Source: Coriobacteriia bacterium (GTDB lineage Bacteria > Actinomycetota > Coriobacteriia > Anaerosomatales > Anaerosomataceae). Taken from it: 64,000 bases of DNA. The DNA lies in the NCBI GenBank assembly GCA_016938135.1, contig JAFGVD010000014.1:1-64000 (forward strand), written 5' to 3'. This document shows, piece after piece, positions 1-64,000 of this stretch. The notes under the pieces are model-generated. The model was not told where the DNA came from, did not search any database, and was given only the letters and a program-made list of their open reading frames with translations. Each line of letters opens with the position of its first letter. Positions within the stretch are counted from its first letter, which is position 1. The position numbers and the translations under genes are program-made.

Positions 1-303
1 CGTGCCCGAGCGCGTGAAGACGTAAGCAGAACCCGAATTAGAACCATTGTCGTCATCACCGTACGCACCGATAACAGCGGTGTCACCCGAGATAGCGACC
101 GAGTAGCCGAAATAGTCGTTCGTGGCGCCGTCGGGTGCAAGTGCCTTTTGGAGCACATCGAGAAGAGCCGGCTCTGCAAGGCCTTCCACGCCGGCGGGTG
201 CGGCAGGCGCACTCGATGCCACCCCCGGCACCGCCGCCACCAATAGTGCGGCGACACAGATCAGTTTCGTGACTTGCCAGGCTCGCTGATGCGACGTTCC
301 CAT
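1..303 (-). CDS. FG-GAP repeat secreted protein (C-terminus cut by window edge)
   Basis: An open frame runs from an ATG at 303 to the window start without a stop, giving the first 101 residues. A signal peptide is visible (basic start, then LICVAALLVAAVPGVASSAPA). It is followed by a segment with the FG-GAP/integrin-alpha style pattern DYFGYSVAISGDTAVIGAYGD and then GSAYVFTR, the usual calcium-binding blade of these beta-propellers. A G-rich ribosome-binding site (GGGGGG) lies 5 bases before the ATG. The protein is probably exported and bound to the cell surface. Its full length and function cannot be seen here. Confidence 0.8.
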   Translation of the reverse strand, partial: MGTSHQRAWQVTKLICVAALLVAAVPGVASSAPAAPAGVEGLAEPALLDVLQKALAPDGATNDYFGYSVAISGDTAVIGAYGDDDNGSNSGSAYVFTRSGT

Positions 304-520
304 TACGACCCCCCATACTGACCAACCCGACTGACGGCTTGAGAAAGAGCTAGCGTCCAGCTTACCACTTACGTGGCGGTCGGCTCGGCGCTTCTCAAGA
401 CCACCTGGCCGCGGATGGGAGACTGCCAGATTCGCTGGATGCGATCAAGACACCGCGAGGCGCATCGGTGCCGCTTTCGGCAGCCGTCTTGGGCCTACAG
501 ACGATCGCATCACTGAGACA

Positions 521-563
521 GTGACACGAAGGGGCCGCTATCTTGAGGCGGCCCTTCGTCACA
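521..563 (-). terminator. inverted repeat downstream of tRNA-Ser(CGA)
   Basis: A strong inverted repeat lies just past the 3' end of the tRNA: arms 528-538 and 548-557, with one bulged G, extendable by GTGAC/GTCAC. There is no clear T-run after it, so it may be a processing or termination hairpin. No gene is seen in the roughly 260 bases between the FG-GAP gene and this hairpin. Confidence 0.5.
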
Positions 564-569
564 TTCTTC

Positions 570-662
570 TGGCGGAGAGGGAGGGATTCGAACCCTCGTA
601 ACGGGGGATACCCGCTAAACGGTTTTCGAGACCGCCGCATTCAACCACTCTGCCACCTCTCC
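570..662 (-). tRNA. tRNA-Ser (anticodon CGA)
   Basis: Cloverleaf on the minus strand. The acceptor stem GGAGAGG/CCTCTCC is followed by an encoded CCA. The anticodon loop CTCGAAA gives CGA, the T-loop is GGTTCGAATCC, and the long variable arm is typical of serine tRNAs. A -10 like TATACT lies upstream at 707-712. Confidence 0.96.
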
Positions 663-706
663 GTGATGGCGCAAGCCGCAACACAGCGGCTCCAAGCGCA
701 ACGGCT

Positions 707-712
707 AGTATA
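707..712 (-). promoter_or_regulatory. -10 box for tRNA-Ser(CGA)
   Basis: TATACT on the minus strand, about 45 bases before the tRNA 5' end. No good -35 box is seen, so this is only a candidate. Confidence 0.4.
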
Positions 713-770
713 GCTACCCACCCGCCACGCGGCAACGCAGGCCATGCTCGATCACAAGGGGCGCGATACG

Positions 771-998
771 CTAAGGGGCCAGAAGGCCCTTCAGGCAGCT
801 GAACCCGTCAGCTGTCCAGCGACGGCCTCGGCAGTTGAAACAGGTGGGACTTGCGCCCTCCACGTAACACTCATCATCCTCGTCCCGGGAGTAGCCGGAA
901 CACCTGGTCGCGATCGACGCGGCGTGCATAAGATCTGCATCATCATCGAGCGACCCGACAAAGACAGGACCAGAAGCTGTCTCAATGATCCGACTCAT
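771..998 (-). CDS. small Cys-rich conserved-looking protein
   Basis: A 75-residue protein if it starts at the ATG at 998; a longer start at 1043 would overlap the upstream gene by 40 bases. The N-terminal half reads MSRIIETASGPVFVGSLDDD. The C-terminal half carries five cysteines in the order CSGYSRDEDDEC, CFNC and SCLKG, which could bind a metal or Fe-S cluster. It directly follows the IDDTD-motif gene on the same strand and probably shares its transcript. I do not recognise the family. The function is unknown. Confidence 0.6.
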   Translation of the reverse strand: MSRIIETASGPVFVGSLDDDADLMHAASIATRCSGYSRDEDDECYVEGASPTCFNCRGRRWTADGFSCLKGLLAP

Positions 999-1003
999 TC
1001 GCG

Positions 1004-1744
1004 CTAGAACGCTCTCAGCGCTTTTCGGTCCACCACAGTCCAAGCGGCAGCCGACGCACCGTCGCTTGGCTTAACCATCAAGACCGCCATACCGTCTCGG
1101 AGTATCAACTTGCACTCGTCGCCAACGTGGACCCGGTCCTGGTCTTGTAGCGTATCGCCCTCAAGCGTTCTCACAGCATCAACGCCCTGAAGCTTGATTT
1201 GGCTCACTTCAGAGATCCCGTCGGCATCAGCCGTCAGGCGGAACTTTCCTTTGAAGCGTCCGTCGTTCCCTGTCAGCTTCAGACCCGCTCCCGCAAGCGC
1301 CCCGATCACGCCGATACCTGTGCCACCGTGTTCCGAGAGATGCACGCCCAGCAGCTCCGCCAACGCGTACGCTTCTTCTTTGGTGATGACCCGCTCCTTG
1401 GCCTCAAGCCCGAATGCCATCAAGCGTGCCGGGTCAGCGAGCCTGTCGATAGGAACGACCGCCAGACCGGGATCGGCAGCCTCAACGCTCTCCTCGGTCA
1501 GCTTCTGGGCACATGAAGCGATCACCAGGCTCAAGGAGTCCTCGGCGATATCTGCCTCAAAACACATCGAGCTATTGTGCGATGTGTATTCGATATCAGG
1601 ATGAATCAGCAGCTGGTGTCGTGTGACACGACCGACGCTCGCCAGCTCCTTGCCTACAAGCGTGTCAGCGATCATCTCGGCGATCTCGCCAGTGCCTTTG
1701 CTGAATGCGTCGTCTGTGTCATCGATCGAGATGAGGACTTTCAT
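1004..1744 (-). CDS. IDDTD-motif protein related to the TiaS N-terminal region
   Basis: A 246-residue protein. The first residues, MKVLISIDDTDDAFSKGTGE, contain the IDDTD motif and the following G-rich loop seen in TiaS, the archaeal tRNA(Ile2) agmatidine synthase. The zinc ribbon and OB fold of full TiaS (about 400 residues or more) are missing. A second conserved-looking stretch is HGGTGIGVIGALAGAGL near residue 160. The start at 1744 is chosen because GGAG sits 5 bases before it; an upstream start at 1810 is possible. Bacteria use TilS for the equivalent tRNA step, so this homologue probably has another role. A small Cys-rich gene follows it. Confidence 0.7.
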   Translation of the reverse strand: MKVLISIDDTDDAFSKGTGEIAEMIADTLVGKELASVGRVTRHQLLIHPDIEYTSHNSSMCFEADIAEDSLSLVIASCAQKLTEESVEAADPGLAVVPIDRLADPARLMAFGLEAKERVITKEEAYALAELLGVHLSEHGGTGIGVIGALAGAGLKLTGNDGRFKGKFRLTADADGISEVSQIKLQGVDAVRTLEGDTLQDQDRVHVGDECKLILRDGMAVLMVKPSDGASAAAWTVVDRKALRAF

Positions 1745-1898
1745 GCGGACTCCATTGCTTGGCGGTTCCGGCCAGCGGCCTTGGACGTATTGCAAGTATA
1801 TCCGGCGCACGCTTTAGGACAAGGCGCGCGGACTGCCGTGAGGCTGGTATCGTCGATATTCCATCCGGGATGCAAGCCCTACACAAGGACGAACACAA

Positions 1899-2303
1899 GT
1901 GAGCAGATATCTACTCCTCCTGCTGGGATGGATCTTCCTGGGAATTGGCGCGGTGGGCATGGTCCTGCCGGTCCTGCCAACCACGCCGTTTCTACTACTT
2001 GCAGCCGCATGCTTCATGCGCAGCTCCGAGCGACTCCACTCCTGGCTGGTGATGCACCCGGTCTTTGGAAAGCAGATTGCCGATTACCTCGCGGGCAGAG
2101 GGCTGCGCAGAAAGACGAAGCTCGTGGCAATCGTCACGCTATGGGCCAGCATCGTGGCCTCAGCGGTGTTGTTCGTGCCGTACCCGCTGGCCGACATCGC
2201 GCTACTGGTGGTGGCGGTGTGGGTGACGGCATACCTGTTGCGTCTACCTACGGCGAATACTCAGCGCTCGTCAACGGGCCCGCGTGACGATGATCGCGCG
2301 TAG
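1899..2303 (+). CDS. DUF454 / YbaN-like inner membrane protein
   Basis: A 134-residue protein with about three membrane segments. The N-terminal signature GWIFLGIGAVGMVLPVLPTTPF followed by a FMRSSERLHSWL stretch is typical of the DUF454 (YbaN) family. The start is GTG, with AAGGAC about 9 bases upstream. The 3' end overlaps the convergent gene at 2261 by 43 bases. The molecular function of the family is unknown. Confidence 0.85.
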   Translation: MSRYLLLLLGWIFLGIGAVGMVLPVLPTTPFLLLAAACFMRSSERLHSWLVMHPVFGKQIADYLAGRGLRRKTKLVAIVTLWASIVASAVLFVPYPLADIALLVVAVWVTAYLLRLPTANTQRSSTGPRDDDRA

Positions 2304-2923
2304 AACGACATCGCCGAGCCGCCCGTCAGCAAGACGCCCGCGGTCATGAACGCGAGCATCATCATCGAGGATGACTGCAACGCCACGATGGTCAGCGCGA
2401 ACACGATGAAGCCAAGATGCAGCAGCCCCGATCCCACTTTGGCGAGTCGTCCCTCGGTCACGTACTCCAGGCCTCCCGCGTCGGCGATCGTGAGGACGAC
2501 CACCGCTACCTGGATGAACGCCGAGACGCCAAGATAGACGCCCAGTCCGGTCAGAAACGACCCGCGCACAACGCCCACACCCGCGCCCAGCACGAGCATC
2601 CCTGCCGAGACGACCAGCAACGTCCGCCTGGAGAACAGCCGCTTAGGCACACACAGCCCCATCACGACGATGAGTGCTACGACGAGCGGTCCGGCGATCA
2701 GGTTCATCACGTCGATGAAGCCCGCGTAGCCAGTCTGCTCCCATCCGGGAACCGTGCGGTACGCCCACCACGAGAAGAGCGTGCCCACAAGCGACTGCAA
2801 ACCCAGCGCTCCCAGCAGGCCGACCGTGGCGACCATGAGTGAGAAGTCCCAGCCGGCACGACGGCTGCGGGATCCGGTGCCCGAAGAGCCCGTCTCGCTC
2901 GTGTGTTCTGTCTTCTCGGCCAT
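2261..2923 (-). CDS. multi-pass membrane protein downstream of CcsA-like gene
   Basis: A 220-residue protein with a charged, Ser/Gly-rich N-terminus and about six hydrophobic segments. It starts 11 bases past the CcsA-like stop codon, with GGAGG 5 bases before the second of two adjacent ATGs (2923 rather than 2926). The operon position suggests a role beside cytochrome c biogenesis or respiratory membrane assembly, but no family motif is visible. Its tail overlaps the convergent DUF454 gene. Confidence 0.75.
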   Translation of the reverse strand: MAEKTEHTSETGSSGTGSRSRRAGWDFSLMVATVGLLGALGLQSLVGTLFSWWAYRTVPGWEQTGYAGFIDVMNLIAGPLVVALIVVMGLCVPKRLFSRRTLLVVSAGMLVLGAGVGVVRGSFLTGLGVYLGVSAFIQVAVVVLTIADAGGLEYVTEGRLAKVGSGLLHLGFIVFALTIVALQSSSMMMLAFMTAGVLLTGGSAMSFYARSSSRGPVDER

Positions 2924-2933
2924 CATCGCCTCC

Positions 2934-3902
2934 TCATGCCACCGAATGCGCGCCGGGGACCACGTAGGTTGTGATGTAGGTGAGCACGAGAGCGACAAAC
3001 GAGAGGACCGCCAACACGGCCACGACCTTCCACATGCCGCGTCGGCGCAGGTAGATGCGACTGTGCAGGTACGCGGTGTAGAGGACCCACATCATGATCG
3101 ACATGTTCACCTTGCCCGACCACCACCATGCGTCGCCGGACCAGGCGATAATCGCCCAGGGCATGCCTACGACCATCCCCAGGGTCAGGGGCAGATACCC
3201 CAGACGCGCCCAGCGATACGCGGTCTGCTCGTAGGAAGAGCGACGCCGGAACACCATGAGCAGCGTCGCCGCAAAGGAGACGACGAACGCACCGTAGCTG
3301 AAGAAGAGCAGCGGCGGATGCACCCACATATACCACGCGTTGTAGAAGTACAGGCGAGAGCTCTCGGCAGAACGGAAGGCGTTGTAGGCCATGTTGATAT
3401 CGCCGGAACGCGACGCCGTCAGATAGGAGCTGTACTGCGCAAAAAAGTCCGGCAGCGGGGCCGTGAAAGGCTGACTCACAAGAACGGCGCCTGCGGCAAG
3501 CGCAACCGCTCCCACTGCGAGTATCGGTCGCATCTCATCGCCGTGCCGCCTCGCAACAAGCGCGAGCACGGCCACCAGCAACGCCCACACGTAAAGCTTC
3601 TCGGACTCTATCCAGATGGGAATGGCGAAGCTGCCGGTCACAAGCCCGGTGGACGGGTCGGTCACCTGACACAGCTGCCACAAGCGCACGTGGAACCACA
3701 GCAGCGCGAGCTCGCCCACGGTTAGCGCACCCACCAGGCCAGCCAGCGTCATGCGCAGCCTGGGGCGCAATCGCGGGACGACGACGGCTGCCAGCACCGC
3801 GACGCATGCGACGAGGATTGCCACGTTGAGGACCTGACCGAGCGCAGCAAGCGTCTGTCGTGCCGAGTCGAGCGAGAGGATGATGAAGTCAGCAGTTAGC
3901 AT
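2934..3902 (-). CDS. CcsA/CcmF-type cytochrome c biogenesis membrane protein
   Basis: A 322-residue polytopic protein. The stretch WYMWVHPPLLFFSYGAF and the Trp-rich loop IIAWSGDAWWWSGKVNMS match the haem-handling periplasmic loop and adjoining histidine helix of the CcsA/CcmF/NrfE family. That family presents haem for attachment to CXXCH motifs outside the membrane. The canonical WGxxWxWD is degenerate here. The partner Ccs1/ResB is not in the window; the downstream membrane gene may serve instead. The likely client is the multihaem cytochrome at 10.8-15 kb (inference). There is no ribosome-binding site; a TATACT box lies exactly 6 bases before the ATG. Confidence 0.83.
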   Translation of the reverse strand: MLTADFIILSLDSARQTLAALGQVLNVAILVACVAVLAAVVVPRLRPRLRMTLAGLVGALTVGELALLWFHVRLWQLCQVTDPSTGLVTGSFAIPIWIESEKLYVWALLVAVLALVARRHGDEMRPILAVGAVALAAGAVLVSQPFTAPLPDFFAQYSSYLTASRSGDINMAYNAFRSAESSRLYFYNAWYMWVHPPLLFFSYGAFVVSFAATLLMVFRRRSSYEQTAYRWARLGYLPLTLGMVVGMPWAIIAWSGDAWWWSGKVNMSIMMWVLYTAYLHSRIYLRRRGMWKVVAVLAVLSFVALVLTYITTYVVPGAHSVA

Positions 3903-3908
3903 GCACTC

Positions 3909-3914
3909 AGTATA
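3909..3914 (-). promoter_or_regulatory. -10 box 6 nt before the CcsA-like ATG (leaderless candidate)
   Basis: TATACT on the minus strand followed by GAGTGC and then the ATG. With usual -10 spacing, transcription would begin at or next to the start codon, which fits the absent ribosome-binding site. Confidence 0.5.
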
Positions 3915-4015
3915 GCCGTGAGCGGCTGTCCGCGGGCGATGGCCGCCTCGCAGACAATGACGGTCCCGTGCTCGGGTATGAGTAACACAAGTCTGCCTTC
4001 ACAGAATGGGGCATT

Positions 4016-4963
4016 ATGAGCGAATTCCTGAGGTGTGTGGAGGGCATCGACACTGCGGCCACCCATGCCGTCCGCATCGATACGCTCATGGTCAACATCG
4101 GACTGCGCTGCAACATGGCGTGCGCCCACTGTCACCAGTCCAGTTCGCCCACCCGCACCGAGGCCATGTCCGCCGGGGACATAGGGACCGTGGCACGGAT
4201 AGCGGCAGATATCCGACCGCGGCTAGTGGACATCACCGGTGGCGCGCCTGAGCTGCATCCGGGTCTGCGCAGGCTGATCGGATCGCTGACCGAGGCGGGT
4301 GTGCCCACGCAGATCCGCACCAACCTGACAGCGCTTCTGGAGCCGGAGGCCGAAGGACTCATCGACTTCCTCGCCACCAACCGGGTGCGAGTGCTTGCGT
4401 CGCTCTCGGGCGTCTCGGCCAACGAACCCTCGGTGCGGCAAGGCGATGTCTTCGAGCGATGTGTCACCGTCCTCAGGCAGTTGCTGGATGCGGGCTACGG
4501 CTCCACACCGGGACTCCGACTCGATATAGCGGTCAATCCGGTCGGCGTCTCATTGCCTGACCCGGCACAGCTTGAGAAGCGCTTCCGGGCAGAGCTCGAG
4601 GGCGACCTGGGCATCCCGTTCGAAGAGCTCATCGCGATCACCAACGTCCCCATCGGGCGGATGCGGGAAAAGCTCACCCGCTCCGGAGAGCTTGGCTCCT
4701 ACCGCCAGTCGCTGCGGCTTGCGTTCAACCCGCGCACCGTGGACCTGCTCGCCTGCCGTTACTCGCTGGAGATCGCCTGGGACGGGACGCTGTCTGACTG
4801 CGACTTCAACCTTGGTGCCGGCCTGCGCGTCGCACCGGGAGTCCCCGCGCACATCTCGGAGTTCGATCTGGATGCGCTTGCCACGCGTCCCATCCGTTTC
4901 GCGGATCACTGCTTCGCCTGCACCGCCGACGCCGGATCCGGTTGACACGGTTCGCTGCTGTGA
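4016..4963 (+). CDS. arsS: ArsS-type radical SAM selenoprotein (Sec310, UGA at 4943-4945)
   Basis: A radical SAM enzyme of the ArsS (rSAM/selenodomain, TIGR04167-like) family, associated with arsenosugar-type biosynthesis. The cluster motif is CNMACAHC near residue 33. The C-terminal part has CRYSLEIAWDGTLSDCDFN and the closing HCFACTADAGSG. Family members usually continue with a Cys or Sec and a short tail such as GGAL. Here codon 310 is TGA, followed in frame by HGSLL and a second TGA at 4961-4963. That second stop overlaps the next gene's GTG start by 4 bases (GTGA), the normal coupled arrangement. A SECIS-like hairpin lies at 4959-4978. I therefore read the first TGA as selenocysteine, giving 315 residues. 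If it were a true stop, the protein would end at residue 309 without its redox residue. Confidence 0.85.
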
Positions 4964-4978
4964 CCCGGTCGGGTGACA
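4959..4978 (+). promoter_or_regulatory. SECIS-like hairpin for arsS
   Basis: The arms TGTGACCC (4959-4966) and GGGTGACA (4971-4978) pair with one G-G mismatch and close on a GGTC loop. The loop begins 22 bases after the UGA, inside the range of bacterial SECIS elements, and its GGU resembles known SelB-binding loops. The hairpin also covers the start codon of the next gene. Confidence 0.6.
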
Positions 4979-6354
4979 CCCCTCCCCGCTTGATCGTGAT
5001 GACGCGCTACCCCGTTCCCGGGCGCGCGAAGACCCGTCTCTCTCCCGTCTTGGGCGATGTGGGCGCTGCAAAGCTCTCAAGCGACCTCTCCCTGCACTGC
5101 ATCAGGCGCATGCATGCGGCGGCAGCGTCCGGTGAGATCGAGCTGGAGGTGCGCTACACCGGAGCGAACGCCGCGCAGATGCGCGAGTGGGTCTCTCGGC
5201 TTGTACGCATACGGCAGCAGGCAGAGGGCGACCTGGGCGAGCGGCTCGCCGACGCGATGCGGGACGCTTTTGCCGAGAAGGCACCGGCCGCTGTCGCCGT
5301 GGGCTCGGACGCTCCCGGCCTGGGCGGAACGCACGTCCGCGCCGCGCTCGAAGCGCTTGCGGAAAGCGATGTCGTCTTCGGCCCGGCCACCGACGGCGGC
5401 TACTACCTGGTGGGCGTGCGGTCGTCAGCCGCTGAGCGCGCGCTCCCCGCGCTGTTCGCTTCGGGCGTCGGGTGGGGCACCTCGACGGTGCTGGAAGCGA
5501 GTCTTGCAGCTCTGAAGCGGGCGAGCCTCACGTCAGCGTTGCTCGAGCCGCTCGCGGACGTCGACCGTCCCGAAGACCTCCAGGTCTGGGAGCATGTCGT
5601 CTCGGCGGATGAGAATACCCGAACCTCGCCCGCTGTGTCGGTCGTGATACCGGCGCTCAACGAGGAGGAGCTGGTCGCTGACGCGGTGAGCAGCGCCCTG
5701 GCGGCAGGTGCACTGGAGGTGATCGTGGCCGATGGCGGAAGCAGGGACGAGACGGCGCAACGGGCAGCCGGTGCAGGAGCGAAGGTCTTGCACGCCCCAC
5801 GGGGCAGAACCTCGCAACTCAACGCAGGCGCGCGGCACGCGACCGGCGATGTGCTGCTATTCCTGCACGCCGACTCCCGGCTGCCCCAAGACGGCATGCA
5901 GCACGTCAAACGGGTCCTGCACGACCCGGCGGTCGCCTTAGGCGCGTTCCGCTTCGAGGTCGGCGACCAAAACCGCTCTCAAGACCGTCTGATCACGCTC
6001 GTGGGACGGATGCGCCACAAGATCTTCCACCTTCCCTACGGCGACCAGGCGCCCTTCCTCAGACGACGCGACTTCGAAGACCTGGGCGGCTTTGCCATGA
6101 TGCCCGTCATGGAGGACTACGATCTCGCCCTGCGCTGCAAGCGGCTTGGTCGGCTAGGCTCCGCGTCCGTCTCGGCGCCCGGCTCCTCTCGCGCATGGCG
6201 CGAGCACGGGCTTGTGCGTGTGACGCTCACCTACATGGCGATGATCGCCGGCTACCGCCTGGGAGTCCCGATCAGCCGTCTCGCCGCCTTGCACGCGCGG
6301 CTGTCATCCAAAGACAGGGTATCTACTCACCAAAGCAGTAACGCGCGTGACTGA
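4960..6354 (+). CDS. fused selenodomain-associated sugar transferases 1 and 2
   Basis: A 464-residue fusion from a GTG that overlaps the extended arsS stop. Residues about 1-205 resemble the TIGR04282/DUF2064 nucleotidyl/glycosyl-transferase family (MTRYPVPGRAKTRL, then GSDAPGL and GPATDGGYYLVG). Residues about 215-450 are a GT2-type transferase like TIGR04283 (VVIPALNEEE, VADGGSRDET, RTSQLNAGARHATGD, FLHADSRLP, MEDYDLALRC). These two families usually sit next to ArsS as separate or fused genes, which supports a joint pathway for a modified sugar or organoarsenic/seleno-metabolite (known association; product here is inference). A short 7-base tandem repeat (TGACGAC) follows the stop. Confidence 0.85.
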   Translation: MTRSGDTPPRLIVMTRYPVPGRAKTRLSPVLGDVGAAKLSSDLSLHCIRRMHAAAASGEIELEVRYTGANAAQMREWVSRLVRIRQQAEGDLGERLADAMRDAFAEKAPAAVAVGSDAPGLGGTHVRAALEALAESDVVFGPATDGGYYLVGVRSSAAERALPALFASGVGWGTSTVLEASLAALKRASLTSALLEPLADVDRPEDLQVWEHVVSADENTRTSPAVSVVIPALNEEELVADAVSSALAAGALEVIVADGGSRDETAQRAAGAGAKVLHAPRGRTSQLNAGARHATGDVLLFLHADSRLPQDGMQHVKRVLHDPAVALGAFRFEVGDQNRSQDRLITLVGRMRHKIFHLPYGDQAPFLRRRDFEDLGGFAMMPVMEDYDLALRCKRLGRLGSASVSAPGSSRAWREHGLVRVTLTYMAMIAGYRLGVPISRLAALHARLSSKDRVSTHQSSNARD

Positions 6355-6384
6355 CGACTGACGACTGACGAGAGGACACCACAC

Positions 6385-6852
6385 ATGGCCGAGAAGCTCC
6401 CCATCCCTGAAGTAGGATCGCCCGCCCCCGGCATCAAGGCGTCGACCACAGGCGGTGGCGAGTTCGACCTTGCAGCTCATCGTGGCGAGTGGGTGGTCGT
6501 CTACTTCTATCCTCGCGCGAACACCCCCGGTTGAACGCACGAAGCAAAGGACTTCCAGGCGCATCGTGCAGAACTGGAAGCCCTCAACGCCCTTGTAGTG
6601 GGCGTCAGCGCCGATAAGCCCGAGGTGCAGCAGCGCTTCATCGACAAGTTCGAACTGACCTTCCCGATGATCTCAGACGCCGACAAGAGCATCATCACCG
6701 CATACGGCGCCCGCGAGGTCCTGGGTGTCTCGGCAAAGCGCTCCACATTCCTCATAGACCCGCAGGGCCTGATCGCGCATGTCTGGCCCCGGGTCAAGCT
6801 CGCCGGGCACGCCGATGATGTGCTCGACGTCATCCGAACGCACGCAGGCTAA
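6385..6852 (+). CDS. bcp: BCP-type peroxiredoxin selenoprotein (Sec50, UGA at 6532-6534)
   Basis: A 155-residue peroxiredoxin of the Bcp/PrxQ family, which reduces hydroperoxides with thioredoxin-like partners. The active-site stretch reads VVVYFYPRANTPG, then TGA, then THEAKDFQ; the usual family motif has Cys at exactly the TGA position (YPxxxTPGCTxEA). The frame continues cleanly through GVSADKPEVQQRF and STFLIDPQGLIAHVW to a TAA. A SECIS-like hairpin begins 17 bases after the TGA. The nearby resolving Cys of PrxQ (5 residues on) is Lys here, so this would be a one-Sec enzyme. A nonsense mutation of TGC is the alternative, but the hairpin and the selenoprotein ArsS next door argue for Sec. 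GAGAGGA precedes the ATG. Confidence 0.85.
6552..6580 (+). promoter_or_regulatory. SECIS-like hairpin for the peroxiredoxin
   Basis: The perfect 7-bp stem CTTCCAG (6552-6558) / CTGGAAG (6574-6580) encloses an upper stem GCA-TCG-TGC (6561-6569). The apical loop is about 30 bases after the UGA and contains a G, as expected of bacterial SECIS elements. Confidence 0.6.
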
Positions 6853-7002
6853 GGCCGCGTAACCCAAACGGCACCTGATCCAAACGATCGCTCCATACCG
6901 TCTCCACATCCTAGCGCCATGCTTTTAGTCGTCGGGTGTCGGCACTACGATTTGGCTGGCATCCGACGCCAATGACTCAACGACGGAAAGAGCGTGGGCA
7001 CG

Positions 7003-7539
7003 ATGCCCAAGGTGAACACATCGCAGAACACACGCAGGGCGGCCACGCTCGCCGTGTTCTTGCTGTTCGCTGTGGCCGCGCTCACACTCCCGTTTGCATC
7101 CCCTGCGCTTGCCACGACCACCCACTCTGGCGAGACGACCTTCTCGGCTGGCACGCCTACGCACCTCTTGAGCGACGGCGGAGCGGCCCTCCCCGCTGCC
7201 TACCAACAGGAGTCCTCTCCCTCGCGCGGGATGGATTCCAAGTCCAAGCGTCGGACCCTGATCACATCCGGAAACGGCTCCTCCAGCTCCTCTCAGGACA
7301 CGACCCCCTCACCTGCCCTCAACCCATCCACCTCCCTGGCGACGGACGTGCACGCGGAGGCGTCCGTCGCCACCTCCCCCTCATCCACCGTCGTCTACTC
7401 CTCAAAAGCCTCACGCACGCGTGGCCAGCCGGAAACCGATCAGCTTTCACAGTCTGATACCGGTTCCGCGGCCCAGCCCGCGTACATCCTGAGGAGTCAC
7501 GATGAAAACCGTTCACCTAAGAGTGGAAGAACTGCATGA
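7003..7539 (+). CDS. putative secreted Ser/Thr-rich protein
   Basis: A 178-residue frame with a clear signal peptide: NTRRAA, then a hydrophobic LAVFLLFAVAALTLPFASPALA. The rest is low-complexity and rich in Ser, Thr and Pro, with no recognisable domain. GC-rich third positions support coding. Its 3' end overlaps the next gene by 38 bases, so either the stop region or the call itself is uncertain. The start could also be a GTG at 6994. If this is not a gene, nothing else is visible between 6853 and 7501. Confidence 0.42.
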   Translation: MPKVNTSQNTRRAATLAVFLLFAVAALTLPFASPALATTTHSGETTFSAGTPTHLLSDGGAALPAAYQQESSPSRGMDSKSKRRTLITSGNGSSSSSQDTTPSPALNPSTSLATDVHAEASVATSPSSTVVYSSKASRTRGQPETDQLSQSDTGSAAQPAYILRSHDENRSPKSGRTA

Positions 7540-7726
7540 CGAGTCTGAAGCCCCTACCGTAGAAGCGGTCGCACGATACGCAGCCGGCGTCAAAGACGTC
7601 GCATCCGTCAGATCCATGAACCTCATCTCCGTGCTGTATGACGAAGCGATGACCGACCTGGCTCTCCTGCTCCGGGCATTCCAGAGAGCGGGCTTCCACT
7701 TCACGGTCCTCGCAGGCATGTCGTAG
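7502..7726 (+). CDS. small HMA-fold-like protein without metal cysteines
   Basis: A 74-residue protein with GAGGAG 5 bases before the ATG. The size and the pattern of alternating strands and helices (MKTVHLRVEELHD, then VEAVARYAAGVKDVASVRSM, then VLYDEAMTDLALLLRAFQRAGF) resemble heavy-metal-associated ferredoxin-like domains. The CxxC metal motif is absent. It lies just upstream of the operator-controlled permease pair and may help regulate or feed that transporter. The assignment is tentative. Confidence 0.7.
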   Translation: MKTVHLRVEELHDESEAPTVEAVARYAAGVKDVASVRSMNLISVLYDEAMTDLALLLRAFQRAGFHFTVLAGMS

Positions 7727-7766
7727 GCCACAGCGCCGGGGTGACTGCAGCACCCTGGCTTGCCCG

Positions 7767-7788
7767 ATCATACCCCATTGGGTATGAT
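7767..7788. promoter_or_regulatory. operator ATCATACCC-N4-GGGTATGAT upstream of the permease pair
   Basis: A perfect inverted repeat with 9-base arms and a 4-base spacer (CATT), centred about 45 bases before the permease GTG. The core ATACCC-N4-GGGTAT recurs at 9966-9981 before the BASS transporter. The CCC/GGG palindrome resembles operators of CsoR/CstR-type repressors (inference). No such regulator gene is in the window. Confidence 0.7.
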
Positions 7789-7822
7789 TGGCGACTACGC
7801 TCAGAACTCGCGAAGGAGACAC

Positions 7823-8305
7823 GTGGACCTAACAGGAATCGTCTATCTCGCGGGGGTCGGCATCGCGTATGCCGTCTTCTGGCGTAGGTCCCCGGAGCGC
7901 AGCAAAAAGGCCCTCTCGGCCGGAACCAGTTCATTCAAGGGCATGCTGCCCACGTTCATCGCCGTCTTCGGACTCGTGGGCCTGTTCGACGTCTTCATCC
8001 CACCGGCGCTGATCGAGCGCTGGATGGGTTCGTCATCAGGCGCGTTGTCACTGCTGGTGGGCACGGGCCTTGGCACGGTAGCAGCCGGACCGCCCGCCGC
8101 GGCGTACCCTATCGCCGCTACGCTTCTGAAAAACGGTGCCTGGGCACCGGCTGTGGCCGCCTTCATCGTGTCGTGGATACTGGTGGGCTTCATCTCGCTG
8201 CCGATGGAATCGAAGATCTTCGGCGCCCGCTTTGCCATTCTGCGCAACGGCCTGTCCATGATCGCCGCCGCTGTCATCGGACTCCTGATGGGAGTGGTGC
8301 TGTAA
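7823..8305 (+). CDS. permease half, DUF318/YraQ (ArsP-like) family, subunit 1
   Basis: A 160-residue membrane protein. The GTG start at 7823 is chosen because AAGGAG lies 4 bases upstream; an earlier in-frame ATG at 7760 would put the operator inside the gene. The loop GTGLGTVAAGPPAAAYPIAATLL is the PP-containing motif of the PF03773 permease family. It is half the size of a normal permease; the second half is the next gene, whose ATG overlaps this TAA by one base. The pair probably forms one transporter, with a possible metal(loid) or sulfur-species substrate suggested by the shared operator. Confidence 0.8.
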   Translation: MDLTGIVYLAGVGIAYAVFWRRSPERSKKALSAGTSSFKGMLPTFIAVFGLVGLFDVFIPPALIERWMGSSSGALSLLVGTGLGTVAAGPPAAAYPIAATLLKNGAWAPAVAAFIVSWILVGFISLPMESKIFGARFAILRNGLSMIAAAVIGLLMGVVL

Positions 8306-8871
8306 TGGCCTCCTCTCCCGCACCCATAAAGCACTCGCTTGCCGAAACGCTCAAACCGTACCGACTGGTCTTCGCCGTCGCTGCGCTCTACGCCGTGGCG
8401 GCCTTCTCCTCCCCCGCACAGGCATACGAGGCCGCATCCGTAGCTGTAAAGACGTTCGCCGGTGTCGCACCCATCGTCATTGCGGTGTTCGCGGCGCTCG
8501 GTCTTATGCAGGTCTTCGTAGACAAGCAAGCCATGGCACGCCACCTTGGCGAACGCGCGGGTCTGCCCGCGCTACTGCTGGCCGCCGCCGCTGGAACCAT
8601 CCTCGTGGGACCGGTGTTCGTCATCTTCCCGCTGCTCAAGTCGATGCGCGACCACGGAACGAGCTTGTCTATCATCACCACCACGCTGACGGCGTGGGCC
8701 GTCAAGCTCACCATGGTACCGCTTGAGGCGGGATTCCTCGGCTGGAAGTTCTCTATTGCGCGGATGGTGCTCACCCTGTCAGCCGCCGTCGTGATGGGCC
8801 CGCTGATGGGCCGCCTGATGCGTAACGAATCCAGGGCTGATATATGCAAGACCGAACCGAAAGTCGCCTAG
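8305..8871 (+). CDS. permease half, DUF318/YraQ family, subunit 2
   Basis: A 188-residue membrane protein translated in a TAATG overlap with the first half. Its internal loop AAAGTILVGPVFVIFPLLKSM mirrors the GTVAAGPPAAAYPIAATL loop of subunit 1, the duplicated repeat expected of PF03773 permeases. About five membrane segments are seen. The stop lies in a short perfect palindrome (8863-8876, GTCGCCTAGGCGAC) that may aid termination between this gene and the convergent transporter. Confidence 0.8.
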   Translation: MASSPAPIKHSLAETLKPYRLVFAVAALYAVAAFSSPAQAYEAASVAVKTFAGVAPIVIAVFAALGLMQVFVDKQAMARHLGERAGLPALLLAAAAGTILVGPVFVIFPLLKSMRDHGTSLSIITTTLTAWAVKLTMVPLEAGFLGWKFSIARMVLTLSAAVVMGPLMGRLMRNESRADICKTEPKVA

Positions 8872-8909
8872 GCGACAAGTCCGGCCTCGCGACCATCCGC
8901 TAGAGGCTG

Positions 8910-9926
8910 TTAGGCCGTTACTCTAGCGACTGAGACAAGTGCCTTCTCGGCAGGTTCACCAAACACACGCGGCGTCGCCTTCACGTACCATGCAGCGCTC
9001 TGCACCTGCACGATGTAAGCAGCCGCCAACACGAGCGCAGCTTCGGCACCGAACTGCGCGACAGCGATACCCAACGCGATGGAGAGGTTACGCATGACGG
9101 TGCCATACACCACGGCTATCGCATCGCCGCGCGGCAGAAACCGCTTGCCGATGACCGTGGACAACGCAAAGTTGGCTGTGTAGAAGATGACCAGCGGAAC
9201 GAGCACGATGATCACAAGCTGCGGGTTTGTGAAGATCATCCGCGCTTTGAGGCCTATAGCCACGAAGACGATGGCGAGCACCCCGACAGTGGACAAGCCC
9301 GGAAACACAGGTGCGATGCGCTGCTTGTACTCGGCCTGGCCGTATCGGCGCACAAGGACCTTGCGGGTGATGACGCCCGCAACCATGGGGACTGCAACAA
9401 CAAGCACGACCGTCTGCAAGACGCCCATGAAGTCGACCGGGACAACCTTGCCTGCAAGGACCGAAAGATAGACGGGCGCCAGCAACGAGGCCGCTATCAA
9501 TCCGATCACAGTCATCTTGACCGCAGCGCCCACGTTCCCTCGTGCAAAGCCTGTCCACGAGATCGTCATCCCACTCGTGGGGAAGAGACCCGCCAGCACC
9601 ATTCCCACATACAGTCCGGGCTGGTCACGGAAGAACAGCATCGCCAGTCCCCATGCCAGCACCGGGAGCACCAAGAAGTCCAGAACCATCGCCACGCCCA
9701 CCGCGCGCGAGTCCTTGAGGTCAAGCGCCTCGGCAGGACGAAAATTCACAAGCATGGGGTAGACCATGAGCATCGTCATGGGAAGAATGAGCGCCTTGAA
9801 CGGCGTCATGTCCACCACAAGCCCCGCACCAAGACCAAGCCCCATGGATATAGGGATCAGCACCACCAGGTGTTTGGTCAAACGAGACAGGATCTTCACG
9901 GCAGGGTTCACGGTCTGCTCGGACAT
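8910..9926 (-). CDS. BASS/ACR3-like transporter
   Basis: A 338-residue protein with about ten membrane segments, of the bile acid:Na+ symporter / arsenical resistance-3 superfamily (SBF fold). The stretches MVLAGLFPTSGMTISWTGFARGNVGAAVKM and VVYGTVMRNLSIALGIAVAQF match the two crossover regions. The conserved ACR3 cysteine in the fourth helix is not seen, so arsenite export is not assured. The start at 9926 is preceded by GGAG. An operator identical in design to that of the permease pair lies about 40 bases upstream, so the two units should respond to the same signal. Confidence 0.82.
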   Translation of the reverse strand: MSEQTVNPAVKILSRLTKHLVVLIPISMGLGLGAGLVVDMTPFKALILPMTMLMVYPMLVNFRPAEALDLKDSRAVGVAMVLDFLVLPVLAWGLAMLFFRDQPGLYVGMVLAGLFPTSGMTISWTGFARGNVGAAVKMTVIGLIAASLLAPVYLSVLAGKVVPVDFMGVLQTVVLVVAVPMVAGVITRKVLVRRYGQAEYKQRIAPVFPGLSTVGVLAIVFVAIGLKARMIFTNPQLVIIVLVPLVIFYTANFALSTVIGKRFLPRGDAIAVVYGTVMRNLSIALGIAVAQFGAEAALVLAAAYIVQVQSAAWYVKATPRVFGEPAEKALVSVARVTA

Positions 9927-9964
9927 TGGCTTCTCCAATCCAACATGGGAAGAACGCAAGCCAA

Positions 9965-9982
9965 TATACCCCCTTGGGTATA
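9965..9982. promoter_or_regulatory. operator TATACCC-N4-GGGTATA upstream of the BASS transporter
   Basis: A perfect inverted repeat with 7-base arms and the spacer CCTT. It shares the ATACCC-N4-GGGTAT core with the site at 7767-7788. Confidence 0.7.
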
Positions 9983-10047
9983 CCAAAGGCAAATAGAAAG
10001 CCCCCACTTGGGCACTGGGATTCCATGAAAAAGCAGGGCGGTGCGTA

Positions 10048-10716
10048 CTACCCGCCGAGAAGACCGGCGGCTATCGCTACAACACCGAACAGGATGAAGA
10101 ACGCGCCGGATATACGACGCATGAGCAGCTCGGGCAGGTTCTTGCCCAGCGCGCGCCCCACGCCGATGGCGACCGCATCCGCGAGCACCATCCCCAGTGT
10201 CGAGCCCAGCGTGACCGCCCAGAAGCGGCCTCCTGCCGAGACACCCGCCGGCCCCATACCCAGCGCCTCCAGCCAGCCCTGCACCGCAGGCCCTGCGGTC
10301 TTGAGGTAGGTCACGAGCGCGGTCCCGGGGTCAGCAGCGATCGTCATCGTCATGATCTGCGTCTTGTCGCCCAACTCGGCCAGGAAGAACGCGATGCCCG
10401 TGGCAAGTACCGGTCCGAAGCGACCGCCCTTCTCGGCATCGGATTCGTCCACGGAGTCACCGCGCAACGTCCACACACCGAACCCGATGAACAGCAGACC
10501 CGTCATCCACGGCAGCACGCCTTGCGGGATGAAACCTCCTACGGCTTGGCCCACCAGCGTCGTGAAGAAGTGGACGATGAACGTCGCCACCGAGATACCA
10601 AGAATCACCTGCCACGCCTTGTAGCGGCACGCAAGCGACATCGCCAGCAGCTGGGACTTATCGGCAAGCTCGCCGATCATTATGAGCACGAATGCGACCG
10701 AGAAAATATAGCCCAC
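10048..10716 (-). CDS. GDT1/TMEM165 (UPF0016) family cation transporter
   Basis: A 222-residue membrane protein with the two family signatures GELADKSQ and AELGDKTQ (E-x-G-D-K-S/T) in its two inverted halves. Family members move Mn2+ or Ca2+ in exchange for protons. The GTG start at 10716 has GGAGGT 6 bases upstream. No yybP-ykoY manganese riboswitch pattern is visible in the short space before it. Confidence 0.9.
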   Translation of the reverse strand: MGYIFSVAFVLIMIGELADKSQLLAMSLACRYKAWQVILGISVATFIVHFFTTLVGQAVGGFIPQGVLPWMTGLLFIGFGVWTLRGDSVDESDAEKGGRFGPVLATGIAFFLAELGDKTQIMTMTIAADPGTALVTYLKTAGPAVQGWLEALGMGPAGVSAGGRFWAVTLGSTLGMVLADAVAIGVGRALGKNLPELLMRRISGAFFILFGVVAIAAGLLGG

Positions 10717-10774
10717 GCTTACCTCCAGTGATTCCTAGCAGAGGCAAGGATAGCGCAGCAGCGGGCCGGACGTC

Positions 10775-13700
10775 CTAAGGCTGCCACATCACGATGCCGG
10801 GATTAATGTGTCGCGAGTTGTTCATGCTGTGACACAGCGCGTCGCAGTCGCCGTTCTGCCAGCCGGAGCCCGTGGGTCCGTGAGGTTCGGCCGTGAACCG
10901 GTCGAGTTCGCCGTCCCACACCCAACTGGAGGTGGGATCGAGCTTGTGGCTTGTGCTGCGAGTGTATGGGGAGATGTTGGCGGCCGACAGTTCGTCCTGG
11001 CGAAGCAGACGCGGCAGTTTCCAGCCATGCGGCACAGCGACATGGCATGAAGAACAGGTGAAGTAGCCATGCCGATAGAAGGTGTGCACTGTGTTGGAAG
11101 CCTTGTTGTGGCACCGGCCGCACAGGAACTCGGTGTCCCACTCGTCCAGCGTCGTCTGATACCAGCGTTTGTACGTGCCGGAGTAACTGTCGTAGACGCC
11201 GTCTGCGACCAGCCCGAAGGGCTTATCTGAGCCGTGCGGGCCCACCGCGCCACCGACGTCGGATGTGTGACAGTCCGTGCACGTAAGCTGGCTGTTCTTC
11301 GTGAGCCCTGTTCCCGCCCGGAACGCCTGGGCGTCGGAGGGGAACGGCCAGCTAAAGGCGAGCCCGTCCGCGGGACCCTCTTTGGGCCAGCTCGCGCGTG
11401 AGCCCACGATGTTGTGCCCGCTCTGGTTTGCAGGATTGAACTCGATCGACAGGTTCGTCGCGTAGTAAGAGAACGTGGCACTGCTCCCCAGTGTGGGATC
11501 CGCCGGTGTAGTGAATCGCAGGTTCATCGAGCTCATGGCGTGGCAGCGCAGGCAGACGTATGCCTCATAGCCGCCATCCCCGATCGTCCGCGTGTTCTCG
11601 TAGCTCGTGGCGGCGGTCCAGTTTCCGCTGCCCCATACCGGCGAGACACCTGCGGCGCCCTGCAGAGCCGGCCCGGCTTCGCTCTCGCCAAGCGTGTGAG
11701 TGCCGGCCTGGGCGACGTGGGGGTCATGGCAGTCCGCGCACTCGATGTGACGCGACGTTTGCGTCAGTGTCGTCTCTCGGCTACTGTGCCTGCCGATGAA
11801 GTCACCCACACTGTGACCGCGCGTGAGAGCAAGACTCGTCGCGATATCCGGTGCACCGGAAGCCTGGACGCCGAGCGTCCCATTGCCGTGGCACTGCAAG
11901 CACAGGTTGGATCCGGTCGCCGCCGAGCTGCTGTTGTCGCGCTCGCCCGCAACACCTGCCGAGAAGCCCGCAGGTCGCGTCCACGCCAGAAGGCTGCGGT
12001 TATCAGACCCGTGCGGATCATGGCAGGTCTCACACAGCGCCCGCGTTCCCGAAGTCGTCGCGTGTGCCGAGGATGCGTACGCCGCTCCGGTGACGGACTT
12101 GTCCCAGCCCGCGAACGCCGGATAGCCGGACGCGTCGCTGAACGAGACATCATAGGGGACGAAGGCCGCAGCCGTGGCGGTCGCTACAGGGGCGGTGCCG
12201 TCGTGGCACGTCAGACAGAACGACGTTGTGGTCCCGGTGAAGCTCGAGCGCGTGTCGTCGGGGTCAGCCACCCGCGAGACGTCCCAGACGCCACTGCCCT
12301 TCTCGGCCAGGTGTGTGTTGTGGCAGTTGACGCACGTGAGCGAACCGCCGGCGGTAAAGGACTCGTACTCCGAGGTAACGCTCACGGAATAGACAGACGG
12401 CGTAGAGTTGTGGAGCGTGGAGTACAGGTGCACCCGTACTCGAAACTCGTCGTAGGCATGCACGTCCAGATCACGCAGGTTCACCGGCGCACTCGCGTCC
12501 GTGTAGCCGGGGACGTCCACCCACACCCCGTCGGATGACCCCTGTAAGTCAAGACGAACATAGGAGTCCGCCCCTACCTCGCCGGTCCAGTTCAGTTCAC
12601 CCAGACGGTACACACTGGCAGCGGGAGTGAACGCGGGTGTGAGGACCGTACCGTGACCAACGTACCCGGATCCCGTATAAGGACCGGGATCCGTCCAGGC
12701 AAACGCCATGGAGGTGCCCACAGGCATCGAGTTCGAGTCGTTGTAGTAGCCCCATTCGTTCCAGAATCGATGCGTGGCGGCATCTGCAACGGGGTCGGCA
12801 GGTATGGTCCGCCAGGACAGGTCCGGACGTCCGCCGCCCTGTATCGCGTAGATAGTGCTGTTGCCGTCCCACTCCAGGGCACCGCCGTCATCCAGCTGAT
12901 AGTAGCCCCAGGTGAACGGGAACCCGGGCGCCTCGCTCAACGCAGGCGTTCCAGCCAACCCGCTGACAAGCTGCGTGCGGCCTGCGTTGGCGGCACTCGT
13001 GCCCACGATGTAGATGTAATCGACGCCGCTCACCGTGACACGCGCCATCCGGTTGTGGCGCACCGTGGTGGTCGAGAGTGTGACTTGCAGGCCCGTCGAG
13101 GTGAAGTCAGTCAGGCCGGAGGCCGTCGACGGCGAGTCGAGATAGTACACCATGCCGTCGCCGCTCGTGCCGTCGCGGTTCACAACGAACAGCCGGTCAG
13201 CCTGGGGCGAATACGCGATCGTTGAGCCGATGCCGAGCCCCGTTTCAACACCGCCGATCGCAAAGCGGATGCCCGCAGTCCAGGTATCGGTGTCATACTC
13301 CCACTTCATGATGTACGAGCTTCCTTCGCCCGCCGAGTAGAACGCGACACCATGTGCGGTATCCGCATCGCTGTCTGCGCCGGTGCCGATGGCGACGGGC
13401 GTTGCGGACGCCGTCGTGAGGACACCGTCGCCGCTATTCGCAGGAGGAGTATAGGACCAACGGGTCGTCGTGCCCACGCCGCCCGATTCGCCCCGGGTGA
13501 TGTAGATGACGTCACCGATCTCCAGGCTCGTGGAACCTGATCCCGGTTCCAGCGTGTCCGGTGGGTCGAAGCCCTTGCTATCGATGTTGCCCTGGTCGAA
13601 CGAGTGGTACCCCGCTCCATTGAAGTTGACGTTCATGCCGTTGATGAAGCCCAGATTGAGCGGCTCGTAGTCACGCAGCACCGAGGAGCTATACCTGAGC

Positions 13701-15007
13701 GCCATGTAATCCGGATAACCCGAGTATTCGTCCCCCGGCCAGGTCAAGACATCGGTCAGTGTCGCAGTCGCGAACTCCGCAAGCGACCCTATCGAGAACT
13801 CTGTCTGCGACTTTGCCGCGTACCCCCCGCCCGTGGACAGGTACGGGTGGCTTGAAGTGCTTGTGAACTCACTCCACACGTCACGGTCGTTCCAGGTGTA
13901 CGGCTTCCCGTCGCCGCGGTCGGCCTCCACACCCTTAAAAGCCTGCGCCGAGTGGCACTTGAAGCACAGGCCGCTCTCGGCGTTGCCCGTGTCCGTCGTC
14001 CCGCTTCCGCGATAGTCCACCAGCCCCGCGACCGGCGACGCATGCTCGGCGTGACACACCTGGCATTGCGTGGCGGCTCCATCGGTCACTGGCACCTCGG
14101 TAGGATTATGCGCCGAGGCAAGATAGCCGCTTTCGTGGTCGCCGGCGGTGGCGTCATAGGCGTCCGCACCGCCCATCTCGGCCATAAGCGTGTCGTCAGC
14201 GCCATGACATCCCAGGCAGAAGTCGTTCTCCAGCGGGGCCTGCTGCGTGCTGAACAACCACGCCGAAGGCATCCCGGTCCGCAGCAGGTCGGGATAACCG
14301 ACTTCGGGCAAGACCGCGAACGGTCGGCGATGCGGGGTGTGGCATGCGGTGCATTCCCGCTCCGTGGAGACCATATGGCCGTTGCGATGCGTCGATCCGC
14401 CGGAGGGTAGAGGGGTCGCGGTCTCGTCGTAGAAGCCCGCCTGGACGTCGCTCGATGCAGCGATGCCGTAGCTGCGGGTCGTCTCGGTCATCCCGTGACA
14501 TGCGTAGCAGGCCTGGGCGCCGCTGGCCCCAAGCGAAGCTCTGCCGGTGGGCTCGTCATGCAGGTCGTGGCACACCTGACACGAGCGAACGTTGTCTGCC
14601 CGAGCGGCGCCGTGCGGATTCGGCGTCACGTTCTGGGAGATGTCCGTCTGCGTATCAGCCGTCCAGACCACGACGTAGTAGTACTGGAACTTGGCTTCAG
14701 TCTCGCCGGTAGCGGGCTCCACCACCACCGATCTGGTACCGGCCGGCGTGGACGTGACCAAAGTGGACGCGCTCACGTCGTCCAGCGCAAGAGGCGCGGC
14801 CGACCGATGGATCTCGTAGCCGTCAGGCTCCACACCGTCGTAGCTCCAGGTCACGCGGACCTCTGAGCCACTGTTGACGGCCGCAGTGACATCTTGCAGC
14901 CCTGCTTGAAAGGAGCCGGGCGGTGAGATTGCGGCGACCGACGAGACCATCATGAGAAGCCCCACCGTGGCAAGCAGGATGGGGTACGTTGAGTGGCGTT
15001 CACGCAT
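10775..15007 (-). CDS. giant multihaem c-type cytochrome
   Basis: About 1,410 residues, exported by a signal peptide (YPILLATVGLLMMVSSVAA). A fibronectin-III-like domain follows (about residues 40-130, ending YYYVVVWTADTQT). There are 15 CXXCH haem-binding motifs and one C-xxx-CH (CDALCH) near the C-terminus. The first six are in roughly residues 140-360 and the rest beyond about residue 890. The 500-residue haem-free middle looks beta-rich (SSSYIMKWEYDTD-type blades). This design fits extracellular electron transfer or a surface redox relay in a Gram-positive anaerobe. The start at ATG 15007 is uncertain; a TTG at 15025 is possible. Neither has a clear ribosome-binding site. Confidence 0.9.
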   Translation of the reverse strand: MRERHSTYPILLATVGLLMMVSSVAAISPPGSFQAGLQDVTAAVNSGSEVRVTWSYDGVEPDGYEIHRSAAPLALDDVSASTLVTSTPAGTRSVVVEPATGETEAKFQYYYVVVWTADTQTDISQNVTPNPHGAARADNVRSCQVCHDLHDEPTGRASLGASGAQACYACHGMTETTRSYGIAASSDVQAGFYDETATPLPSGGSTHRNGHMVSTERECTACHTPHRRPFAVLPEVGYPDLLRTGMPSAWLFSTQQAPLENDFCLGCHGADDTLMAEMGGADAYDATAGDHESGYLASAHNPTEVPVTDGAATQCQVCHAEHASPVAGLVDYRGSGTTDTGNAESGLCFKCHSAQAFKGVEADRGDGKPYTWNDRDVWSEFTSTSSHPYLSTGGGYAAKSQTEFSIGSLAEFATATLTDVLTWPGDEYSGYPDYMALRYSSSVLRDYEPLNLGFINGMNVNFNGAGYHSFDQGNIDSKGFDPPDTLEPGSGSTSLEIGDVIYITRGESGGVGTTTRWSYTPPANSGDGVLTTASATPVAIGTGADSDADTAHGVAFYSAGEGSSYIMKWEYDTDTWTAGIRFAIGGVETGLGIGSTIAYSPQADRLFVVNRDGTSGDGMVYYLDSPSTASGLTDFTSTGLQVTLSTTTVRHNRMARVTVSGVDYIYIVGTSAANAGRTQLVSGLAGTPALSEAPGFPFTWGYYQLDDGGALEWDGNSTIYAIQGGGRPDLSWRTIPADPVADAATHRFWNEWGYYNDSNSMPVGTSMAFAWTDPGPYTGSGYVGHGTVLTPAFTPAASVYRLGELNWTGEVGADSYVRLDLQGSSDGVWVDVPGYTDASAPVNLRDLDVHAYDEFRVRVHLYSTLHNSTPSVYSVSVTSEYESFTAGGSLTCVNCHNTHLAEKGSGVWDVSRVADPDDTRSSFTGTTTSFCLTCHDGTAPVATATAAAFVPYDVSFSDASGYPAFAGWDKSVTGAAYASSAHATTSGTRALCETCHDPHGSDNRSLLAWTRPAGFSAGVAGERDNSSSAATGSNLCLQCHGNGTLGVQASGAPDIATSLALTRGHSVGDFIGRHSSRETTLTQTSRHIECADCHDPHVAQAGTHTLGESEAGPALQGAAGVSPVWGSGNWTAATSYENTRTIGDGGYEAYVCLRCHAMSSMNLRFTTPADPTLGSSATFSYYATNLSIEFNPANQSGHNIVGSRASWPKEGPADGLAFSWPFPSDAQAFRAGTGLTKNSQLTCTDCHTSDVGGAVGPHGSDKPFGLVADGVYDSYSGTYKRWYQTTLDEWDTEFLCGRCHNKASNTVHTFYRHGYFTCSSCHVAVPHGWKLPRLLRQDELSAANISPYTRSTSHKLDPTSSWVWDGELDRFTAEPHGPTGSGWQNGDCDALCHSMNNSRHINPGIVMWQP

Positions 15008-15135
15008 TGATTTCACAGTCTGCAAGTAAGCCGCCCGACCGGTGCGGTCACAGCGGATGCATCACTCAACTTCAGTGTTCTTCAGCATCCTGCAGCCATG
15101 ATAGCATTCGTTATCCCCCGAACAAATAGCACCCG

Positions 15136-15486
15136 CTACAACGAACCTGCTGCATCCTGAAGCAAACGGGCGCGGTCACGATCCTGTCGGGCAGATCCCA
15201 TGTCTCCCAGCGCATCATGTGCGTCGGCACGGGCCGCCAACAGCCCGGCCAGCGCACGGGCGACCTCCACATCCATCTCCCCACCCGCCGAGAGGAAAGC
15301 CACCAGACCTTCACCGCTCATCGCGTCGACGATGCTGACAGGGAGGCCCGCCAGCTCGCCGATAGCGTCATCGGCCAGCTCCACCGCTTCAGCCGGTTCG
15401 CCCTCGGCGATCCGCCCCATGATGCGCTGCAACAAGACACCCATCATCTCGATGAGGCGTAGTAGATAGTCGCTTTGAAATCCCAT
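15136..15486 (-). CDS. small helical hypothetical protein (DUF6483-like)
   Basis: A 116-residue, mostly helical, acidic protein beginning MGFQSDYLLRLIEMMGVLLQ, a start resembling DUF6483 proteins (tentative). The C-terminal half has TPR-like spacing (ARALAGLLAARADAHDALGD). It is transcribed away from the REC-GGDEF gene. No ribosome-binding site is visible; instead TATACT lies exactly 6 bases before the ATG. Confidence 0.75.
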   Translation of the reverse strand: MGFQSDYLLRLIEMMGVLLQRIMGRIAEGEPAEAVELADDAIGELAGLPVSIVDAMSGEGLVAFLSAGGEMDVEVARALAGLLAARADAHDALGDMGSARQDRDRARLLQDAAGSL

Positions 15487-15492
15487 GACTTG

Positions 15493-15498
15493 AGTATA
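15493..15498 (-). promoter_or_regulatory. -10 box 6 nt before the 15486 ATG (leaderless candidate)
   Basis: TATACT, then CAAGTC, then ATG on the minus strand. The spacing is the same as at 3909, 22163, 38781 and 39158. Confidence 0.5.
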
Positions 15499-15631
15499 CG
15501 TCTACGGCAGGGGGTGGCCGCCCACCGGCATATGGAGAAGTAGGTTCTGCCGGGTTGTTGTCGAATATTAAAGTAGATATCGCGCCTCTCACTCTGGGAG
15601 GTCGAAGGATACAACAGCACTGGGGGCACAC

Positions 15632-16621
15632 ATGAGCGCCGATCGCAGTACGACGAGGTGCAAGGTCCTGCTCGTGGAGGACACTAAGACCCTGCTCCAG
15701 ATGGTGAGCATGACCCTGGAGGAACGCGGCTACGCCGTGCTCAAAGCTTCCAACGGGATCACCGCACTGGAGCTGCTTGGTGAACACACACCCGAGGTAG
15801 TCGTTCTCGACATCAACCTGCCGGACATCGACGGCTTCGAGCTGTGCAAGCGGATCAAGGCCGGACCTCGCAGTCGCAACATCCCTGTCCTGATGATGAC
15901 CGACATGGGCAAGTCCGGCTTCGAGATCATGTCGATCGAAGCAGGGGCAGACGACTTCATCCCAAAACCCATCGACCCTCTGGTCCTGGATGCACGCATC
16001 CAGATGGTCGTAAGGCGCATGCGTCGGGAGCGCTTCGCGAACGCGCTCACCGGACTGCCGGCCAACGCCCTGACCGAGGAAAGACTCGGCTTTCTGATAA
16101 CGCGTGGCAAGCCGTTCGCGGTGTCGTTCGTGGACATCGATGGCTTCGAGGCGTTCAACCGCCGCTACGGACATGACCGTGGCGACCTTGTCATCCGACA
16201 CCTCTCCGGACTCATCGGCGAGGCCCTCAGCTTCAACGGGGCAAGTGACCCGTTCATCGGGCATCTGGGTGGCGACGACTTCATCTTCGTGAGCGATCCC
16301 GAGAACTCCGAGAGGATCGCAAAGAGCATCGTGCACGGGTTCGAGCTGAGCATCATGGACTTCTTCGACGATGAGGACCGTGCGCACGGCGGCTTCAACC
16401 TGAAGAAGCGCAACGGCGACGTGAAGCGCTACGGCCCGCCGACGATCTCCATTGCGGTGGTCAATGTCACTGACCAGATGCCCGGTTCGGTCGTCAGCCT
16501 CATGGACGCCGGCGCCGAGCTGCTGCGCTATGCCAAGCAGGCGGGCGGAGACACAGTGGTGGTCGAACGACGTTCTGACGACAAAGGACCCGCAGAGCGC
16601 ACTACCTCAGAAAACGAGTAA
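15632..16621 (+). CDS. response regulator with degenerate GGDEF domain
   Basis: A 329-residue protein. Residues about 10-128 form a receiver domain (VLLVEDTKTLL, phospho-acceptor Asp in VVVLDINLPDIDGFEL, KP in FIPKPIDP). Residues about 135-310 resemble a diguanylate cyclase (SFVDIDGFEAFNRRYGHDRGD), but the active-site motif reads GGDDF instead of GG[D/E]EF and a nonstandard insert follows. It may be a weak cyclase or a c-di-GMP/GTP-binding effector. No kinase is in the same operon; the PAS kinase at 16871 is the nearest candidate partner. Confidence 0.87.
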   Translation: MSADRSTTRCKVLLVEDTKTLLQMVSMTLEERGYAVLKASNGITALELLGEHTPEVVVLDINLPDIDGFELCKRIKAGPRSRNIPVLMMTDMGKSGFEIMSIEAGADDFIPKPIDPLVLDARIQMVVRRMRRERFANALTGLPANALTEERLGFLITRGKPFAVSFVDIDGFEAFNRRYGHDRGDLVIRHLSGLIGEALSFNGASDPFIGHLGGDDFIFVSDPENSERIAKSIVHGFELSIMDFFDDEDRAHGGFNLKKRNGDVKRYGPPTISIAVVNVTDQMPGSVVSLMDAGAELLRYAKQAGGDTVVVERRSDDKGPAERTTSENE

Positions 16622-16645
16622 AGGCGAGGTTTCCCTCGCCCTTAC
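16621..16645. terminator. hairpin between REC-GGDEF gene and tRNA-Ser(GGA)
   Basis: AAGGCGAGG and CCTCGCCCTT pair around a TTTC loop directly after the stop codon, between two convergent genes. It probably acts as a terminator in both directions. Confidence 0.6.
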
Positions 16646-16685
16646 TGCTCACTATCGGTCCGACGGACGTCGGCTCTCATTCGTA

Positions 16686-16779
16686 TGGCGGAGAGTCAGG
16701 GATTCGAACCCTGGGTACCGGTTCAAGCCGGCACACACGATTTCCAGTCGTGCTCCTTCAACCACTCGGACAACTCTCC
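16686..16779 (-). tRNA. tRNA-Ser (anticodon GGA)
   Basis: Minus-strand cloverleaf. The acceptor GGAGAGT/ACTCTCC has an encoded CCA, the anticodon loop CTGGAAA gives GGA, and there is a long variable arm and a GGTTCGAATCC T-arm. Confidence 0.96.
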
Positions 16780-16870
16780 ATGGCGTCCCGCCCGACCGGT
16801 GCGCCAGCCGTGCGGAAACGCAAAGGCGAGTATAGCGAGGAAGCGAGGCGCGGGCAATGTGTGAGTGGCG

Positions 16871-18928
16871 TCAGAAGCGCGCGGACTCGTGCCGTACAGG
16901 GATATGGAGCGTGAACACCGAGCCGATGCCGGGGGTGCTCTCGACATCGATCTTCCCACCTAGAAGCTCCGCGAGGCGGCGGGAGATCGACAATCCCAGA
17001 CCGGCGCCGTCTTTGAGCGGCTCTGTGATGTTTGTGCGATGGAAGCGCTCGAAGATGTGATGCAGCTCGTCCGGTTCAATCCCCTTGCCGGTGTCGGTCA
17101 CGCGGACCTCTGCCGTCATTCCGTCTCGGCTGATGGATGGCTCCACCGTCACGCGTCCTACTTTGGTGAACTTGAGCGCATTGGAGATGAGATTCAACAA
17201 GATCTGCGAGAGCTTGTCTTCATCGGTCCAGACCGGCACCACAAGATAGTCGTAGTTGACCCTGACCTCCAGACCTTTGGTGAGCGCGATCGGCCTCAGG
17301 CTCTCCGCAACCTGCTCGCAGAGCGTGACCAGGTCGAATTCGCGAACCTCGACATCCACATAGCCCGCTTCGATCCTTGAGAGGTCCAAGACATCATTGA
17401 CCAGCGTGAGCAATCGCTCGCCAGAAGAGCGGATCATGCCCAGCTGCCTGGATTGCTCGTCGTTCAGCTCGCCGGCAAGTCCGGACAGCAGAATGCCCGA
17501 GAAACCCAGCACCGAGTTGAGCGGGGTACGAAGCTCATGGCTCATACTTGCGAGGAAGTCGTCTTTGACCCGGTTGGCCTTAGAGAGCTCGTCAAGCGAC
17601 TCCTGCAACTCGCGTGTACGCTCATCAACAAGGGCTCCCAGGCGTTCTTCCTGCGTCTTCGCATCTGTGACGTCACTGAAGACTGCGGCAAAGGTGTCAG
17701 GACCCGTGGGATACGCCTGGACCTCATACCACCTGTCCAGATCCCGGGAATACTGCTCAAACGATGTCTCCTGCTGGAGGTCGACGACGCGGCCATACGT
17801 CCCGATCCAGTCGAAAGACCCCTCCTCAAGTCCGGGAAGAAGCTCCGTGACAGGCGTGCCCAGACTTGCTGTAGCCGAGAGACCCGTCATCTTCTCAAAC
17901 GCGTCGTTCAGCTCCAAGAAGACATAGTCCACGACCCGTCCATCGTCATCCCGCACCACACGGTGATGGGCGAATGCATCCATCATGTTATGGAACAGGA
18001 ACTCGTACTGGCGCTTGCTGGCGCGAAGCTCTTGTTCAACCGCATGTCGCTCAGAGACATCTGAGAGCACGACCGTGAGCCCTGTGAACTTGCCGCTGAC
18101 ATCAAGCAGTCTCTTGATGCGCACCATGAAGACTCTCGGCCCAAGGGTGGTATCGAGGGTCCGTTCAAACTGCTGGTCTCGCAGTCCCCTGCTCAGAAAG
18201 CCGGTGATATCCTCCGCAAGCGGCTCAAAAGGTATGCCGGTGGCCAGCTTCGAGTAGTATGCGGAACCGGAGACCCCCTCCACGCCGAACATCTCCGCTG
18301 CTGACTCGTTGATGTTCTCGATCATGCCCTCGGCAGTGAGCAGGAGCAGCGGTGCGTTCACGCTCTCGAACACCGTTAGGTACTTGACCTTCTCCTCGGT
18401 GGTGATCCGGGAACGCTCCTGCATTTCCGTGAGCGCCTCTTGTCCCGAGAACCCCGCCCATTCAACGGTGAAACCTATCTCGAGACGGTCAAAGAAGCGC
18501 TCCACCACCGTGCGGTATTCCCAGGCGTCCTCCGGGTCCGTGATCCTCTCACGAATGAGGTCCTCGTACGCCGTGCGGTAGTACTTCATCAATCCAAGAA
18601 ACATGCCAAGGTCGATGCCCCGCGTCCGGTGCAGCCCCGCTTCGCGAATACCAAAAAGCACTGCGGCGTCCTTGCTCAGATCCTCTTCGCATTCGATATC
18701 AAGGTCGAATCCACACTGCTCCAGCATCATGAGCATGGAGTCGGTCAATCCTTGGACGGAGACGCGCCATGCCTCTTCAAGGGTGGACGTGTAGCGGGAG
18801 TACCCGAGGTCCCTGGCATAGCGCAACACACGCTTGACTATCCATGCCTCGCCACTCTCGAACAGAGAGCGAAGCGCATCAGGGTCCAGATGTCGCGGTT
18901 CTCGCAAGGGACTCCCCTTTGGATGCAT
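16871..18928 (-). CDS. PAS-PAS sensor histidine kinase
   Basis: A 685-residue cytosolic kinase with no membrane segment. The helical N-terminal region of about 190 residues is unlike a standard sensor. Two PAS domains follow (about 195-300 and 320-430), then a coiled coil (VDERTRELQESLDELSKANR) and a HisKA domain with SMSHELRTPLNSVLGFS (the phospho-acceptor His). The HATPase has LLNLISNALKFT, DTGKGIEPDE and GAGLGLSISRRLAELLGG. Its dimerisation region closely matches the kinases at 32561 and 40013. A TATACT box lies 10 bases before the ATG, implying a very short leader. Confidence 0.9.
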   Translation of the reverse strand: MHPKGSPLREPRHLDPDALRSLFESGEAWIVKRVLRYARDLGYSRYTSTLEEAWRVSVQGLTDSMLMMLEQCGFDLDIECEEDLSKDAAVLFGIREAGLHRTRGIDLGMFLGLMKYYRTAYEDLIRERITDPEDAWEYRTVVERFFDRLEIGFTVEWAGFSGQEALTEMQERSRITTEEKVKYLTVFESVNAPLLLLTAEGMIENINESAAEMFGVEGVSGSAYYSKLATGIPFEPLAEDITGFLSRGLRDQQFERTLDTTLGPRVFMVRIKRLLDVSGKFTGLTVVLSDVSERHAVEQELRASKRQYEFLFHNMMDAFAHHRVVRDDDGRVVDYVFLELNDAFEKMTGLSATASLGTPVTELLPGLEEGSFDWIGTYGRVVDLQQETSFEQYSRDLDRWYEVQAYPTGPDTFAAVFSDVTDAKTQEERLGALVDERTRELQESLDELSKANRVKDDFLASMSHELRTPLNSVLGFSGILLSGLAGELNDEQSRQLGMIRSSGERLLTLVNDVLDLSRIEAGYVDVEVREFDLVTLCEQVAESLRPIALTKGLEVRVNYDYLVVPVWTDEDKLSQILLNLISNALKFTKVGRVTVEPSISRDGMTAEVRVTDTGKGIEPDELHHIFERFHRTNITEPLKDGAGLGLSISRRLAELLGGKIDVESTPGIGSVFTLHIPVRHESARF

Positions 18929-18976
18929 TGCCGTCCAAAGTATATGCCACTTGCCAACCGGAGGTCACGAAAGGCT

Positions 18977-19207
18977 TCAGGCTAGTTCACGTACGCGCTG
19001 CGCGGCCGCCTGGGCAAGATCGGGACCCACCACCAACCGGAGCTGCCGCGACAGGTTATCGGCGATGATCGGCAGATCGAGCCGGGTGATCGAGTCCGCG
19101 TCCTTGCCGATACGCTTGGACTCCAGGTCAACGGACACACTCGCGAGCACGGTGCCCACAATGGGCCGTATGACCTCCTCGATCCTCTCGGCAAGCACAT
19201 TAGGCAT
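18977..19207 (-). CDS. small hypothetical protein coupled to a membrane protein gene
   Basis: A 76-residue, helical protein (MPNVLAERIEEVIRPIVGTVLASVSVD). Its ATG lies inside the last codons of the upstream membrane protein gene (8-base overlap), implying translational coupling and a joint role. The family is not recognised. Confidence 0.65.
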   Translation of the reverse strand: MPNVLAERIEEVIRPIVGTVLASVSVDLESKRIGKDADSITRLDLPIIADNLSRQLRLVVGPDLAQAAAQRVRELA

Positions 19208-19676
19208 GTGCTGACCCCTGCCTGGCGTCCTCGTCAAGGGCGACGATGAGATCCTCATCGTTGTCGGTCAGGCGCCCGAGGAAGTTGGCCATCGCCCGAT
19301 GGACGCGATGGAAGAAGATAGCGAAGAGCGCGATAGCGACAACTGCGAGCAGGTCCGCACCCAGGCGAGCCTGCTCCGCACTGAACGTCGTCCCAAGAAA
19401 ACGGCCAACCCAGCCCACCAGGACCGAGGCGGCCAGGCACACCGCTGCGAGGACCGCGAACGAGATGTTCTCGGCCAGAGCGGAGCCGGTTGCCAGACGG
19501 CGGAGCGCAAGCATCTCGATCAACAGGCCCGCCGAGAGAACAAGAGCCAGCACGCCCGCACCAATCCAGAGCACAGGGCTTATCTCGGCAACACCGGTGG
19601 CGTCAGATGCCAGCGCGGTCGACGGTACCATCAGCAGCACCAGCGTGGCAGCCGTGATCGTCTTTGAGAGCCTCAT
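19200..19676 (-). CDS. membrane protein with signal peptide, function unknown
   Basis: A 158-residue protein from the ATG at 19676, which has GGAAGGA upstream; a start at 19727 is less likely. A signal peptide (TLVLLMVPSTALA) is followed by three hydrophobic helices and an acidic cytosolic tail (TDNDEDLIVALDEDAR). The arrangement suggests a small membrane sensor or scaffold that works with the coupled 76-residue protein. An inverted repeat, GTTAG-N5-CTAAC (19711-19725), lies in its leader. Confidence 0.72.
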   Translation of the reverse strand: MRLSKTITAATLVLLMVPSTALASDATGVAEISPVLWIGAGVLALVLSAGLLIEMLALRRLATGSALAENISFAVLAAVCLAASVLVGWVGRFLGTTFSAEQARLGADLLAVVAIALFAIFFHRVHRAMANFLGRLTDNDEDLIVALDEDARQGSAHA

Positions 19677-19710
19677 GTGCGTCCTTCCTCTGTTGCGGTG
19701 TGGTGCCACG

Positions 19711-19725
19711 GTTAGCGTACCTAAC
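19711..19725. promoter_or_regulatory. inverted repeat GTTAG-N5-CTAAC
   Basis: Perfect 5-base arms upstream of the membrane protein gene. It resembles one half of the putative MarR operator at 62957-62970, which differs in spacer length (4 versus 5). It may be a regulator-binding site; support is weak. Confidence 0.3.
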
Positions 19726-19814
19726 ATATTCGGTCATACGTTGTATGTTCCTTGAGGCTATCTGGATGCGGACAGCCGGATGGTGTCGTAGGTCACATAA
19801 AATCTGCCAAGCGG

Positions 19815-21677
19815 TTAGCCGGCACCGCCGCCACCGCCGCCGCCACCGCCGCCGCCACCACCCGAGAATCCCCCGCCGCCACCCGAGGCGGAAGAGTTTG
19901 CCGAGCTGGCCACGCTCGCCGCAGATGCGACGCCCGTGGTGATGGCGCTCATAGGCGTCACACCGTACGCGTTGGGCGTGGATAGCCACAGCATCCGGCC
20001 CATCGCAGGATCGTTGAATACTTCAGGGACCTTGGTGCGCATCGCCTTGATGACCTCATCTGCGATACCGAACACCACCGCGAGCACAAGGAAGTGCCGC
20101 CACAACACCACATGCGTGGGGGGCTTCTCCTGCATCCGCCCGAAGTCCTTGAGGTAATTGCGCACGCCGGTGTACTTGGCGTGGAGTTCAGCAGCCTCCT
20201 GGCTCCTGCGCTCCATCTTGACGCCCAGGATTATCGTCACGATGCCGGCCGGGATCGTCCACACCAGCGGCCAGCCGAACCCGGCCACTCCCAGCGGAAT
20301 GAATCCCGAGACCAACGACAGCACTCCACCCGCCAGGAACAGCGCCTGCCGCTTCTGACCGCCCGGCTCGATGAATCCGCGCTCACGCATATCCTCGGCG
20401 ACATCCTTCTTCCAGGAGGCGATGCCGTTCACGTACGTGGCCGGAGCCGCTTTGGCGCGGGCCTGAAGCTCGGTCATGGTGAAGCTGTCGCTACGTGCGA
20501 CCTTGTTGAAAAACAGCGTGAGGAGCTTCGCCTCGGTGGGATGCAGGCCGACCGCCCTGTCCCTATCAAGGGTGAGGCGGTAGGTCTCCTCGTCTTTGGT
20601 GCCCAGACCCAGCAAGACCTTCTTCTGCTCGACGACGCGCTCGATGTTCACGGCGCCCCTGTCGATGAGATCGAGCAGCGTCGCGGTCATGTCTTCGTTG
20701 TCCGGCTCGCCCATCTTCATCAGCGAACCTACCAACGCCGGTGGTAGCTCGGCGGGCAGCTCTCGGAAGTACTCGCCCTGGAACTGCGGCTTGTGCTCCT
20801 TGCCATGTTTGAAGAACTGCGAGACGGCGGCAGCGAGGATGAACGACGAGAAGGCCAACGCAAGAAGCGAGGATGCCCATACCTTGAGACGCGCCACCGT
20901 ACGCGTCTTGTTGGCCTCCTCTGCCCACTTCCCCTCTTCCGAGAGAATCGTGGGCAACTGCTCGCCCGAGGTGGGTGTTGCCTGTGCGAGCCAGCCAGCC
21001 GGGAAGGCGATGCGCGCTTCCACGAATGTCTGCGCTGGGACATTCGGGACCGTGAGCTCGACCACGCTAGATTGCTCATCCACATTCACGTAGCCGGTCA
21101 AAGGTCCGTGCGCCCAGGCGCGGAGGCTCTCTCCTGCGGTCACGGCTTCACCGGGGTTTGGCAGCGCGATGGCGATCGTGACATCGCTTACGCCAAGGTC
21201 CCATCGGTCTCCAATGAACTTCCAATACAGCTCGCCGGTATCGTCCCAACGAGTCGCCGCATCCCGCACGACATAGCTGAGCGTGAACGGCGCATCCACA
21301 TCTGTCAGCCGGAAGAAGGCGCGCACCTGCACGTAACTTCCATAGTCAGTCACAAGGTACGTGCCGGGAGGACGTGTGTCGGTGGCAGCGGGGTCATCGG
21401 TGATCTGGTACGCACCATCCGGACCCGCAAGGCCTGTGATATCGATGCCGCCCGAGGACCCCTTGTCCAGGTCCCAATAGACGAAGGTGTAGTCGCCGCT
21501 GAAGTTGAACGTGCGCTGCTCGACCACCTGGAGCGAGCCGTCAGGCAGCACAGCCGCCTCGATGTTAACCGGCCCCATGGTGTAGGACTTCGCTGCGGCC
21601 TCCCCGGGCAGTGCAAGCCCCGCTGCAAAGACCAGTACGAACATCAATACGAGCCGCGCTAGCTTGGTGTGCATCAT
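19815..21677 (-). CDS. DUF2207 domain membrane protein
   Basis: A 620-residue protein. A signal peptide (LVLMFVLVFAAGLALPGEAAA) is followed by the extracellular DUF2207 domain beginning YTMGPVNIEAAVLPDGSLQV with TFNFSGDYTFVYW. A membrane helix near residue 255 and two more near 440-480 come next. It ends in the Gly-rich tail typical of this family (GGGFSGGGG and a long glycine run). The ATG overlaps the tadA stop by 4 bases. The role is unknown; family members are common in Actinobacteria and Firmicutes. Confidence 0.9.
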   Translation of the reverse strand: MMHTKLARLVLMFVLVFAAGLALPGEAAAKSYTMGPVNIEAAVLPDGSLQVVEQRTFNFSGDYTFVYWDLDKGSSGGIDITGLAGPDGAYQITDDPAATDTRPPGTYLVTDYGSYVQVRAFFRLTDVDAPFTLSYVVRDAATRWDDTGELYWKFIGDRWDLGVSDVTIAIALPNPGEAVTAGESLRAWAHGPLTGYVNVDEQSSVVELTVPNVPAQTFVEARIAFPAGWLAQATPTSGEQLPTILSEEGKWAEEANKTRTVARLKVWASSLLALAFSSFILAAAVSQFFKHGKEHKPQFQGEYFRELPAELPPALVGSLMKMGEPDNEDMTATLLDLIDRGAVNIERVVEQKKVLLGLGTKDEETYRLTLDRDRAVGLHPTEAKLLTLFFNKVARSDSFTMTELQARAKAAPATYVNGIASWKKDVAEDMRERGFIEPGGQKRQALFLAGGVLSLVSGFIPLGVAGFGWPLVWTIPAGIVTIILGVKMERRSQEAAELHAKYTGVRNYLKDFGRMQEKPPTHVVLWRHFLVLAVVFGIADEVIKAMRTKVPEVFNDPAMGRMLWLSTPNAYGVTPMSAITTGVASAASVASSANSSASGGGGGFSGGGGGGGGGGGGGAG

Positions 21678-22156
21678 CGATCCCCCATCCCCTCGCGCTT
21701 ACGATCCGCGCGCAGTCTGCCAAAGAACTCCTTGAGCATCTGCGAGCTTTCCTCGGCAAGGACACCTGTGGTCACCTCGAAGCGGTGATTGAGGCGCTCA
21801 TCGTTGCTGAGGTCGTACAAGGTGCCCACCGCGCCGGCTTTTGGATCGGTCGCCCCATAGACCAGGCGCCGGATGCGGGCCTGATGCATAACGCCCGCAC
21901 ACATAGGGCACGGTTCAAGCGTGACGTACACGGTACAGTCGGAGAGCCGCCACCTGCCAAGGCTTCGCGACGCTTCGCGGATGGCGACGAGTTCTGCATG
22001 CGCTGTGGGATCTGTGTCGATCTCGCGCGTGTTGTGCGCACGGGCCACAACCGCGCCGTCACAGACCACCACAGCGCCAATCGGCACTTCGCCGATCGCA
22101 GCCGCTGCACGTGCTTCTTCAAGCGCCATGGCCATGTAGGTCGTGTCAGACTCCAT
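21674..22156 (-). CDS. tadA: tRNA-specific adenosine deaminase
   Basis: A 160-residue deaminase that converts A34 to inosine in tRNA-Arg(ACG). The zinc site HAELVA (His and catalytic Glu) and PCPMCAGVM (two Cys) are both present, with VPIGAVVV before them. Length and motifs match TadA. Its substrate, tRNA-Arg(ACG), is encoded 4 kb away at 26186. No ribosome-binding site is visible; TAGCAT lies 6 bases before the ATG. It overlaps the downstream DUF2207 gene. Confidence 0.95.
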   Translation of the reverse strand: MESDTTYMAMALEEARAAAAIGEVPIGAVVVCDGAVVARAHNTREIDTDPTAHAELVAIREASRSLGRWRLSDCTVYVTLEPCPMCAGVMHQARIRRLVYGATDPKAGAVGTLYDLSNDERLNHRFEVTTGVLAEESSQMLKEFFGRLRADRKREGMGDR

Positions 22157-22162
22157 AAAGCG

Positions 22163-22168
22163 ATGCTA
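22163..22168 (-). promoter_or_regulatory. -10 box 6 nt before the tadA ATG (leaderless candidate)
   Basis: TAGCAT, then CGCTTT, then ATG on the minus strand. The hexamer fits TANNNT and has the same 6-base spacing as the other leaderless candidates. Confidence 0.45.
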
Positions 22169-22201
22169 CACTACCTGGTGCCTGGGAGCAGCGCACCTCG
22201 C

Positions 22202-22291
22202 GGAGGGGTGGCAGAGTCTGGTTTATTGCGGTGGTCTTGAAAACCACTGTGGGGCAACCCACCGGGGGTTCGAATCCCTCCCCCTCCGCCA
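22202..22291 (+). tRNA. tRNA-Ser (anticodon TGA)
   Basis: The acceptor GGAGGGG/CCCCTCC is followed by G and an encoded CCA. The anticodon loop CTTGAAA gives TGA, with a long variable arm and a GGTTCGAATCC T-arm. It is divergent from tadA and convergent with the aldehyde oxidoreductase gene. Confidence 0.96.
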
Positions 22292-22297
22292 TGCGCG

Positions 22298-24196
22298 CTA
22301 CTCGATGTCGAGTCGCCTCAGCAGCGCCCGGCGCGGCCGTCCATCCGCGCCCCATCGTCGCTGACGGTAGTAACCGGACCGCAGCTTGTCCATGGGAACC
22401 ACCGAACGCGGGTCGCTCTGTTCAAGTCGCTCGTTGAGTTCCCTTTGGGGCAGTGTGTCATCGGCAGCCGTCACGCCAAAGCGCACCGCCAGCTGACGCT
22501 CCAGGGTGTATCCCCGCTCGCCTATCTCCCAGAAGCGGCCAAAGCCGAAGCGCTCGCCTGTCACCAGTTCCACGGCCCGGATGTGCGGGAGCAACGGCAT
22601 CGGGATGCCAAGGAACTTGCGGGGGATCGCCCGAAGCAGGTGCAGCACAGGGCCCGTGATGCTCAGAACGGCGTTGGTGATCTTGCCCAAGGAGCCTTTG
22701 GCGCCGCGCACGAGCGGCGCGGGCAAGACCGCATAGGTGGTGAACAGGCACACTCCTGAAGCCGATACCGCCTCCATCAGGTCCTGGAACATCGCGGTAA
22801 GCCCAGCCTTGCCTCGCAAGCTACGGCCGTTCATGGCTAGGCCAAGACCCTCCAGCGCCACCATGTAGCCGCCGTTGAGATGACAGCCACCCCTGTTGGA
22901 AGTGGCGTAACCCAGGGCGTGGCCCCAGGCTCCGCGCGGCTCGTAGGCCGCAAGCTCCAGGCCTTTCACGTTCATCGCGTATGACGAAGCACCGTAGCGC
23001 TCTCCCAAGATCCGCGAGCCCTCGGCCAGCTCGTCACCGATGCCACGACGAAGCGCCACGTCCTCGAACAGCTCGGCGAGCCCGCTGATGTCGCCAAAGC
23101 GCAGCGGCCAGTCCACGACTCCGCGCTCGGCCATCTCCATAGCCAGCGAGACGGTCACGCCCGCGGTCATGGTGTCCAGACCCAGCTCATCCAGAAGCAG
23201 GTTGAGCTCACAGATGCTGCCCAGATCCGCGTTCTCAAGGTTGGATCCCAGCAAGACCAGCGTCTCCAGCTCGGGCCCCTTCACACGCTGACCGTCCACC
23301 TCGACGACGCGCCCGCAGCGGATAGGGCAGCTCAAACAGCCCATCGTGCCCACGAGGCTCTTCTCGGCCATCGCCTGACCTGATATGGCCGAGACACCCG
23401 CGTATCGACCGCGCCGGTAGTTGGAGGTAGCGACTATCCCCAGCTCTTGCATCTCCGGCAAAAAGCCGCCGGTGCCGAATCGCGGCACCGCATCGCCTGT
23501 CATGGGGTGCGCCTTGAGTGTGGCGGACCACTTCTTGGTGTGGGCGCGAAAGCCCTCGGGATCCGCGATGGGCACGCGCTGCGAACCGTGCGCGACAATG
23601 CCCTTCAGCTTCTTGCTGCCAAAGACCGCACCCATACCGGCCCGACCAGCTGCGCGCTCCTCGGAGTGCAGCGACGCGTATCGCACCAGATTCTCACCCG
23701 CAGGACCGATCACCAGCGTCCCGCTACGACCCTCCACGGTGCCGGCCAGGACAGCCTGTGCCTCCGTGGTGCGCAGTCCCTGGTAGTCCCACGCGTCATG
23801 AAAGCTCACACCGTCTTCGCTCACCTCAAGATAGAGAGGTGCGTCACCCGCGCCGGTGATCACCAACGCATCCACACCCGCCTTGCGCAGATAGACCCCA
23901 AAAGAACCGCCGCAGTTGCTGGACGCTACGATCCCGGTGAGCGGCGAGAGAGCGGACACGTTGAAGCGGGAGGTGGAGGGCGCGCCGGTCCCGGTGAGCG
24001 GACTCGTGCTGATGACGACCACGTTGTCCGGGCCCAGGGGGTTCGTGCCGGGGCGCAGCATGTCATAGAGTATCTGGGCGGCCATGACCTTGCCGCCCAG
24101 CGTCCTTCGCCTGTCCTCGTCCGTCCACGGATAGCGCTCAACCGTGCGCGCGGTCAGATCCACGCGTAGGACCGAAGCCAGATAGCCGCCTCTCAC
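22298..24196 (-). CDS. aldehyde:ferredoxin oxidoreductase (tungsten/molybdopterin)
   Basis: A 632-residue enzyme of the AOR family, which oxidises aldehydes to acids with ferredoxin (or runs in reverse) using a bis-pterin W/Mo centre and one [4Fe-4S] cluster. The N-terminus MRGGYLASVLRVDLT and the motifs TSRFNVSALSPLTG and GRAGMGAVFGSKKLK are typical. Cluster cysteines are CLSCPIRCG (near residue 290) and a distal one in ASGVCLF. Its ATG overlaps the upstream alcohol dehydrogenase stop by 4 bases. Together they could interconvert acid, aldehyde and alcohol (inference). Confidence 0.93.
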   Translation of the reverse strand: MRGGYLASVLRVDLTARTVERYPWTDEDRRRTLGGKVMAAQILYDMLRPGTNPLGPDNVVVISTSPLTGTGAPSTSRFNVSALSPLTGIVASSNCGGSFGVYLRKAGVDALVITGAGDAPLYLEVSEDGVSFHDAWDYQGLRTTEAQAVLAGTVEGRSGTLVIGPAGENLVRYASLHSEERAAGRAGMGAVFGSKKLKGIVAHGSQRVPIADPEGFRAHTKKWSATLKAHPMTGDAVPRFGTGGFLPEMQELGIVATSNYRRGRYAGVSAISGQAMAEKSLVGTMGCLSCPIRCGRVVEVDGQRVKGPELETLVLLGSNLENADLGSICELNLLLDELGLDTMTAGVTVSLAMEMAERGVVDWPLRFGDISGLAELFEDVALRRGIGDELAEGSRILGERYGASSYAMNVKGLELAAYEPRGAWGHALGYATSNRGGCHLNGGYMVALEGLGLAMNGRSLRGKAGLTAMFQDLMEAVSASGVCLFTTYAVLPAPLVRGAKGSLGKITNAVLSITGPVLHLLRAIPRKFLGIPMPLLPHIRAVELVTGERFGFGRFWEIGERGYTLERQLAVRFGVTAADDTLPQRELNERLEQSDPRSVVPMDKLRSGYYRQRRWGADGRPRRALLRRLDIE

Positions 24197-25377
24197 AGCG
24201 CGGCCCTGAGGATGCCGAGGATATCGGAGATGTCGGCGTCTTTGGGATTGAGCGACATCGCGCCGTCGTTGATTGCCGTGGCAGCGATCGCCGGCAGATC
24301 CGCCTCGGTCACACCCACCTGCGAGAGTCGCATCGGCATGCCCGCACGTCTCGCAGCATCGCCGAGAAGCTCTCGCACGGCCTCCACGGCAACGCGGGGT
24401 CGCTCGGCGGCGGGCGTGGATGCGTAGACCTCCGCGCCCTTCAGGTGCAGCAGCAACTCGCCGTAGCGCTCACCGGCGACGTCCATGTTGTACTCCATGC
24501 CGTACGGCAACAAGATGCCCATCGCGTCACCGTGGGCCACGGAACACTGACCGCCGCACGCGTGCCCGATGGCATGCACGATGCCCACCATCGCGTTGCT
24601 GAACGACACGCCCGCAAGCATCGCAGCGTTCGCCATCGCCAGGCGCGCGGTCCTGTCCTGGCCGTCTTCCAGCGTCTTGACCAGATACTCCCGGATGAGG
24701 TCTATCGCCGCCCGGGCGTAGCCATCCGAAAGCGGGTTGGCCTGTCTGCAGCTGAACGCCTCCACGGCGTGCGTCAGCGCGTCCAGCCCGGTGGAGGCGG
24801 TGAGCCGGGGCGGAAGCCCCTCGGTCATGCGCGGATCGAGAACCGCGACGTCGGGGAGCAGAAGGTAGCTCACAAAGCCCATCTTCACGTGGCGCTCGGT
24901 GTCCTTGATGACCGCAGCGCCCGTCACCTCGGATCCCGTCCCGGCCGTGGTGGGTACCGCGATGAACGGCACCATGGCGCGGGCCGTGATCACCTCGGAG
25001 CCCATGAACTCCTTGATATCGGTCGACCCTGTGGTGAGGACGATGTTGGCGCCTTTGGCGGTGTCCAGCACCGAACCGCCGCCCACGGCGATGATGGCAT
25101 CGCAGCCGGTCTTACGAAACGTCTTGGCGAGGTCGTTGACCACGTCCACCGACGAGTCCACCGGCACCGCGTCATAGATGGCACACACGTCGATACCACC
25201 ATCGGCGAGCGCGCGGAGCACGATGTCCACGAGTCCCAGGTCACGCAACTGCCTGTTGGTGACCACGATAGGGTGCGCCGCCTCCAAGACCTTCAACTCG
25301 TATGCGATGTTCTCAACGGCGTTCTCGCCGGAGAGTACCTTTGCGTGGTTAGAGAACTCGTAGTAGGCAGGGATCAC
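24193..25377 (-). CDS. iron-containing alcohol dehydrogenase
   Basis: A 394-residue group III (Fe-type) alcohol dehydrogenase. The nucleotide motif GGGSVLDTAKG and the metal-binding segments TAGTGSEVTGAAV, STGLDALTHAVEAF and HAIGHACGGQCSVAHGDAMG are all present. It catalyses NAD(P)-dependent interconversion of alcohols and aldehydes. It is placed between a hypothetical gene and the aldehyde oxidoreductase, with 4-base overlaps on both sides, so the three are certainly one operon. Confidence 0.93.
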   Translation of the reverse strand: MIPAYYEFSNHAKVLSGENAVENIAYELKVLEAAHPIVVTNRQLRDLGLVDIVLRALADGGIDVCAIYDAVPVDSSVDVVNDLAKTFRKTGCDAIIAVGGGSVLDTAKGANIVLTTGSTDIKEFMGSEVITARAMVPFIAVPTTAGTGSEVTGAAVIKDTERHVKMGFVSYLLLPDVAVLDPRMTEGLPPRLTASTGLDALTHAVEAFSCRQANPLSDGYARAAIDLIREYLVKTLEDGQDRTARLAMANAAMLAGVSFSNAMVGIVHAIGHACGGQCSVAHGDAMGILLPYGMEYNMDVAGERYGELLLHLKGAEVYASTPAAERPRVAVEAVRELLGDAARRAGMPMRLSQVGVTEADLPAIAATAINDGAMSLNPKDADISDILGILRAAL

Positions 25378-25916
25378 AGTCCCGCTCCTTTCTCACCAAG
25401 GTTTGCCGCCGTGCCGAGAAGACCCGCGTACGCTCGCAGGTGACCGGCTTCGCGCACGGCGGGGCGCGGCAGGATACGACGAGTCATGATGTCGGGATAC
25501 AGATAGCCCTCCACGATATGCAGGCACCGCACGAGCGACATCGCGATACCCAGGTCCCCTTTCACGGTGGCCCTGTGCTCGGCGAACGCCTCCAGAATGC
25601 CCTTCATGCCCAGAAGGACCGGCAACGCGCTGTCCACGCCCTTGAATGTCACAAGCAGTGTGGAGGGCACGTCGGTCCTGGAACCCAGCGTGTGGATCCG
25701 GCCGTTTTGCTTGCGTACGGTCACACGCGGCGACCCCGGGGATATCGCAAGAGTGATCGCGGTCCCCTCGGGCCATGAACCCGCTTCGACGCGGACGCGA
25801 CCATCAAGCCGAGCGCACGCCACGAGGCCCCTCCCCATCACTGCAAACACCACTCCCGCAAGCATGCGTTTGGTTCGTTTTGCAGGCCCCGGACTCAGCC
25901 GCACGTCAGTCTTCAC
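25374..25916 (-). CDS. hypothetical first gene of the aldehyde/alcohol operon
   Basis: A 180-residue protein from a GTG at 25916, chosen because GGGGAGGT lies 4 bases upstream; a longer frame extends to 26018. It has beta-rich central segments (GTAITLAISPGSPRVTVRKQNG) and a helical C-terminal half with MKGILEAFAEHRATVKGDL, loosely like SCP2-type lipid carriers (speculative). Its stop overlaps the alcohol dehydrogenase ATG by 4 bases, implying a linked function such as substrate binding. Confidence 0.7.
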   Translation of the reverse strand: MKTDVRLSPGPAKRTKRMLAGVVFAVMGRGLVACARLDGRVRVEAGSWPEGTAITLAISPGSPRVTVRKQNGRIHTLGSRTDVPSTLLVTFKGVDSALPVLLGMKGILEAFAEHRATVKGDLGIAMSLVRCLHIVEGYLYPDIMTRRILPRPAVREAGHLRAYAGLLGTAANLGEKGAGL

Positions 25917-25993
25917 ACGACCTCCCCATTCGGTGACGTGACTATGGTACACCCCCGCCTGATACGCATGCTTCTCAGTTGGCATGCCGTGTG

Positions 25994-25999
25994 TATAAT
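25994..25999 (+). promoter_or_regulatory. -10 box TATAAT for tRNA-Ser(GCT)
   Basis: A consensus TATAAT about 40 bases upstream of the tRNA. The -35 region is weak. The promoter overlaps the leader of the divergent operon. Confidence 0.55.
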
Positions 26000-26038
26000 G
26001 GTCTCCGCGTCGCGCCAAAACCGGTGTTGCCGCGGTGC

Positions 26039-26132
26039 GGAGAGTTGGCCGAGCTGGTTGAAGGCGCTCGCCTGCTAAGCGAGTAAGGGGCTAATAGCTC
26101 CTTCGAGGGTTCGAATCCCTCACTCTCCGCCA
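26039..26132 (+). tRNA. tRNA-Ser (anticodon GCT)
   Basis: The acceptor GGAGAGT/ACTCTCC is followed by G and CCA. The anticodon loop CTGCTAA gives GCT, with a long variable arm and a GGTTCGAATCC T-arm. Confidence 0.96.
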
Positions 26133-26185
26133 TTTGACATCTCTCCTGCCTGATGGCAGGATTGCTTAGCCCAAATGGGCAGTGC

Positions 26186-26261
26186 GCGCCCTTAGCTCAG
26201 TGGATAGAGCGTCCGGCTACGAACCGGGAGGCCGCAGGTTCGAATCCTGCAGGGCGCACCA
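26186..26261 (+). tRNA. tRNA-Arg (anticodon ACG)
   Basis: The acceptor GCGCCCT/AGGGCGC is followed by A and CCA. The anticodon loop CTACGAA gives ACG, the A34-to-inosine substrate of TadA. It probably shares a transcript with tRNA-Ser(GCT) 54 bases upstream. Confidence 0.96.
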
Positions 26262-26269
26262 TAGACTTC

Positions 26270-26310
26270 AGAAGACCTCACCAAGAACCGGTGGGGTCTT
26301 CTTGTCGTCT
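26270..26310 (+). terminator. terminator after tRNA-Arg
   Basis: AGAAGACCTCACC and GGTGGGGTCTTCT form a long stem, followed by a T-rich stretch (CTTGTCGTCTT). Confidence 0.75.
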
Positions 26311-26364
26311 TAGGGAATGAGACACGTTGAGCGGCTACGCCGCCACGCCATAGAAGGAGGAGTC

Positions 26365-27087
26365 ATGCGCAAGCACACATCGTTGATGATTGTGGCGCTC
26401 GCCAGCGTGCTGATACTCGCAGGCTGCACCACCAGAGTGGTCACTTCCGGCAGCGGCTCCACACCGCTCAACACGGTGACGGCGCAAGGCAACGGGACGT
26501 CGGCAGCCGCGCCGGACGTTGCGGAGATGAGCTTCGGTGTCATGGTGCAAGACGCCGACGCCAAGACCGCGCTCGACAAAGCCTCGGCCACAGCCGAGAT
26601 GATCGCTTCGGCGGTCAAAAAAGCGGGCGTGAGGTCCCAAGACATCCAGACCGCCAACGTGAACCTCTACCCGCAACAGGACTATCGTGAGGGTCAGGCC
26701 CCGGTCATCCTGGGCTACGAGGCCTCCATAAGCGTGCGCGTCAAGGTCCGCGACCTGGGCGCTGTGGGTGACGTCATCACCGCGGCCACGGATGCCGGCG
26801 CAAACACCATAAACGGTCCGTCGCTCACCCTCGATGACGACGAGGCCGCACGCGAAGCCGCCATCACTGACGCCGTAGCCAAGGCTCACGTGCGCGCCGA
26901 GGCGATGGCCGAAGCTGCCGATAAGCGCCTGGGCGATGTCATCGCCATCAGCGAGACGGGCGTCTCGGTACCGCAGGTCTACTACGGCGAGACAGCCGCT
27001 GCAGCCGACATGGCCCGGTCAGTACCCATCGAGCCGGGGGAGCTGGATGTCACAGCAAGCGTGACGGTAGTCTTCGAGCTGAAGTAG
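26365..27087 (+). CDS. SIMPL (DUF541) domain lipoprotein
   Basis: A 240-residue protein with a lipoprotein signal (LASVLILAGC; lipid-bearing Cys near residue 21). The SIMPL domain shows VTAQGNGTSAAAPDVAEMSFGV, then DIQTANVNLYPQQDY and the closing VTASVTVVFEL. AAGGAGG precedes the ATG at 26365. Such proteins are periplasmic or surface proteins of unclear role, often linked to oxidative or envelope stress. Confidence 0.88.
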   Translation: MRKHTSLMIVALASVLILAGCTTRVVTSGSGSTPLNTVTAQGNGTSAAAPDVAEMSFGVMVQDADAKTALDKASATAEMIASAVKKAGVRSQDIQTANVNLYPQQDYREGQAPVILGYEASISVRVKVRDLGAVGDVITAATDAGANTINGPSLTLDDDEAAREAAITDAVAKAHVRAEAMAEAADKRLGDVIAISETGVSVPQVYYGETAAAADMARSVPIEPGELDVTASVTVVFELK

Positions 27088-27129
27088 TATCGCGACGGGG
27101 CTCGCCACCGATCGCGAGGAGTGACCTGA

Positions 27130-27954
27130 ATGGGCAACGCACTTTCGGGCAAGACCATCGTCATCACCGGATCCACGCGCGGCATTGGTCGCGCTCTCGC
27201 TGAGTCTGTTGCAGCCGAAGGCGCGACCGTCGTCGTCAGCTCTCGAACACCGGAAGCAGTGGAGGGCACGGTTGCTGCCATCTTACAGACCGGAGGCAGC
27301 GTTTCAGGCCTCCCGTGCGACGTATCGAGTGAGAGCGACACCCAGCGACTCTTCGACCACGCGCTGGAGCGATGGGGACGCGTGGACGTGTGGGTCAACA
27401 ACGCGGGCATCTCGGAAGGATACCGCCCGTTTGATGAGCTCTCCCCTGCCGAGATGACCAGCATCGCACAGGTCAATCTCGTGGGCACGATGCTTGCCTG
27501 CCGACTACTCATCCCCTACTTCCGGGAGCACGGCGGCGTTCTCATCAACATGGCCGGCCGGGGCTACCGTGGCGAGGCGACCCCCTACACGGCAAGCTAT
27601 GCGGCCACAAAGGCCGCTGTCGCCAGTCTCACCAAAAGCCTCGCCGCCGAGAACAAGAGCGCGCCCATCTCCATACACGCCTTCGTGCCCGGGATGGTCG
27701 ACACCGACTTTTACCATGACGACATGGTGGTGAGTCTGCGGCTGGAGGCGAGCCGCAAGAACGTGTATCTGGCACTGGATGCGTTTGGCGTGCCGATCGA
27801 CGTTGTTGGCCGAGAGGCCATCAAGATACTCGCGCAAGAGCCGGGGCGTGACACGGGCAAGGTCTACACGCTGTTGAAGGGTGCGCGATTGATACGCGGC
27901 ATCGCTCTTATGTCATGGTGGGGCATGAGCGGTAAGATGAAGCGGCAGCCGTAG
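27130..27954 (+). CDS. short-chain dehydrogenase/reductase
   Basis: A 274-residue classical SDR. The cofactor motif TGSTRGIGRA, the structural NNAG and the catalytic YAATK (Tyr-x-x-x-Lys) are present. The second-strand sequence SSRTPEAVEG suggests NADP(H). The C-terminal 30 residues extend beyond the core and are hydrophobic then basic (GIALMSWWGMSGKMKRQP). The substrate is not predictable. A GAGGAG lies upstream of the ATG. Confidence 0.88.
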   Translation: MGNALSGKTIVITGSTRGIGRALAESVAAEGATVVVSSRTPEAVEGTVAAILQTGGSVSGLPCDVSSESDTQRLFDHALERWGRVDVWVNNAGISEGYRPFDELSPAEMTSIAQVNLVGTMLACRLLIPYFREHGGVLINMAGRGYRGEATPYTASYAATKAAVASLTKSLAAENKSAPISIHAFVPGMVDTDFYHDDMVVSLRLEASRKNVYLALDAFGVPIDVVGREAIKILAQEPGRDTGKVYTLLKGARLIRGIALMSWWGMSGKMKRQP

Positions 27955-27971
27955 AACCCGGGAGGCGAAGC

Positions 27972-29666
27972 GTGGGAGAGTACGAGTACCGGCCGAGGCG
28001 GAACGCACGGCGTGGTCGCCGTAACGGCTTCAGCTCCTCTCCTCCCACCATCAACAGCGCCCCTCCCAAGATCGGCGGCAGAGTAGCATCGCAAAGCCGC
28101 AAAGCGCCCCGCATCGAGCGCCCTTACACTATGGGCGCCCGCCCACAGAAGCGACGTCGCTCGTCCGGACCCGGCATCCTGTTCATCGGCCTGCTCATCT
28201 TCGTCCTTGCCGCCGTTGTCGGCGTCTTCCTGCTGTCACGACCTGCCTCGGCCAACATCCTCACTTACCCCGCCGACGCGATCATCACCTTCAACGGCGC
28301 CAGCGCGACAGGTGAGCTTGAGGCGCTTGATCTGGAGCCCGGCAGCTACACGGTGCTTGTGGAGCGCAAGGGATTCCAGCCGCTTTCAACCTCGGTGGAG
28401 CTCAAGCGCGGTCGGCGCGCGCGACTCGAGTACACGCTGAACCCGCTCCCGTTCCCGATGACTATCGCCACGCATCCGGAGGGTGCCAGCTGCACGATCA
28501 CCACGGCCGACGGCGAGACCGTGACCGGCGACGCCCCCTTCTCGGCGGAGTGTGTTGCCGGGGCCATGACGCTCACCCTGACACTGGACGGCTACAACAC
28601 CTACACCCGGGAGATCTTCCTCGATGAGGACCTGAACCTGGATCTGTGGCTCGACCCCGAGGGAATGGTCGTGCACGCGCTCAACATGTTCTCCACCGCG
28701 GGCGCGCCTAAGGCCGTGGCGATCACACCTGACAAGACGGAAGCCTGGGCGACCATCCTGAACGGGCCGCCATCCATAGAGATCTTCGATCCACTCACCG
28801 GCAAGAAGCTCGATGGCATCGACCTGGGCACCGACGGCGCTGTGGAGGTCGTCTTCAGCGATGACGGCACCAAGGCGTACGCAAGCCAAATGGAGACCGC
28901 CAAGGTCTTCGAGATCGACGTGGCCACTCGCACGGTGCTGCGCGAGTTCGATACCGAAAGCGCCTGGACCAAGGTCGTCGAGCTCTCGCCTGACGGCAAG
29001 ACGCTGTTTGCCGCCAACTGGTCGGGCAACGACGTCTCCGAGATAGACCTCAACACCGGAGAGCTCCGTCGACGCATACCTGTCTCCAAGACGCCGCGCG
29101 GCCTGTATGCCAGCGAGAGCGGGACTTCGCTCTACGTCGCCGGCTTTGACAGCGGCTGGCTGGAGCGCGTCGATCTTGTCTCGGGAGATGTCACGGCGGT
29201 CTTCAAAGACGGCGGCGCGCTCCGACACCTGGTTGCCGATGAAGCCACGGGCCGGCTGTATGTCTCGGACATGAGCAAAGACCTCATCTGGGTCCACGAC
29301 ATGAAGACCGGCGAGACCACCAAGCTGGCCGACGTGGACGAGAAGCCCAACACGATCGACCTCTCCCCTGACGGCAAGGTGCTGTTCGTCAGCTGCCGAG
29401 GCGAGAACAACGCCAAGAGCTACTACATCCCCGGTCCCGAATGGGGCTCGATAGTCATCCTCGACGCGATGAGCGGCGAGCCGCTGGATGCCATCGTCGG
29501 CGGCAACCAGCCCACTGCGCTCGACCTCTCCCCCGACGGCACGATGCTGATGTTCAGCGACTTTCTTGACGACCGACTGCGGGCCTATGAGGTGCCTGGC
29601 TACGAGACGTTTCTGGCCGGCGGTGGTGGCTACTACGAGGCGCACCTGGCCGCCATCAAGAAGTAG
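27972..29666 (+). CDS. membrane-anchored PEGA and YVTN beta-propeller protein
   Basis: A 564-residue protein. A basic, disordered N-terminus (RPRRNARRGRRNG) is followed by a single membrane helix (ILFIGLLIFVLAAVVGVFLL, near residue 80). One or two PEGA-type repeats come next (about 95-235, with DLEPGSYTVLVERKGFQPL). The C-terminal half is a YVTN/NHL-like beta-propeller (LSPDGKTLFAANWSGNDVSEID and similar blades). It is probably extracellular and binds protein or wall polymer. The GTG start has GGGAGG upstream, 18 bases after the SDR gene. Confidence 0.83.
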   Translation: MGEYEYRPRRNARRGRRNGFSSSPPTINSAPPKIGGRVASQSRKAPRIERPYTMGARPQKRRRSSGPGILFIGLLIFVLAAVVGVFLLSRPASANILTYPADAIITFNGASATGELEALDLEPGSYTVLVERKGFQPLSTSVELKRGRRARLEYTLNPLPFPMTIATHPEGASCTITTADGETVTGDAPFSAECVAGAMTLTLTLDGYNTYTREIFLDEDLNLDLWLDPEGMVVHALNMFSTAGAPKAVAITPDKTEAWATILNGPPSIEIFDPLTGKKLDGIDLGTDGAVEVVFSDDGTKAYASQMETAKVFEIDVATRTVLREFDTESAWTKVVELSPDGKTLFAANWSGNDVSEIDLNTGELRRRIPVSKTPRGLYASESGTSLYVAGFDSGWLERVDLVSGDVTAVFKDGGALRHLVADEATGRLYVSDMSKDLIWVHDMKTGETTKLADVDEKPNTIDLSPDGKVLFVSCRGENNAKSYYIPGPEWGSIVILDAMSGEPLDAIVGGNQPTALDLSPDGTMLMFSDFLDDRLRAYEVPGYETFLAGGGGYYEAHLAAIKK

Positions 29667-29745
29667 CACGACACCCATAGGCAAAACAGATAGATTGCAT
29701 ATATCCGTGGTGCCGTCGTATCCTCGTTAGACCACTCACGAACTC

Positions 29746-29997
29746 ATGTTGGGCTCAATGATGGTCGCACCCAGAGAATCCTGCAGACACATCGGTCACT
29801 GTGAACTGGCACGCGACGAAGCCGGTTACTCGCCTGAACTCGCACGCATAATCCGGACACAGTGGTGCAGGGCGTCTTACACTGATTGCGCCCGTTACCA
29901 TGTGGCCCGTGCACTGGGTCGCGAGGCCGTGCCTGTGGACTTCTTCCCCTCCGAGATGAACCGCGTGGCTTCACTCATCGCGTCTGCAAGCGACTAG
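29746..29997 (+). CDS. small Cys-rich protein
   Basis: 83 residues (78 or 79 if one of the ATGs at 29758/29761 is used). The pattern CRHIGHC, then WCRASYTDCARY and REAVPVDFFPSEMNR, resembles a group of short anaerobe proteins with a Cys-x-x-x-Tyr-x-x-Cys-Ala-Arg-Tyr signature (recalled, not searched). Four cysteines could hold a metal or Fe-S cluster. Its 3' end overlaps the convergent Zwf-Gnd gene by 4 bases. Confidence 0.6.
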   Translation: MLGSMMVAPRESCRHIGHCELARDEAGYSPELARIIRTQWCRASYTDCARYHVARALGREAVPVDFFPSEMNRVASLIASASD

Positions 29998-32372
29998 CCG
30001 GCGGCTCGCCCTCCCGGTCCGTGACCGCCGAACTGGTTGCGTAAGGCGGAAAGCACCTTGCCCGCGTACGCATCAGGAAAAGCGGGGCTGTCGATGCGGT
30101 ACTGGAGCGCCGCGCGTATCACCCGTGCTTCAACGCCAAGCTCATCGGCGGCGTCCACCGTCCAGGCGCCCTCACCTGTGTGGCCCACAACGCCCGAGAA
30201 CCGCGTCAGATCCACGCCATGCTCCGCGAACGCCTCTGCAAGCCACTCCACGAGCCGGGACTCGATGACGCTCCCCCGGTTGTAAACCGCGGCCGCCTGA
30301 GCCAGATCCAGATCCAACTCCGAGGCACGCATGATGCCGAAGCCCTCCGCGATGGCCTGCATCATGCCGTATTCGATGCCATTATGGACCATCTTCACGA
30401 AGTGGCCCGCCCCGTGACCGTCAAAGAACCGATATCCGTCGCGCACGCTTATGTCTGCAAAGAGCCCCTCCACAGCGTCGAAATCCTCCCGTTCACCGCC
30501 CACCATCACGCACGCACCGTTCCTGGCGCCGTCCGGTCCTCCAGACGTACCCGCGTCAAGGAAGCGGATGCCGGCGGCTTCAAGGCGCTCCGCGCGCTCC
30601 ATGGTGTCTTTGTACAGAGAGTTCCCGCCGTCGATGACAAGGTCGCCGGGTTCCAGGACATCGGTGATGCCGCCTTTGCCGAAGAGGATCTCCTCGGTTG
30701 CGGCACCTGCCGGTACCATGACCCACACCACCCGTGGCGGATGTAGCTCGGATGCAAGCTCGGCAAGCGTAGTGACGGGTTCAAGCTCTTCTGCGGCCAT
30801 GGCTTCGGCCACAGAGGTCGTGCGGTTGTAGCCCACCACGCGCCAGTCATGATCCAGCATGTTGCGCGCAAGGTTCGCCCCCATCTTGCCCAGACCCACA
30901 ACGCCTATCTCGCGCCTGTCACGCACGTGAACATCAACCTGGGCGGCCGCGCGCTCCACGACCTCTGCCGAGTCAGGCCTGTAGCTCTCCAGCGGGACAT
31001 CGCCTGAGCGCCACACCTCCAGGATGGGATCGATGAACGCCCACATCGCGGCGACTTCTTCTGTAGAGACGAACAGCGTCTGGTCTCCGCCTATGGCGTC
31101 GTAGAGGAGCTTGGCGTACTCCTCGACGTACTGCGCTTTCTCGGCCTTCTCATAAAGGAAGAAGGTGAACTCGCGCAGCTCCAGCTCATTGTCAAAGCCG
31201 GGCTTTTTGGCCCAGAACTCGATCTTTATCGTCTCTTCGGGCTCGATCTGAAAGGTGACTTTGTTCTTGTGTGAGTCAGCGCTGGCAGAGTCGCACAGGC
31301 AGGCATCCGGGTGGTGGAAGTGCACAGAGATCTCCTTGAGCGCCTTCCCCATCCGCTTGCCCGACTCCATCGTCACAGGTACGCCGGCCCAGCGGCGGCC
31401 GGCAAGAGTGGTACGCAGACGGAAGTACGTCTCGGTCTCCGAGCCCGGCGCCACGCCGTCGATCTCGCAGTATCCGTCGTACTGCGCCCGGAAGCTGTGC
31501 GCGGCGATCTCCTCGGCGGGTGGCGCCTCAAGTCGCGCACACATCGCTGCACGCTGCTCGCGGATGTCTTCGGGTTTCATGCTCGCAGGCTTGTCCATCG
31601 TGATGAGCGCGAGCATCTGCAGCAGGTGATTCTGGCCCACATCACGCAACGCACCCACGCCGTCGTAGAACGCCCCGCGCTTCTCCACGCCGATGGACTC
31701 CAGCAACCGTATCTCGATGCGGTCGATAGACTCGCCGTCCCATGACGGCTCAAAGAGCGCGTTGGAGAACCGGAAGGACAGGATGCCTTGCAGCATCTCC
31801 TTGGCGAGATAGTGGTCGATGCGGTAGATCTGGCGCTCCTCAAACAAACTGCCGAGAAGCTCATCAAGCTCTTGAGCGGTAGCGCCGTCCGCGCCAAAAG
31901 GCTTCTCCACCAAGACGCGCGTCCAGCCCGTGAGGTCGCTGCAGCTCTCGGTCAAGCCCGAGGCGGCCAAGCGCTCGAAGATCGTGCGGTACTGCTCGGG
32001 CGGAACCGCCAGGTAGAAGAGCTTGCTGGAGCACAAGCCCCACTCGTCATCCACCGAGGCCAGGTGCTCAGCAAGTGAAGCGTACGCATCGTCGTCGTAG
32101 AACTGCCCCTCGTGATACGTGAACAGGTCCAAGAACTCCTCGCGCGCCTGACCAATGGGTGCCGTCCCCTTGAACGCATCAAGGATCTCCCCGACGTGGG
32201 CACGCAGCGTGTCATCGCTCCAGTCCCGCCGAGAGAAACCGACCACCCGAAACCGGTCAGGAAGCCGACCTTTGGCCTTCAGATAAGCGAGCGACGGGAC
32301 GATCTTGCGCGCCATGAGATCACCTGTGGCACCGAAGACGGTGAGGACGGTGGGTGTGTTCGAAGTAGACAT
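29994..32372 (-). CDS. fused glucose-6-phosphate dehydrogenase / 6-phosphogluconate dehydrogenase
   Basis: A 792-residue fusion of two oxidative pentose-phosphate enzymes. Residues about 1-470 are Zwf-like: VFGATGDLMARKIVPSL for NADP, VEKPFG, and the catalytic RIDHYLAKE. Residues about 478-790 are a short-type Gnd: VVGLGKMGANLARNM, VIDGGNSLYKDT, GTSGGPDGARNG, and the catalytic KMVHNGIEYGMMQ. A short linker with no stop joins them. 6-Phosphogluconolactonase is not part of the fusion. The start at 32372 has GGGAGG at good spacing. Confidence 0.93.
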   Translation of the reverse strand: MSTSNTPTVLTVFGATGDLMARKIVPSLAYLKAKGRLPDRFRVVGFSRRDWSDDTLRAHVGEILDAFKGTAPIGQAREEFLDLFTYHEGQFYDDDAYASLAEHLASVDDEWGLCSSKLFYLAVPPEQYRTIFERLAASGLTESCSDLTGWTRVLVEKPFGADGATAQELDELLGSLFEERQIYRIDHYLAKEMLQGILSFRFSNALFEPSWDGESIDRIEIRLLESIGVEKRGAFYDGVGALRDVGQNHLLQMLALITMDKPASMKPEDIREQRAAMCARLEAPPAEEIAAHSFRAQYDGYCEIDGVAPGSETETYFRLRTTLAGRRWAGVPVTMESGKRMGKALKEISVHFHHPDACLCDSASADSHKNKVTFQIEPEETIKIEFWAKKPGFDNELELREFTFFLYEKAEKAQYVEEYAKLLYDAIGGDQTLFVSTEEVAAMWAFIDPILEVWRSGDVPLESYRPDSAEVVERAAAQVDVHVRDRREIGVVGLGKMGANLARNMLDHDWRVVGYNRTTSVAEAMAAEELEPVTTLAELASELHPPRVVWVMVPAGAATEEILFGKGGITDVLEPGDLVIDGGNSLYKDTMERAERLEAAGIRFLDAGTSGGPDGARNGACVMVGGEREDFDAVEGLFADISVRDGYRFFDGHGAGHFVKMVHNGIEYGMMQAIAEGFGIMRASELDLDLAQAAAVYNRGSVIESRLVEWLAEAFAEHGVDLTRFSGVVGHTGEGAWTVDAADELGVEARVIRAALQYRIDSPAFPDAYAGKVLSALRNQFGGHGPGGRAAG

Positions 32373-32440
32373 GGATGCCTCCCATAGGAGTGAGTAACGA
32401 GAAAGTATGTTCCCCAAGAACGGACTCCGGCTCTCTTAAG

Positions 32441-32560
32441 CGGCTTTAGCTTGAGCGGTCAAAGGAATAGACTGGGGCTGCACCTGTGAGACGGTCGGCG
32501 GCCAAAGAGAAACCGGTCCGTCTCTAGGGGGATGAGGGGGACATCATCCGCAAGCGCAGC
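32441..32560 (+). promoter_or_regulatory. possible structured leader before the sensor kinase
   Basis: The long leader contains an inverted repeat GAGACGG / CCGTCTC (32489-32525) with a smaller inner GG/CC pairing and a purine-rich loop. I could not match it to a known riboswitch. Only the hairpin is supported. Confidence 0.3.
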
Positions 32561-34645
32561 ATGACAACCCGTATCATCCTGGTCGCCGTCGCATTTGCTA
32601 CTGCGACCAGCTTGCTTACCCCCACCCGCGTTCATGCCGCAGACTCCCGACTCCGTCTGACGGTAGGCGTGTACGACAACGCGCCCCTCTCGTACCCTGG
32701 GGACGATGACACGTGGACCGGCATCTACCCGGACATCATGAACGACATCGCCCGTGCGGAGGGCTGGTCCCTTGAATACCGTGAGGTCGACTTCGACGCC
32801 GGGCTGAAGGCCGTCGCCAGCGGCGACCTGGACATGCTCCTCGCCGTTGCAGACTCACCTGAGCGTCGCGAGCTGATGACGTTCAACGACGAGACCTTCT
32901 TCGCCAACTGGGGAGTGATATCAACACCGGACGCTTCGGATATCCAAGTGTTCACCGACCTTGACGGGCGTGCTGTCGGAGTCGTCACCGGAGACATCTA
33001 CTTCAACGGTAGCGGCGGACTCCAGGAGATGCTCAACACCCTGCACATCGAGCCTCAGTACGTGGAGTATCCAACATATGCGGCCGTGCTGATGGCCGTG
33101 GCTGATGGAGAAGTCGAGGCCGGCCTGACCAGCAGGCTCTTCGCCGAGATCCGGTCAAACGACCTCGATCTGCAGATCACACCGATGGCGCTGCGTCCCT
33201 CTCGGCTGGCGATCGCCTTCCCCTCCAACGCGCCTTTGACGCCCACTCTCATCTCGGCGATCGACTCGCGACTTGCCGAGATGATCGACAGCAAGGATTC
33301 CACCTACCACCGTGCGCTCAGAGCGCACGTGTTCAGCACTGCGGGCGAATGGTTCCCCGCCTGGGCCGCGTGGGCCCTCGGTGTTCTTGTGGCCAGCGTG
33401 GCGCTCATCGGCTCAATGGCCTGGTACCTTCGTGCCCAGGTGCGTCGCCGCACTGCAGCACTGACATCGGTTTCAGACCAGCTTCGCACCGTGGTGGACG
33501 CGATTCCCGACGCCTACATCCGTTTGGACCGGAATGGCGTCTTGCTGGAAGCACGGGACCGACCCGGGATCAAACTGACTTTCGACCCTCAAGCGAACAT
33601 CGGCCAATCGCTTCTTGACCTGCTTCCCAACCATCTACAGGACCTCTACCGCAAGCTGATGAAAGACACCAGAACTCGCGGCTGGGCTTTCGAAGAGTAC
33701 GCACCCCACAACGACGACTCCGAATGGCGCGAGGTCCGCGCAACGGCGACCGAACACGGCGGGCTACTACTGCTGATCCGTGACATCACCGAGGCCCATC
33801 GTCTCGACCAGATGGAGGGCGAACACCGCGACGAGCTTGAGAAGCGAGTAGCCGAGCGCACTGCAGAACTAACCTTAGCCAACCAAAGACTGCTCGCGCT
33901 TGTTGAGGAACTGCGAGCGGCCACCAGGACGCGCGATCACTTCGTGGCCAATGTGAGTCATGAGTTCCGCACCCCTCTCAACTCCATCCTGGGCTTCTCC
34001 ACCATCCTCTCGCAGGGCCTGGCCGGCGAACTCAACGAGGAGCAACAACGCCAGGTGGAGATGATTCATGCGTCCAGTCAGCGCCTTGCCTCACTTGTAG
34101 AGGACATCCTGGCGCTGGAGCGGATCGGGGCGGGCGTCACGAGTACGGAGCTCACCAGCTTCGATGCATGCGAACTCGTGTGCAACGTAGCCAACGAGTT
34201 GACTCCACTAGCACAGAAGAAGTCGCTCGCGATCGAGTGTGACTGCACAGACAGGTGTATCGAGGTGTTCAGCGACGAACGGCTGCTGGCGCAGATCCTC
34301 ATCAACCTGTTGGGAAACGCAATCAAGTTCACCGTGTCAGGCGGGATACAGGTGCACGTGGACACCATCGACGATGCCATGCTCGAAGTCTCCGTGACTG
34401 ACACGGGGGTGGGGATCGAACCGCGGTACCTTGAGGAGATATTCAACGAGTTCTCTCAGCTCACCCAACACGCCGAGGTGAAGCCCGAGGGGACCGGCCT
34501 GGGTCTTTCCATCAGCCGAAGAACCGCGGAGCTGCTTGGTGGGACGCTCACAGCACAGAGCACCGTAGGAGAAGGCTCGACCTTCACGCTGCTGATCCCG
34601 CTGCGATCATCACCCCAGGCAACACCGGAGAATGGGCGCGACTAG
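32561..34645 (+). CDS. sensor histidine kinase with periplasmic solute-binding domain
   Basis: A 694-residue membrane kinase. A signal peptide (LVAVAFATATSLL...VHA) leads into a family-3 solute-binding (SBP3) domain (about 30-255; LTVGVYDNAPLSY, GIYPDIMNDIA, SGDLDMLLAVADSPERRELM). A membrane helix (AWALGVLVASVALIGSMAWYL) is followed by a PAS domain, a coiled coil and HisKA with NVSHEFRTPLNSILGFS. The HATPase has LINLLGNAIKF, DTGVGIEP and GTGLGLSISRRTAELLGG. It probably senses an extracellular amino acid or related ligand. No response regulator is adjacent. No strong ribosome-binding site is seen at this ATG. Confidence 0.9.
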   Translation: MTTRIILVAVAFATATSLLTPTRVHAADSRLRLTVGVYDNAPLSYPGDDDTWTGIYPDIMNDIARAEGWSLEYREVDFDAGLKAVASGDLDMLLAVADSPERRELMTFNDETFFANWGVISTPDASDIQVFTDLDGRAVGVVTGDIYFNGSGGLQEMLNTLHIEPQYVEYPTYAAVLMAVADGEVEAGLTSRLFAEIRSNDLDLQITPMALRPSRLAIAFPSNAPLTPTLISAIDSRLAEMIDSKDSTYHRALRAHVFSTAGEWFPAWAAWALGVLVASVALIGSMAWYLRAQVRRRTAALTSVSDQLRTVVDAIPDAYIRLDRNGVLLEARDRPGIKLTFDPQANIGQSLLDLLPNHLQDLYRKLMKDTRTRGWAFEEYAPHNDDSEWREVRATATEHGGLLLLIRDITEAHRLDQMEGEHRDELEKRVAERTAELTLANQRLLALVEELRAATRTRDHFVANVSHEFRTPLNSILGFSTILSQGLAGELNEEQQRQVEMIHASSQRLASLVEDILALERIGAGVTSTELTSFDACELVCNVANELTPLAQKKSLAIECDCTDRCIEVFSDERLLAQILINLLGNAIKFTVSGGIQVHVDTIDDAMLEVSVTDTGVGIEPRYLEEIFNEFSQLTQHAEVKPEGTGLGLSISRRTAELLGGTLTAQSTVGEGSTFTLLIPLRSSPQATPENGRD

Positions 34646-34650
34646 CCGCT

Positions 34651-35928
34651 CTACTCGGCGGTTATGACCTCAAGGCCGCCCATGTAGGGGCGCAGCACCT
34701 CGGGCACAACAACGCTGCCGTCGGCCTGCTGGTAGTTCTCCAACACCGCCACAAGGCAGCGGCCCACGGCGAGGCCGGAACCGTTGAGCGTGTGTACCAG
34801 GCGGCTCCCCTTGAACTCGCCGCCACGGTACTTGATGGCCGCGCGACGCGCCTGGAAATCCGTGCAGTCGCTGCAGCTTGATATCTCCTTGTACGCACCG
34901 TAGCTGGGCAGCCACACCTCGAGGTCGTAGGTCTTTGCTGCCGAGAAGCCCATGTCGCCCGTGCACAGCGTGATAACGCGGTACGGCAGGCCTAGAAGCT
35001 CCAGGATGTTGCCGGCGTCCGCGACCATGCTCTCGAGCTCATCGAAACTCGTCTCGGGAGTGGCGAACTTCACCATCTCCACCTTCTCGAACTGGTGCAC
35101 GCGGATCATGCCGCGGGTGTCTCGGCCAGCAGCGCCTGCTTCCTCGCGGAAACACGGCGTGTGTGCGCAGTAGTGCAGCGGCAGCGCGGCAGCCTCAAGG
35201 ACCTCATCGCGGTGCAGGTTGGTGAGCTGCACCTCGGCCGTGGGAATCAGGTACAGACCCTCGCCGGTCTTGAACAGGTCGTCCTCGAATTTGGGCAGCT
35301 GGCCCGTGCCAGTGAGCGTCTCGGTGTTGGCCAACGCGGGCACCGAGAACTCCGTGTAGCCGCGCGCGGCATGCGTGTCCAGCATGAAGTTGATAAGCGC
35401 CCGGTTAAGACGCGCGCCGTGCTTGGCCAAGACCACAAAGCGGCTCTTGGCAAGCTTCACGCCGGCCTCGAAATCGATAACGCCCAACTCGGGCCCCAGG
35501 TCCCAGTGCGCCTTGGGCTCGAAGTCGAACTCACGAGGCGTACCCCAGCGACGAACCTCGACGTTCTCGGACTCATCTGCACCCACTGGCACGCTTGCAT
35601 CAGGGACATTGGGGATAGTCATGAGCATCTGGTGGACGTTCTCATCCACGCTGGCAAGGTGCGCATCGATGGCCGAGATACCCTCGTTGACCTCGCGGAC
35701 CTCCGCCTTGCGAGTCTCGGCCTCGTCGCGCTGGCCGGACTTCATGAGCGCGCCAATCTCCTTGGATGCCTCGTTACGACGCGCCTGCAGTGCCTCGACC
35801 TGCTGTATGAGCTCGCGGCGCTCTTCATCCAGCCGGGAGAACGTGGCGAAGTCCCACTCATAGCGGCGGTTCGCCATCGCCTGCTTGACGGCGTCGATGT
35901 TGTCTCGGACGAAGCGTGCATCGAGCAT
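34651..35928 (-). CDS. serS: seryl-tRNA synthetase
   Basis: A 425-residue class II synthetase of bacterial type. An N-terminal coiled-coil arm (about 30-110) is followed by motif 2 FREEAGAAGRDTRGMIRVHQF and motif 3 GSGLAVGRCLVAVLENYQ. It charges tRNA-Ser and also the selenocysteine tRNA, so it supports the two selenoproteins here. GGAGG lies 7 bases before the ATG. No T-box leader is visible. Confidence 0.97.
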   Translation of the reverse strand: MLDARFVRDNIDAVKQAMANRRYEWDFATFSRLDEERRELIQQVEALQARRNEASKEIGALMKSGQRDEAETRKAEVREVNEGISAIDAHLASVDENVHQMLMTIPNVPDASVPVGADESENVEVRRWGTPREFDFEPKAHWDLGPELGVIDFEAGVKLAKSRFVVLAKHGARLNRALINFMLDTHAARGYTEFSVPALANTETLTGTGQLPKFEDDLFKTGEGLYLIPTAEVQLTNLHRDEVLEAAALPLHYCAHTPCFREEAGAAGRDTRGMIRVHQFEKVEMVKFATPETSFDELESMVADAGNILELLGLPYRVITLCTGDMGFSAAKTYDLEVWLPSYGAYKEISSCSDCTDFQARRAAIKYRGGEFKGSRLVHTLNGSGLAVGRCLVAVLENYQQADGSVVVPEVLRPYMGGLEVITAE

Positions 35929-36001
35929 GGGAAGCCTCCGGTCAGGATACGGTCAAAGCCTGGTTGGGAGTATAGCGCAGGGTGAATCGCCTGACGCGTC
36001 T

Positions 36002-36607
36002 CTACAGACGCTGCGCCTCAAATCCGATCGTCTCCCACTCGCCCGTCAGCGCCATCTCGCCCGGAACGCCCATCCAGTCCGCGCGCGACCAGTCACCCCG
36101 GAACTCCCCCTCGTCCTCATCAATCGATCCGGTGAAGGTGTTCGGTTCCCATATCTCATGCTTGTCCGGCGGAACCATGCGCTCCATCTCGATTGTTATC
36201 GTCCCGTCGGCGATGGAGTACGTGCCCTTACCAGTCTCGTCCTCCCACACGCGGATGGTGCCGCTGTCACCCTCGCCGAGAAGCTCGAAAGTGTACACGC
36301 GTCGCGACTCATCGGTGCCGATCCCGATGATCGCGTAGTGACGCCCTTCCATGTATGGCGGCCCGGGCTCCTGCAGGTCTACGGCCTCGCGTTCCTCGGG
36401 AGTCTGCGTGAAGTCGTAGTCGATGACGCCGGTCGCATACAGCGTGCCAAGGATAACAAGTGCGGCAACGAAGATGCCTATCATCCAGATCCAGCAGCCC
36501 CATGGATCACCAACCGGGCCCGGATCGCGCTCAAGCATCGCCGCCGCTTCCGACATGTCATCCAAACGCTCGCGCATCTCACCTTTGATGCGACGCGTTG
36601 CTGACAT
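36002..36607 (-). CDS. single-helix membrane protein, function unknown
   Basis: A 201-residue protein. A charged cytosolic N-terminus is followed by one membrane helix (CWIWMIGIFVAALVILGTLYATG) and a beta-rich extracellular domain containing GKGTYSIADGTITIEMERM and GEFRGDWSRADW, like a small lipocalin/avidin-type barrel (speculative). The start at 36607 has GGGAGGGGG upstream. Confidence 0.72.
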   Translation of the reverse strand: MSATRRIKGEMRERLDDMSEAAAMLERDPGPVGDPWGCWIWMIGIFVAALVILGTLYATGVIDYDFTQTPEEREAVDLQEPGPPYMEGRHYAIIGIGTDESRRVYTFELLGEGDSGTIRVWEDETGKGTYSIADGTITIEMERMVPPDKHEIWEPNTFTGSIDEDEGEFRGDWSRADWMGVPGEMALTGEWETIGFEAQRL

Positions 36608-36643
36608 GGGACCCCCTCCCATCGACTAAGGAGATTCTATCCC

Positions 36644-37048
36644 TCAGCCGAGAAGAACAACGCCGTCAACGCGTTCATGTGCTCGAGTATCCGCTGAATA
36701 CAGAGTTCCACCGAGAAGCCCCGCCAGAGCCGGTGCAAGTGCATCGTAGAAGCTACAGCCCAGGCGACTCACCTGCTTGAACGCAGCTGCTGCAAGCGTG
36801 TCGTCAAGGCCTGCGACTGTGAGGTCCGCGCTTTGCAGGCTTTGCCACACACGCTCTCCCAGTTCAGCGCCTCCGCATCGCACGGCAACGGCGGTGACCT
36901 CATGTAAGAACAGCGACGGCACCACGATGCGAATCCTGCGATCGCGATGGTCGTCTAGTAGCGCTAGCGCTTGCTGACTCCCCGCTTCCGGCTTCAGCCA
37001 CTTCACACCGACAGAAGAATCCAGGACGACGATGGAAGGGTCACTCAT
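36644..37048 (-). CDS. PIN-domain toxin (VapC-like)
   Basis: A 134-residue ribonuclease toxin. PIN acidic residues are seen in VVLDSSVGVKW, FLHEVTAVAV, SFYDALAPALA and YSADTRAH. It overlaps the antitoxin gene by 8 bases (ATGAGTGA), the normal toxin-antitoxin layout. It is expected to cut RNA when the antitoxin is lost. Confidence 0.88.
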   Translation of the reverse strand: MSDPSIVVLDSSVGVKWLKPEAGSQQALALLDDHRDRRIRIVVPSLFLHEVTAVAVRCGGAELGERVWQSLQSADLTVAGLDDTLAAAAFKQVSRLGCSFYDALAPALAGLLGGTLYSADTRAHERVDGVVLLG

Positions 37049-37325
37049 CTTCGGCTGCCGCTTGATCGCGGATCTCACGGAGAAGGTCCGCGGCCGTGCG
37101 CTCATCCGGACCCCACTCATCTGAGATCTGCCGGAAGCCCTCTATTGCAGCATCCACCCGGGTGCGCCGCGCCGCCTCAAAGGACGCATGCTTGCGCTTC
37201 GCTACATAGCCAACTGTAGCCTCCCGAATAATCGCGCTACGAGTGAGACCGTCAAGCTCAGCGAGCTCATCGACGTCGGCCACAAGCTCCTCCGGCAGCG
37301 AGATACTGAACTTTTCGACTGGCAT
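37041..37325 (-). CDS. ribbon-helix-helix antitoxin (VapB-like)
   Basis: A 94-residue protein. The N-terminal DNA-binding segment MPVEKFSISLPEELVADVDELAELDGLTRSAIIREA is ribbon-helix-helix. The acidic C-terminal half would bind the PIN toxin. AGGAGC precedes the ATG. Two GGTCGTACC repeats upstream are probably its own operator. Confidence 0.88.
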   Translation of the reverse strand: MPVEKFSISLPEELVADVDELAELDGLTRSAIIREATVGYVAKRKHASFEAARRTRVDAAIEGFRQISDEWGPDERTAADLLREIRDQAAAEDE

Positions 37326-37337
37326 GGGTGCTCCTGC

Positions 37338-37366
37338 GGTCGTACCTGGTGGTCGTACCAATTGTA
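37338..37366 (-). promoter_or_regulatory. VapBC promoter and direct-repeat operator
   Basis: GGTCGTACC occurs at 37338-37346 and 37351-37359 (13-base period, each with GGT/ACC symmetry). A minus-strand TACAAT box (37361-37366) immediately precedes them, so a bound RHH dimer pair would block transcription. Confidence 0.55.
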
Positions 37367-37386
37367 GCATGAGGGCGAGTGCGACC

Positions 37387-37776
37387 TTAGAGGAGCGCCT
37401 GTCGGTCAATTAGCTGGGCAATGAGATCTACATCTGCAGGAGCAAGGCTGTACGACGCAAGCTCACTCCAGGGTGCCCACTCCAAGCGGTCGTGGAACAG
37501 CGCCTTGGGAGGGGACAACAGTCGAGTCTCTAGTCCGACTATGTCGAATGAGCCATGTTCGTAGTGGTAGATCGTACGCACCACTACATCCCCTACGTGA
37601 GCCGCTACACCGAGCTCTTCTGCAATCTCGCGCACGAGACACTCTCTCAGGTCTTCACCTGGTTCCGCCTTGCCCCCGGGAAGCTCCCAGCACCCTGCGA
37701 GCGGATCGAACGCTGGACGTCGCGCCAGAAGCAGACGGCCGTGGTCTACAACAACTGCCGCAGCAACAGTGCGCAC
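37387..37776 (-). CDS. Nudix hydrolase, MutT-like
   Basis: A 129-residue protein with an intact Nudix box ([23 protein letters not shown], split here over residues 34-56). The preceding [21 protein letters not shown] matches 8-oxo-dGTPase/CTP pyrophosphohydrolase-type enzymes. The GTG start has GGGGAG upstream. It may sanitise nucleotides, but the substrate is uncertain. Confidence 0.9.
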
Positions 37777-37831
37777 GATCTCCCCTTCTCTAGGCTCCTG
37801 GGCTATTCTGGTAGCCGGGGGTGTTCACCAG

Positions 37832-38776
37832 ATGGGAACAGAATACAGGCTCCACGATTGGCACGTCTCTGCGCTCGAGTGGTTTGAACTTAATGCGAGG
37901 CGAACATTCGACAAACGACCGTTTAATGTCGGCCTGCCGGTTAAGCTCACATCCAGCCAGATGGGCATTTGGAAACCGAAAGGGACGCCGTATGCGCTGA
38001 GCGTAGTCCAAACACGAAAGGGAGTTTATGCGGACTTAGACCCCCTTCGCGCAAACGACGGAACGTGGGTGTATTACTATCATCAGCAGGGCAAGACGCC
38101 CGATGCACTGAGAAATCCGGGCCAGTTTTGGGCCAACGCTGCCCTGTTCAGGTGCAAGGCTGACCATGTGCCGATCGGAGTCGTTATCCCCTCAGATTCA
38201 AGCGCCGGCTATGAGGTCCTTGGCCTGGCCACCATCGAGAGATATGCCAATGGACTGTTCACCCTGGTTGGCCCAGTCTCGTTGAGCGCGGGTCATGCAG
38301 CCGGGGTCTCCGATCAGAAAGCCAGCGTGACTATCTCGCTACTGGACTGGCCACCCGACGGTTTTGACCCGCACGCGGAGCATGATCATCGGCTCAAAGT
38401 GGTTTCTGAGGTATTCAGACGCCAAGGTGGCCCTCGGTTTCGGCGTGCTTTGCTCTCGGCCTACGAGGGCCGATGCGCCATGAGCCGGTATGACGCTACC
38501 GGAGCCCTAGAAGCGGCACACATCATTCCGTATCGCGGGCCACAGACCAATCATCTGACTAATGGGCTTCTACTAAGAGCGGATCTTCATGACCTGTTCG
38601 ACCTCGGCTTGATAGCCGTCGACACTGACAGCATGCGTCTGCAGTTGGCAGAGGAGCTCTCTGCGACCATGTATGAGCCTCTCCATAACGAACGTCTTTG
38701 GTTGCCCTCGGATCCAGAGCTCCGCCCCAACATCGAGGCGCTCAACATGCACCGAGCGCAATCATCGGTCGCGTGA
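37832..38776 (+). CDS. HNH endonuclease
   Basis: A 314-residue protein. The C-terminal HNH fold reads RRALLSAYEGRCAMSR, then EAAHIIPYRG, then NHLTNGLLLRADLHDLFD and LIAVD. The first 200 residues form an unrecognised domain that may recognise DNA. The layout resembles restriction-type or stand-alone HNH nucleases. Its base composition is less GC-rich than its neighbours, suggesting transfer. No methyltransferase partner is present nearby. Confidence 0.83.
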   Translation: MGTEYRLHDWHVSALEWFELNARRTFDKRPFNVGLPVKLTSSQMGIWKPKGTPYALSVVQTRKGVYADLDPLRANDGTWVYYYHQQGKTPDALRNPGQFWANAALFRCKADHVPIGVVIPSDSSAGYEVLGLATIERYANGLFTLVGPVSLSAGHAAGVSDQKASVTISLLDWPPDGFDPHAEHDHRLKVVSEVFRRQGGPRFRRALLSAYEGRCAMSRYDATGALEAAHIIPYRGPQTNHLTNGLLLRADLHDLFDLGLIAVDTDSMRLQLAEELSATMYEPLHNERLWLPSDPELRPNIEALNMHRAQSSVA

Positions 38777-38780
38777 CTGC

Positions 38781-38786
38781 TACACT
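38781..38786 (+). promoter_or_regulatory. extended -10 box 6 nt before the 38793 ATG (leaderless candidate)
   Basis: TGC-TACACT, then CTCCTC, then ATG, almost identical to the element at 39155-39172. No ribosome-binding site is present. Confidence 0.55.
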
Positions 38787-38792
38787 CTCCTC

Positions 38793-39149
38793 ATGTCTCG
38801 CAAACCTGATATGGACCCCATGCTCGCAGCGGCGATGTTCGGCTTTCAGCAGTCGAGCGACATGGCTGGCGGAGTAGCGCTCGCGCTCGTGATGACGCGA
38901 CGCAGCACTTACGTGCCCCCTACTGAGGCTGAGCTGAAGGGCGCACTCAAGGTGGCCGAGCGCTTCAAGCTCTCGGCGGACCTCGCGCCCTTCCTGCCAC
39001 CGGAGCCGCGCTGGTTCTGGTCGCGCAAGGACAAGAACGCGTATCGCTCGGCGATCATCAGTCTCAAGCAACTGGACGCGCTGCCTGGCGATGAGAGAGA
39101 AAGCGCCATCACCGATCTGAAGGCGCTTCTAGGCGCATCGGTGTCGTAG
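38793..39149 (+). CDS. hypothetical protein
   Basis: A 118-residue protein with a hydrophobic N-terminal stretch (MDPMLAAAMFGFQQSSDMAGGVALALVM) and a helical C-terminal half (SAIISLKQLDALPGDERESAITDLKALL). The family is not recognised. Its promoter suggests its own leaderless transcript. Confidence 0.65.
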   Translation: MSRKPDMDPMLAAAMFGFQQSSDMAGGVALALVMTRRSTYVPPTEAELKGALKVAERFKLSADLAPFLPPEPRWFWSRKDKNAYRSAIISLKQLDALPGDERESAITDLKALLGASVS

Positions 39150-39157
39150 TTTCTTGC

Positions 39158-39163
39158 TACACT
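39158..39163 (+). promoter_or_regulatory. extended -10 box 6 nt before the 39170 ATG (leaderless candidate)
   Basis: TGC-TACACT, then CGCCTC, then ATG. It matches the element of the preceding gene in all but one or two bases. Confidence 0.55.
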
Positions 39164-39169
39164 CGCCTC

Positions 39170-39961
39170 ATGAACGCTGAGCATCCTGAAACCCTGTTCC
39201 GCGCGCTCGACTTCGCCTCACTGCGTGAGCGCGAGGGTCTCGTCATCGGCGAGATAGCCGGTCGTGACAGCGTCGCCGCGCTCGTCGAGGCCGTGCGAGG
39301 TCATGCCGTCACCACCATCCTCCCAACTGTCGCGTTCGCGGGCACGGAATTCGGTGATGCCGAGGCACCCCTACGCGCTGTTGAGTACCTGCGGGAACGT
39401 GTGGGCAAGCGAGCCGAAGTACTCAAGCCGGTGGAGCTCAGCAGTCCACGGCTCTGGGCGGCGCTCAACAGCAGGTTCGCGGCGGAGATCACGCGCCGTT
39501 TCGGCATCTACTCGGCCTGCCTCGCATGTCACCTCTACATGCACCTTCTGCGCGTGCCTCTCTCATGGGCCCTCGGCAACGCGCCTATCGTCGCCGGTGA
39601 ACGTGACACGCATGCGGGCGCGATCAAGCTCTCGCAAACCGTCTTGAGCATCAACGCGTCACGCGAGATACTGCTGCACGCTGGGATTGAGCTGATGCAG
39701 CCGATACGTCACCTCAAAAACAACTCGGCCATTGAGAGTCTCGTGGGAACGGACTGGCCGCAAGACGACAAACAGCTGGAATGTCTGCTCTCCGGCAACT
39801 ATAGGTCCGCTGATGGCAGCGTGACCTACGACGAAGTCGCCTACGCTCGCTACGTGCACGAGTTCCTTGTACCGGTCGGTCGCGCGATTGTAGCCGCCTG
39901 GCGGACAGAACCCGACCCCCGCTACCAGGCTATAGTGAGAGCTATGCTGGAAATCAACTGA
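39170..39961 (+). CDS. PP-loop-like ATPase family protein, function unknown
   Basis: A 263-residue protein. EIAGRDSVAALVEAV near residue 30 resembles the pyrophosphate-binding PP-loop (SGGxDS) of ATP pyrophosphatases, followed by TTILPTVAFAGTEFGD as the next strand. A Cys pair (IYSACLACHLYMH, near residue 123) and AGERDTHAGAIKLSQ follow, the region where PP-loop enzymes that modify tRNA or make deazapurines bind metal or substrate. The exact family is not recognised. It probably adenylates a small molecule or RNA (inference). Confidence 0.7.
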   Translation: MNAEHPETLFRALDFASLREREGLVIGEIAGRDSVAALVEAVRGHAVTTILPTVAFAGTEFGDAEAPLRAVEYLRERVGKRAEVLKPVELSSPRLWAALNSRFAAEITRRFGIYSACLACHLYMHLLRVPLSWALGNAPIVAGERDTHAGAIKLSQTVLSINASREILLHAGIELMQPIRHLKNNSAIESLVGTDWPQDDKQLECLLSGNYRSADGSVTYDEVAYARYVHEFLVPVGRAIVAAWRTEPDPRYQAIVRAMLEIN

Positions 39962-40012
39962 TTCACCCGCAGCGCAGTGAAGATACTGCCCGAGTCAACC
40001 GAGAGGCAAAGT

Positions 40013-41572
40013 ATGATTGGCAAAGGCTCGTTTGGCGAAGAGCTGCTCGCGTACCTCCAGCTGCTGCCGATCACCACCATAATCGTTCGTATGGTGGACA
40101 CAAAGATAGTCTGGGGAAGCCCGCAAGGACTCTCCCTCATCGGAGCGAGCGATCCATCGGAGGTCATCGGTAAGCGGGTACTCGACCTAATACCACCGGA
40201 GCAGCATGGTGTGGCTCTTCGTAACGCTGCGCTGCTCGTCGCAGGTGCATCAAGCATTCCGTCGTACGTATACACGCTGAATCGCCTTGACGGAACGACC
40301 ACGCCCGTCCATATCGAGTCAGTGCTGATCACGTTCAAAGGCGCGCTCTCGATGCTCACCATAGTCGTTGACGTCTCCGAGCGTGAGAGCGCTCTGATTG
40401 AGCTGACACAAAGCGAAGCGCGCTACCGCTCGCTGGTCGAGTCCTCCCCCGACGCGATACTCGTGTCTGTGGGCGATGAGATCGTATATGCCAACCCTTC
40501 GGCGATCAGCCAGGGAAAGACGTACGGCATCGAAACGCTTCTGGGGCATTCAGTCTTCGACTTCCTGCCTCCCGACCGCACGGACCACGCAGACAGGCTC
40601 CGACAGCTCTACACTGAAGGCGGGACCCTCTCGTGGATAGAAACCGACATCCACTACGCGCAAGGTCATTCGTTTCCCGTGGAGATCCACACGACTCTCA
40701 TCTCGTGGCACGGAGAGCCCGCCACTCAAACGGTGGTCCGCGATGTGAGTCAGTGCAAAGCCGCCGCGGCCAAACTTGAGGAGTACAAGGGCCACCTCGA
40801 GCAGCTTGTGGACGAACGGACCCGAGAACTCGAGAGAGCAATGGCCGACCTCGAATCGGTGAACTTCGATCTCGTGAAGGCCAACGCGGCGAAGAGCTCC
40901 TTCATGGCCGCGATGAGCCATGAACTGCGTACGCCGCTCAACTCGATCATTGGATTCTCGGCGATTCTGGAACAGGGGCTCGCGGGCGAATTGAACGAGG
41001 AGCAGGCCAAGCAGATCGAGATCATCAACGGCGCTGGCCGGCAACTGCTTGGCCTCGTGGGAAACGTCTTGGACCTGGAGCGGATCGAGAGCGGGCGCAC
41101 CGAGGTCACCTTCAGGCAGCTCGCTCCCCGCGATACGGCGACCAAGCTCGTGGAGATGGTCCGTCCCCTGGCCGAGACCAAGGGACTGCACGTCACGTGC
41201 GTGTCTGAAGCTGACTTCCCGGAGCGCATCCGCACGGATCAGCTCAAACTCGAGCAGATACTCATGAACCTGCTCGTAAACGGCATCAAGTACACCGACG
41301 CGGGCTCGGTCACGCTCAAGATGTCTTCCGACAGTGAGGCTCTGCGCTTCGCGGTCGCGGATACTGGACCGGGCGTGGAGCTCGAGCAGCGCGAGCTCGT
41401 ATTCGAGGAGTTCTACCAGTTCTCAGCGCACGACAACGTGGCAAAACCTTCGGGTGCGGGACTTGGACTTGCAATCGCTCGACGCCTCGCAGGACTACTG
41501 GGTGGCAGGCTCTGGCTCGAGAGCGAGATGGGTGTAGGCAGCACGTTCACGCTCGAACTGCCTCTCGGCTAG
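40013..41572 (+). CDS. PAS-PAS sensor histidine kinase
   Basis: A 519-residue cytosolic kinase. The start at ATG 40013 is chosen for GAGAGG upstream; a GTG at 39977 is possible. Two PAS domains (about 15-130 and 135-255) are followed by a coiled coil (VDERTRELERAMADLESVNF) and HisKA with AMSHELRTPLNSIIGFS. The HATPase has LMNLLVNGIKYT, DTGPGVELEQ and GAGLGLAIARRLAGLLGG. There is no cognate regulator alongside. It ends with a 4-base overlap with the convergent methyltransferase. Confidence 0.9.
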   Translation: MIGKGSFGEELLAYLQLLPITTIIVRMVDTKIVWGSPQGLSLIGASDPSEVIGKRVLDLIPPEQHGVALRNAALLVAGASSIPSYVYTLNRLDGTTTPVHIESVLITFKGALSMLTIVVDVSERESALIELTQSEARYRSLVESSPDAILVSVGDEIVYANPSAISQGKTYGIETLLGHSVFDFLPPDRTDHADRLRQLYTEGGTLSWIETDIHYAQGHSFPVEIHTTLISWHGEPATQTVVRDVSQCKAAAAKLEEYKGHLEQLVDERTRELERAMADLESVNFDLVKANAAKSSFMAAMSHELRTPLNSIIGFSAILEQGLAGELNEEQAKQIEIINGAGRQLLGLVGNVLDLERIESGRTEVTFRQLAPRDTATKLVEMVRPLAETKGLHVTCVSEADFPERIRTDQLKLEQILMNLLVNGIKYTDAGSVTLKMSSDSEALRFAVADTGPGVELEQRELVFEEFYQFSAHDNVAKPSGAGLGLAIARRLAGLLGGRLWLESEMGVGSTFTLELPLG

Positions 41573-42282
41573 GAGGGCTTGCGCGCCAACATCACCACGT
41601 GCCGGTTGCGGAACGACACGAAATTCCCATCGTCGTATTCCGCTGCAGACCACTCGCGCATCGCATCCGGACACTCGGCCATGAGCTCCGACAGTTCTTC
41701 GACCACATCGGCCGAGCATCCCTGGGCAGAGACCCACTGGGCGAAGTCTCGCCGCTTGTCCACAAGGGCGGTGAAGCCCACCTCAAGACCCGCACGCTGA
41801 GCGAGCGTTGACCAACCCTCAACGCTGAAAGCCTGATTATGACCCGGGTCACGCAAACGCTGAAAGGCGTCCACCATGACCGCCGAAGTCCGCTGCGGGG
41901 GAAGCGCGTGATCTTGGAAGCCCAGACGGCCTCCGGGGACAAGCACGCGCGCGACTTCCGAGAAGAACAGCTGCGCGTCCTCAAAGTGGTGCGCTGCGAT
42001 CCGGCACGTCACTATGTTGAAACTCGCATCAGGGAACGGCAGACTCATGGCATCGGCAAGCTCGTAGACCGCGGCCATACCTTCGCTCTCCAGATGAAGT
42101 CTGGCCTCTTCCAGCATCGGCGGTGTCAGGTCCGTCACCGTGACGCATGCGCCCGCACGAGCAAGCGCAAGTGCCATGTGGCCGCTGCCGGTAGCCACAT
42201 CAAGCGCGCGCTCTCCGGGACGCGGAGAGACGTGTTTGATAAGAAGATCCAAACCCGGACCGGTACGTACGTCGTCCCGCAT
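41569..42282 (-). CDS. SAM-dependent class I methyltransferase
   Basis: A 237-residue methyltransferase of the UbiE/Methyltransf_11 type. SAM motif I is ALDVATGSGHMALALA, followed by VTDLTPPMLEEA, then DAMSLPFPDASFNIVTCRIAAHHF and EVARVLVPGGRLGFQD. The start at 42282 has GGGAGGAG 5 bases upstream. The substrate is unknown. Confidence 0.87.
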   Translation of the reverse strand: MRDDVRTGPGLDLLIKHVSPRPGERALDVATGSGHMALALARAGACVTVTDLTPPMLEEARLHLESEGMAAVYELADAMSLPFPDASFNIVTCRIAAHHFEDAQLFFSEVARVLVPGGRLGFQDHALPPQRTSAVMVDAFQRLRDPGHNQAFSVEGWSTLAQRAGLEVGFTALVDKRRDFAQWVSAQGCSADVVEELSELMAECPDAMREWSAAEYDDGNFVSFRNRHVVMLARKPS

Positions 42283-42367
42283 AGCGCTCCTCCCGTGACT
42301 CCCTACCGTAAGCATGATACGCGAATACGCGGCGCGTGCTATCGTCATGCCGAAGGAAGGGAGAACC

Positions 42368-43660
42368 GTGGCACCGATCCTTGTCATCATGCTTGACGGA
42401 CTTGGCGACAGGCCCTGGCCATCGCTTGGCGGACTCACTCCTTTGCAGGCCGCTCACACGCCTAATCTGGACGCCTTCGCCGCGCGCTCGGCCACCGGGA
42501 TCCTTGCGTCACTCGGCCCCGGTCGTGCACCCGGCACGGAACTCGCGCACTTCGCGCTCTTCGGCTATCCGTTGAGCGAGTATCCCGGACGAGCGGTATT
42601 CGAGGCGGCTGGCCGAGGAGTACCGCTTTCTCCCCACCAGGTCGCGTTGCATGCGATCTTCGCCACCGTGAAGCCTCAGCCGGACGGTTCGCTGACCATC
42701 GTGGAGCGCTACCCCGGCGTACCCGCCGAGCAGATCGCCGGCCTTGCGGCACGCGTGGCGGATTTCTCGCACGCCGATCTTCGGATCGAGCTTCACCACA
42801 CAGTCGGCGAGCAAGCCATCATCACCATCGACGGCGGAGCCAGCACCGATATCACCGACACTGATCCGCACAACAACGGCTGGCCGGTAGGCAGCGTGCA
42901 GCCGCTTGACGACGCGCGCGACCCTGCCGCAGCTCAGCGGACCGCGGAAGCGCTCACCGCCTACCTGCGCTTCGCATACGACGCCCTTGGCACCCCGGGC
43001 GCACCGCCTGATGCCGAGCGACCCTTCCTGCTGCTCAAGTGGACCGGGCAGAAGCGCGTGCTCGCTCCCTTCTCGGCACATACCGGCATGCGCGGCACGA
43101 TCGTCTCCTCGGCAGGCATCTTCGAGGGTATCAGCCGCGAACTGGGCATGGAGCACCGTCGGGTGCCCTCGCTCCCCGATCTTGCTGCCGATACCCGCGC
43201 GCGCATGGCCGAGGCCTCCGCAGCCTTTGCAGACGGTGCGGAGTTCGTCCTTGCCCACAGCAAGCAGCCGGACGAAGCCGGGCACGACAAGGACCCGCTG
43301 CGCAAACGCGATGTCATCGCGGGGATAGACGTCGGGCTTGAAGGGCTTGCTGACCGAGCGGGCCTGCCCGCCGATACGATCATCATCGTCACGGGCGATC
43401 ACGGGACGCCGGCAGGCACAACGCTCATACACTCCGGGGATCCGGTGCCGGTGGCCATACTCGCCGATGCCGTCCAGCCCGATGATGTCACTGCGTTCGA
43501 TGAACGCACGTGCGGACACGGGTGTCTGGGTCATCTCCAGGGTGAGGACTTCATGCCGGTGCTGCTGAATGCGCGCGGCACCGTGCGCTACATGGGCGGC
43601 AAGCTCGCGCCGCATACAGGGTTGCACTGGCCCACGGACTACGAGCCGTTCAGGCCCTAG
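42368..43660 (+). CDS. apgM: archaeal-type cofactor-independent phosphoglycerate mutase
   Basis: A 430-residue metalloenzyme of the alkaline phosphatase superfamily, ApgM family. It would interconvert 3- and 2-phosphoglycerate in glycolysis. The N-terminus ILVIMLDGLGDRPWPSLGGLTPLQAAHTPNLD and the late metal-binding IIIVTGDHGTPA and HSGDPVPV are typical. The GTG start has GGGAG upstream. A phosphonate-related mutase of the same superfamily is a less likely alternative. Confidence 0.87.
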   Translation: MAPILVIMLDGLGDRPWPSLGGLTPLQAAHTPNLDAFAARSATGILASLGPGRAPGTELAHFALFGYPLSEYPGRAVFEAAGRGVPLSPHQVALHAIFATVKPQPDGSLTIVERYPGVPAEQIAGLAARVADFSHADLRIELHHTVGEQAIITIDGGASTDITDTDPHNNGWPVGSVQPLDDARDPAAAQRTAEALTAYLRFAYDALGTPGAPPDAERPFLLLKWTGQKRVLAPFSAHTGMRGTIVSSAGIFEGISRELGMEHRRVPSLPDLAADTRARMAEASAAFADGAEFVLAHSKQPDEAGHDKDPLRKRDVIAGIDVGLEGLADRAGLPADTIIIVTGDHGTPAGTTLIHSGDPVPVAILADAVQPDDVTAFDERTCGHGCLGHLQGEDFMPVLLNARGTVRYMGGKLAPHTGLHWPTDYEPFRP

Positions 43661-43666
43661 CGCCGC

Positions 43667-44383
43667 CTAGACGGGAAGCGCAACGGGCGCGGTGAGCGCC
43701 GTTCGCAAAGCCGAGAAGCTCAGGTCGGCCATCTCCAGACGAGAATATCGGCGGCCGATCTCCTCCAGGGAATGGGAGTCTGAAGAGCTCACCACAGCGA
43801 TGTCGTAGCCCCTGAAGGCCTCGGCGTGACGGGGATCGACGACCTCCACCACGTGCACGTCCTCCAGTGACAGCAGGCGATCGGCATGCGGGGAATCGAG
43901 CAGCCGGTAGCGGCCGAACTCACGGTCGATGTGACCCACCATGCCGATACCGCCAAGCGCCTCGATGGCCTTGTAGACCTCGCATGGCGGATGAGCCACC
44001 GTCACACGATGCAGCTCGCTGACGGGAGCCACCGGGGTTGAAAGCTCGAGGATCTCGGCGAGCTGAGAGAACGAGCGGGTCGCGCTCTTGGGCGGAAGCA
44101 GCGCGATGATGTGGACCTCGTCCTCGCCGTGTCGAACCTTGAGTTCGGCGCCCGAGACGATCAGAAGGCGACGGCCGGTCTGCTCGGCAATCTCATCGGC
44201 GGCCTCCTCAAGACGCTGGCAGAAGTCCACCGAGAAGTGGTCGGTGGCGCCGTAGACATCAAGACCCGCCGCGAGGGCCGCCTCAACGATCTGGTGCGGA
44301 GTGGTGGCGAGCGAACCACGATAGTCGTGGGTGAGGAGTGGTGTGTGGTTGTGCAGATCGACCGCATATGTTGGCACGGTCAT
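43667..44383 (-). CDS. PHP-domain phosphoesterase
   Basis: A 238-residue protein. Metal ligands of the PHP fold are seen in DLHNHTPL, GATDHFS, VSGAELKV, VGHIDREFG and VSSSDSHSLEEIG. This fits a histidinol-phosphatase-like or other small-molecule phosphatase. The start could be GTG 44377, which has AAGGGG at better spacing. It is convergent with apgM, 6 bases apart. Confidence 0.85.
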   Translation of the reverse strand: MTVPTYAVDLHNHTPLLTHDYRGSLATTPHQIVEAALAAGLDVYGATDHFSVDFCQRLEEAADEIAEQTGRRLLIVSGAELKVRHGEDEVHIIALLPPKSATRSFSQLAEILELSTPVAPVSELHRVTVAHPPCEVYKAIEALGGIGMVGHIDREFGRYRLLDSPHADRLLSLEDVHVVEVVDPRHAEAFRGYDIAVVSSSDSHSLEEIGRRYSRLEMADLSFSALRTALTAPVALPV

Positions 44384-44476
44384 CCCCTTGCTTCAGACGA
44401 GAGAGCTACTTATTGAATCTACACGGCAGGACGCTGACTATCAAGGTATTTGATGCGGCACATAAGGCGAAACCGA

Positions 44477-45223
44477 CTATGCCTCGAGCGCGCTGAGAGC
44501 GGCACCGTAGGCGCCGACGGTCTGCGCTTCCCTCGGGATGACGACCTGACCATCAAAGCCCGCGCGCACCAGATCTGCCATGGCACGGTTCTTGGCCACA
44601 CCCCCGGCGAAAACGAGAGGCCCGCTGGCGCCTATGCGCTTGAGAGAACCCAAGGTCCTGGCGGCGATCGAGTCGTGAAGCCCACGGGCGATCCTGCCGC
44701 GGTCGATTCCTTTGTGCACAAGCCCCGTGACTTCACTCTCGGCGAACACCGTGCACATCGATGAGATCGCCACGCTCGTCTCGGCTGCCATTGCGGCCTC
44801 CGCCATCTGCGCCAGATCGAACCCCAGCGCCCGCGCCATGACCTCCAGGAACTTGCCGGTCCCTGCGGCGCACTTGTCGTTCATCTGGAAGTCGCTGACC
44901 CCGCCTCCGGGCTTGAGCGCGATGACCTTGGTGTCTTGCCCGCCGATGTCGAGCACAGATGCCGCCCCGGGGTGGAGCGCCGAGGCACCCAGCGCGTAGG
45001 CCTTGATCTCCGTGACCACTCCGCACCCCAGCGACTCGCGAGCGGCATGACGTCCGTAGCCCGTGGCAACCACCAGATCGTGATCGCCACGGGCAAGGAA
45101 GCTCTCGTAAGCTGCAGCCGGATCAAAACCGGAGTCCGCAACAGCATGGTCGGTGATACGCCCATCCTCAAGCCACACCGCGTTAACGCTTCGCGACCCT
45201 ATGTCCAGCCCCAGCACTCGCAT
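44477..45223 (-). CDS. BadF/HgdC-type ATPase activator
   Basis: A 248-residue ASKHA-fold ATPase that injects an electron into a partner reductase. Motifs include the phosphate-1 loop LGLDIGSRSVNAVWL, DIGGQDTKVIAL, and the two cluster-ligating cysteines in NDKCAAGTGKF and SSMCTVFAESE, which bridge a [4Fe-4S] cluster between two subunits. Encoded 3 bases after the HgdB-like reductase, it must serve that protein. Confidence 0.93.
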   Translation of the reverse strand: MRVLGLDIGSRSVNAVWLEDGRITDHAVADSGFDPAAAYESFLARGDHDLVVATGYGRHAARESLGCGVVTEIKAYALGASALHPGAASVLDIGGQDTKVIALKPGGGVSDFQMNDKCAAGTGKFLEVMARALGFDLAQMAEAAMAAETSVAISSMCTVFAESEVTGLVHKGIDRGRIARGLHDSIAARTLGSLKRIGASGPLVFAGGVAKNRAMADLVRAGFDGQVVIPREAQTVGAYGAALSALEA

Positions 45224-45226
45224 GTC

Positions 45227-46507
45227 TTACAGCATCTCCAGGAACGCCTCGACACGGGTGGATAGCTGGCCCACGTCCTCCATGGAGTAGTCGGTGGTGA
45301 TCTTGAGCACCGGGAAGCCGGCATCGCGAACGGTCGTCTCCACGGCGTTGGACTCCATCTCGTACAGTCCACAGAACTGCAGCGAGTAGTCGATCACGCC
45401 GTCAGCGCCCAGGTCCTTCGCCATGCGGACGACATCCTCAAGACGGCCCTTGTTGGGCGTGAAGCATGCGCAGTTGATGTCGAGGTACTTCTCGGCGATA
45501 TCGTCGATCATCTCATCGAGTGTGGCCGCGTCCTCGGACACGAGGTCTTGATAGTAGCGGCTGCCGGTGCACATCTCTTCGCCGACTACAACGGCACCGG
45601 CCTTCTCGATGATGTCGTGAAGCTTCCAGTTGGGGAGCGCCATCGGAGTACCCGTCACGAGGATGCGCTTGGCACCCTTGGCGGTGACGCCCTCGCCTGC
45701 GGCTACGCGCGCCTCAAGCTCATCGGCAAGGACGTTCATCATCTGGGTGAAGCGAGGCACATCGTCGTAGAAGGCGACCTGCGTGGCGAGCAGCGCGTCT
45801 TTGCCACTGATCGGCGCCGGGTCGGCAGCACGCGTCGCGGCGATGCGCTGCAGCGCACGGCGCTTGTCGTTGACCTCTTTGATCGCCGCCTTGAGCGACT
45901 CGGCGGTGATGGTGTTGCCCGTGACCTCCTCCACCTTCGCAATAAGCCCGCGGATCTCATCGCGCCACATCTGCATGTCGACGTCACGCTTCATCTGCGG
46001 AAGCTCCATGACGTACACGTTGTGCAGATCGCCGAGAAGCTCGTAGGCCTTCTTCTTGCCATCGCACGTGGTCTCGCCGATCACCAGGTCCGCAGACTCG
46101 ATGTAGGGACACACCTTGGCGAGCTTGAAGCCCATGAAGGACTTGATGAGCGCGCACGTATTGCGCGGCATGATCTGTTCGACCTGGTCGTAGGCGAACT
46201 CGGCACCCGCACACAGCCCCACGCACCAGCCGGCGGCAGCGCGGATGATCTCCTCGGGCACATAGAGGCAGAACGTGCCAAAGATTTTGCCGCCCGCCTT
46301 GCGGTAGTCGTCGAGCTCCTTGATGCGCAGCCCATGGACCTCACTCATCACGAAGTTGAGGTAGTCCATGCCCTGTGGCCGATTCTCTTGCGTGAGGTAC
46401 GCGTCGCCAAAGAGCTGTCCCACGGCGCCAAGCAGCGCATCGTGTGTGGGCAGGTCAAGGCCCAGCTCATCCCACATCGGATGGTAGTCGACCGGCTGAT
46501 CGCTCAT
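45227..46507 (-). CDS. double-cubane cluster protein / HgdB-like reductase
   Basis: A 426-residue protein of the 2-hydroxyacyl-CoA dehydratase D / benzoyl-CoA reductase family. It is a single subunit with no separate HgdA, which fits the double-cubane cluster proteins (DCCP) that reduce small molecules such as acetylene in vitro. About ten cysteines are spread over the two sub-domains (GTFCLYV, GWCVGLCAG, PRNTCAL, AKVCPYIES, GETTCDGKKK, EEMCTGSRYY, NCACFTPN, QFCGLYE). The physiological substrate of this family is unknown. AAGGAG precedes the ATG. Confidence 0.88.
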   Translation of the reverse strand: MSDQPVDYHPMWDELGLDLPTHDALLGAVGQLFGDAYLTQENRPQGMDYLNFVMSEVHGLRIKELDDYRKAGGKIFGTFCLYVPEEIIRAAAGWCVGLCAGAEFAYDQVEQIMPRNTCALIKSFMGFKLAKVCPYIESADLVIGETTCDGKKKAYELLGDLHNVYVMELPQMKRDVDMQMWRDEIRGLIAKVEEVTGNTITAESLKAAIKEVNDKRRALQRIAATRAADPAPISGKDALLATQVAFYDDVPRFTQMMNVLADELEARVAAGEGVTAKGAKRILVTGTPMALPNWKLHDIIEKAGAVVVGEEMCTGSRYYQDLVSEDAATLDEMIDDIAEKYLDINCACFTPNKGRLEDVVRMAKDLGADGVIDYSLQFCGLYEMESNAVETTVRDAGFPVLKITTDYSMEDVGQLSTRVEAFLEML

Positions 46508-46614
46508 CGTGTGCTCCTTACCCTTGCGTTAGTTTCTCCTGATACGCACTATAAAATAGTCTTATATCAGACGACATAGGGGTTGTCCACGAAGCACAGC
46601 AGGATAGGCTCGCG

Positions 46615-47436
46615 CTAAGAAGAGCGCGAATAGCTGCCTAGCAGCTTGACGGAACGCAGCTTCAGGCGCAGGCACTCAAGAGCGAGCGCGACAGGCTCGT
46701 CTTCCGCGTGCCCTTGGAGGTCGACGTAGAACATGTACTCCCCCAACGCGCGCTTGGTGGGCCGCGACTGGATCTTTGTGAGGTTGATCTGTCCAAAAGC
46801 GAACTCCGACAAGATCATGTGCAGCGTACCCGGCTTGTCCTGATGCATGAACAGCGCAACCGAGGTCTTGTCGTGTCCGGTGCGTGGCTGAAGCCCTTTG
46901 CCAAGCAGTATGAATCGCGTCTGGTTGTCTTCGAAGTCCTCGATCGACGGCTCCATGATCACACCGCCGTGCAACCTCGCCGCAAGCGAGGTGCCTACAG
47001 CAGCCAGTCCCGGCTCGGCCACAGCACGCTTCGCGGCCTCAGCCGTGGAGTTGGCTGCCACGATGGGACGTCCCGTCAGGTGCGTCGCAAGCCACTTCCT
47101 GCACTGGGCAGTGGCCTGGGGGTGGCTGACCACCGCGGTGACGTCGTCCAGCCCCACGCCAGGCGCCACGATGAGCGCATGGTGGATGTCACGCACTACT
47201 TCCCGCTGAATGTAGAGATCCGTATCGAACGCCAGCGCGTCCAGCGTAGCGTTCACGCTGCCCTCGACCGAGTTCTCGATGGGGACTATCCCGTACTGGG
47301 CACGTCCGTCGGCAGCCGCAGCAAAGACATCGTCGATGGTGGTACAAGCGACTGGCTCTATGTCGGGTATCTCCAAAGACAGCAACGCCTCTTCCGAGAA
47401 GGTCCCCGCCGGCCCGAGAAATGCGCACTTTGTCAC
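46615..47436 (-). CDS. pheA: prephenate dehydratase
   Basis: A 273-residue enzyme of phenylalanine synthesis, converting prephenate to phenylpyruvate. The catalytic region has FLGPAGTFSEEA, PIENSVEGSVNATLD and the TRF motif in NQTRFILLG. The C-terminal ACT domain (about 195-270) carries IQSRPTKRALGEYMFYVD, the phenylalanine-binding site for feedback inhibition. Its ATG overlaps the stop of the upstream diguanylate cyclase by 4 bases, an odd pairing. Confidence 0.95.
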   Translation of the reverse strand: MTKCAFLGPAGTFSEEALLSLEIPDIEPVACTTIDDVFAAAADGRAQYGIVPIENSVEGSVNATLDALAFDTDLYIQREVVRDIHHALIVAPGVGLDDVTAVVSHPQATAQCRKWLATHLTGRPIVAANSTAEAAKRAVAEPGLAAVGTSLAARLHGGVIMEPSIEDFEDNQTRFILLGKGLQPRTGHDKTSVALFMHQDKPGTLHMILSEFAFGQINLTKIQSRPTKRALGEYMFYVDLQGHAEDEPVALALECLRLKLRSVKLLGSYSRSS

Positions 47437-48998
47437 GGCTTCAATTCCTGTCCTGGCTCAAGATCGAACCTGCTCAAACGTATCTTCGGCGCTCTTACTC
47501 GGTCTTTGCCCGTTGTCTTCGATTGGTAGAGGGCGTCATCGGCTTGCCGCAGCAGGCTCTCTTTGTCTTCAGCGTGTAGTGGCAGGTTGGCGACGCCCAG
47601 GCTCATAGTGACGTGGATCGTCCGCTCGCCCTCGGCATCCAAGAAGCGGTGCATGCTCACGGCTTCGCGGACCTTCTCGGCAACGATGAAAGCACCCGAG
47701 GCGTCGGTTTCCGGAAGCAGCACGGAGAACTCCTCGCCGCCGTAACGCGCCACAATATCCACCTCACGGACTGTGGACTTGATGACGTTGCCCAGATCGG
47801 CAAGGACACCGTCACCCACAAGGTGGCCGTAGGTGTCGTTGACCGCCTTGAAGTCATCAACGTCCAGCATCAAGAAGGACAGCTGCTTGCCGTAGCGCTT
47901 GGCTCGCCCGATCTCATCGTCAAGGCGCTGCTGCAGGTAGCGGTAGTTGTAAAGGTCCGTCAGCTCGTCGGTGATCGCAAGCCGTTTGGTGAGCTTGTAC
48001 AGACGCGAGTTCTCCACCGCGACCACAAGCTCCGCGGCCACCGCATGCAAGACCATGTGGTCATCAGCATCAAGCATGTCGATGGCCTGGCTGTCCGCGC
48101 AGAACACCACGATCATCTGGTTATGATCGAGCAGCTCAAGGCAGGCAAAGTGTTCGTCGGATACCCCCAGGTCACTCCTGGTGACATCAAGCACACCACA
48201 GGCTTTAGAGATATCGTTGTGCAGACCCCTGCTGGCCGAGAAGAGCGTCTCGCCCTTGTCCTTGTCGATAACGAAGATGCACGCGGCGGGTATCTCGATG
48301 ACCTTCTGCAGTCTTTCCAGGACCACCGGGCCCACGGAGTCGAAGTCAAGGGTGGAGTGGATGATCTCCGATATCTCGGCGACCGCACGCAGCTCTGCAA
48401 CGCTGCGCTCCAGTTTCTGGTTGAGGTCGGTCGCATCATCAACGCGCTCCTCGGCCTCATCGGCCCTGTAGGACTGCCTCTCTATCATCAGCCCCACGAA
48501 CCAGCCGATGACGAGCACCGCGGCCACCTTCATGGTGAGGAAGATGACGTGCACGAACGGCATAGAGAACACCGGTACGGCAAGGTGTCCGATGAGATAC
48601 GCCACCACAAGGAACGCCGAGTAGATCCACGAACGGGCACGACGGAAGACGGTCGCGTAGAGCATGGACTCGAGCATCACCCATACGTAGAAGGGGTCAT
48701 GCAACTCGGTGGTCGCCGCAACAAGCGCACCAAGCGCCACACAGTCGAACGGAAGCGTGAAGTGCATCAGCTTCTGGAAGTCCAAAGCCGGGGTTGTGTA
48801 GCGCGCCACCGCGATGCCCAGCGTGTACAGAGTCCATACAACGGTGCCCAACAAGAAGATGTCCGAGAGGGGCGCCGTTTCGAGTCCCCTTGCCCAGATA
48901 AGATACAAGACGATCAGGAACACCGCCGCAGCCGACCGGACAAAGAGGAACGCCCCACTGTCAAGTTCGATGCGACCTTTGTTAGGGACTGTAGTCAA
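47433..48998 (-). CDS. membrane diguanylate cyclase with GAF domain
   Basis: A 521-residue protein. About six N-terminal membrane helices (residues 15-170) are followed by a coiled coil, a GAF domain (about 205-335) and a GGDEF domain. The active site reads RYGGEEFSVLLPE and is intact. The inhibitory RxxD site (REVD) lies five residues before it, so product inhibition is expected. FLMLDVDDFKAVNDTYGH holds the metal ligand. It makes c-di-GMP. The start is a TTG at 48998 with GAAGGG upstream. Confidence 0.92.
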   Translation of the reverse strand: MTTVPNKGRIELDSGAFLFVRSAAAVFLIVLYLIWARGLETAPLSDIFLLGTVVWTLYTLGIAVARYTTPALDFQKLMHFTLPFDCVALGALVAATTELHDPFYVWVMLESMLYATVFRRARSWIYSAFLVVAYLIGHLAVPVFSMPFVHVIFLTMKVAAVLVIGWFVGLMIERQSYRADEAEERVDDATDLNQKLERSVAELRAVAEISEIIHSTLDFDSVGPVVLERLQKVIEIPAACIFVIDKDKGETLFSASRGLHNDISKACGVLDVTRSDLGVSDEHFACLELLDHNQMIVVFCADSQAIDMLDADDHMVLHAVAAELVVAVENSRLYKLTKRLAITDELTDLYNYRYLQQRLDDEIGRAKRYGKQLSFLMLDVDDFKAVNDTYGHLVGDGVLADLGNVIKSTVREVDIVARYGGEEFSVLLPETDASGAFIVAEKVREAVSMHRFLDAEGERTIHVTMSLGVANLPLHAEDKESLLRQADDALYQSKTTGKDRVRAPKIRLSRFDLEPGQELKP

Positions 48999-49104
48999 GC
49001 GACGCGCCCTTCACGTAGCGAGTATCTTTGAATGAGTATAACCTTCACTGGGTGGACTACGGGACACATAGAACTTCAAGAAGCAAAGCACACGGAGGTA
49101 CCAG

Positions 49105-49866
49105 ATGCGTCCAGAGGAACTGCGTGATCTGCTTGAAGCGGTTGCAGGCGGCGAATATACGGTAGAAGCAGCACAGAAGCGGTTGGCTTCACTACCCTTT
49201 ACTGATCTGGGCGATGCAAAGATCGACCACCACCGGGCCATACGGTGCGGGTTCGCCGAAGTGATCTTCTGCCAGGGCAAGACCCCGTCGCAGGTACGCT
49301 CGATCACACGCGAGATGCTCGAGAAGGGCGATGTCGTCTTGGGGACCCGCGCCAGCGCGGCGCATTTCCAGGCGGTGGCCCAGTTCGCCCTGGACGCACG
49401 TTACTTCGAGGAGCCGGGTCTGCTCGTGGTGGATCGCCGGGAGACGCGGCCCGCCGTGGGCCACATCGTTGTCGCCTCGGGTGGTACCGCCGACGTACCG
49501 GTGGCCGAAGAGGCCGCCATCTCCGCTGAGGTCATGGGAAACCGCGTGACACGCCTGTACGACGTGGGAGTGGCAGGGATCCACAGACTGCTCGCGCACG
49601 AAGAGGTCTTGCGTGACGCGAACGTCATCGTCGCTGTTGCAGGCATGGAAGGAGCGCTCCCGTCTCTGGTGACGGGGCTCGTCTCCTGCCCGGTTGTCGC
49701 GGTGCCCACCTCGGTGGGCTACGGCGCGTCTTTCGGCGGGATCTCCGCTTTGCTCACGATGCTCAACTCGTGCTCGTCCGGGATGGGTGTGGTCAACATC
49801 GACAACGGCTTCGGGGCAGCGGCTATGGCAAGCCGCATCAACCACGCGGCGGCCGAGCCTCGATGA
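49105..49866 (+). CDS. larB: nickel-pincer cofactor biosynthesis protein LarB
   Basis: A 253-residue AIR-carboxylase-like enzyme that carboxylates and hydrolyses nicotinic acid adenine dinucleotide, the first step to the nickel-pincer cofactor. The C-terminal region has VVASGGTADVPVAEEA, VAGMEGALPSLVTGLV and PTSVGYGASFGGISALLTMLNSC, typical of LarB. GGAGGT lies 6 bases before the ATG. It overlaps larC by 4 bases. Confidence 0.94.
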   Translation: MRPEELRDLLEAVAGGEYTVEAAQKRLASLPFTDLGDAKIDHHRAIRCGFAEVIFCQGKTPSQVRSITREMLEKGDVVLGTRASAAHFQAVAQFALDARYFEEPGLLVVDRRETRPAVGHIVVASGGTADVPVAEEAAISAEVMGNRVTRLYDVGVAGIHRLLAHEEVLRDANVIVAVAGMEGALPSLVTGLVSCPVVAVPTSVGYGASFGGISALLTMLNSCSSGMGVVNIDNGFGAAAMASRINHAAAEPR

Positions 49867-51041
49867 TCGCGTATCTGGACTGCGCCACCGGCGCCAGCGG
49901 CGACAAGCTCCTCTCGGCGCTCATCGATGCCGGCTTTCGCATCGAGGATCTGCGAGAGGCGCTTTCTGGCCTCGGGCTGGGTCACGTACGTGTCGAGACC
50001 GCCGAGGTCTCCCGTGCCGGTGTTCGCGGGTTGCATCTCACAGTGGAGGCACCCGACGATCGCACGCACCGCCACTGGAAAGACATCCGCGAGCTCATCG
50101 AGTCCTCCTCTCTCCCCGCGCCGGTACGCGAAGACGCACTAGCCACCTTCGAGCTCATCGCGCACGCCGAGGCAAAGGTGCACGGCACAACGCCCGAGCA
50201 GGTGCACTTCCACGAGGTCGGCGCCATCGACAGCATCGTCGACGTCGTTGGCGTGGCACTTGGCATCCACTCGCTTGGCATCAAGCGGCTCATCTCCTCG
50301 GTCGTTGCGGTTGGCAGCGGCACCGTCAACACGGCCCACGGCGTCCTGCCCGTCCCCGCTCCGGCCACGGCCCTGCTGCTGGAGGGCGTTCCCATTGTAG
50401 GGACCGATCTTGAAGGCGAGCTGACCACCCCCACCGGGGCGGCGCTGGTACGCATCCATGCGGACGGGTTCGGCCCCATGTCAGCGATGACCCTGCGCGC
50501 AGTAGGTCACGGCGCCGGTACGCGTGAGCTGGCGCGGCCCAATGTGGCACGCCTGCTCCTGGGCGAGCCCATCACCCGGACGATCGAACCGGACACCGAG
50601 GAGATCGTGGTGCTGGAGAGCACGATCGATCACCTCAGCGGCGAACATCTGGCATACGCGGCCGACCAGCTGCGCGAGACGGCTGCGCTGGACGTGTGGA
50701 TGACGCCGGTGGTCATGAAGAAGGGCCGCCCAGCGGTGGTCCTCAGCGTGCTGGCGCGTCCCTCGGATGCGGGCGATATCGCTCAGGCTGTGCTCGCCCA
50801 GACGGGAACACTGGGAGTGCGTGTGATGCCGGCAGACCGGCTCGTCGCCCCGCGCCGCCAACTCACGCTGCAGACCAGCATGGGCAGCGTCAGGTTCAAG
50901 GTATCGGACACGCCCGGGGCGACCCCTCGCATCCGCGCCGAGGCCGAAGACTGCATGCGCCTCGCGCACGAGCACGGCATGCCCGTAGCCCGTGTGGCAC
51001 AGATGCTTGCCAGGGAGGCCGAGCAGATCACAGGGCTGTGA
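49863..51041 (+). CDS. larC: nickel-pincer cofactor nickel insertion protein LarC
   Basis: A 392-residue protein that inserts nickel into the pincer cofactor. The start MIAYLDCATGASGDKLLSAL, VHFHEVGAIDSIVDVVG and TTPTGAALV are LarC signatures. It is a single intact frame, without the programmed frameshift seen in some LarC genes. LarE and lactate racemase LarA are not in the window; the client enzyme must be elsewhere. Confidence 0.94.
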   Translation: MIAYLDCATGASGDKLLSALIDAGFRIEDLREALSGLGLGHVRVETAEVSRAGVRGLHLTVEAPDDRTHRHWKDIRELIESSSLPAPVREDALATFELIAHAEAKVHGTTPEQVHFHEVGAIDSIVDVVGVALGIHSLGIKRLISSVVAVGSGTVNTAHGVLPVPAPATALLLEGVPIVGTDLEGELTTPTGAALVRIHADGFGPMSAMTLRAVGHGAGTRELARPNVARLLLGEPITRTIEPDTEEIVVLESTIDHLSGEHLAYAADQLRETAALDVWMTPVVMKKGRPAVVLSVLARPSDAGDIAQAVLAQTGTLGVRVMPADRLVAPRRQLTLQTSMGSVRFKVSDTPGATPRIRAEAEDCMRLAHEHGMPVARVAQMLAREAEQITGL

Positions 51042-51052
51042 CCGGGAACTAG

Positions 51053-51087
51053 GAGAGCCCGCTTGAGGGGCTCAAGCAGGCTCTCGT
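51053..51087 (+). terminator. terminator after larC
   Basis: GAGAGCCCGCTTGA and TCAAGCAGGCTCTC form a long stem around GGGGC. Only a few Ts follow. Confidence 0.65.
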
Positions 51088-51230
51088 CGTAGCCGACTGT
51101 ATATTTCCAGCGCCCGCGGCCACGGTCCTCGACGCTGGCACCCTCAAAGGAGTGCCATCTGTTCTATACATCGGGCTTGACCGCGGGAGAGTTTATGCCC
51201 TTCTGATAAGCGGCAAGTTCTGTCAATTGG

Positions 51231-52040
51231 TCACAGAATCCGGTAGGCGCCATCACTCTCAAGCAAGAAGCCTTCGGCCACCAGCGCATCCAACACCCCG
51301 GCCACGCGCCCCGGTTCGAATCCTGTGGTCTCGGCCAACACCGGTGCACGGAGTCCCGGCGTCTGAATGAGCGCACGCAAGATGTGCCCGCGCAGCTGCC
51401 GGGTTGAGCCCTCGAAGCGAGACTGCTTCACGTGATGCTTGCTTCGGCGACTCGGATTGGGTAACCGCTTCTTCAGGTCCGTCCCGTAGTCCATCAGCGC
51501 GTAGAACCACTGGCGGGGGTCCTGTGCGTCCATGGTCGCTTCAACGATGGGGAGGATGACCGAATCCGGTACGTCCTCTGCGTCCTCGAAGTAATGGTGC
51601 AGGTAAACGGCACGGATGTTCGTCTCGATGAAAGGGACGCCTGTATCAAACGCGAAGGCGAGTATCTGCGCCGCCGTGGCATGCCCGATGCCCGGCAGGC
51701 CCGTGAGGCCATCAAGCGTTTGAGGGAGGCGGCCGCCGTGCTCATGGAGCACGATCTCGGCGATGCGCTTGAGCGATTGCGCGCGACGGTTATAGCCAAG
51801 TCCGCTCCAGACACGCAAGACGTCCTCAAGTGACGCCGCTGCCAGTGCGTCGAAGTCACAGAACTCATCTATGAACTCCTGCCACTTGGGCAAGACCCTC
51901 GATACCTGCGTTTGCTGAAGCATGATCTCGGAGACAACAACGCCATAAGGGTCTTGCGTCCGCCTCCAGGGAAGGTCGCGCCCATGCTCGGCGTAGTACT
52001 CCCAAACTTGCTCCGAGAATGCCGAGGATACCTCGCGCAT
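51231..52040 (-). CDS. MutY-like HhH-GPD glycosylase lacking Fe-S cysteines
   Basis: A 269-residue protein. VSEIMLQQTQVSRVLPKW holds the catalytic Glu position of MutY, and LTGLPGIGHATAAQILAFAF is the helix-hairpin-helix. The second catalytic residue, Asp in the usual LDGNVKRV, is Glu here (FIETNIRAVY). The four Cys of the [4Fe-4S] loop are absent, and the MutT-like C-terminal domain is replaced by a winged-helix-like end (GHILRALIQTPGLRAPVLAETTGF). It is therefore a distinct subfamily of A/G-type glycosylases. The start at 52040 is chosen for GGGAGG spacing. Confidence 0.85.
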   Translation of the reverse strand: MREVSSAFSEQVWEYYAEHGRDLPWRRTQDPYGVVVSEIMLQQTQVSRVLPKWQEFIDEFCDFDALAAASLEDVLRVWSGLGYNRRAQSLKRIAEIVLHEHGGRLPQTLDGLTGLPGIGHATAAQILAFAFDTGVPFIETNIRAVYLHHYFEDAEDVPDSVILPIVEATMDAQDPRQWFYALMDYGTDLKKRLPNPSRRSKHHVKQSRFEGSTRQLRGHILRALIQTPGLRAPVLAETTGFEPGRVAGVLDALVAEGFLLESDGAYRIL

Positions 52041-52079
52041 GTTCATCCTCCCATCGATGATCCCACGCCGGTTCTTCGG

Positions 52080-54323
52080 CTGCATCGGTCACCGGCGCTC
52101 CGCGCGCTTGCCCACGTCCTAGCCATCGCAACGTGCGTGTTCTTGTTGGCAGGGACTCCACTGGTCGAAGCGAACACCGTGCCGTACTTTGCACGAAACG
52201 GCGGGCAGGAGGCCATTCTGTCCGGGATGGCCATCAATCCCGCAGCTATACGCGTTGGAAACGTGACCTATCTCGCCTACCAGGGTCCCGGCTTCGACCC
52301 ATATGTTGCATCATACGAAAGCGCTACCGGGGTGTGGCGAGGTCCCACTCGTGTGGGGACCAACCCGTTGAAACTCGACGCGCACGGAGCGCCCGCCCTG
52401 TATCTCGATCCCAGTGGCAGGCTGCATGCGTTCTACGGCAGTCACAACACCGCCATGCAGCACTCCCGACAAAGCTCCGCTGGTCCAGCGGCATCATGGG
52501 AACCGCTGCCTGCGCTTCCCGCGGGCACGTATCCGCAGGTTGCATCACTTTCCGGCGACCGGATGCTGCTGTTCTATCGCAACGAGTCCAAACACTGGGT
52601 TTTTCGGACGACCAGTGACAGCGCGACCACCTTCGGCAACGAACAACGCATCCTCACGGCCGACAGCCGAACGCTCTGGTATGCGGACTTCCACGCGGAT
52701 GCTGCCGGTGCCATTCATGCCATGTTCATGTGGTACGACCAAGACCTTGTGAGCGAGGGCGGATTCTTCGTCCGTAGGAACATCTACTACGCCGTTCGTC
52801 TCGCCAACGGTACATGGCAGGGAGTGGACGGGAGCACTCTGTCGCTGCCCCTGACGCTTGCCGAAGCGGATGCCCACTGCATGCTGGTGGACTCCGGCGA
52901 CGAGTTCGTCAACGAGGTGACGATCAGCATCGACTCCCAGGGCGCCCCCTGCGCCACATATCTCATCGGCAGCGGAAGTGGTCCGGGCGCATATGAGTGG
53001 CGCTTCATCCGGCGGGATGCCGGCGGATGGCGCACAAGCGGCATCTGCACGACCGACCACTACTTTGACGCTGCGGCACTGGACCCCCGCCCCGACGGCA
53101 CACTTGAGGCCTTCGTCGTGGCCGGAGGCAGCGACGCACGCGGCAGCATCGACGGAGACTACCGTGGCCGAGGAGGACTTATCGAGAAATGGACTTCCTC
53201 GGACAACGGACACACCTGGGGCTATGTATCGACCATCTCACCCAACGAACCCGGCGTCATCTACTCCGACCCCGTGCTGGTGAGGAATCCCGCTTCTGAA
53301 GCGCGGGTCATGTTCACGGACTGGACAGATGACGAGAGCAACTTCTTCCACCGCATGTTCCTATGGGGAGACTCCGGCCTGGTCCAGCGCGAAACGCCGC
53401 TGTCCACCGACCGGATCGCCGGAAGTGACCGGGTGCGCACAGCCATCGATGTATCCAAGAAGGCCTTCCCGGAATCGGCACGATACGTGATCATCGCCAC
53501 TTCCCTCGACTTCCCGGACGCGCTGGTAGGCGCCCCGCTTGCCGCCACAGTGAACGGCCCAGTGCTCCTCACGCCCACCTCGTACCTCACTGACGCAGTC
53601 GCAACAGAGATCAAAAGGCTGGGGGCGAAAAACGCCATCGTTCTTGGAGGACCCTCGGCGCTCTCCGCCAATGTGGTTGCGCAACTGAAGAGCAAGGCCG
53701 GGGTCACCACAGTCTCACGGGTGGGCGGACAAGATCGCTATGAGACCGCGCTTCTCATCTCCAGACGTATGCGCGACCGCACAAGGATTATCACCAAGGC
53801 TATGGTCGTGAGTGGCAAGAACTGGCCCGATGCGATCGCGGCGGCGCCACTCGCGGCGGCTAACGACTGGCCGATAGTCCTGGTCGCGGGTACGTGGATC
53901 CCGGATGACTCCAGTCGCGTGCTTGCCGAGTACGGCATCACGTCCACCATCATCGTCGGCCAAAGCGACGTCGTGAGCTCGGGTGTGGAAGACAAGCTCC
54001 CGTCCCCCACACGCATCGGCGGGAACGACCGCTTCGAGACCTCGGCCTTGCTCGCCGAATACAGTCTCAGCCATGGCCTGCTGCCAGGCAGGATGATCGT
54101 GACCACAGGTCTCAATTTCCCCGATGCGCTTGCCGCCGGTGCCCTGGGCGGACGCTCGAGGGCTCCTATACTCCTCGTGCGTACCAGCGACCCCACGCCG
54201 TTCGTGTTCGCGTACGCGACAAAGCACGGCGACGAGCTTGTCGATCTCTGGGCCATTGGCGAGACGGACGTGGTCAGCGACGGCGTCTTGGCCGCCATCA
54301 GACAGGCGACCGCCTCCCCCTGA
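52080..54323 (+). CDS. secreted protein with three cell-wall-binding repeats
   Basis: About 740 residues. A signal-peptide-like start (RSPALRALAHVLAIATCVFLLAGTPLVEA) leads into a 430-residue beta-propeller/sialidase-like region (GNVTYLAYQGPGFD, LDPSGRLHAFYGS and DSQGAPCATYLIG). Three cell-wall-binding-2 repeats (PF04122 type) follow, with RIAGSDRVRTAIDVSKKAFP, RVGGQDRYETALLISRRM and RIGGNDRFETSALLAEY. It would be anchored non-covalently to the wall. The start codon is unclear: in-frame ATGs exist only inside the divergent mutY-like gene (51984), and 52080 is a CTG. An ATG at 52057 is out of frame. Confidence 0.82.
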   Translation: MHRSPALRALAHVLAIATCVFLLAGTPLVEANTVPYFARNGGQEAILSGMAINPAAIRVGNVTYLAYQGPGFDPYVASYESATGVWRGPTRVGTNPLKLDAHGAPALYLDPSGRLHAFYGSHNTAMQHSRQSSAGPAASWEPLPALPAGTYPQVASLSGDRMLLFYRNESKHWVFRTTSDSATTFGNEQRILTADSRTLWYADFHADAAGAIHAMFMWYDQDLVSEGGFFVRRNIYYAVRLANGTWQGVDGSTLSLPLTLAEADAHCMLVDSGDEFVNEVTISIDSQGAPCATYLIGSGSGPGAYEWRFIRRDAGGWRTSGICTTDHYFDAAALDPRPDGTLEAFVVAGGSDARGSIDGDYRGRGGLIEKWTSSDNGHTWGYVSTISPNEPGVIYSDPVLVRNPASEARVMFTDWTDDESNFFHRMFLWGDSGLVQRETPLSTDRIAGSDRVRTAIDVSKKAFPESARYVIIATSLDFPDALVGAPLAATVNGPVLLTPTSYLTDAVATEIKRLGAKNAIVLGGPSALSANVVAQLKSKAGVTTVSRVGGQDRYETALLISRRMRDRTRIITKAMVVSGKNWPDAIAAAPLAAANDWPIVLVAGTWIPDDSSRVLAEYGITSTIIVGQSDVVSSGVEDKLPSPTRIGGNDRFETSALLAEYSLSHGLLPGRMIVTTGLNFPDALAAGALGGRSRAPILLVRTSDPTPFVFAYATKHGDELVDLWAIGETDVVSDGVLAAIRQATASP

Positions 54324-54417
54324 CCCGGTGGGATAATCCTGATACAGTAGGCGGTATCCGTCTCTGCCCTCCATGGGCAGAATCAAAGCGATCCTCCTCT
54401 TGAATCGAGGTGTTCGT

Positions 54418-55182
54418 ATGGCACTGAACCAGTCTCGGCCGTTGCTTGTCGTCGAGGACCTGCACGTGACCGTGGGTGAGCACGAGGTCCTACGCGGCAT
54501 CAACCTGACCATCAACGAGGGCGAGACGCACGTGCTTCTCGGCCCCAATGGTGGCGGCAAGACCACATTGCTCAATACAGTGGTCGGCCTTCCCGGCTAC
54601 CGCATCACGCAGGGTCGCATCACGTTCAAAGGCACAGACCTGGCGGAGCTGGAGATCGATGAGCGAGCGCGCCTGGGCATCGGCGTCGCATTCCAGCGCC
54701 CCCCTGCAGTGCGCGGCATCAAGCTGCGTCAGCTCATCGAGGTAGCCGCCGGTGATGGCGCGCACGAAGAGCTCCTCGCCGACCTTATCGGCGACCTCAC
54801 GCTCAAGAAGATGATCGACCGCGACGTGAACATGGGCTTCTCCGGAGGCGAGATGAAACGCTCCGAGATGGCGCAGCTGCTTGCACAGTCCCCGGAGCTC
54901 ACACTGTTCGATGAGCCGGAGTCCGGCGTGGACCTGGACAACATAGCGGTCGTGGGCAAGGCGATGAACCGCCTGCTGAAGGCCGAGAGGATCGGCAAGG
55001 GGACACGCTCCGGGCTTATCGTCACGCACACCGGTCACATCCTGGAGTATGTCAACGCGGACATAGGCCACGTGCTTTACGACGGGAAGCTCGCCTGCAA
55101 AGGCAACCCGCTCGACCTTATCGGCGAGATCGGCAAGCATGGCTACGACAAGTGTGTGGAGTGTGCGCTATGCCAGATGTAG
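54418..55182 (+). CDS. sufC: Fe-S cluster assembly ATPase SufC (SmsC)
   Basis: A 254-residue ABC ATPase. Walker A is GPNGGGKTTLL, the signature is FSGGEMKRSEMAQLLAQ, Walker B is LTLFDEPESGVDLDN, and the H-loop is VTHTGHIL. The DEPESGVD wording is specific to SufC-type ATPases. It ends CVECALCQM. With the next gene it forms the two-gene SmsCB system thought to be an ancestral SUF machine common in archaea and anaerobes. GAGGTG precedes the ATG. Confidence 0.95.
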   Translation: MALNQSRPLLVVEDLHVTVGEHEVLRGINLTINEGETHVLLGPNGGGKTTLLNTVVGLPGYRITQGRITFKGTDLAELEIDERARLGIGVAFQRPPAVRGIKLRQLIEVAAGDGAHEELLADLIGDLTLKKMIDRDVNMGFSGGEMKRSEMAQLLAQSPELTLFDEPESGVDLDNIAVVGKAMNRLLKAERIGKGTRSGLIVTHTGHILEYVNADIGHVLYDGKLACKGNPLDLIGEIGKHGYDKCVECALCQM

Positions 55183-56423
55183 AAGCACGTAAAGCAGAGA
55201 TACGCGAACTGGCCGAGGCGGCCGTCAACAAGCCCGCCACCTTCGGGCCAGACCTGGACCTCTCGGAGTTCAACGCGGCAGAAGACGCCACCTCCGTGGA
55301 GTCCCTGGCGTCGCTAAGCAAGCAGACTAAAGAGGCCGCGCTCGAAATCGGTTTCGACGCCACAGAAGAGGGCCGCTCGGGAAGCTACTTCCAGATGGAT
55401 CGCTCCCCCATCTACCGCAAGGTAGAGGAGATGTTCGACAACAAACTTGAGATCATGAGCACTGAAGAAGCGCTCAGGCTCTACCCGGAGCTCATGTATG
55501 AGAAGTACTACTGGCGCAACGTGGCACCTGACAAAGACAAGTACACCGCGCAAGTCGCTCTCTCCACCACAGAGGGCTACTTCATCCGCGTGAAGGCCGG
55601 ACAGAAGATCGACAAGCCTATCCAGGCGTGTCTGTTCGTCTCGGAGAACAACATCTCCCAAAACGTCCACAGCATCATCATCTTGGAAGAAGGCGCCGAG
55701 GCGAACGTGCTCACCGGCTGCACCATCCACCCCAAGGTTCGCAACGGCCTGCACGCCGGCATCTCGGAGTTCTACGTGGGCAAGGGCGCCAAGCTGACGT
55801 TCACGATGATCCACAACTGGTCCGAGGACTTCCATGTGCGGCCGCGGACGGGCGTCACGGTGGAAGAGGACGGCACCTACGTCAACAACTACGTGATGCT
55901 CAAGCCCGTGCGCTCGCTGCAGACGTTCCCCGTGGCGCGATTGATCGGCGATCGTTCGCGTGCCGTGTTCAACTCCATCGTCTACGGACTGGATGACAGC
56001 TACGTGGACATCGGCTCCGAGACCTCACTGGAAGGCGCGGGAACGCGCTCCGAGGCCATCGCGAGGACGGTCTCGCGTGAGAGGGCCACCATCTATAGCC
56101 GCGGTCGGCTCATCGGCAAGAACAATGACTGCAAGGCGCATCTGGACTGTCGCGGCATCGTGATGTCGGAGGAGTCCACGCAATGGGCGATCCCGGATCT
56201 TGCCAGCGTGGGCGCCCCCGGCGCCGAGCTCAGCCACGAGGCGGCCATCTCGCCCATCGCCGCCGAGGAGATCTACTACCTGATGTCGCGCGGCGTGCCA
56301 AAAGACGAGGCCGTCTCGATGATCACACGCGGTTTCCTCGATCTTGAGATCCCGGGACTGCCTCCCGCACTCCGCCGTCAGATCGACAAGGCGCTTGAAG
56401 AGACGGCAAAAGAGGCGCTCTAA
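55170..56423 (+). CDS. sufB: Fe-S cluster assembly scaffold SufB/SufD (SmsB)
   Basis: A 417-residue beta-helix scaffold. The C-terminal core has TYSR-like ATIYSRGRLIGKNNDCKAHLDCRG and then APGAELSHEAAISPIAAEEIYYLMSRG, the SufBD signature with conserved Glu and His. The start at 55170 overlaps sufC by 13 bases; a GTG at 55152 is an alternative. It would assemble Fe-S clusters with SufC. No SufS or SufU follows, which fits use of free sulfide as the sulfur source (inference). Confidence 0.93.
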   Translation: MPDVEARKAEIRELAEAAVNKPATFGPDLDLSEFNAAEDATSVESLASLSKQTKEAALEIGFDATEEGRSGSYFQMDRSPIYRKVEEMFDNKLEIMSTEEALRLYPELMYEKYYWRNVAPDKDKYTAQVALSTTEGYFIRVKAGQKIDKPIQACLFVSENNISQNVHSIIILEEGAEANVLTGCTIHPKVRNGLHAGISEFYVGKGAKLTFTMIHNWSEDFHVRPRTGVTVEEDGTYVNNYVMLKPVRSLQTFPVARLIGDRSRAVFNSIVYGLDDSYVDIGSETSLEGAGTRSEAIARTVSRERATIYSRGRLIGKNNDCKAHLDCRGIVMSEESTQWAIPDLASVGAPGAELSHEAAISPIAAEEIYYLMSRGVPKDEAVSMITRGFLDLEIPGLPPALRRQIDKALEETAKEAL

Positions 56424-56454
56424 AGCTTCGTGAACAACTAACGCACTGAATACC

Positions 56455-56476
56455 AGGGCGCCCTACGGGGCGCCCT
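56455..56476 (+). terminator. terminator after sufB
   Basis: AGGGCGCC and GGCGCCCT pair around CTACGG, 32 bases after the stop. Confidence 0.65.
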
Positions 56477-56559
56477 ACTGCATATTATGGGTACAGCAAA
56501 CGCCGTTCATAGTCTGAAGGGTATGATTACCACATCTGGCCCGGCCCGAGAGAGACCAT

Positions 56560-57309
56560 ATGCAAACGCTTGCTACCTCCAACCGTCGACCATCGCTCAC
56601 CCACCGGGGATTGAACCTTCTGCTCTCGGTCACCACCGAGGTCACGGTCATCAAGTCCGCCGACCCTGCTGCAGGAACGATTCTGCTGCCGGGCGATCTG
56701 ATCACCTATGTGATTGAGTTCGGGAACGCCACGACCGTGACGTTCCCCAGCACCCTGGTGATCGACGAGCTATCGGACCCGGTGGACCACCCCGTCGATC
56801 CGTTCGACATCACAAAGACCGCCGAGGACGTGAACGGCGGCCTGCTCGCCCCCGGCGACGAGATCTTGTGGACCATCACCGTCACCAACACCGGCATCAC
56901 GCCCACCACCAACGTCGTCGTCGTCGTCGTGGAGGACACTGTACCCGCCGAGACGACCTACGTCTCCGGCTCCATCACAGGAGTTGGAGCATCTGACGGC
57001 GGGGCACCGGATCTTGTCTGGAACGTCGGCACAATGGCAATCGATGAGGTAGTAGTGCTAACCTTCCGCTCCGAGGTGAATGATGTTCCCTCGGGCACGA
57101 AGATCGAGAACCAGGCGGTCGTCTACTCCGATCAGTCGGCGCCCAAGGTCTCGGATGACCCGGCTCTGCCGTTCACCGATGATCCGACGCTCCTACAGAC
57201 CGGGTTCAACGACTGGACCTGGGTGTTGTTCTCGATACTGCTATTGACGGCTGGCATCGGTCTCGTACTCCTGAGCCGACGCCGAACACTACGAAAGCGA
57301 CTCGCGTGA
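56560..57309 (+). CDS. DUF11 surface protein with sorting-signal-like C-terminus
   Basis: A 249-residue protein. Two DUF11-like domains are visible (VIKSADPAAGTILLPGDLITYVIEFGN and EILWTITVTNTGITPTTNVVVVV). The C-terminus has LLQTG, a hydrophobic stretch (WVLFSILLLTAGIGLVLL) and SRRRTLRKR, as in sortase substrates, although LLQTG is not a standard LPXTG. No signal peptide is seen at the N-terminus (MQTLATSNRRPSLTHRGL), so the gene may be 5'-truncated or mis-started. The stop overlaps the antiporter GTG. Confidence 0.7.
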   Translation: MQTLATSNRRPSLTHRGLNLLLSVTTEVTVIKSADPAAGTILLPGDLITYVIEFGNATTVTFPSTLVIDELSDPVDHPVDPFDITKTAEDVNGGLLAPGDEILWTITVTNTGITPTTNVVVVVVEDTVPAETTYVSGSITGVGASDGGAPDLVWNVGTMAIDEVVVLTFRSEVNDVPSGTKIENQAVVYSDQSAPKVSDDPALPFTDDPTLLQTGFNDWTWVLFSILLLTAGIGLVLLSRRRTLRKRLA

Positions 57310-58976
57310 ATGAGATCATCTGGCTTGACCTTGTTGTAGTCGGGACGCTCATATGGCTTGGCTATATGGGCGCCCGGCTCATTGGACGGTTCAACCTGCC
57401 CGCGGTCACGGGTTTCCTTCTTGTGGGTATCGCGGTCGGACCGCATGGCTTCGGCCTGCTCAGCGCTGAGCTGCTCGAGAAGATAGGCTTCACCGAGCCC
57501 CTCACTCTGGGACTGATCGTCTTCCTTATCGGCGAGGAACTCACCCGCAAGATGCTCTCCCGGCATCACTGGTCTTTCTGGTTGACCTCGGCGCTGAACA
57601 TCCTCGTACCGGGAGTCTTAGTCGCGCTTGCTGTGCGGATGATCGCGCCTGACCAGCCCGTCTATATCTGGCTGCTTGCGATAATCGCCATCTCCGGCGC
57701 ACCGGCGACGATCATGGCCGTCGTGTCCGAGATGGGCGCAAAGGGCAGGGCATGCGACACCCTCCTGGGTACCGCCGCTCTGGACAACATCGCAACGGTC
57801 GTCCTGTATTCCATCGTGACACCGTTCCTCATGCTGTCCCTGAACATGGGGACCAGCCTTGGCGGAGCGCTTCTCGAAGTGGGCAAGGAGATCGGTGGCG
57901 CGCTTCTCCTTGGCGTGGTGGCCGGTGTGCTGCTGGCCAAGTTGCTCGAACGCGTCTTCCAGGAAGGCGAGATGCTCGCCCTGGGGCTCACCAACGTCCT
58001 GCTCGTCGTGGCCATCGCCGAGGCGATAGGCGTCTCTTCCCTGCTGGCGCCACTGGTCGCAGGCATCACCGTGGCCACCATGGAAGAAGGCCGCAACACA
58101 CGCGAGCGCATCTTCCGCTCGCTGCGGACTGTGGAATACCCTGTCTACATCATCTTCTTCACCCTTGCAGGCGCGCACCTTGAGCTCGCCTCTATCGCCA
58201 CCGGTGGGCTGCTCGCCATCGCCTACATCCTGGCGCGCTCCCTTGGCAAGTTCATCGCCGGCTTCACGGGCTCTCTCGCAGCGGGCTACGGTAGACGGGA
58301 GTCGGCATGGTTCGGACTGGGGATGCTCCCGCAGGCAGGCGTGGCCGTCGGTCTCGCCCTCAACGCGGCGCAGGTATTCCCCGAGGTCGGCGCCACCGTG
58401 AACGCAGTCGTTCTCGCCGCCATCGTGGTCTTCGAGATCGCTGGCCCTGTGCTCACCAAGAAGTCCGTTTCTTGCATGCTGGACGCAGAAGGTCTGGAAG
58501 AGGTGACCGAGCAAAGCCTGCTGTGCCCCGAGCGAGTGATCTTGGTGCCCGTAAGCCGGATGCTCACTCCGGAGCGCCTCATGCGCACGCTCGATGCAGT
58601 CATCCCGCAGGGCGATTGCCCTCCCACCATCGTTCTCGCGCACATCGTCACGCCAAGCCGTGCCTACACCGTGGCGCAATCGCTCGCCCAGGCGGAACGG
58701 GGACTAGCAGTGCTCGCTCAAGCCGTGCAGGAGCGTGGCATGGTAGTGGACACGAGGGTGGTTCGCGCACGATCGCTAGAACGCGGTATAGCAGGTCTTG
58801 CCGAGGAGATCGGCGCGCATATGGTCGTCTTGGGTGCGCCGCTCAACAAAGGCTCCCTGGCGACCCGCTCCCCATTGCGGACCAAACAACACCGTGTCTT
58901 GGATGCGCTGGACATGCCCGTGCTGATCGTCCCGGCGGAAGGCTCCGGTTCAGCATCGGACGAGCCTCGCGCCTGA
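57306..58976 (+). CDS. CPA2-type cation:proton antiporter with Usp domain
   Basis: A 556-residue protein. The N-terminal 390 residues form about 12 membrane helices of the Kef/NapA exchanger fold (NLPAVTGFLLVGIAVGPHGFGLL, LGTAALDNIATVVLYS with the helix-breaking Asp, GMLPQAGVAVGLALNAA). The C-terminal 140 residues are a universal-stress-like ATP-binding domain (MVVLGAPLNKGSLATRSPL, ending DMPVLIVP). It exchanges Na+ or K+ for H+. The GTG start overlaps the upstream stop. Confidence 0.9.
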   Translation: MNEIIWLDLVVVGTLIWLGYMGARLIGRFNLPAVTGFLLVGIAVGPHGFGLLSAELLEKIGFTEPLTLGLIVFLIGEELTRKMLSRHHWSFWLTSALNILVPGVLVALAVRMIAPDQPVYIWLLAIIAISGAPATIMAVVSEMGAKGRACDTLLGTAALDNIATVVLYSIVTPFLMLSLNMGTSLGGALLEVGKEIGGALLLGVVAGVLLAKLLERVFQEGEMLALGLTNVLLVVAIAEAIGVSSLLAPLVAGITVATMEEGRNTRERIFRSLRTVEYPVYIIFFTLAGAHLELASIATGGLLAIAYILARSLGKFIAGFTGSLAAGYGRRESAWFGLGMLPQAGVAVGLALNAAQVFPEVGATVNAVVLAAIVVFEIAGPVLTKKSVSCMLDAEGLEEVTEQSLLCPERVILVPVSRMLTPERLMRTLDAVIPQGDCPPTIVLAHIVTPSRAYTVAQSLAQAERGLAVLAQAVQERGMVVDTRVVRARSLERGIAGLAEEIGAHMVVLGAPLNKGSLATRSPLRTKQHRVLDALDMPVLIVPAEGSGSASDEPRA

Positions 58977-59121
58977 CGACCGCCTCAATTCACCCTAATC
59001 GCACCGTTTGGACACTGTAATCAACCGTTGGGTCGATCAGGGGTTTAGCTTCCTTCGCTTCGGACGATAATTGGTCTGAAGGTTGCTTAACTATCGTTAG
59101 TCAGCACAGGAGGTGACAACG

Positions 59122-59262
59122 ATGGTCAAGAAGGAAACATGCCCTGTCTGCAAGGGCAACAAGATCGTCAAAGTCGAACATGCCAGCGGCGAGTCGCATC
59201 GCTCGTGCCCGGGATGCAACGGTGCCGGCTACAAAGTCAGCATCGTGCATCTGTCGCGCTGA
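59122..59262 (+). CDS. 46-residue zinc-finger-like protein
   Basis: A very short gene with a perfect AGGAGGTGA ribosome-binding site 5 bases upstream. The sequence has CPVCKGNK and CPGCNGAGY, two CxxCxGx motifs as in the DnaJ cysteine-rich zinc domain. It probably binds one zinc ion. It is followed by a strong terminator, so it is a complete single-gene unit. The function is unknown; a small chaperone or RNA-binding role is possible. Confidence 0.8.
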   Translation: MVKKETCPVCKGNKIVKVEHASGESHRSCPGCNGAGYKVSIVHLSR

Positions 59263-59322
59263 TCCCCCGTCGTGGATACGCCGGTTCTCGCAAACACACA
59301 CATATGAACGCCGGCTTCCAGT

Positions 59323-59356
59323 AGCGACCCGACTTCGGTCGGGTCGCTTCACTTAT
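59323..59356. terminator. strong bidirectional terminator
   Basis: AGCGACCCGAC, TTCG, GTCGGGTCGCT: an 11-bp perfect stem with a UUCG tetraloop, then TTCACTT. It separates the zinc-finger-like gene from the convergent gene at 59372. Confidence 0.85.
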
Positions 59357-59371
59357 ACCAGCCAGACACGC

Positions 59372-59584
59372 TCAGGCAGACCTAACGTAGTAGCGACACT
59401 TGTGTTGCTTGGGACAGTCCGCAGGAACAGTGCTCGCCGTCTTCATCCACAGGTCACCATCTATGAAGCACGTGCACGTGACCCGCTTATCTTCCTTCTT
59501 GACCGACATGTCCCAAACATCTTCCTCGTTCGGGTGCTCGCGCCAAAAGGCGCACTTTCCCTTTATGGGCGCATACGGGTCCAT
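59372..59584 (-). CDS. small Cys-containing protein
   Basis: A 70-residue protein with AAGGAG 5 bases before the ATG. Cysteines occur in GKCAFWREHP, VTCTCFIDG, ADCPKQHKC and end CRYYV-like. The five Cys spaced over 50 residues suggest a metal site or disulfides. The family is not recognised. It heads away from a strong terminator. Confidence 0.72.
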   Translation of the reverse strand: MDPYAPIKGKCAFWREHPNEEDVWDMSVKKEDKRVTCTCFIDGDLWMKTASTVPADCPKQHKCRYYVRSA

Positions 59585-59650
59585 TCGTTCTCCTTGTGAC
59601 GCCGTGATCGCTTCTCTAGACTAGCACGCCGCATGCCGAGCACCAGGCCA

Positions 59651-59992
59651 TCACTCCCCCTGGTGCCGGTTGTGCTCCCTGAGCTCGGCCAGGTTGTACA
59701 CACCGTTCGTGAACAACAGCCCCTGGATCATGCCGATCCATCGATACGACTTGGCCATGCGACCCTGACGGATGAACTCCCTCGTCTTGACGCACATCCA
59801 GAGGGCGTGGTTGAGAGTCTCAAAATGGGGCACCTGAAGGCGACTCGCGCCGATACGTTCTTCGAGGTCCGGATACGGAACGGGGGAATGGCCCGACTCC
59901 GTGAGGATCTTGCAGTACCGATCAAGCATCCAGTGCGCGTGGTCCGTGGTGAACTCATCGCTCAGGCTGATCGGCTCCATGAACTTCGCCAT
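59651..59992 (-). CDS. hypothetical protein next to HemW-like gene
   Basis: A 113-residue helical protein with GGGAGG before the ATG. It has FTTDHAHWMLDRYCKILTESG and FETLNHALWMCVKTREFIRQGRMAKSYRWIGMIQGLL, with two Cys and two His that could bind metal. It lies 100 bases downstream of the radical SAM gene on the same strand and may act with it. The family is not recognised. Confidence 0.7.
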   Translation of the reverse strand: MAKFMEPISLSDEFTTDHAHWMLDRYCKILTESGHSPVPYPDLEERIGASRLQVPHFETLNHALWMCVKTREFIRQGRMAKSYRWIGMIQGLLFTNGVYNLAELREHNRHQGE

Positions 59993-60092
59993 GTGGCACC
60001 TCCCATGCAGGGGCGTCCCCTACACGCAGAGTATTCCTCCGGGCGGAGAATGTCTTGTCCACAACGATCGAGGGCCGGCAGGGCTCCCTGAT

Positions 60093-61424
60093 CTAGCCTG
60101 CAGCCAGGCACTCCTCAAGGTGCGAAGAGCACTGCTCGCGATTCTCAAACAGCAAGAGTTTCTCGTCGGGCGGAAGCAGCTCACGCGCCTGATCACGCTG
60201 GTCGTTTGAGGCCGCGAGCATCTCCCGCATCATCACGAGAAGAAGATAGCGACCCTTGTCCGTGAGTGTGATCTCGGACTCGTTGTCCGTTGCGATTCCG
60301 CCAGCCGCACGCATGAAAGCGAGCTCCATACGCAAGCCACGCTCCACGGGGATACCGAACTGCTCCAAGAAGCGCTGCTTGTCCAGCTTGAGTCCGAAGA
60401 GGTTGGTCACGAAGGTGTAGCGCATGCGGGCCTTGCCCGTATAGTCCATGCCCCGTTTGCACACAGACATCTTCCCCGCAGCGATGCGGCTCTCATACTC
60501 CTTGAGCGAGAACGCGTTTCCGTAGATACGGTTATCCATGAACGAAAGTGCACCTGAGCCGACGCCCAGGTACTCCTCATAGTCCACGATGTACTCGTCG
60601 ATCATGCCGCCGGCCTCGCGGGAGAAGGTCCATGCAGACCCGGGTTCAAATTCGGGGGCAAGCCCTTCGCAGATGGCCTTGTAGTAGAGCCGCTCGCGAT
60701 CGAAGTCCACCGCACCGACATCAGCCCTTATCCGCCGGGTGTTCTTCGGCGAGACCATGAGCGGATAGAAGGTCGTCTGATTCGCGCCCGTCGCCTTCAC
60801 AAGCTCGATATCACGCTTGACCATCTCCATGGTCTGGCTGGGGAAATTGAAGATCATGTCCACGTTCAGGGAGTGGAACTTGCCCACCGCACCACAGATC
60901 GCATCGAACACCTGCTGGCTCGTGCCGTACTTGTCCCGGCGGGCCATCTGGGTCAGAAGCGCATCGTCAAACGACTGCACGCCAACGGAGAAACGCTGCA
61001 CGCGATCGCACAGCGCATCGATCGTCTCGTCGTTGAGCAGGTTGGGGCTTGTCTCGGCGGACACTTCCTTGATCCCGGGGAAGAGCTTGCGCGCGAGATC
61101 GATGGTCTCACACAGCTTGTCCAACATAATCGTGGGCGTGCCACCGCCGATGTAGAGCGAGGCGAAATCGTAGCCAAGATCGGCCACCATCTGCATTTCT
61201 GTATGGAGAGCGTCAAAGTAGGTGCGCGCCCGGGACTCAGCGAACAAGAAACGGTTGAAAGAACAGTACGGGCACAACCGTTCGCAGAACGGGATGTGCG
61301 CGTAGAGGACGTATCCTTTGCCTTCTTTTGGTTTCGGCATCATATCGAGCTCTATGGGACTCTGCTCAAGATATGACTTGTTGTAATACCTCATGACTGA
61401 GGTTATGAGTCGTTCTGAGAACAT
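60093..61424 (-). CDS. HemW/HutW-like radical SAM protein
   Basis: A 443-residue protein. The radical SAM motif is CERLCPYCSFNRF (CxxxCxxC followed by x-Phe, not the fourth Cys of HemN). YIGGGTPTIMLDKL, ETSPNLLNDE and FSVGVQSFDD are typical of coproporphyrinogen-oxidase-like proteins. The lack of the fourth Cys points to HemW (haem chaperone) or HutW/ChuW-type (anaerobic haem opening). The 443-residue length and extended N-terminus favour the latter, but this is uncertain. AAGGA precedes the ATG. Confidence 0.85.
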   Translation of the reverse strand: MFSERLITSVMRYYNKSYLEQSPIELDMMPKPKEGKGYVLYAHIPFCERLCPYCSFNRFLFAESRARTYFDALHTEMQMVADLGYDFASLYIGGGTPTIMLDKLCETIDLARKLFPGIKEVSAETSPNLLNDETIDALCDRVQRFSVGVQSFDDALLTQMARRDKYGTSQQVFDAICGAVGKFHSLNVDMIFNFPSQTMEMVKRDIELVKATGANQTTFYPLMVSPKNTRRIRADVGAVDFDRERLYYKAICEGLAPEFEPGSAWTFSREAGGMIDEYIVDYEEYLGVGSGALSFMDNRIYGNAFSLKEYESRIAAGKMSVCKRGMDYTGKARMRYTFVTNLFGLKLDKQRFLEQFGIPVERGLRMELAFMRAAGGIATDNESEITLTDKGRYLLLVMMREMLAASNDQRDQARELLPPDEKLLLFENREQCSSHLEECLAAG

Positions 61425-61612
61425 GACACGTCCTTACACTCGCCCCGTGTACTGGGAGAAGCAGGCCCGTGTCGGGCACCTCGACCGCCCGATAATCCGG
61501 GGTCCGGAGGCCCATTGATGCACCGTGCAACGGTCCTTCCTATGCGACTCTTCGACGCGTAGACCAGAAATCCTACCTTAATACCTCGCGCCAGGGTAGG
61601 TAGATGATGCCG

Positions 61613-62170
61613 TCAGCGCGCAGGGACCCAGTCTCCAGAAGCCAGGTCAAGCTTGTAGTCGAGTAGGTTGAGGTCTCCTGTGTCACTTGAGAATCCCACA
61701 CTCATGTCCGTGTTGCTGACGACGCTGACCGACGTCACAAAGCCTCCAGGGTTATCTGCATCGATGATTCCAACATCGTCCACGACTGCCTGCATGAACT
61801 GGGTCCGCATGTCGCCCGGCATCAGCTTGGCGTTCTCCGTGACCTCTTGAAGGCTGCTTTCGGTACTCCACTCCGTCCCGTCAATAGCAGCGGTCACATC
61901 ACCGTCGGGCACCGGAGCTACCCAGCTGCGGATCCAGAACCGTGGGTTGTCATCGGACTGGGCGGTGATGATCCACTGAGCCTCGGCGGCTTCCGCCTCT
62001 CTGGCCGAGAATCCCGGATGCATCGCCTCAAATGCTGCCATGGCCTGGGTCTGATTCGGGCCCTCGGGCTCCGGCGCCTCAACCGACTCCTGAGTCTGCA
62101 AGCAGCCCACAAGGGCGACCGCAGCAAGTAAGGCGGCACATAACAGCAAGATACGACGTAGTGTAGTCAC
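61613..62170 (-). CDS. lipoprotein, function unknown
   Basis: A 185-residue protein with a lipoprotein signal (LLLCAALLAAVALVGC; lipid-bearing Cys near residue 23). An acidic linker (EAPEPEGPNQTQAMAAFEAM) and a beta-rich C-terminal domain (FVTSVSVVSNTDMSVGFSSD) follow. The family is not recognised. A weak hairpin lies about 30 bases past the stop codon. Confidence 0.75.
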   Translation of the reverse strand: MTTLRRILLLCAALLAAVALVGCLQTQESVEAPEPEGPNQTQAMAAFEAMHPGFSAREAEAAEAQWIITAQSDDNPRFWIRSWVAPVPDGDVTAAIDGTEWSTESSLQEVTENAKLMPGDMRTQFMQAVVDDVGIIDADNPGGFVTSVSVVSNTDMSVGFSSDTGDLNLLDYKLDLASGDWVPAR

Positions 62171-62276
62171 GAGGCCCCCTCACAGACGACATAGTCACAG
62201 TCGCATCGTATCTCGACATCACCTGTATCGCATCTACTTGCTTTCACGCATCGCTTGATGATCGAGCGCCGTGAGG

Positions 62277-62405
62277 TTAGTGGGGATGGGGTTCTCGCAG
62301 AGCAACCGCGAATAACCCGGCCACGTTATCGATGAGCGCCTGCGTGTTCGAGACTTTCGGCGAGGCCTTAAGCGAACAGTTAAGAGCCAGAGCCTTGAGC
62401 ATCAT
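62277..62405 (-). pseudogene. truncated flavodoxin / FMN-reductase-like gene remnant
   Basis: A 42-codon frame beginning MMLKALALNCSLKASPKVSNTQ, the FMN-phosphate-binding start of NADPH-dependent FMN reductase/flavodoxin-like proteins (normally about 170-200 residues). It has a good ribosome-binding site (GGAAGGAG). After about residue 34 the sequence loses the family pattern and stops (TAA). I read it as a broken gene left behind the DUF2177 gene. Confidence 0.6.
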
Positions 62406-62438
62406 GACGTCTCCTTCCTCGGCCACGCGCCCTCTTGA

Positions 62439-62846
62439 TTACTTGAGCCAGTTCGCGACAAGATAACCCGCCGCTGAGACGACACCGGTGAGAATCCCGC
62501 CCCAGATGATATCGACGACGGTCACGATCACGGGCCAGTCCCTGAGGGTTGAGAGATTCGTGATGTCATAGGTGCCGTAGGCCGCTACCCCGAGCAGCGC
62601 GCCAAAGCCGACAGCCTGTAACAGCGATTCCTTGTCGACCGCCGGCATCACGACGATGATCAACGCGACCAACACGTAGAGCAGATAGAACGCCAGGGCC
62701 ACAAGCAGATCAGGGCTCTCGCGCATAAGATGGCCGAGGTTCTTCTTATAGAAACGGTCGGACATCGTAAGCAGCCACATGGTGTCGATGCCAAGAAACA
62801 CCACGAGCGTGATCGCATAAAGGGCGAACTGTTTCCCAAGTGACAT
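62439..62846 (-). CDS. DUF2177 family membrane protein
   Basis: A 135-residue protein with four membrane helices and the family features VVFLGIDTMWLLTMSDRFYKKNLGHLM, GFGALLGVAAYGTYDITNLSTLRDWP and DIIWGGILTG. The function is unknown. It is divergent from the MarR regulator, so the MarR operator may control it too. Confidence 0.88.
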   Translation of the reverse strand: MSLGKQFALYAITLVVFLGIDTMWLLTMSDRFYKKNLGHLMRESPDLLVALAFYLLYVLVALIIVVMPAVDKESLLQAVGFGALLGVAAYGTYDITNLSTLRDWPVIVTVVDIIWGGILTGVVSAAGYLVANWLK

Positions 62847-62942
62847 GGTTACTCCTTGCAGCGGTCTGTCCTGTGGAGTCGATACCCTTTCTCAGAAGAC
62901 CTCCCCCACAAAAGGTTGCGTGGCCACATAACGCGGAGTATA

Positions 62943-62970
62943 TTAGCTAGCTAACTGTTAGTAACCTAAC
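62943..62970. promoter_or_regulatory. putative MarR operator
   Basis: Two adjacent palindromes, TTAGCTAGCTAA (62943-62954) and GTTAG-TAAC-CTAAC (62957-62970), lie in the divergent space 37-64 bases before the MarR ATG. AT-rich palindromes in this position are typical of MarR autoregulation. Confidence 0.6.
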
Positions 62971-63006
62971 TAACATCCTGCTGACACGGACCATCGGAGG
63001 AAACCC

Positions 63007-63492
63007 ATGCACCACATGCCGCATGACGCGGGCTTCGCCGCGCCTGAAGGTGTGGGCCTCGACGCGTTCGGCGTCTTCATGGAGTTCAAGAACACGATGC
63101 TTCTTCAGCGTCGCTTCATGCAAAAGCTGCTGGCAGACGAGGAGACCCACCCCGCCCAGGCTGCCTGCCTGCACATACTTGCTCACAAAGACGGGCTCAG
63201 CCAAAGCGAACTGGCCGAGAAGCTACACGTATCTCGACCCACCGCCACCACCATGCTGCAGAAGATGGAAGCCTCGGGCGTCATCGAACGGCGCCCTGAC
63301 CAGCAAGACCAGCGCCTCATCCGGATATACCTCACTCAGAGCGGCAAGAGCCTCGTCACCCGGCTCGAAGCGGTGTTCGCGCAGCTCATCCGCGCAGGCG
63401 TGGGTTCTATGACTGAAAAAGACCGCACAGAACTCCGGCGCTTGCTCGACATATTGAACCAGAACCTCACTCTCGCGATCGACGAAGCGTGA
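63007..63492 (+). CDS. MarR-family transcriptional regulator
   Basis: A 161-residue winged-helix regulator. The recognition region is LSQSELAEKLHVSRPTATTMLQKMEASGVIERRPDQQDQRLIRIYLT (shown in part here, residues about 65-112), with the wing residues DQRLIRI. It sits just upstream of an ABC exporter, so it probably represses that efflux operon and itself. GGAGGAAA precedes the ATG. Confidence 0.9.
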   Translation: MHHMPHDAGFAAPEGVGLDAFGVFMEFKNTMLLQRRFMQKLLADEETHPAQAACLHILAHKDGLSQSELAEKLHVSRPTATTMLQKMEASGVIERRPDQQDQRLIRIYLTQSGKSLVTRLEAVFAQLIRAGVGSMTEKDRTELRRLLDILNQNLTLAIDEA

Positions 63493-63538
63493 GACACATG
63501 TCCCACCCGCCCCTGAATCCTAGAAAGCGATACAAACG

Positions 63539-64000
63539 ATGATCAAGCTCATGCGCTTCCTGAAACCCTACTGGAAGCAGATCCTCCTGGTGATGGCACT
63601 CCTGCTCGTACAAGCCATCACCAACCTCTACCTGCCCGACCTGAACGCCGACATCATCAACAACGGTGTGGTCAAAGGCGACATCGACTACATCCTACGC
63701 ACGGGCGGCCTCATGCTGGCCGTCACGCTGTTGCTGGGAGTCGTGTCCATCATCTCCGTGTATTGGGGATCGAAGACCGCGATGGCGTTCGGCCGAGACG
63801 TGCGGCACGCGGTCTTCCGCCGGGTGCAACGCTTCTCCCTGGCCGAACTGAACATCTTCGGCGCGCCTTCGCTGATCACCCGTAACACCAACGACGTGCA
63901 ACAGGTCCAGCAGGTAACCGTGCTCGCGCTCAACGTGATGATCACCGCGCCGTTCATGGCGATAGGCGGCATCATCATGGCGCTGCGCCAGGACGTACCC
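63539..64000 (+). CDS. ABC exporter, membrane-domain part (cut by window end)
   Basis: The first 154 residues of an MdlB/MsbA-type half-transporter. They begin with MIKLMRFLKPYWKQILLVMA, followed by DLNADIINNGVVKGDIDYI, GRDVRHAVFRRVQRFSLAEL and SLITRNTNDVQQVQ, the usual ABC_membrane signature. The ATP-binding domain is beyond the window. It lies 46 bases after the MarR gene, in the same operon, consistent with drug or lipid efflux. Confidence 0.9.
   Translation, partial: MIKLMRFLKPYWKQILLVMALLLVQAITNLYLPDLNADIINNGVVKGDIDYILRTGGLMLAVTLLLGVVSIISVYWGSKTAMAFGRDVRHAVFRRVQRFSLAELNIFGAPSLITRNTNDVQQVQQVTVLALNVMITAPFMAIGGIIMALRQDVP

Follow-up and report, generated by a model that had tools for sequence, protein, structure and literature searches.

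The SECIS of E. coli fdhF carries a small apical GGUC loop, and ahead of selAB in the same species lies a SECIS-like element, attributed to Thanbichler and Boeck in 2002, that reportedly binds SelB and represses translation. In the bSECIS model, the apical loop has 3-9 nt with a G in its first two bases, the upper stem has 4-16 bp, the UGA-to-loop distance is 16-37 nt and the minimum free energy is at most -7.5 kcal/mol (PMC13188914). Two reviews (PMC13188914, PMC9312934) include the ArsS family TIGR04167 among predicted selenoprotein families; the later of them (PMC13188914) makes the prediction with high confidence, places selenocysteine (Sec) in a GxxU motif and gives AAR34688.1, with its reference 13. 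Adenosylation of dimethylarsenite by ArsS is credited to Cheng et al. 2021 in a passage of PMC12159101. Sec-containing ArsS is therefore already known by prediction, and the locus described here is a well-supported addition in a lineage for which our literature search found no report of a seleno-ArsS; the same search found ArsS as a selenoprotein only in family tables, and no account of a SECIS linked to the start of a following gene.

Results

An ArsS-family gene with an in-frame UGA

The analysed window is a stretch of 64,000 nucleotides from a Coriobacteriia bacterium. The features that concern us are as follows.

4016-4963, forward strand: arsS-like radical SAM gene, probably encoding a selenoprotein (PF04055, PF12345, TIGR04167); 315 residues with UGA 4943-4945 read as Sec, 309 with it read as stop
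4943-4945, forward strand: proposed selenocysteine codon UGA, codon 310; Cys aligned in 74/80 relatives, UGA in 20 loci of the order
4946-4960, forward strand: five codons HGSLL after the UGA; codon-position entropies 0.81/0.45/1.34
4959-4978, forward strand: putative bacterial SECIS hairpin; 4-bp upper stem, loop GGUC at 4967-4970, UGA-to-loop distance 21 bases, -9.2 kcal/mol
4961-4963, forward strand: UGA stop of the extended frame, in the 5' arm of the putative SECIS; UGA in 20/20 loci of the order
4960-6354, forward strand: two-domain arsenosugar-type transferase/glycosyltransferase, TIGR04282 and TIGR04283 fused; GTG start inside the putative SECIS
6385-6852, forward strand: peroxiredoxin (PF00578, E 2e-35), second probable selenoprotein gene, in-frame UGA 6532-6534 (TPGUTHE)

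The arsS-like frame starts at ATG 4016 and, as we read the sequence, is closed by TGA 4943-4945 (codon 310) after HCFACTADAGSG; reading through adds HGSLL before a second TGA at 4961-4963. The first-pass annotation had located both the stop and the extension correctly and had ended the gene at 4978, which is the end of the hairpin, the extended frame itself ending at 4963. Radical_SAM (PF04055) spans residues 26-162 and DUF3641 (PF12345) residues 181-313, both above the Pfam gathering scores. The sole strong NCBIfam match is TIGR04167, at 294.8 bits (294.7 in one run; E 6.6e-88; Cys put for Sec) against a curated equivalog cut-off of 300 bits, which the protein does not reach; truncated at the UGA it scores 286.1 bits, rising to 294.7 with readthrough. 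Relatives score 303.4 (L021, the nearest), 298.3 (L022), 296.7 (L028) and 265.3 bits (L030), and together with the window protein they form a divergent clade that straddles the cut-off (265-303 bits against 300). For this reason, we file the window protein as a predicted member of the ArsS family and not among the proven ArsS equivalogs. Its nearest named relatives are Coriobacteriia MAGs, one of them called Anaerosomatales. Across 38 sequences, the CxxxCxxC cysteines of the radical SAM domain (C32, C36 and C39) are invariant; the C-terminal HCxxC...Gxx[C/U] motif, present as HCFACTADAGSGU, has C299, C302 and G307 invariant and position 310 conserved at more than 90%.

Conservation of codon 310 and of the codons behind it

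We retrieved 80 loci from many phyla by tblastn in named genomes and read the aligned codons by script and by eye; Cys stands at codon 310 in 74 and UGA in six, namely Nitrospirae L093, Desulfomonile L114 and four Coriobacteriia/Actinobacteria MAGs, apparently further entries for genomes that our search of the order had returned. Within the window's order, UGA is found in 20 loci (window included) and Cys in four (L040-L043), and in the wider class beyond it UGA is found in L196 and L198 and Cys in L194, L197 and L201. The earlier claim that ArsS homologues carry Cys or Sec at this place was thus borne out as Cys (74/80) or UGA, and looking for homologues that end at the first TGA with neither residue, a suggested route to refuting the selenoprotein reading, failed to refute it. 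Where ordinary ArsS has its C-terminal Cys, the window protein would have Sec310. One ArsS relative in the order, L044 (genome G031, which has selA), carries TAG before the Cys/Sec position and represents either a natural loss of that residue or a degraded gene.

Among the relatives, entropies at codon positions 1, 2 and 3 are 0.81, 0.45 and 1.34 for the five codons after the UGA and 0.59, 0.67 and 1.50 for the codons before it. Behind the UGA, GGN, a small residue and CTN are preserved while third bases vary, a pattern that selection on a translated peptide would give.

A conserved and covarying hairpin

The GGUC-loop hairpin that had been proposed to begin 14 bases past the UGA is indeed present at 4959-4978, as UGU-G-ACCC-[GGUC]-GGGU-G-ACA with one G.G mismatch and -9.2 kcal/mol. 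With a 4-nt loop opening in GG, a 4-bp stem and 21 nt between UGA and loop, it lies within all four constraints of the bSECIS model. Folding of the single sequence gives no significant signal: when the stretch is shuffled, 26% of the resulting sequences satisfy the bSECIS rule and 14% reach a fold as good as that of the window, and the z-score is only -1.2. The hairpin is thus weak evidence in one sequence, and it becomes convincing through conservation and covariation across relatives. It stands at the same place in all 20 UGA-bearing loci of the order, where (C)CGGUC sits 18-19 bases past the UGA (16 in L036, which is missing one codon). The pair 4964-4973 is C-G in 18 of these loci, G-C in L023 and U-A in L036, and the two inner stem pairs are never broken; the next A-U pair outward is broken in 7/20, its A being fixed because it is part of the stop codon UGA. 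In other families of the class, GGCGUA-GGUC-UACGCC (L198) and GGCCUA-GGU-UAGGCC (L196) follow a UGA at the same residue, so that, relative to the window, the loop is kept and the stem replaced with its pairing intact. Moreover, L036 and L033 retain the hairpin though no transferase frame follows, and the coding of the next protein therefore does not explain it. The interpretation of the GGUC hairpin as a SECIS is supported, and our conviction rests on this conservation and covariation.

Sec machinery and further probable selenoprotein genes

A search of the genome for selA, selB, selC and selD, which the first-pass annotation had recommended, found all four: selD, selA, selB and tRNA-Sec lie in one cluster (C49:42754-47608), all above curated cut-offs, so that this search too failed to refute Sec. 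Over the order, selA is present in 16 of the 20 genomes with Sec-ArsS. No selA was seen in G025, G001 or G057, but each has a selD with UGA, and G025 and G057 have partial selB matches at contig ends; G039 (65% complete, Sec-ArsS) has no selA, selB or selD over the cut-offs. The sel genes missing from these four genomes are likely due to incomplete assemblies. G029 (99% complete), whose ArsS has Cys, has no selA and only a weak, sub-cut-off selD-like match. Because 54 of the 69 genomes have selA, the association between Sec-ArsS and selA over the order is weak as a statistic.

The selD of the cluster (L010, C49:42754-43671) is itself a selenoprotein gene with an in-frame UGA, and its hairpin recurs in many relatives of the order (L134-L163) as GGUCC-GGA-GGACC, with a two-sided pair change in L135 (AGUCC-GUC-GGACU). 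In the peroxiredoxin gene, UGA 6532-6534 falls at the peroxidatic position; 34 genomes of the order have a relative, with one in-frame TGA in each of the matches listed, and under the strict bSECIS rule no hairpin qualifies after UGA 6532-6534. Of the loci read, 20/20 for ArsS, 29/29 for selD and 24/25 for peroxiredoxin (L164-L193) have a U directly ahead of the Sec UGA (GGU, AGU or UCU), against a third-position T background of about 8-10%; in the window it lies at 4942 (ArsS) and 6531 (peroxiredoxin). It is also present in L196 and L198 and absent in L093 and L114, and the Cys homologues L040-L043 have C at the base preceding codon 310. We take this U as a probable Sec-codon context preference of the lineage.

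The overlapping transferase gene and its neighbours

The product of 4960-6354 scores 183.5 bits with TIGR04282 (cut-off 134) and 203.2 bits with TIGR04283 (cut-off 182). Its GTG (4960-4962) overlaps the second TGA by four bases as GTGA (4960-4963), as previously noted. This geometry had been put forward as independent support for readthrough. It is consistent with readthrough, GTGA occurring in 18/20 loci, but is not decisive on its own, because UUGA at 4942-4945 offers the same overlap at the first UGA, providing a TTG in frame with the downstream gene, and makes the argument from a single sequence ambiguous; no stop interrupts that frame in the window, and all 20 loci of the order retain UUGA. 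TTG 4942 as the only transferase start was rejected, since TAG breaks the TTG frame in relative L024. The transferase frame begins at the GTG of the hairpin in 18/20 loci, mostly as VTRSG. Among these 18, the Shine-Dalgarno is strong in L030 (-11.5), intermediate in L025 and L026 (-6.5) and between -2.2 and -5.2 in the others, a weakness at most GTGs that would fit reinitiation by ribosomes ending at the second UGA. As the transferase mostly lacks a Shine-Dalgarno and a terminating ribosome would lie on the GTG, the arsS-like gene and the transferase are probably translated in a coupled way. In a single element the locus combines its putative SECIS with the terminating UGA and the transferase start, which is its less usual feature.

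Close downstream, 7760-8871 and 8910-10007 encode two half-size ArsP_1-like permeases and an ACR3/SBF-like transporter, which may be arsenic or metal export genes in the same neighbourhood as the arsS-like gene. A large multihaem cytochrome c of 1416 residues with 15 CxxCH motifs lies at 10775-15025 on the reverse strand.

Predicted structure and chemistry

The predicted structure has a pLDDT of 93, with residues 312-315 below 50 and the last ten residues unreliable; since the Sec310 tail is unreliably modelled, we make no claim on its distance to an iron-sulfur cluster. A fold search with this model retrieved the SPASM/twitch-type radical SAM enzymes SkfB, SuiB and EpeE, and C247, C262, C299 and C302 are invariant in the 38 sequences, which together suggest an auxiliary cluster at these four cysteines. 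Sec310 might hold the arsenical or a cluster iron. No arsenite methyltransferase (ArsM) over the NF008823 cut-off was found in the genome, and the arsenosugar role of the window enzyme is therefore uncertain.

Discussion

Codon 310, a UGA, very probably specifies selenocysteine. This is supported by its alignment with Cys, the 20 loci of the order with a hairpin, the codon periodicity, the pair changes, the Sec machinery and the score rise with readthrough, as well as by two other Sec genes (selD and peroxiredoxin) and by a Cys-ArsS genome, G029, without selA. The explanation as a whole, in which the arsS-like gene would make a selenium-containing ArsS-family radical SAM enzyme with SelB- and hairpin-directed Sec310, is to our minds close to certain from comparative sequence evidence. 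Weighing against it are the non-significant fold of the window's hairpin by itself, a family score slightly short of the equivalog cut-off, the sel genes missing from G039, G025, G001 and G057 and, for the arsenosugar role, the absence of an ArsM match over the cut-off. Just past UGA 4943-4945, SelB and Sec-tRNA-Sec would bind the hairpin with the GGUC loop, selenocysteine would be put in as residue 310, and the ribosome would add HGSLL and stop at the second UGA, which presumably escapes recoding by lying too close to the hairpin loop. The terminating ribosome would then rest on the GTG that starts the fused glycosyltransferase. Going by what is known of the family, the enzyme would attach a 5'-deoxyadenosyl group to its putative substrate, a methylated arsenical, and the transferase would act later in arsenosugar formation.

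It is very improbable that UGA 4943-4945 is an ordinary stop, giving a 309-residue protein that has lost its C-terminal Cys and a transferase that starts at TTG 4942 through the TTGA overlap. The open TTG frame in the window and the UUGA kept in every locus of the order would suit such an arrangement, but variation in the five following codons tracks codon position as read in the ArsS frame, TAG cuts the TTG frame in L024, the UGA aligns with Cys, and the hairpin persists with compensatory changes even in loci that lack a transferase frame behind it. As a rule, a U precedes the Sec UGA in selD and peroxiredoxin as well, although neither has a next gene starting there. Slightly less probable still is that the conserved hairpin is no SECIS but serves the transferase start, with its VTRSG N-terminus, in coding or regulation. 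The 18 loci that start the transferase at the GTG inside the hairpin, mostly with VTRSG, would be explained in this way, but not the hairpins of L036 and L033, which have no downstream transferase frame, nor those of L198 and L196, where the same loop tops a different stem and no transferase frame is seen directly behind; the spacing and loop, moreover, fit the bSECIS model. A sequencing error or recent nonsense mutation needs only one base to turn UGC or UGU into UGA, but is refuted by the relatives, which have the same UGA in 20 genomes within the order as well as in other families and phyla, and we give it practically no credence.

With codon 310 read as Sec, the fused element becomes a candidate for selenium-gated coupling. 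Under this scheme, Sec-tRNA would carry ribosomes to the second UGA, and reinitiation at GTG 4960 would match glycosyltransferase output to that of ArsS; if selenium were lacking, ribosomes would stop 18 bases earlier, and either both products would fall or the transferase would be made from the TTG. We regard this as speculative and rather unlikely. If the coupling were true, selenium supply would set the expression of a whole organoarsenic operon. What deserves further work here is the compact SECIS/stop/start element. The locus adds a seleno-ArsS clade in Anaerosomatales-type Coriobacteriia, mostly just under the family cut-off, whose members automatic annotation would probably truncate. 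It also provides a natural pair of UGAs 18 bases apart, one a proposed Sec codon and one a stop. Nearly every relative in the order retains this pair, which is useful for studying how the position of SelB determines the choice of codon.

Compared with known systems, the window protein resembles the TIGR04167/rSAM_SeCys ArsS in its Radical SAM and DUF3641 domains, its CxxxCxxC, the HCxxC near its C-terminus and the proposed Sec in GxxU (GSGU), and differs in that its clade lies around or under the cut-off, its Sec would stand six residues from the end and its putative SECIS extends across the stop codon and over the downstream gene's start. The hairpin, with its small GGUC apical loop directly downstream of the UGA, is like the E. 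coli fdhF type, but lies mostly outside the frame it would serve and is common to the start of the next gene. By analogy with the E. coli selAB element, it is a putative SelB-binding hairpin beside a start codon, which, unlike that element, would also serve Sec insertion in the upstream gene. The transferase matches the TIGR04282 and TIGR04283 arsenosugar glycosyltransferases, with both domains above cut-off and adjoining ArsS, whereas these separate families are here fused in one protein.
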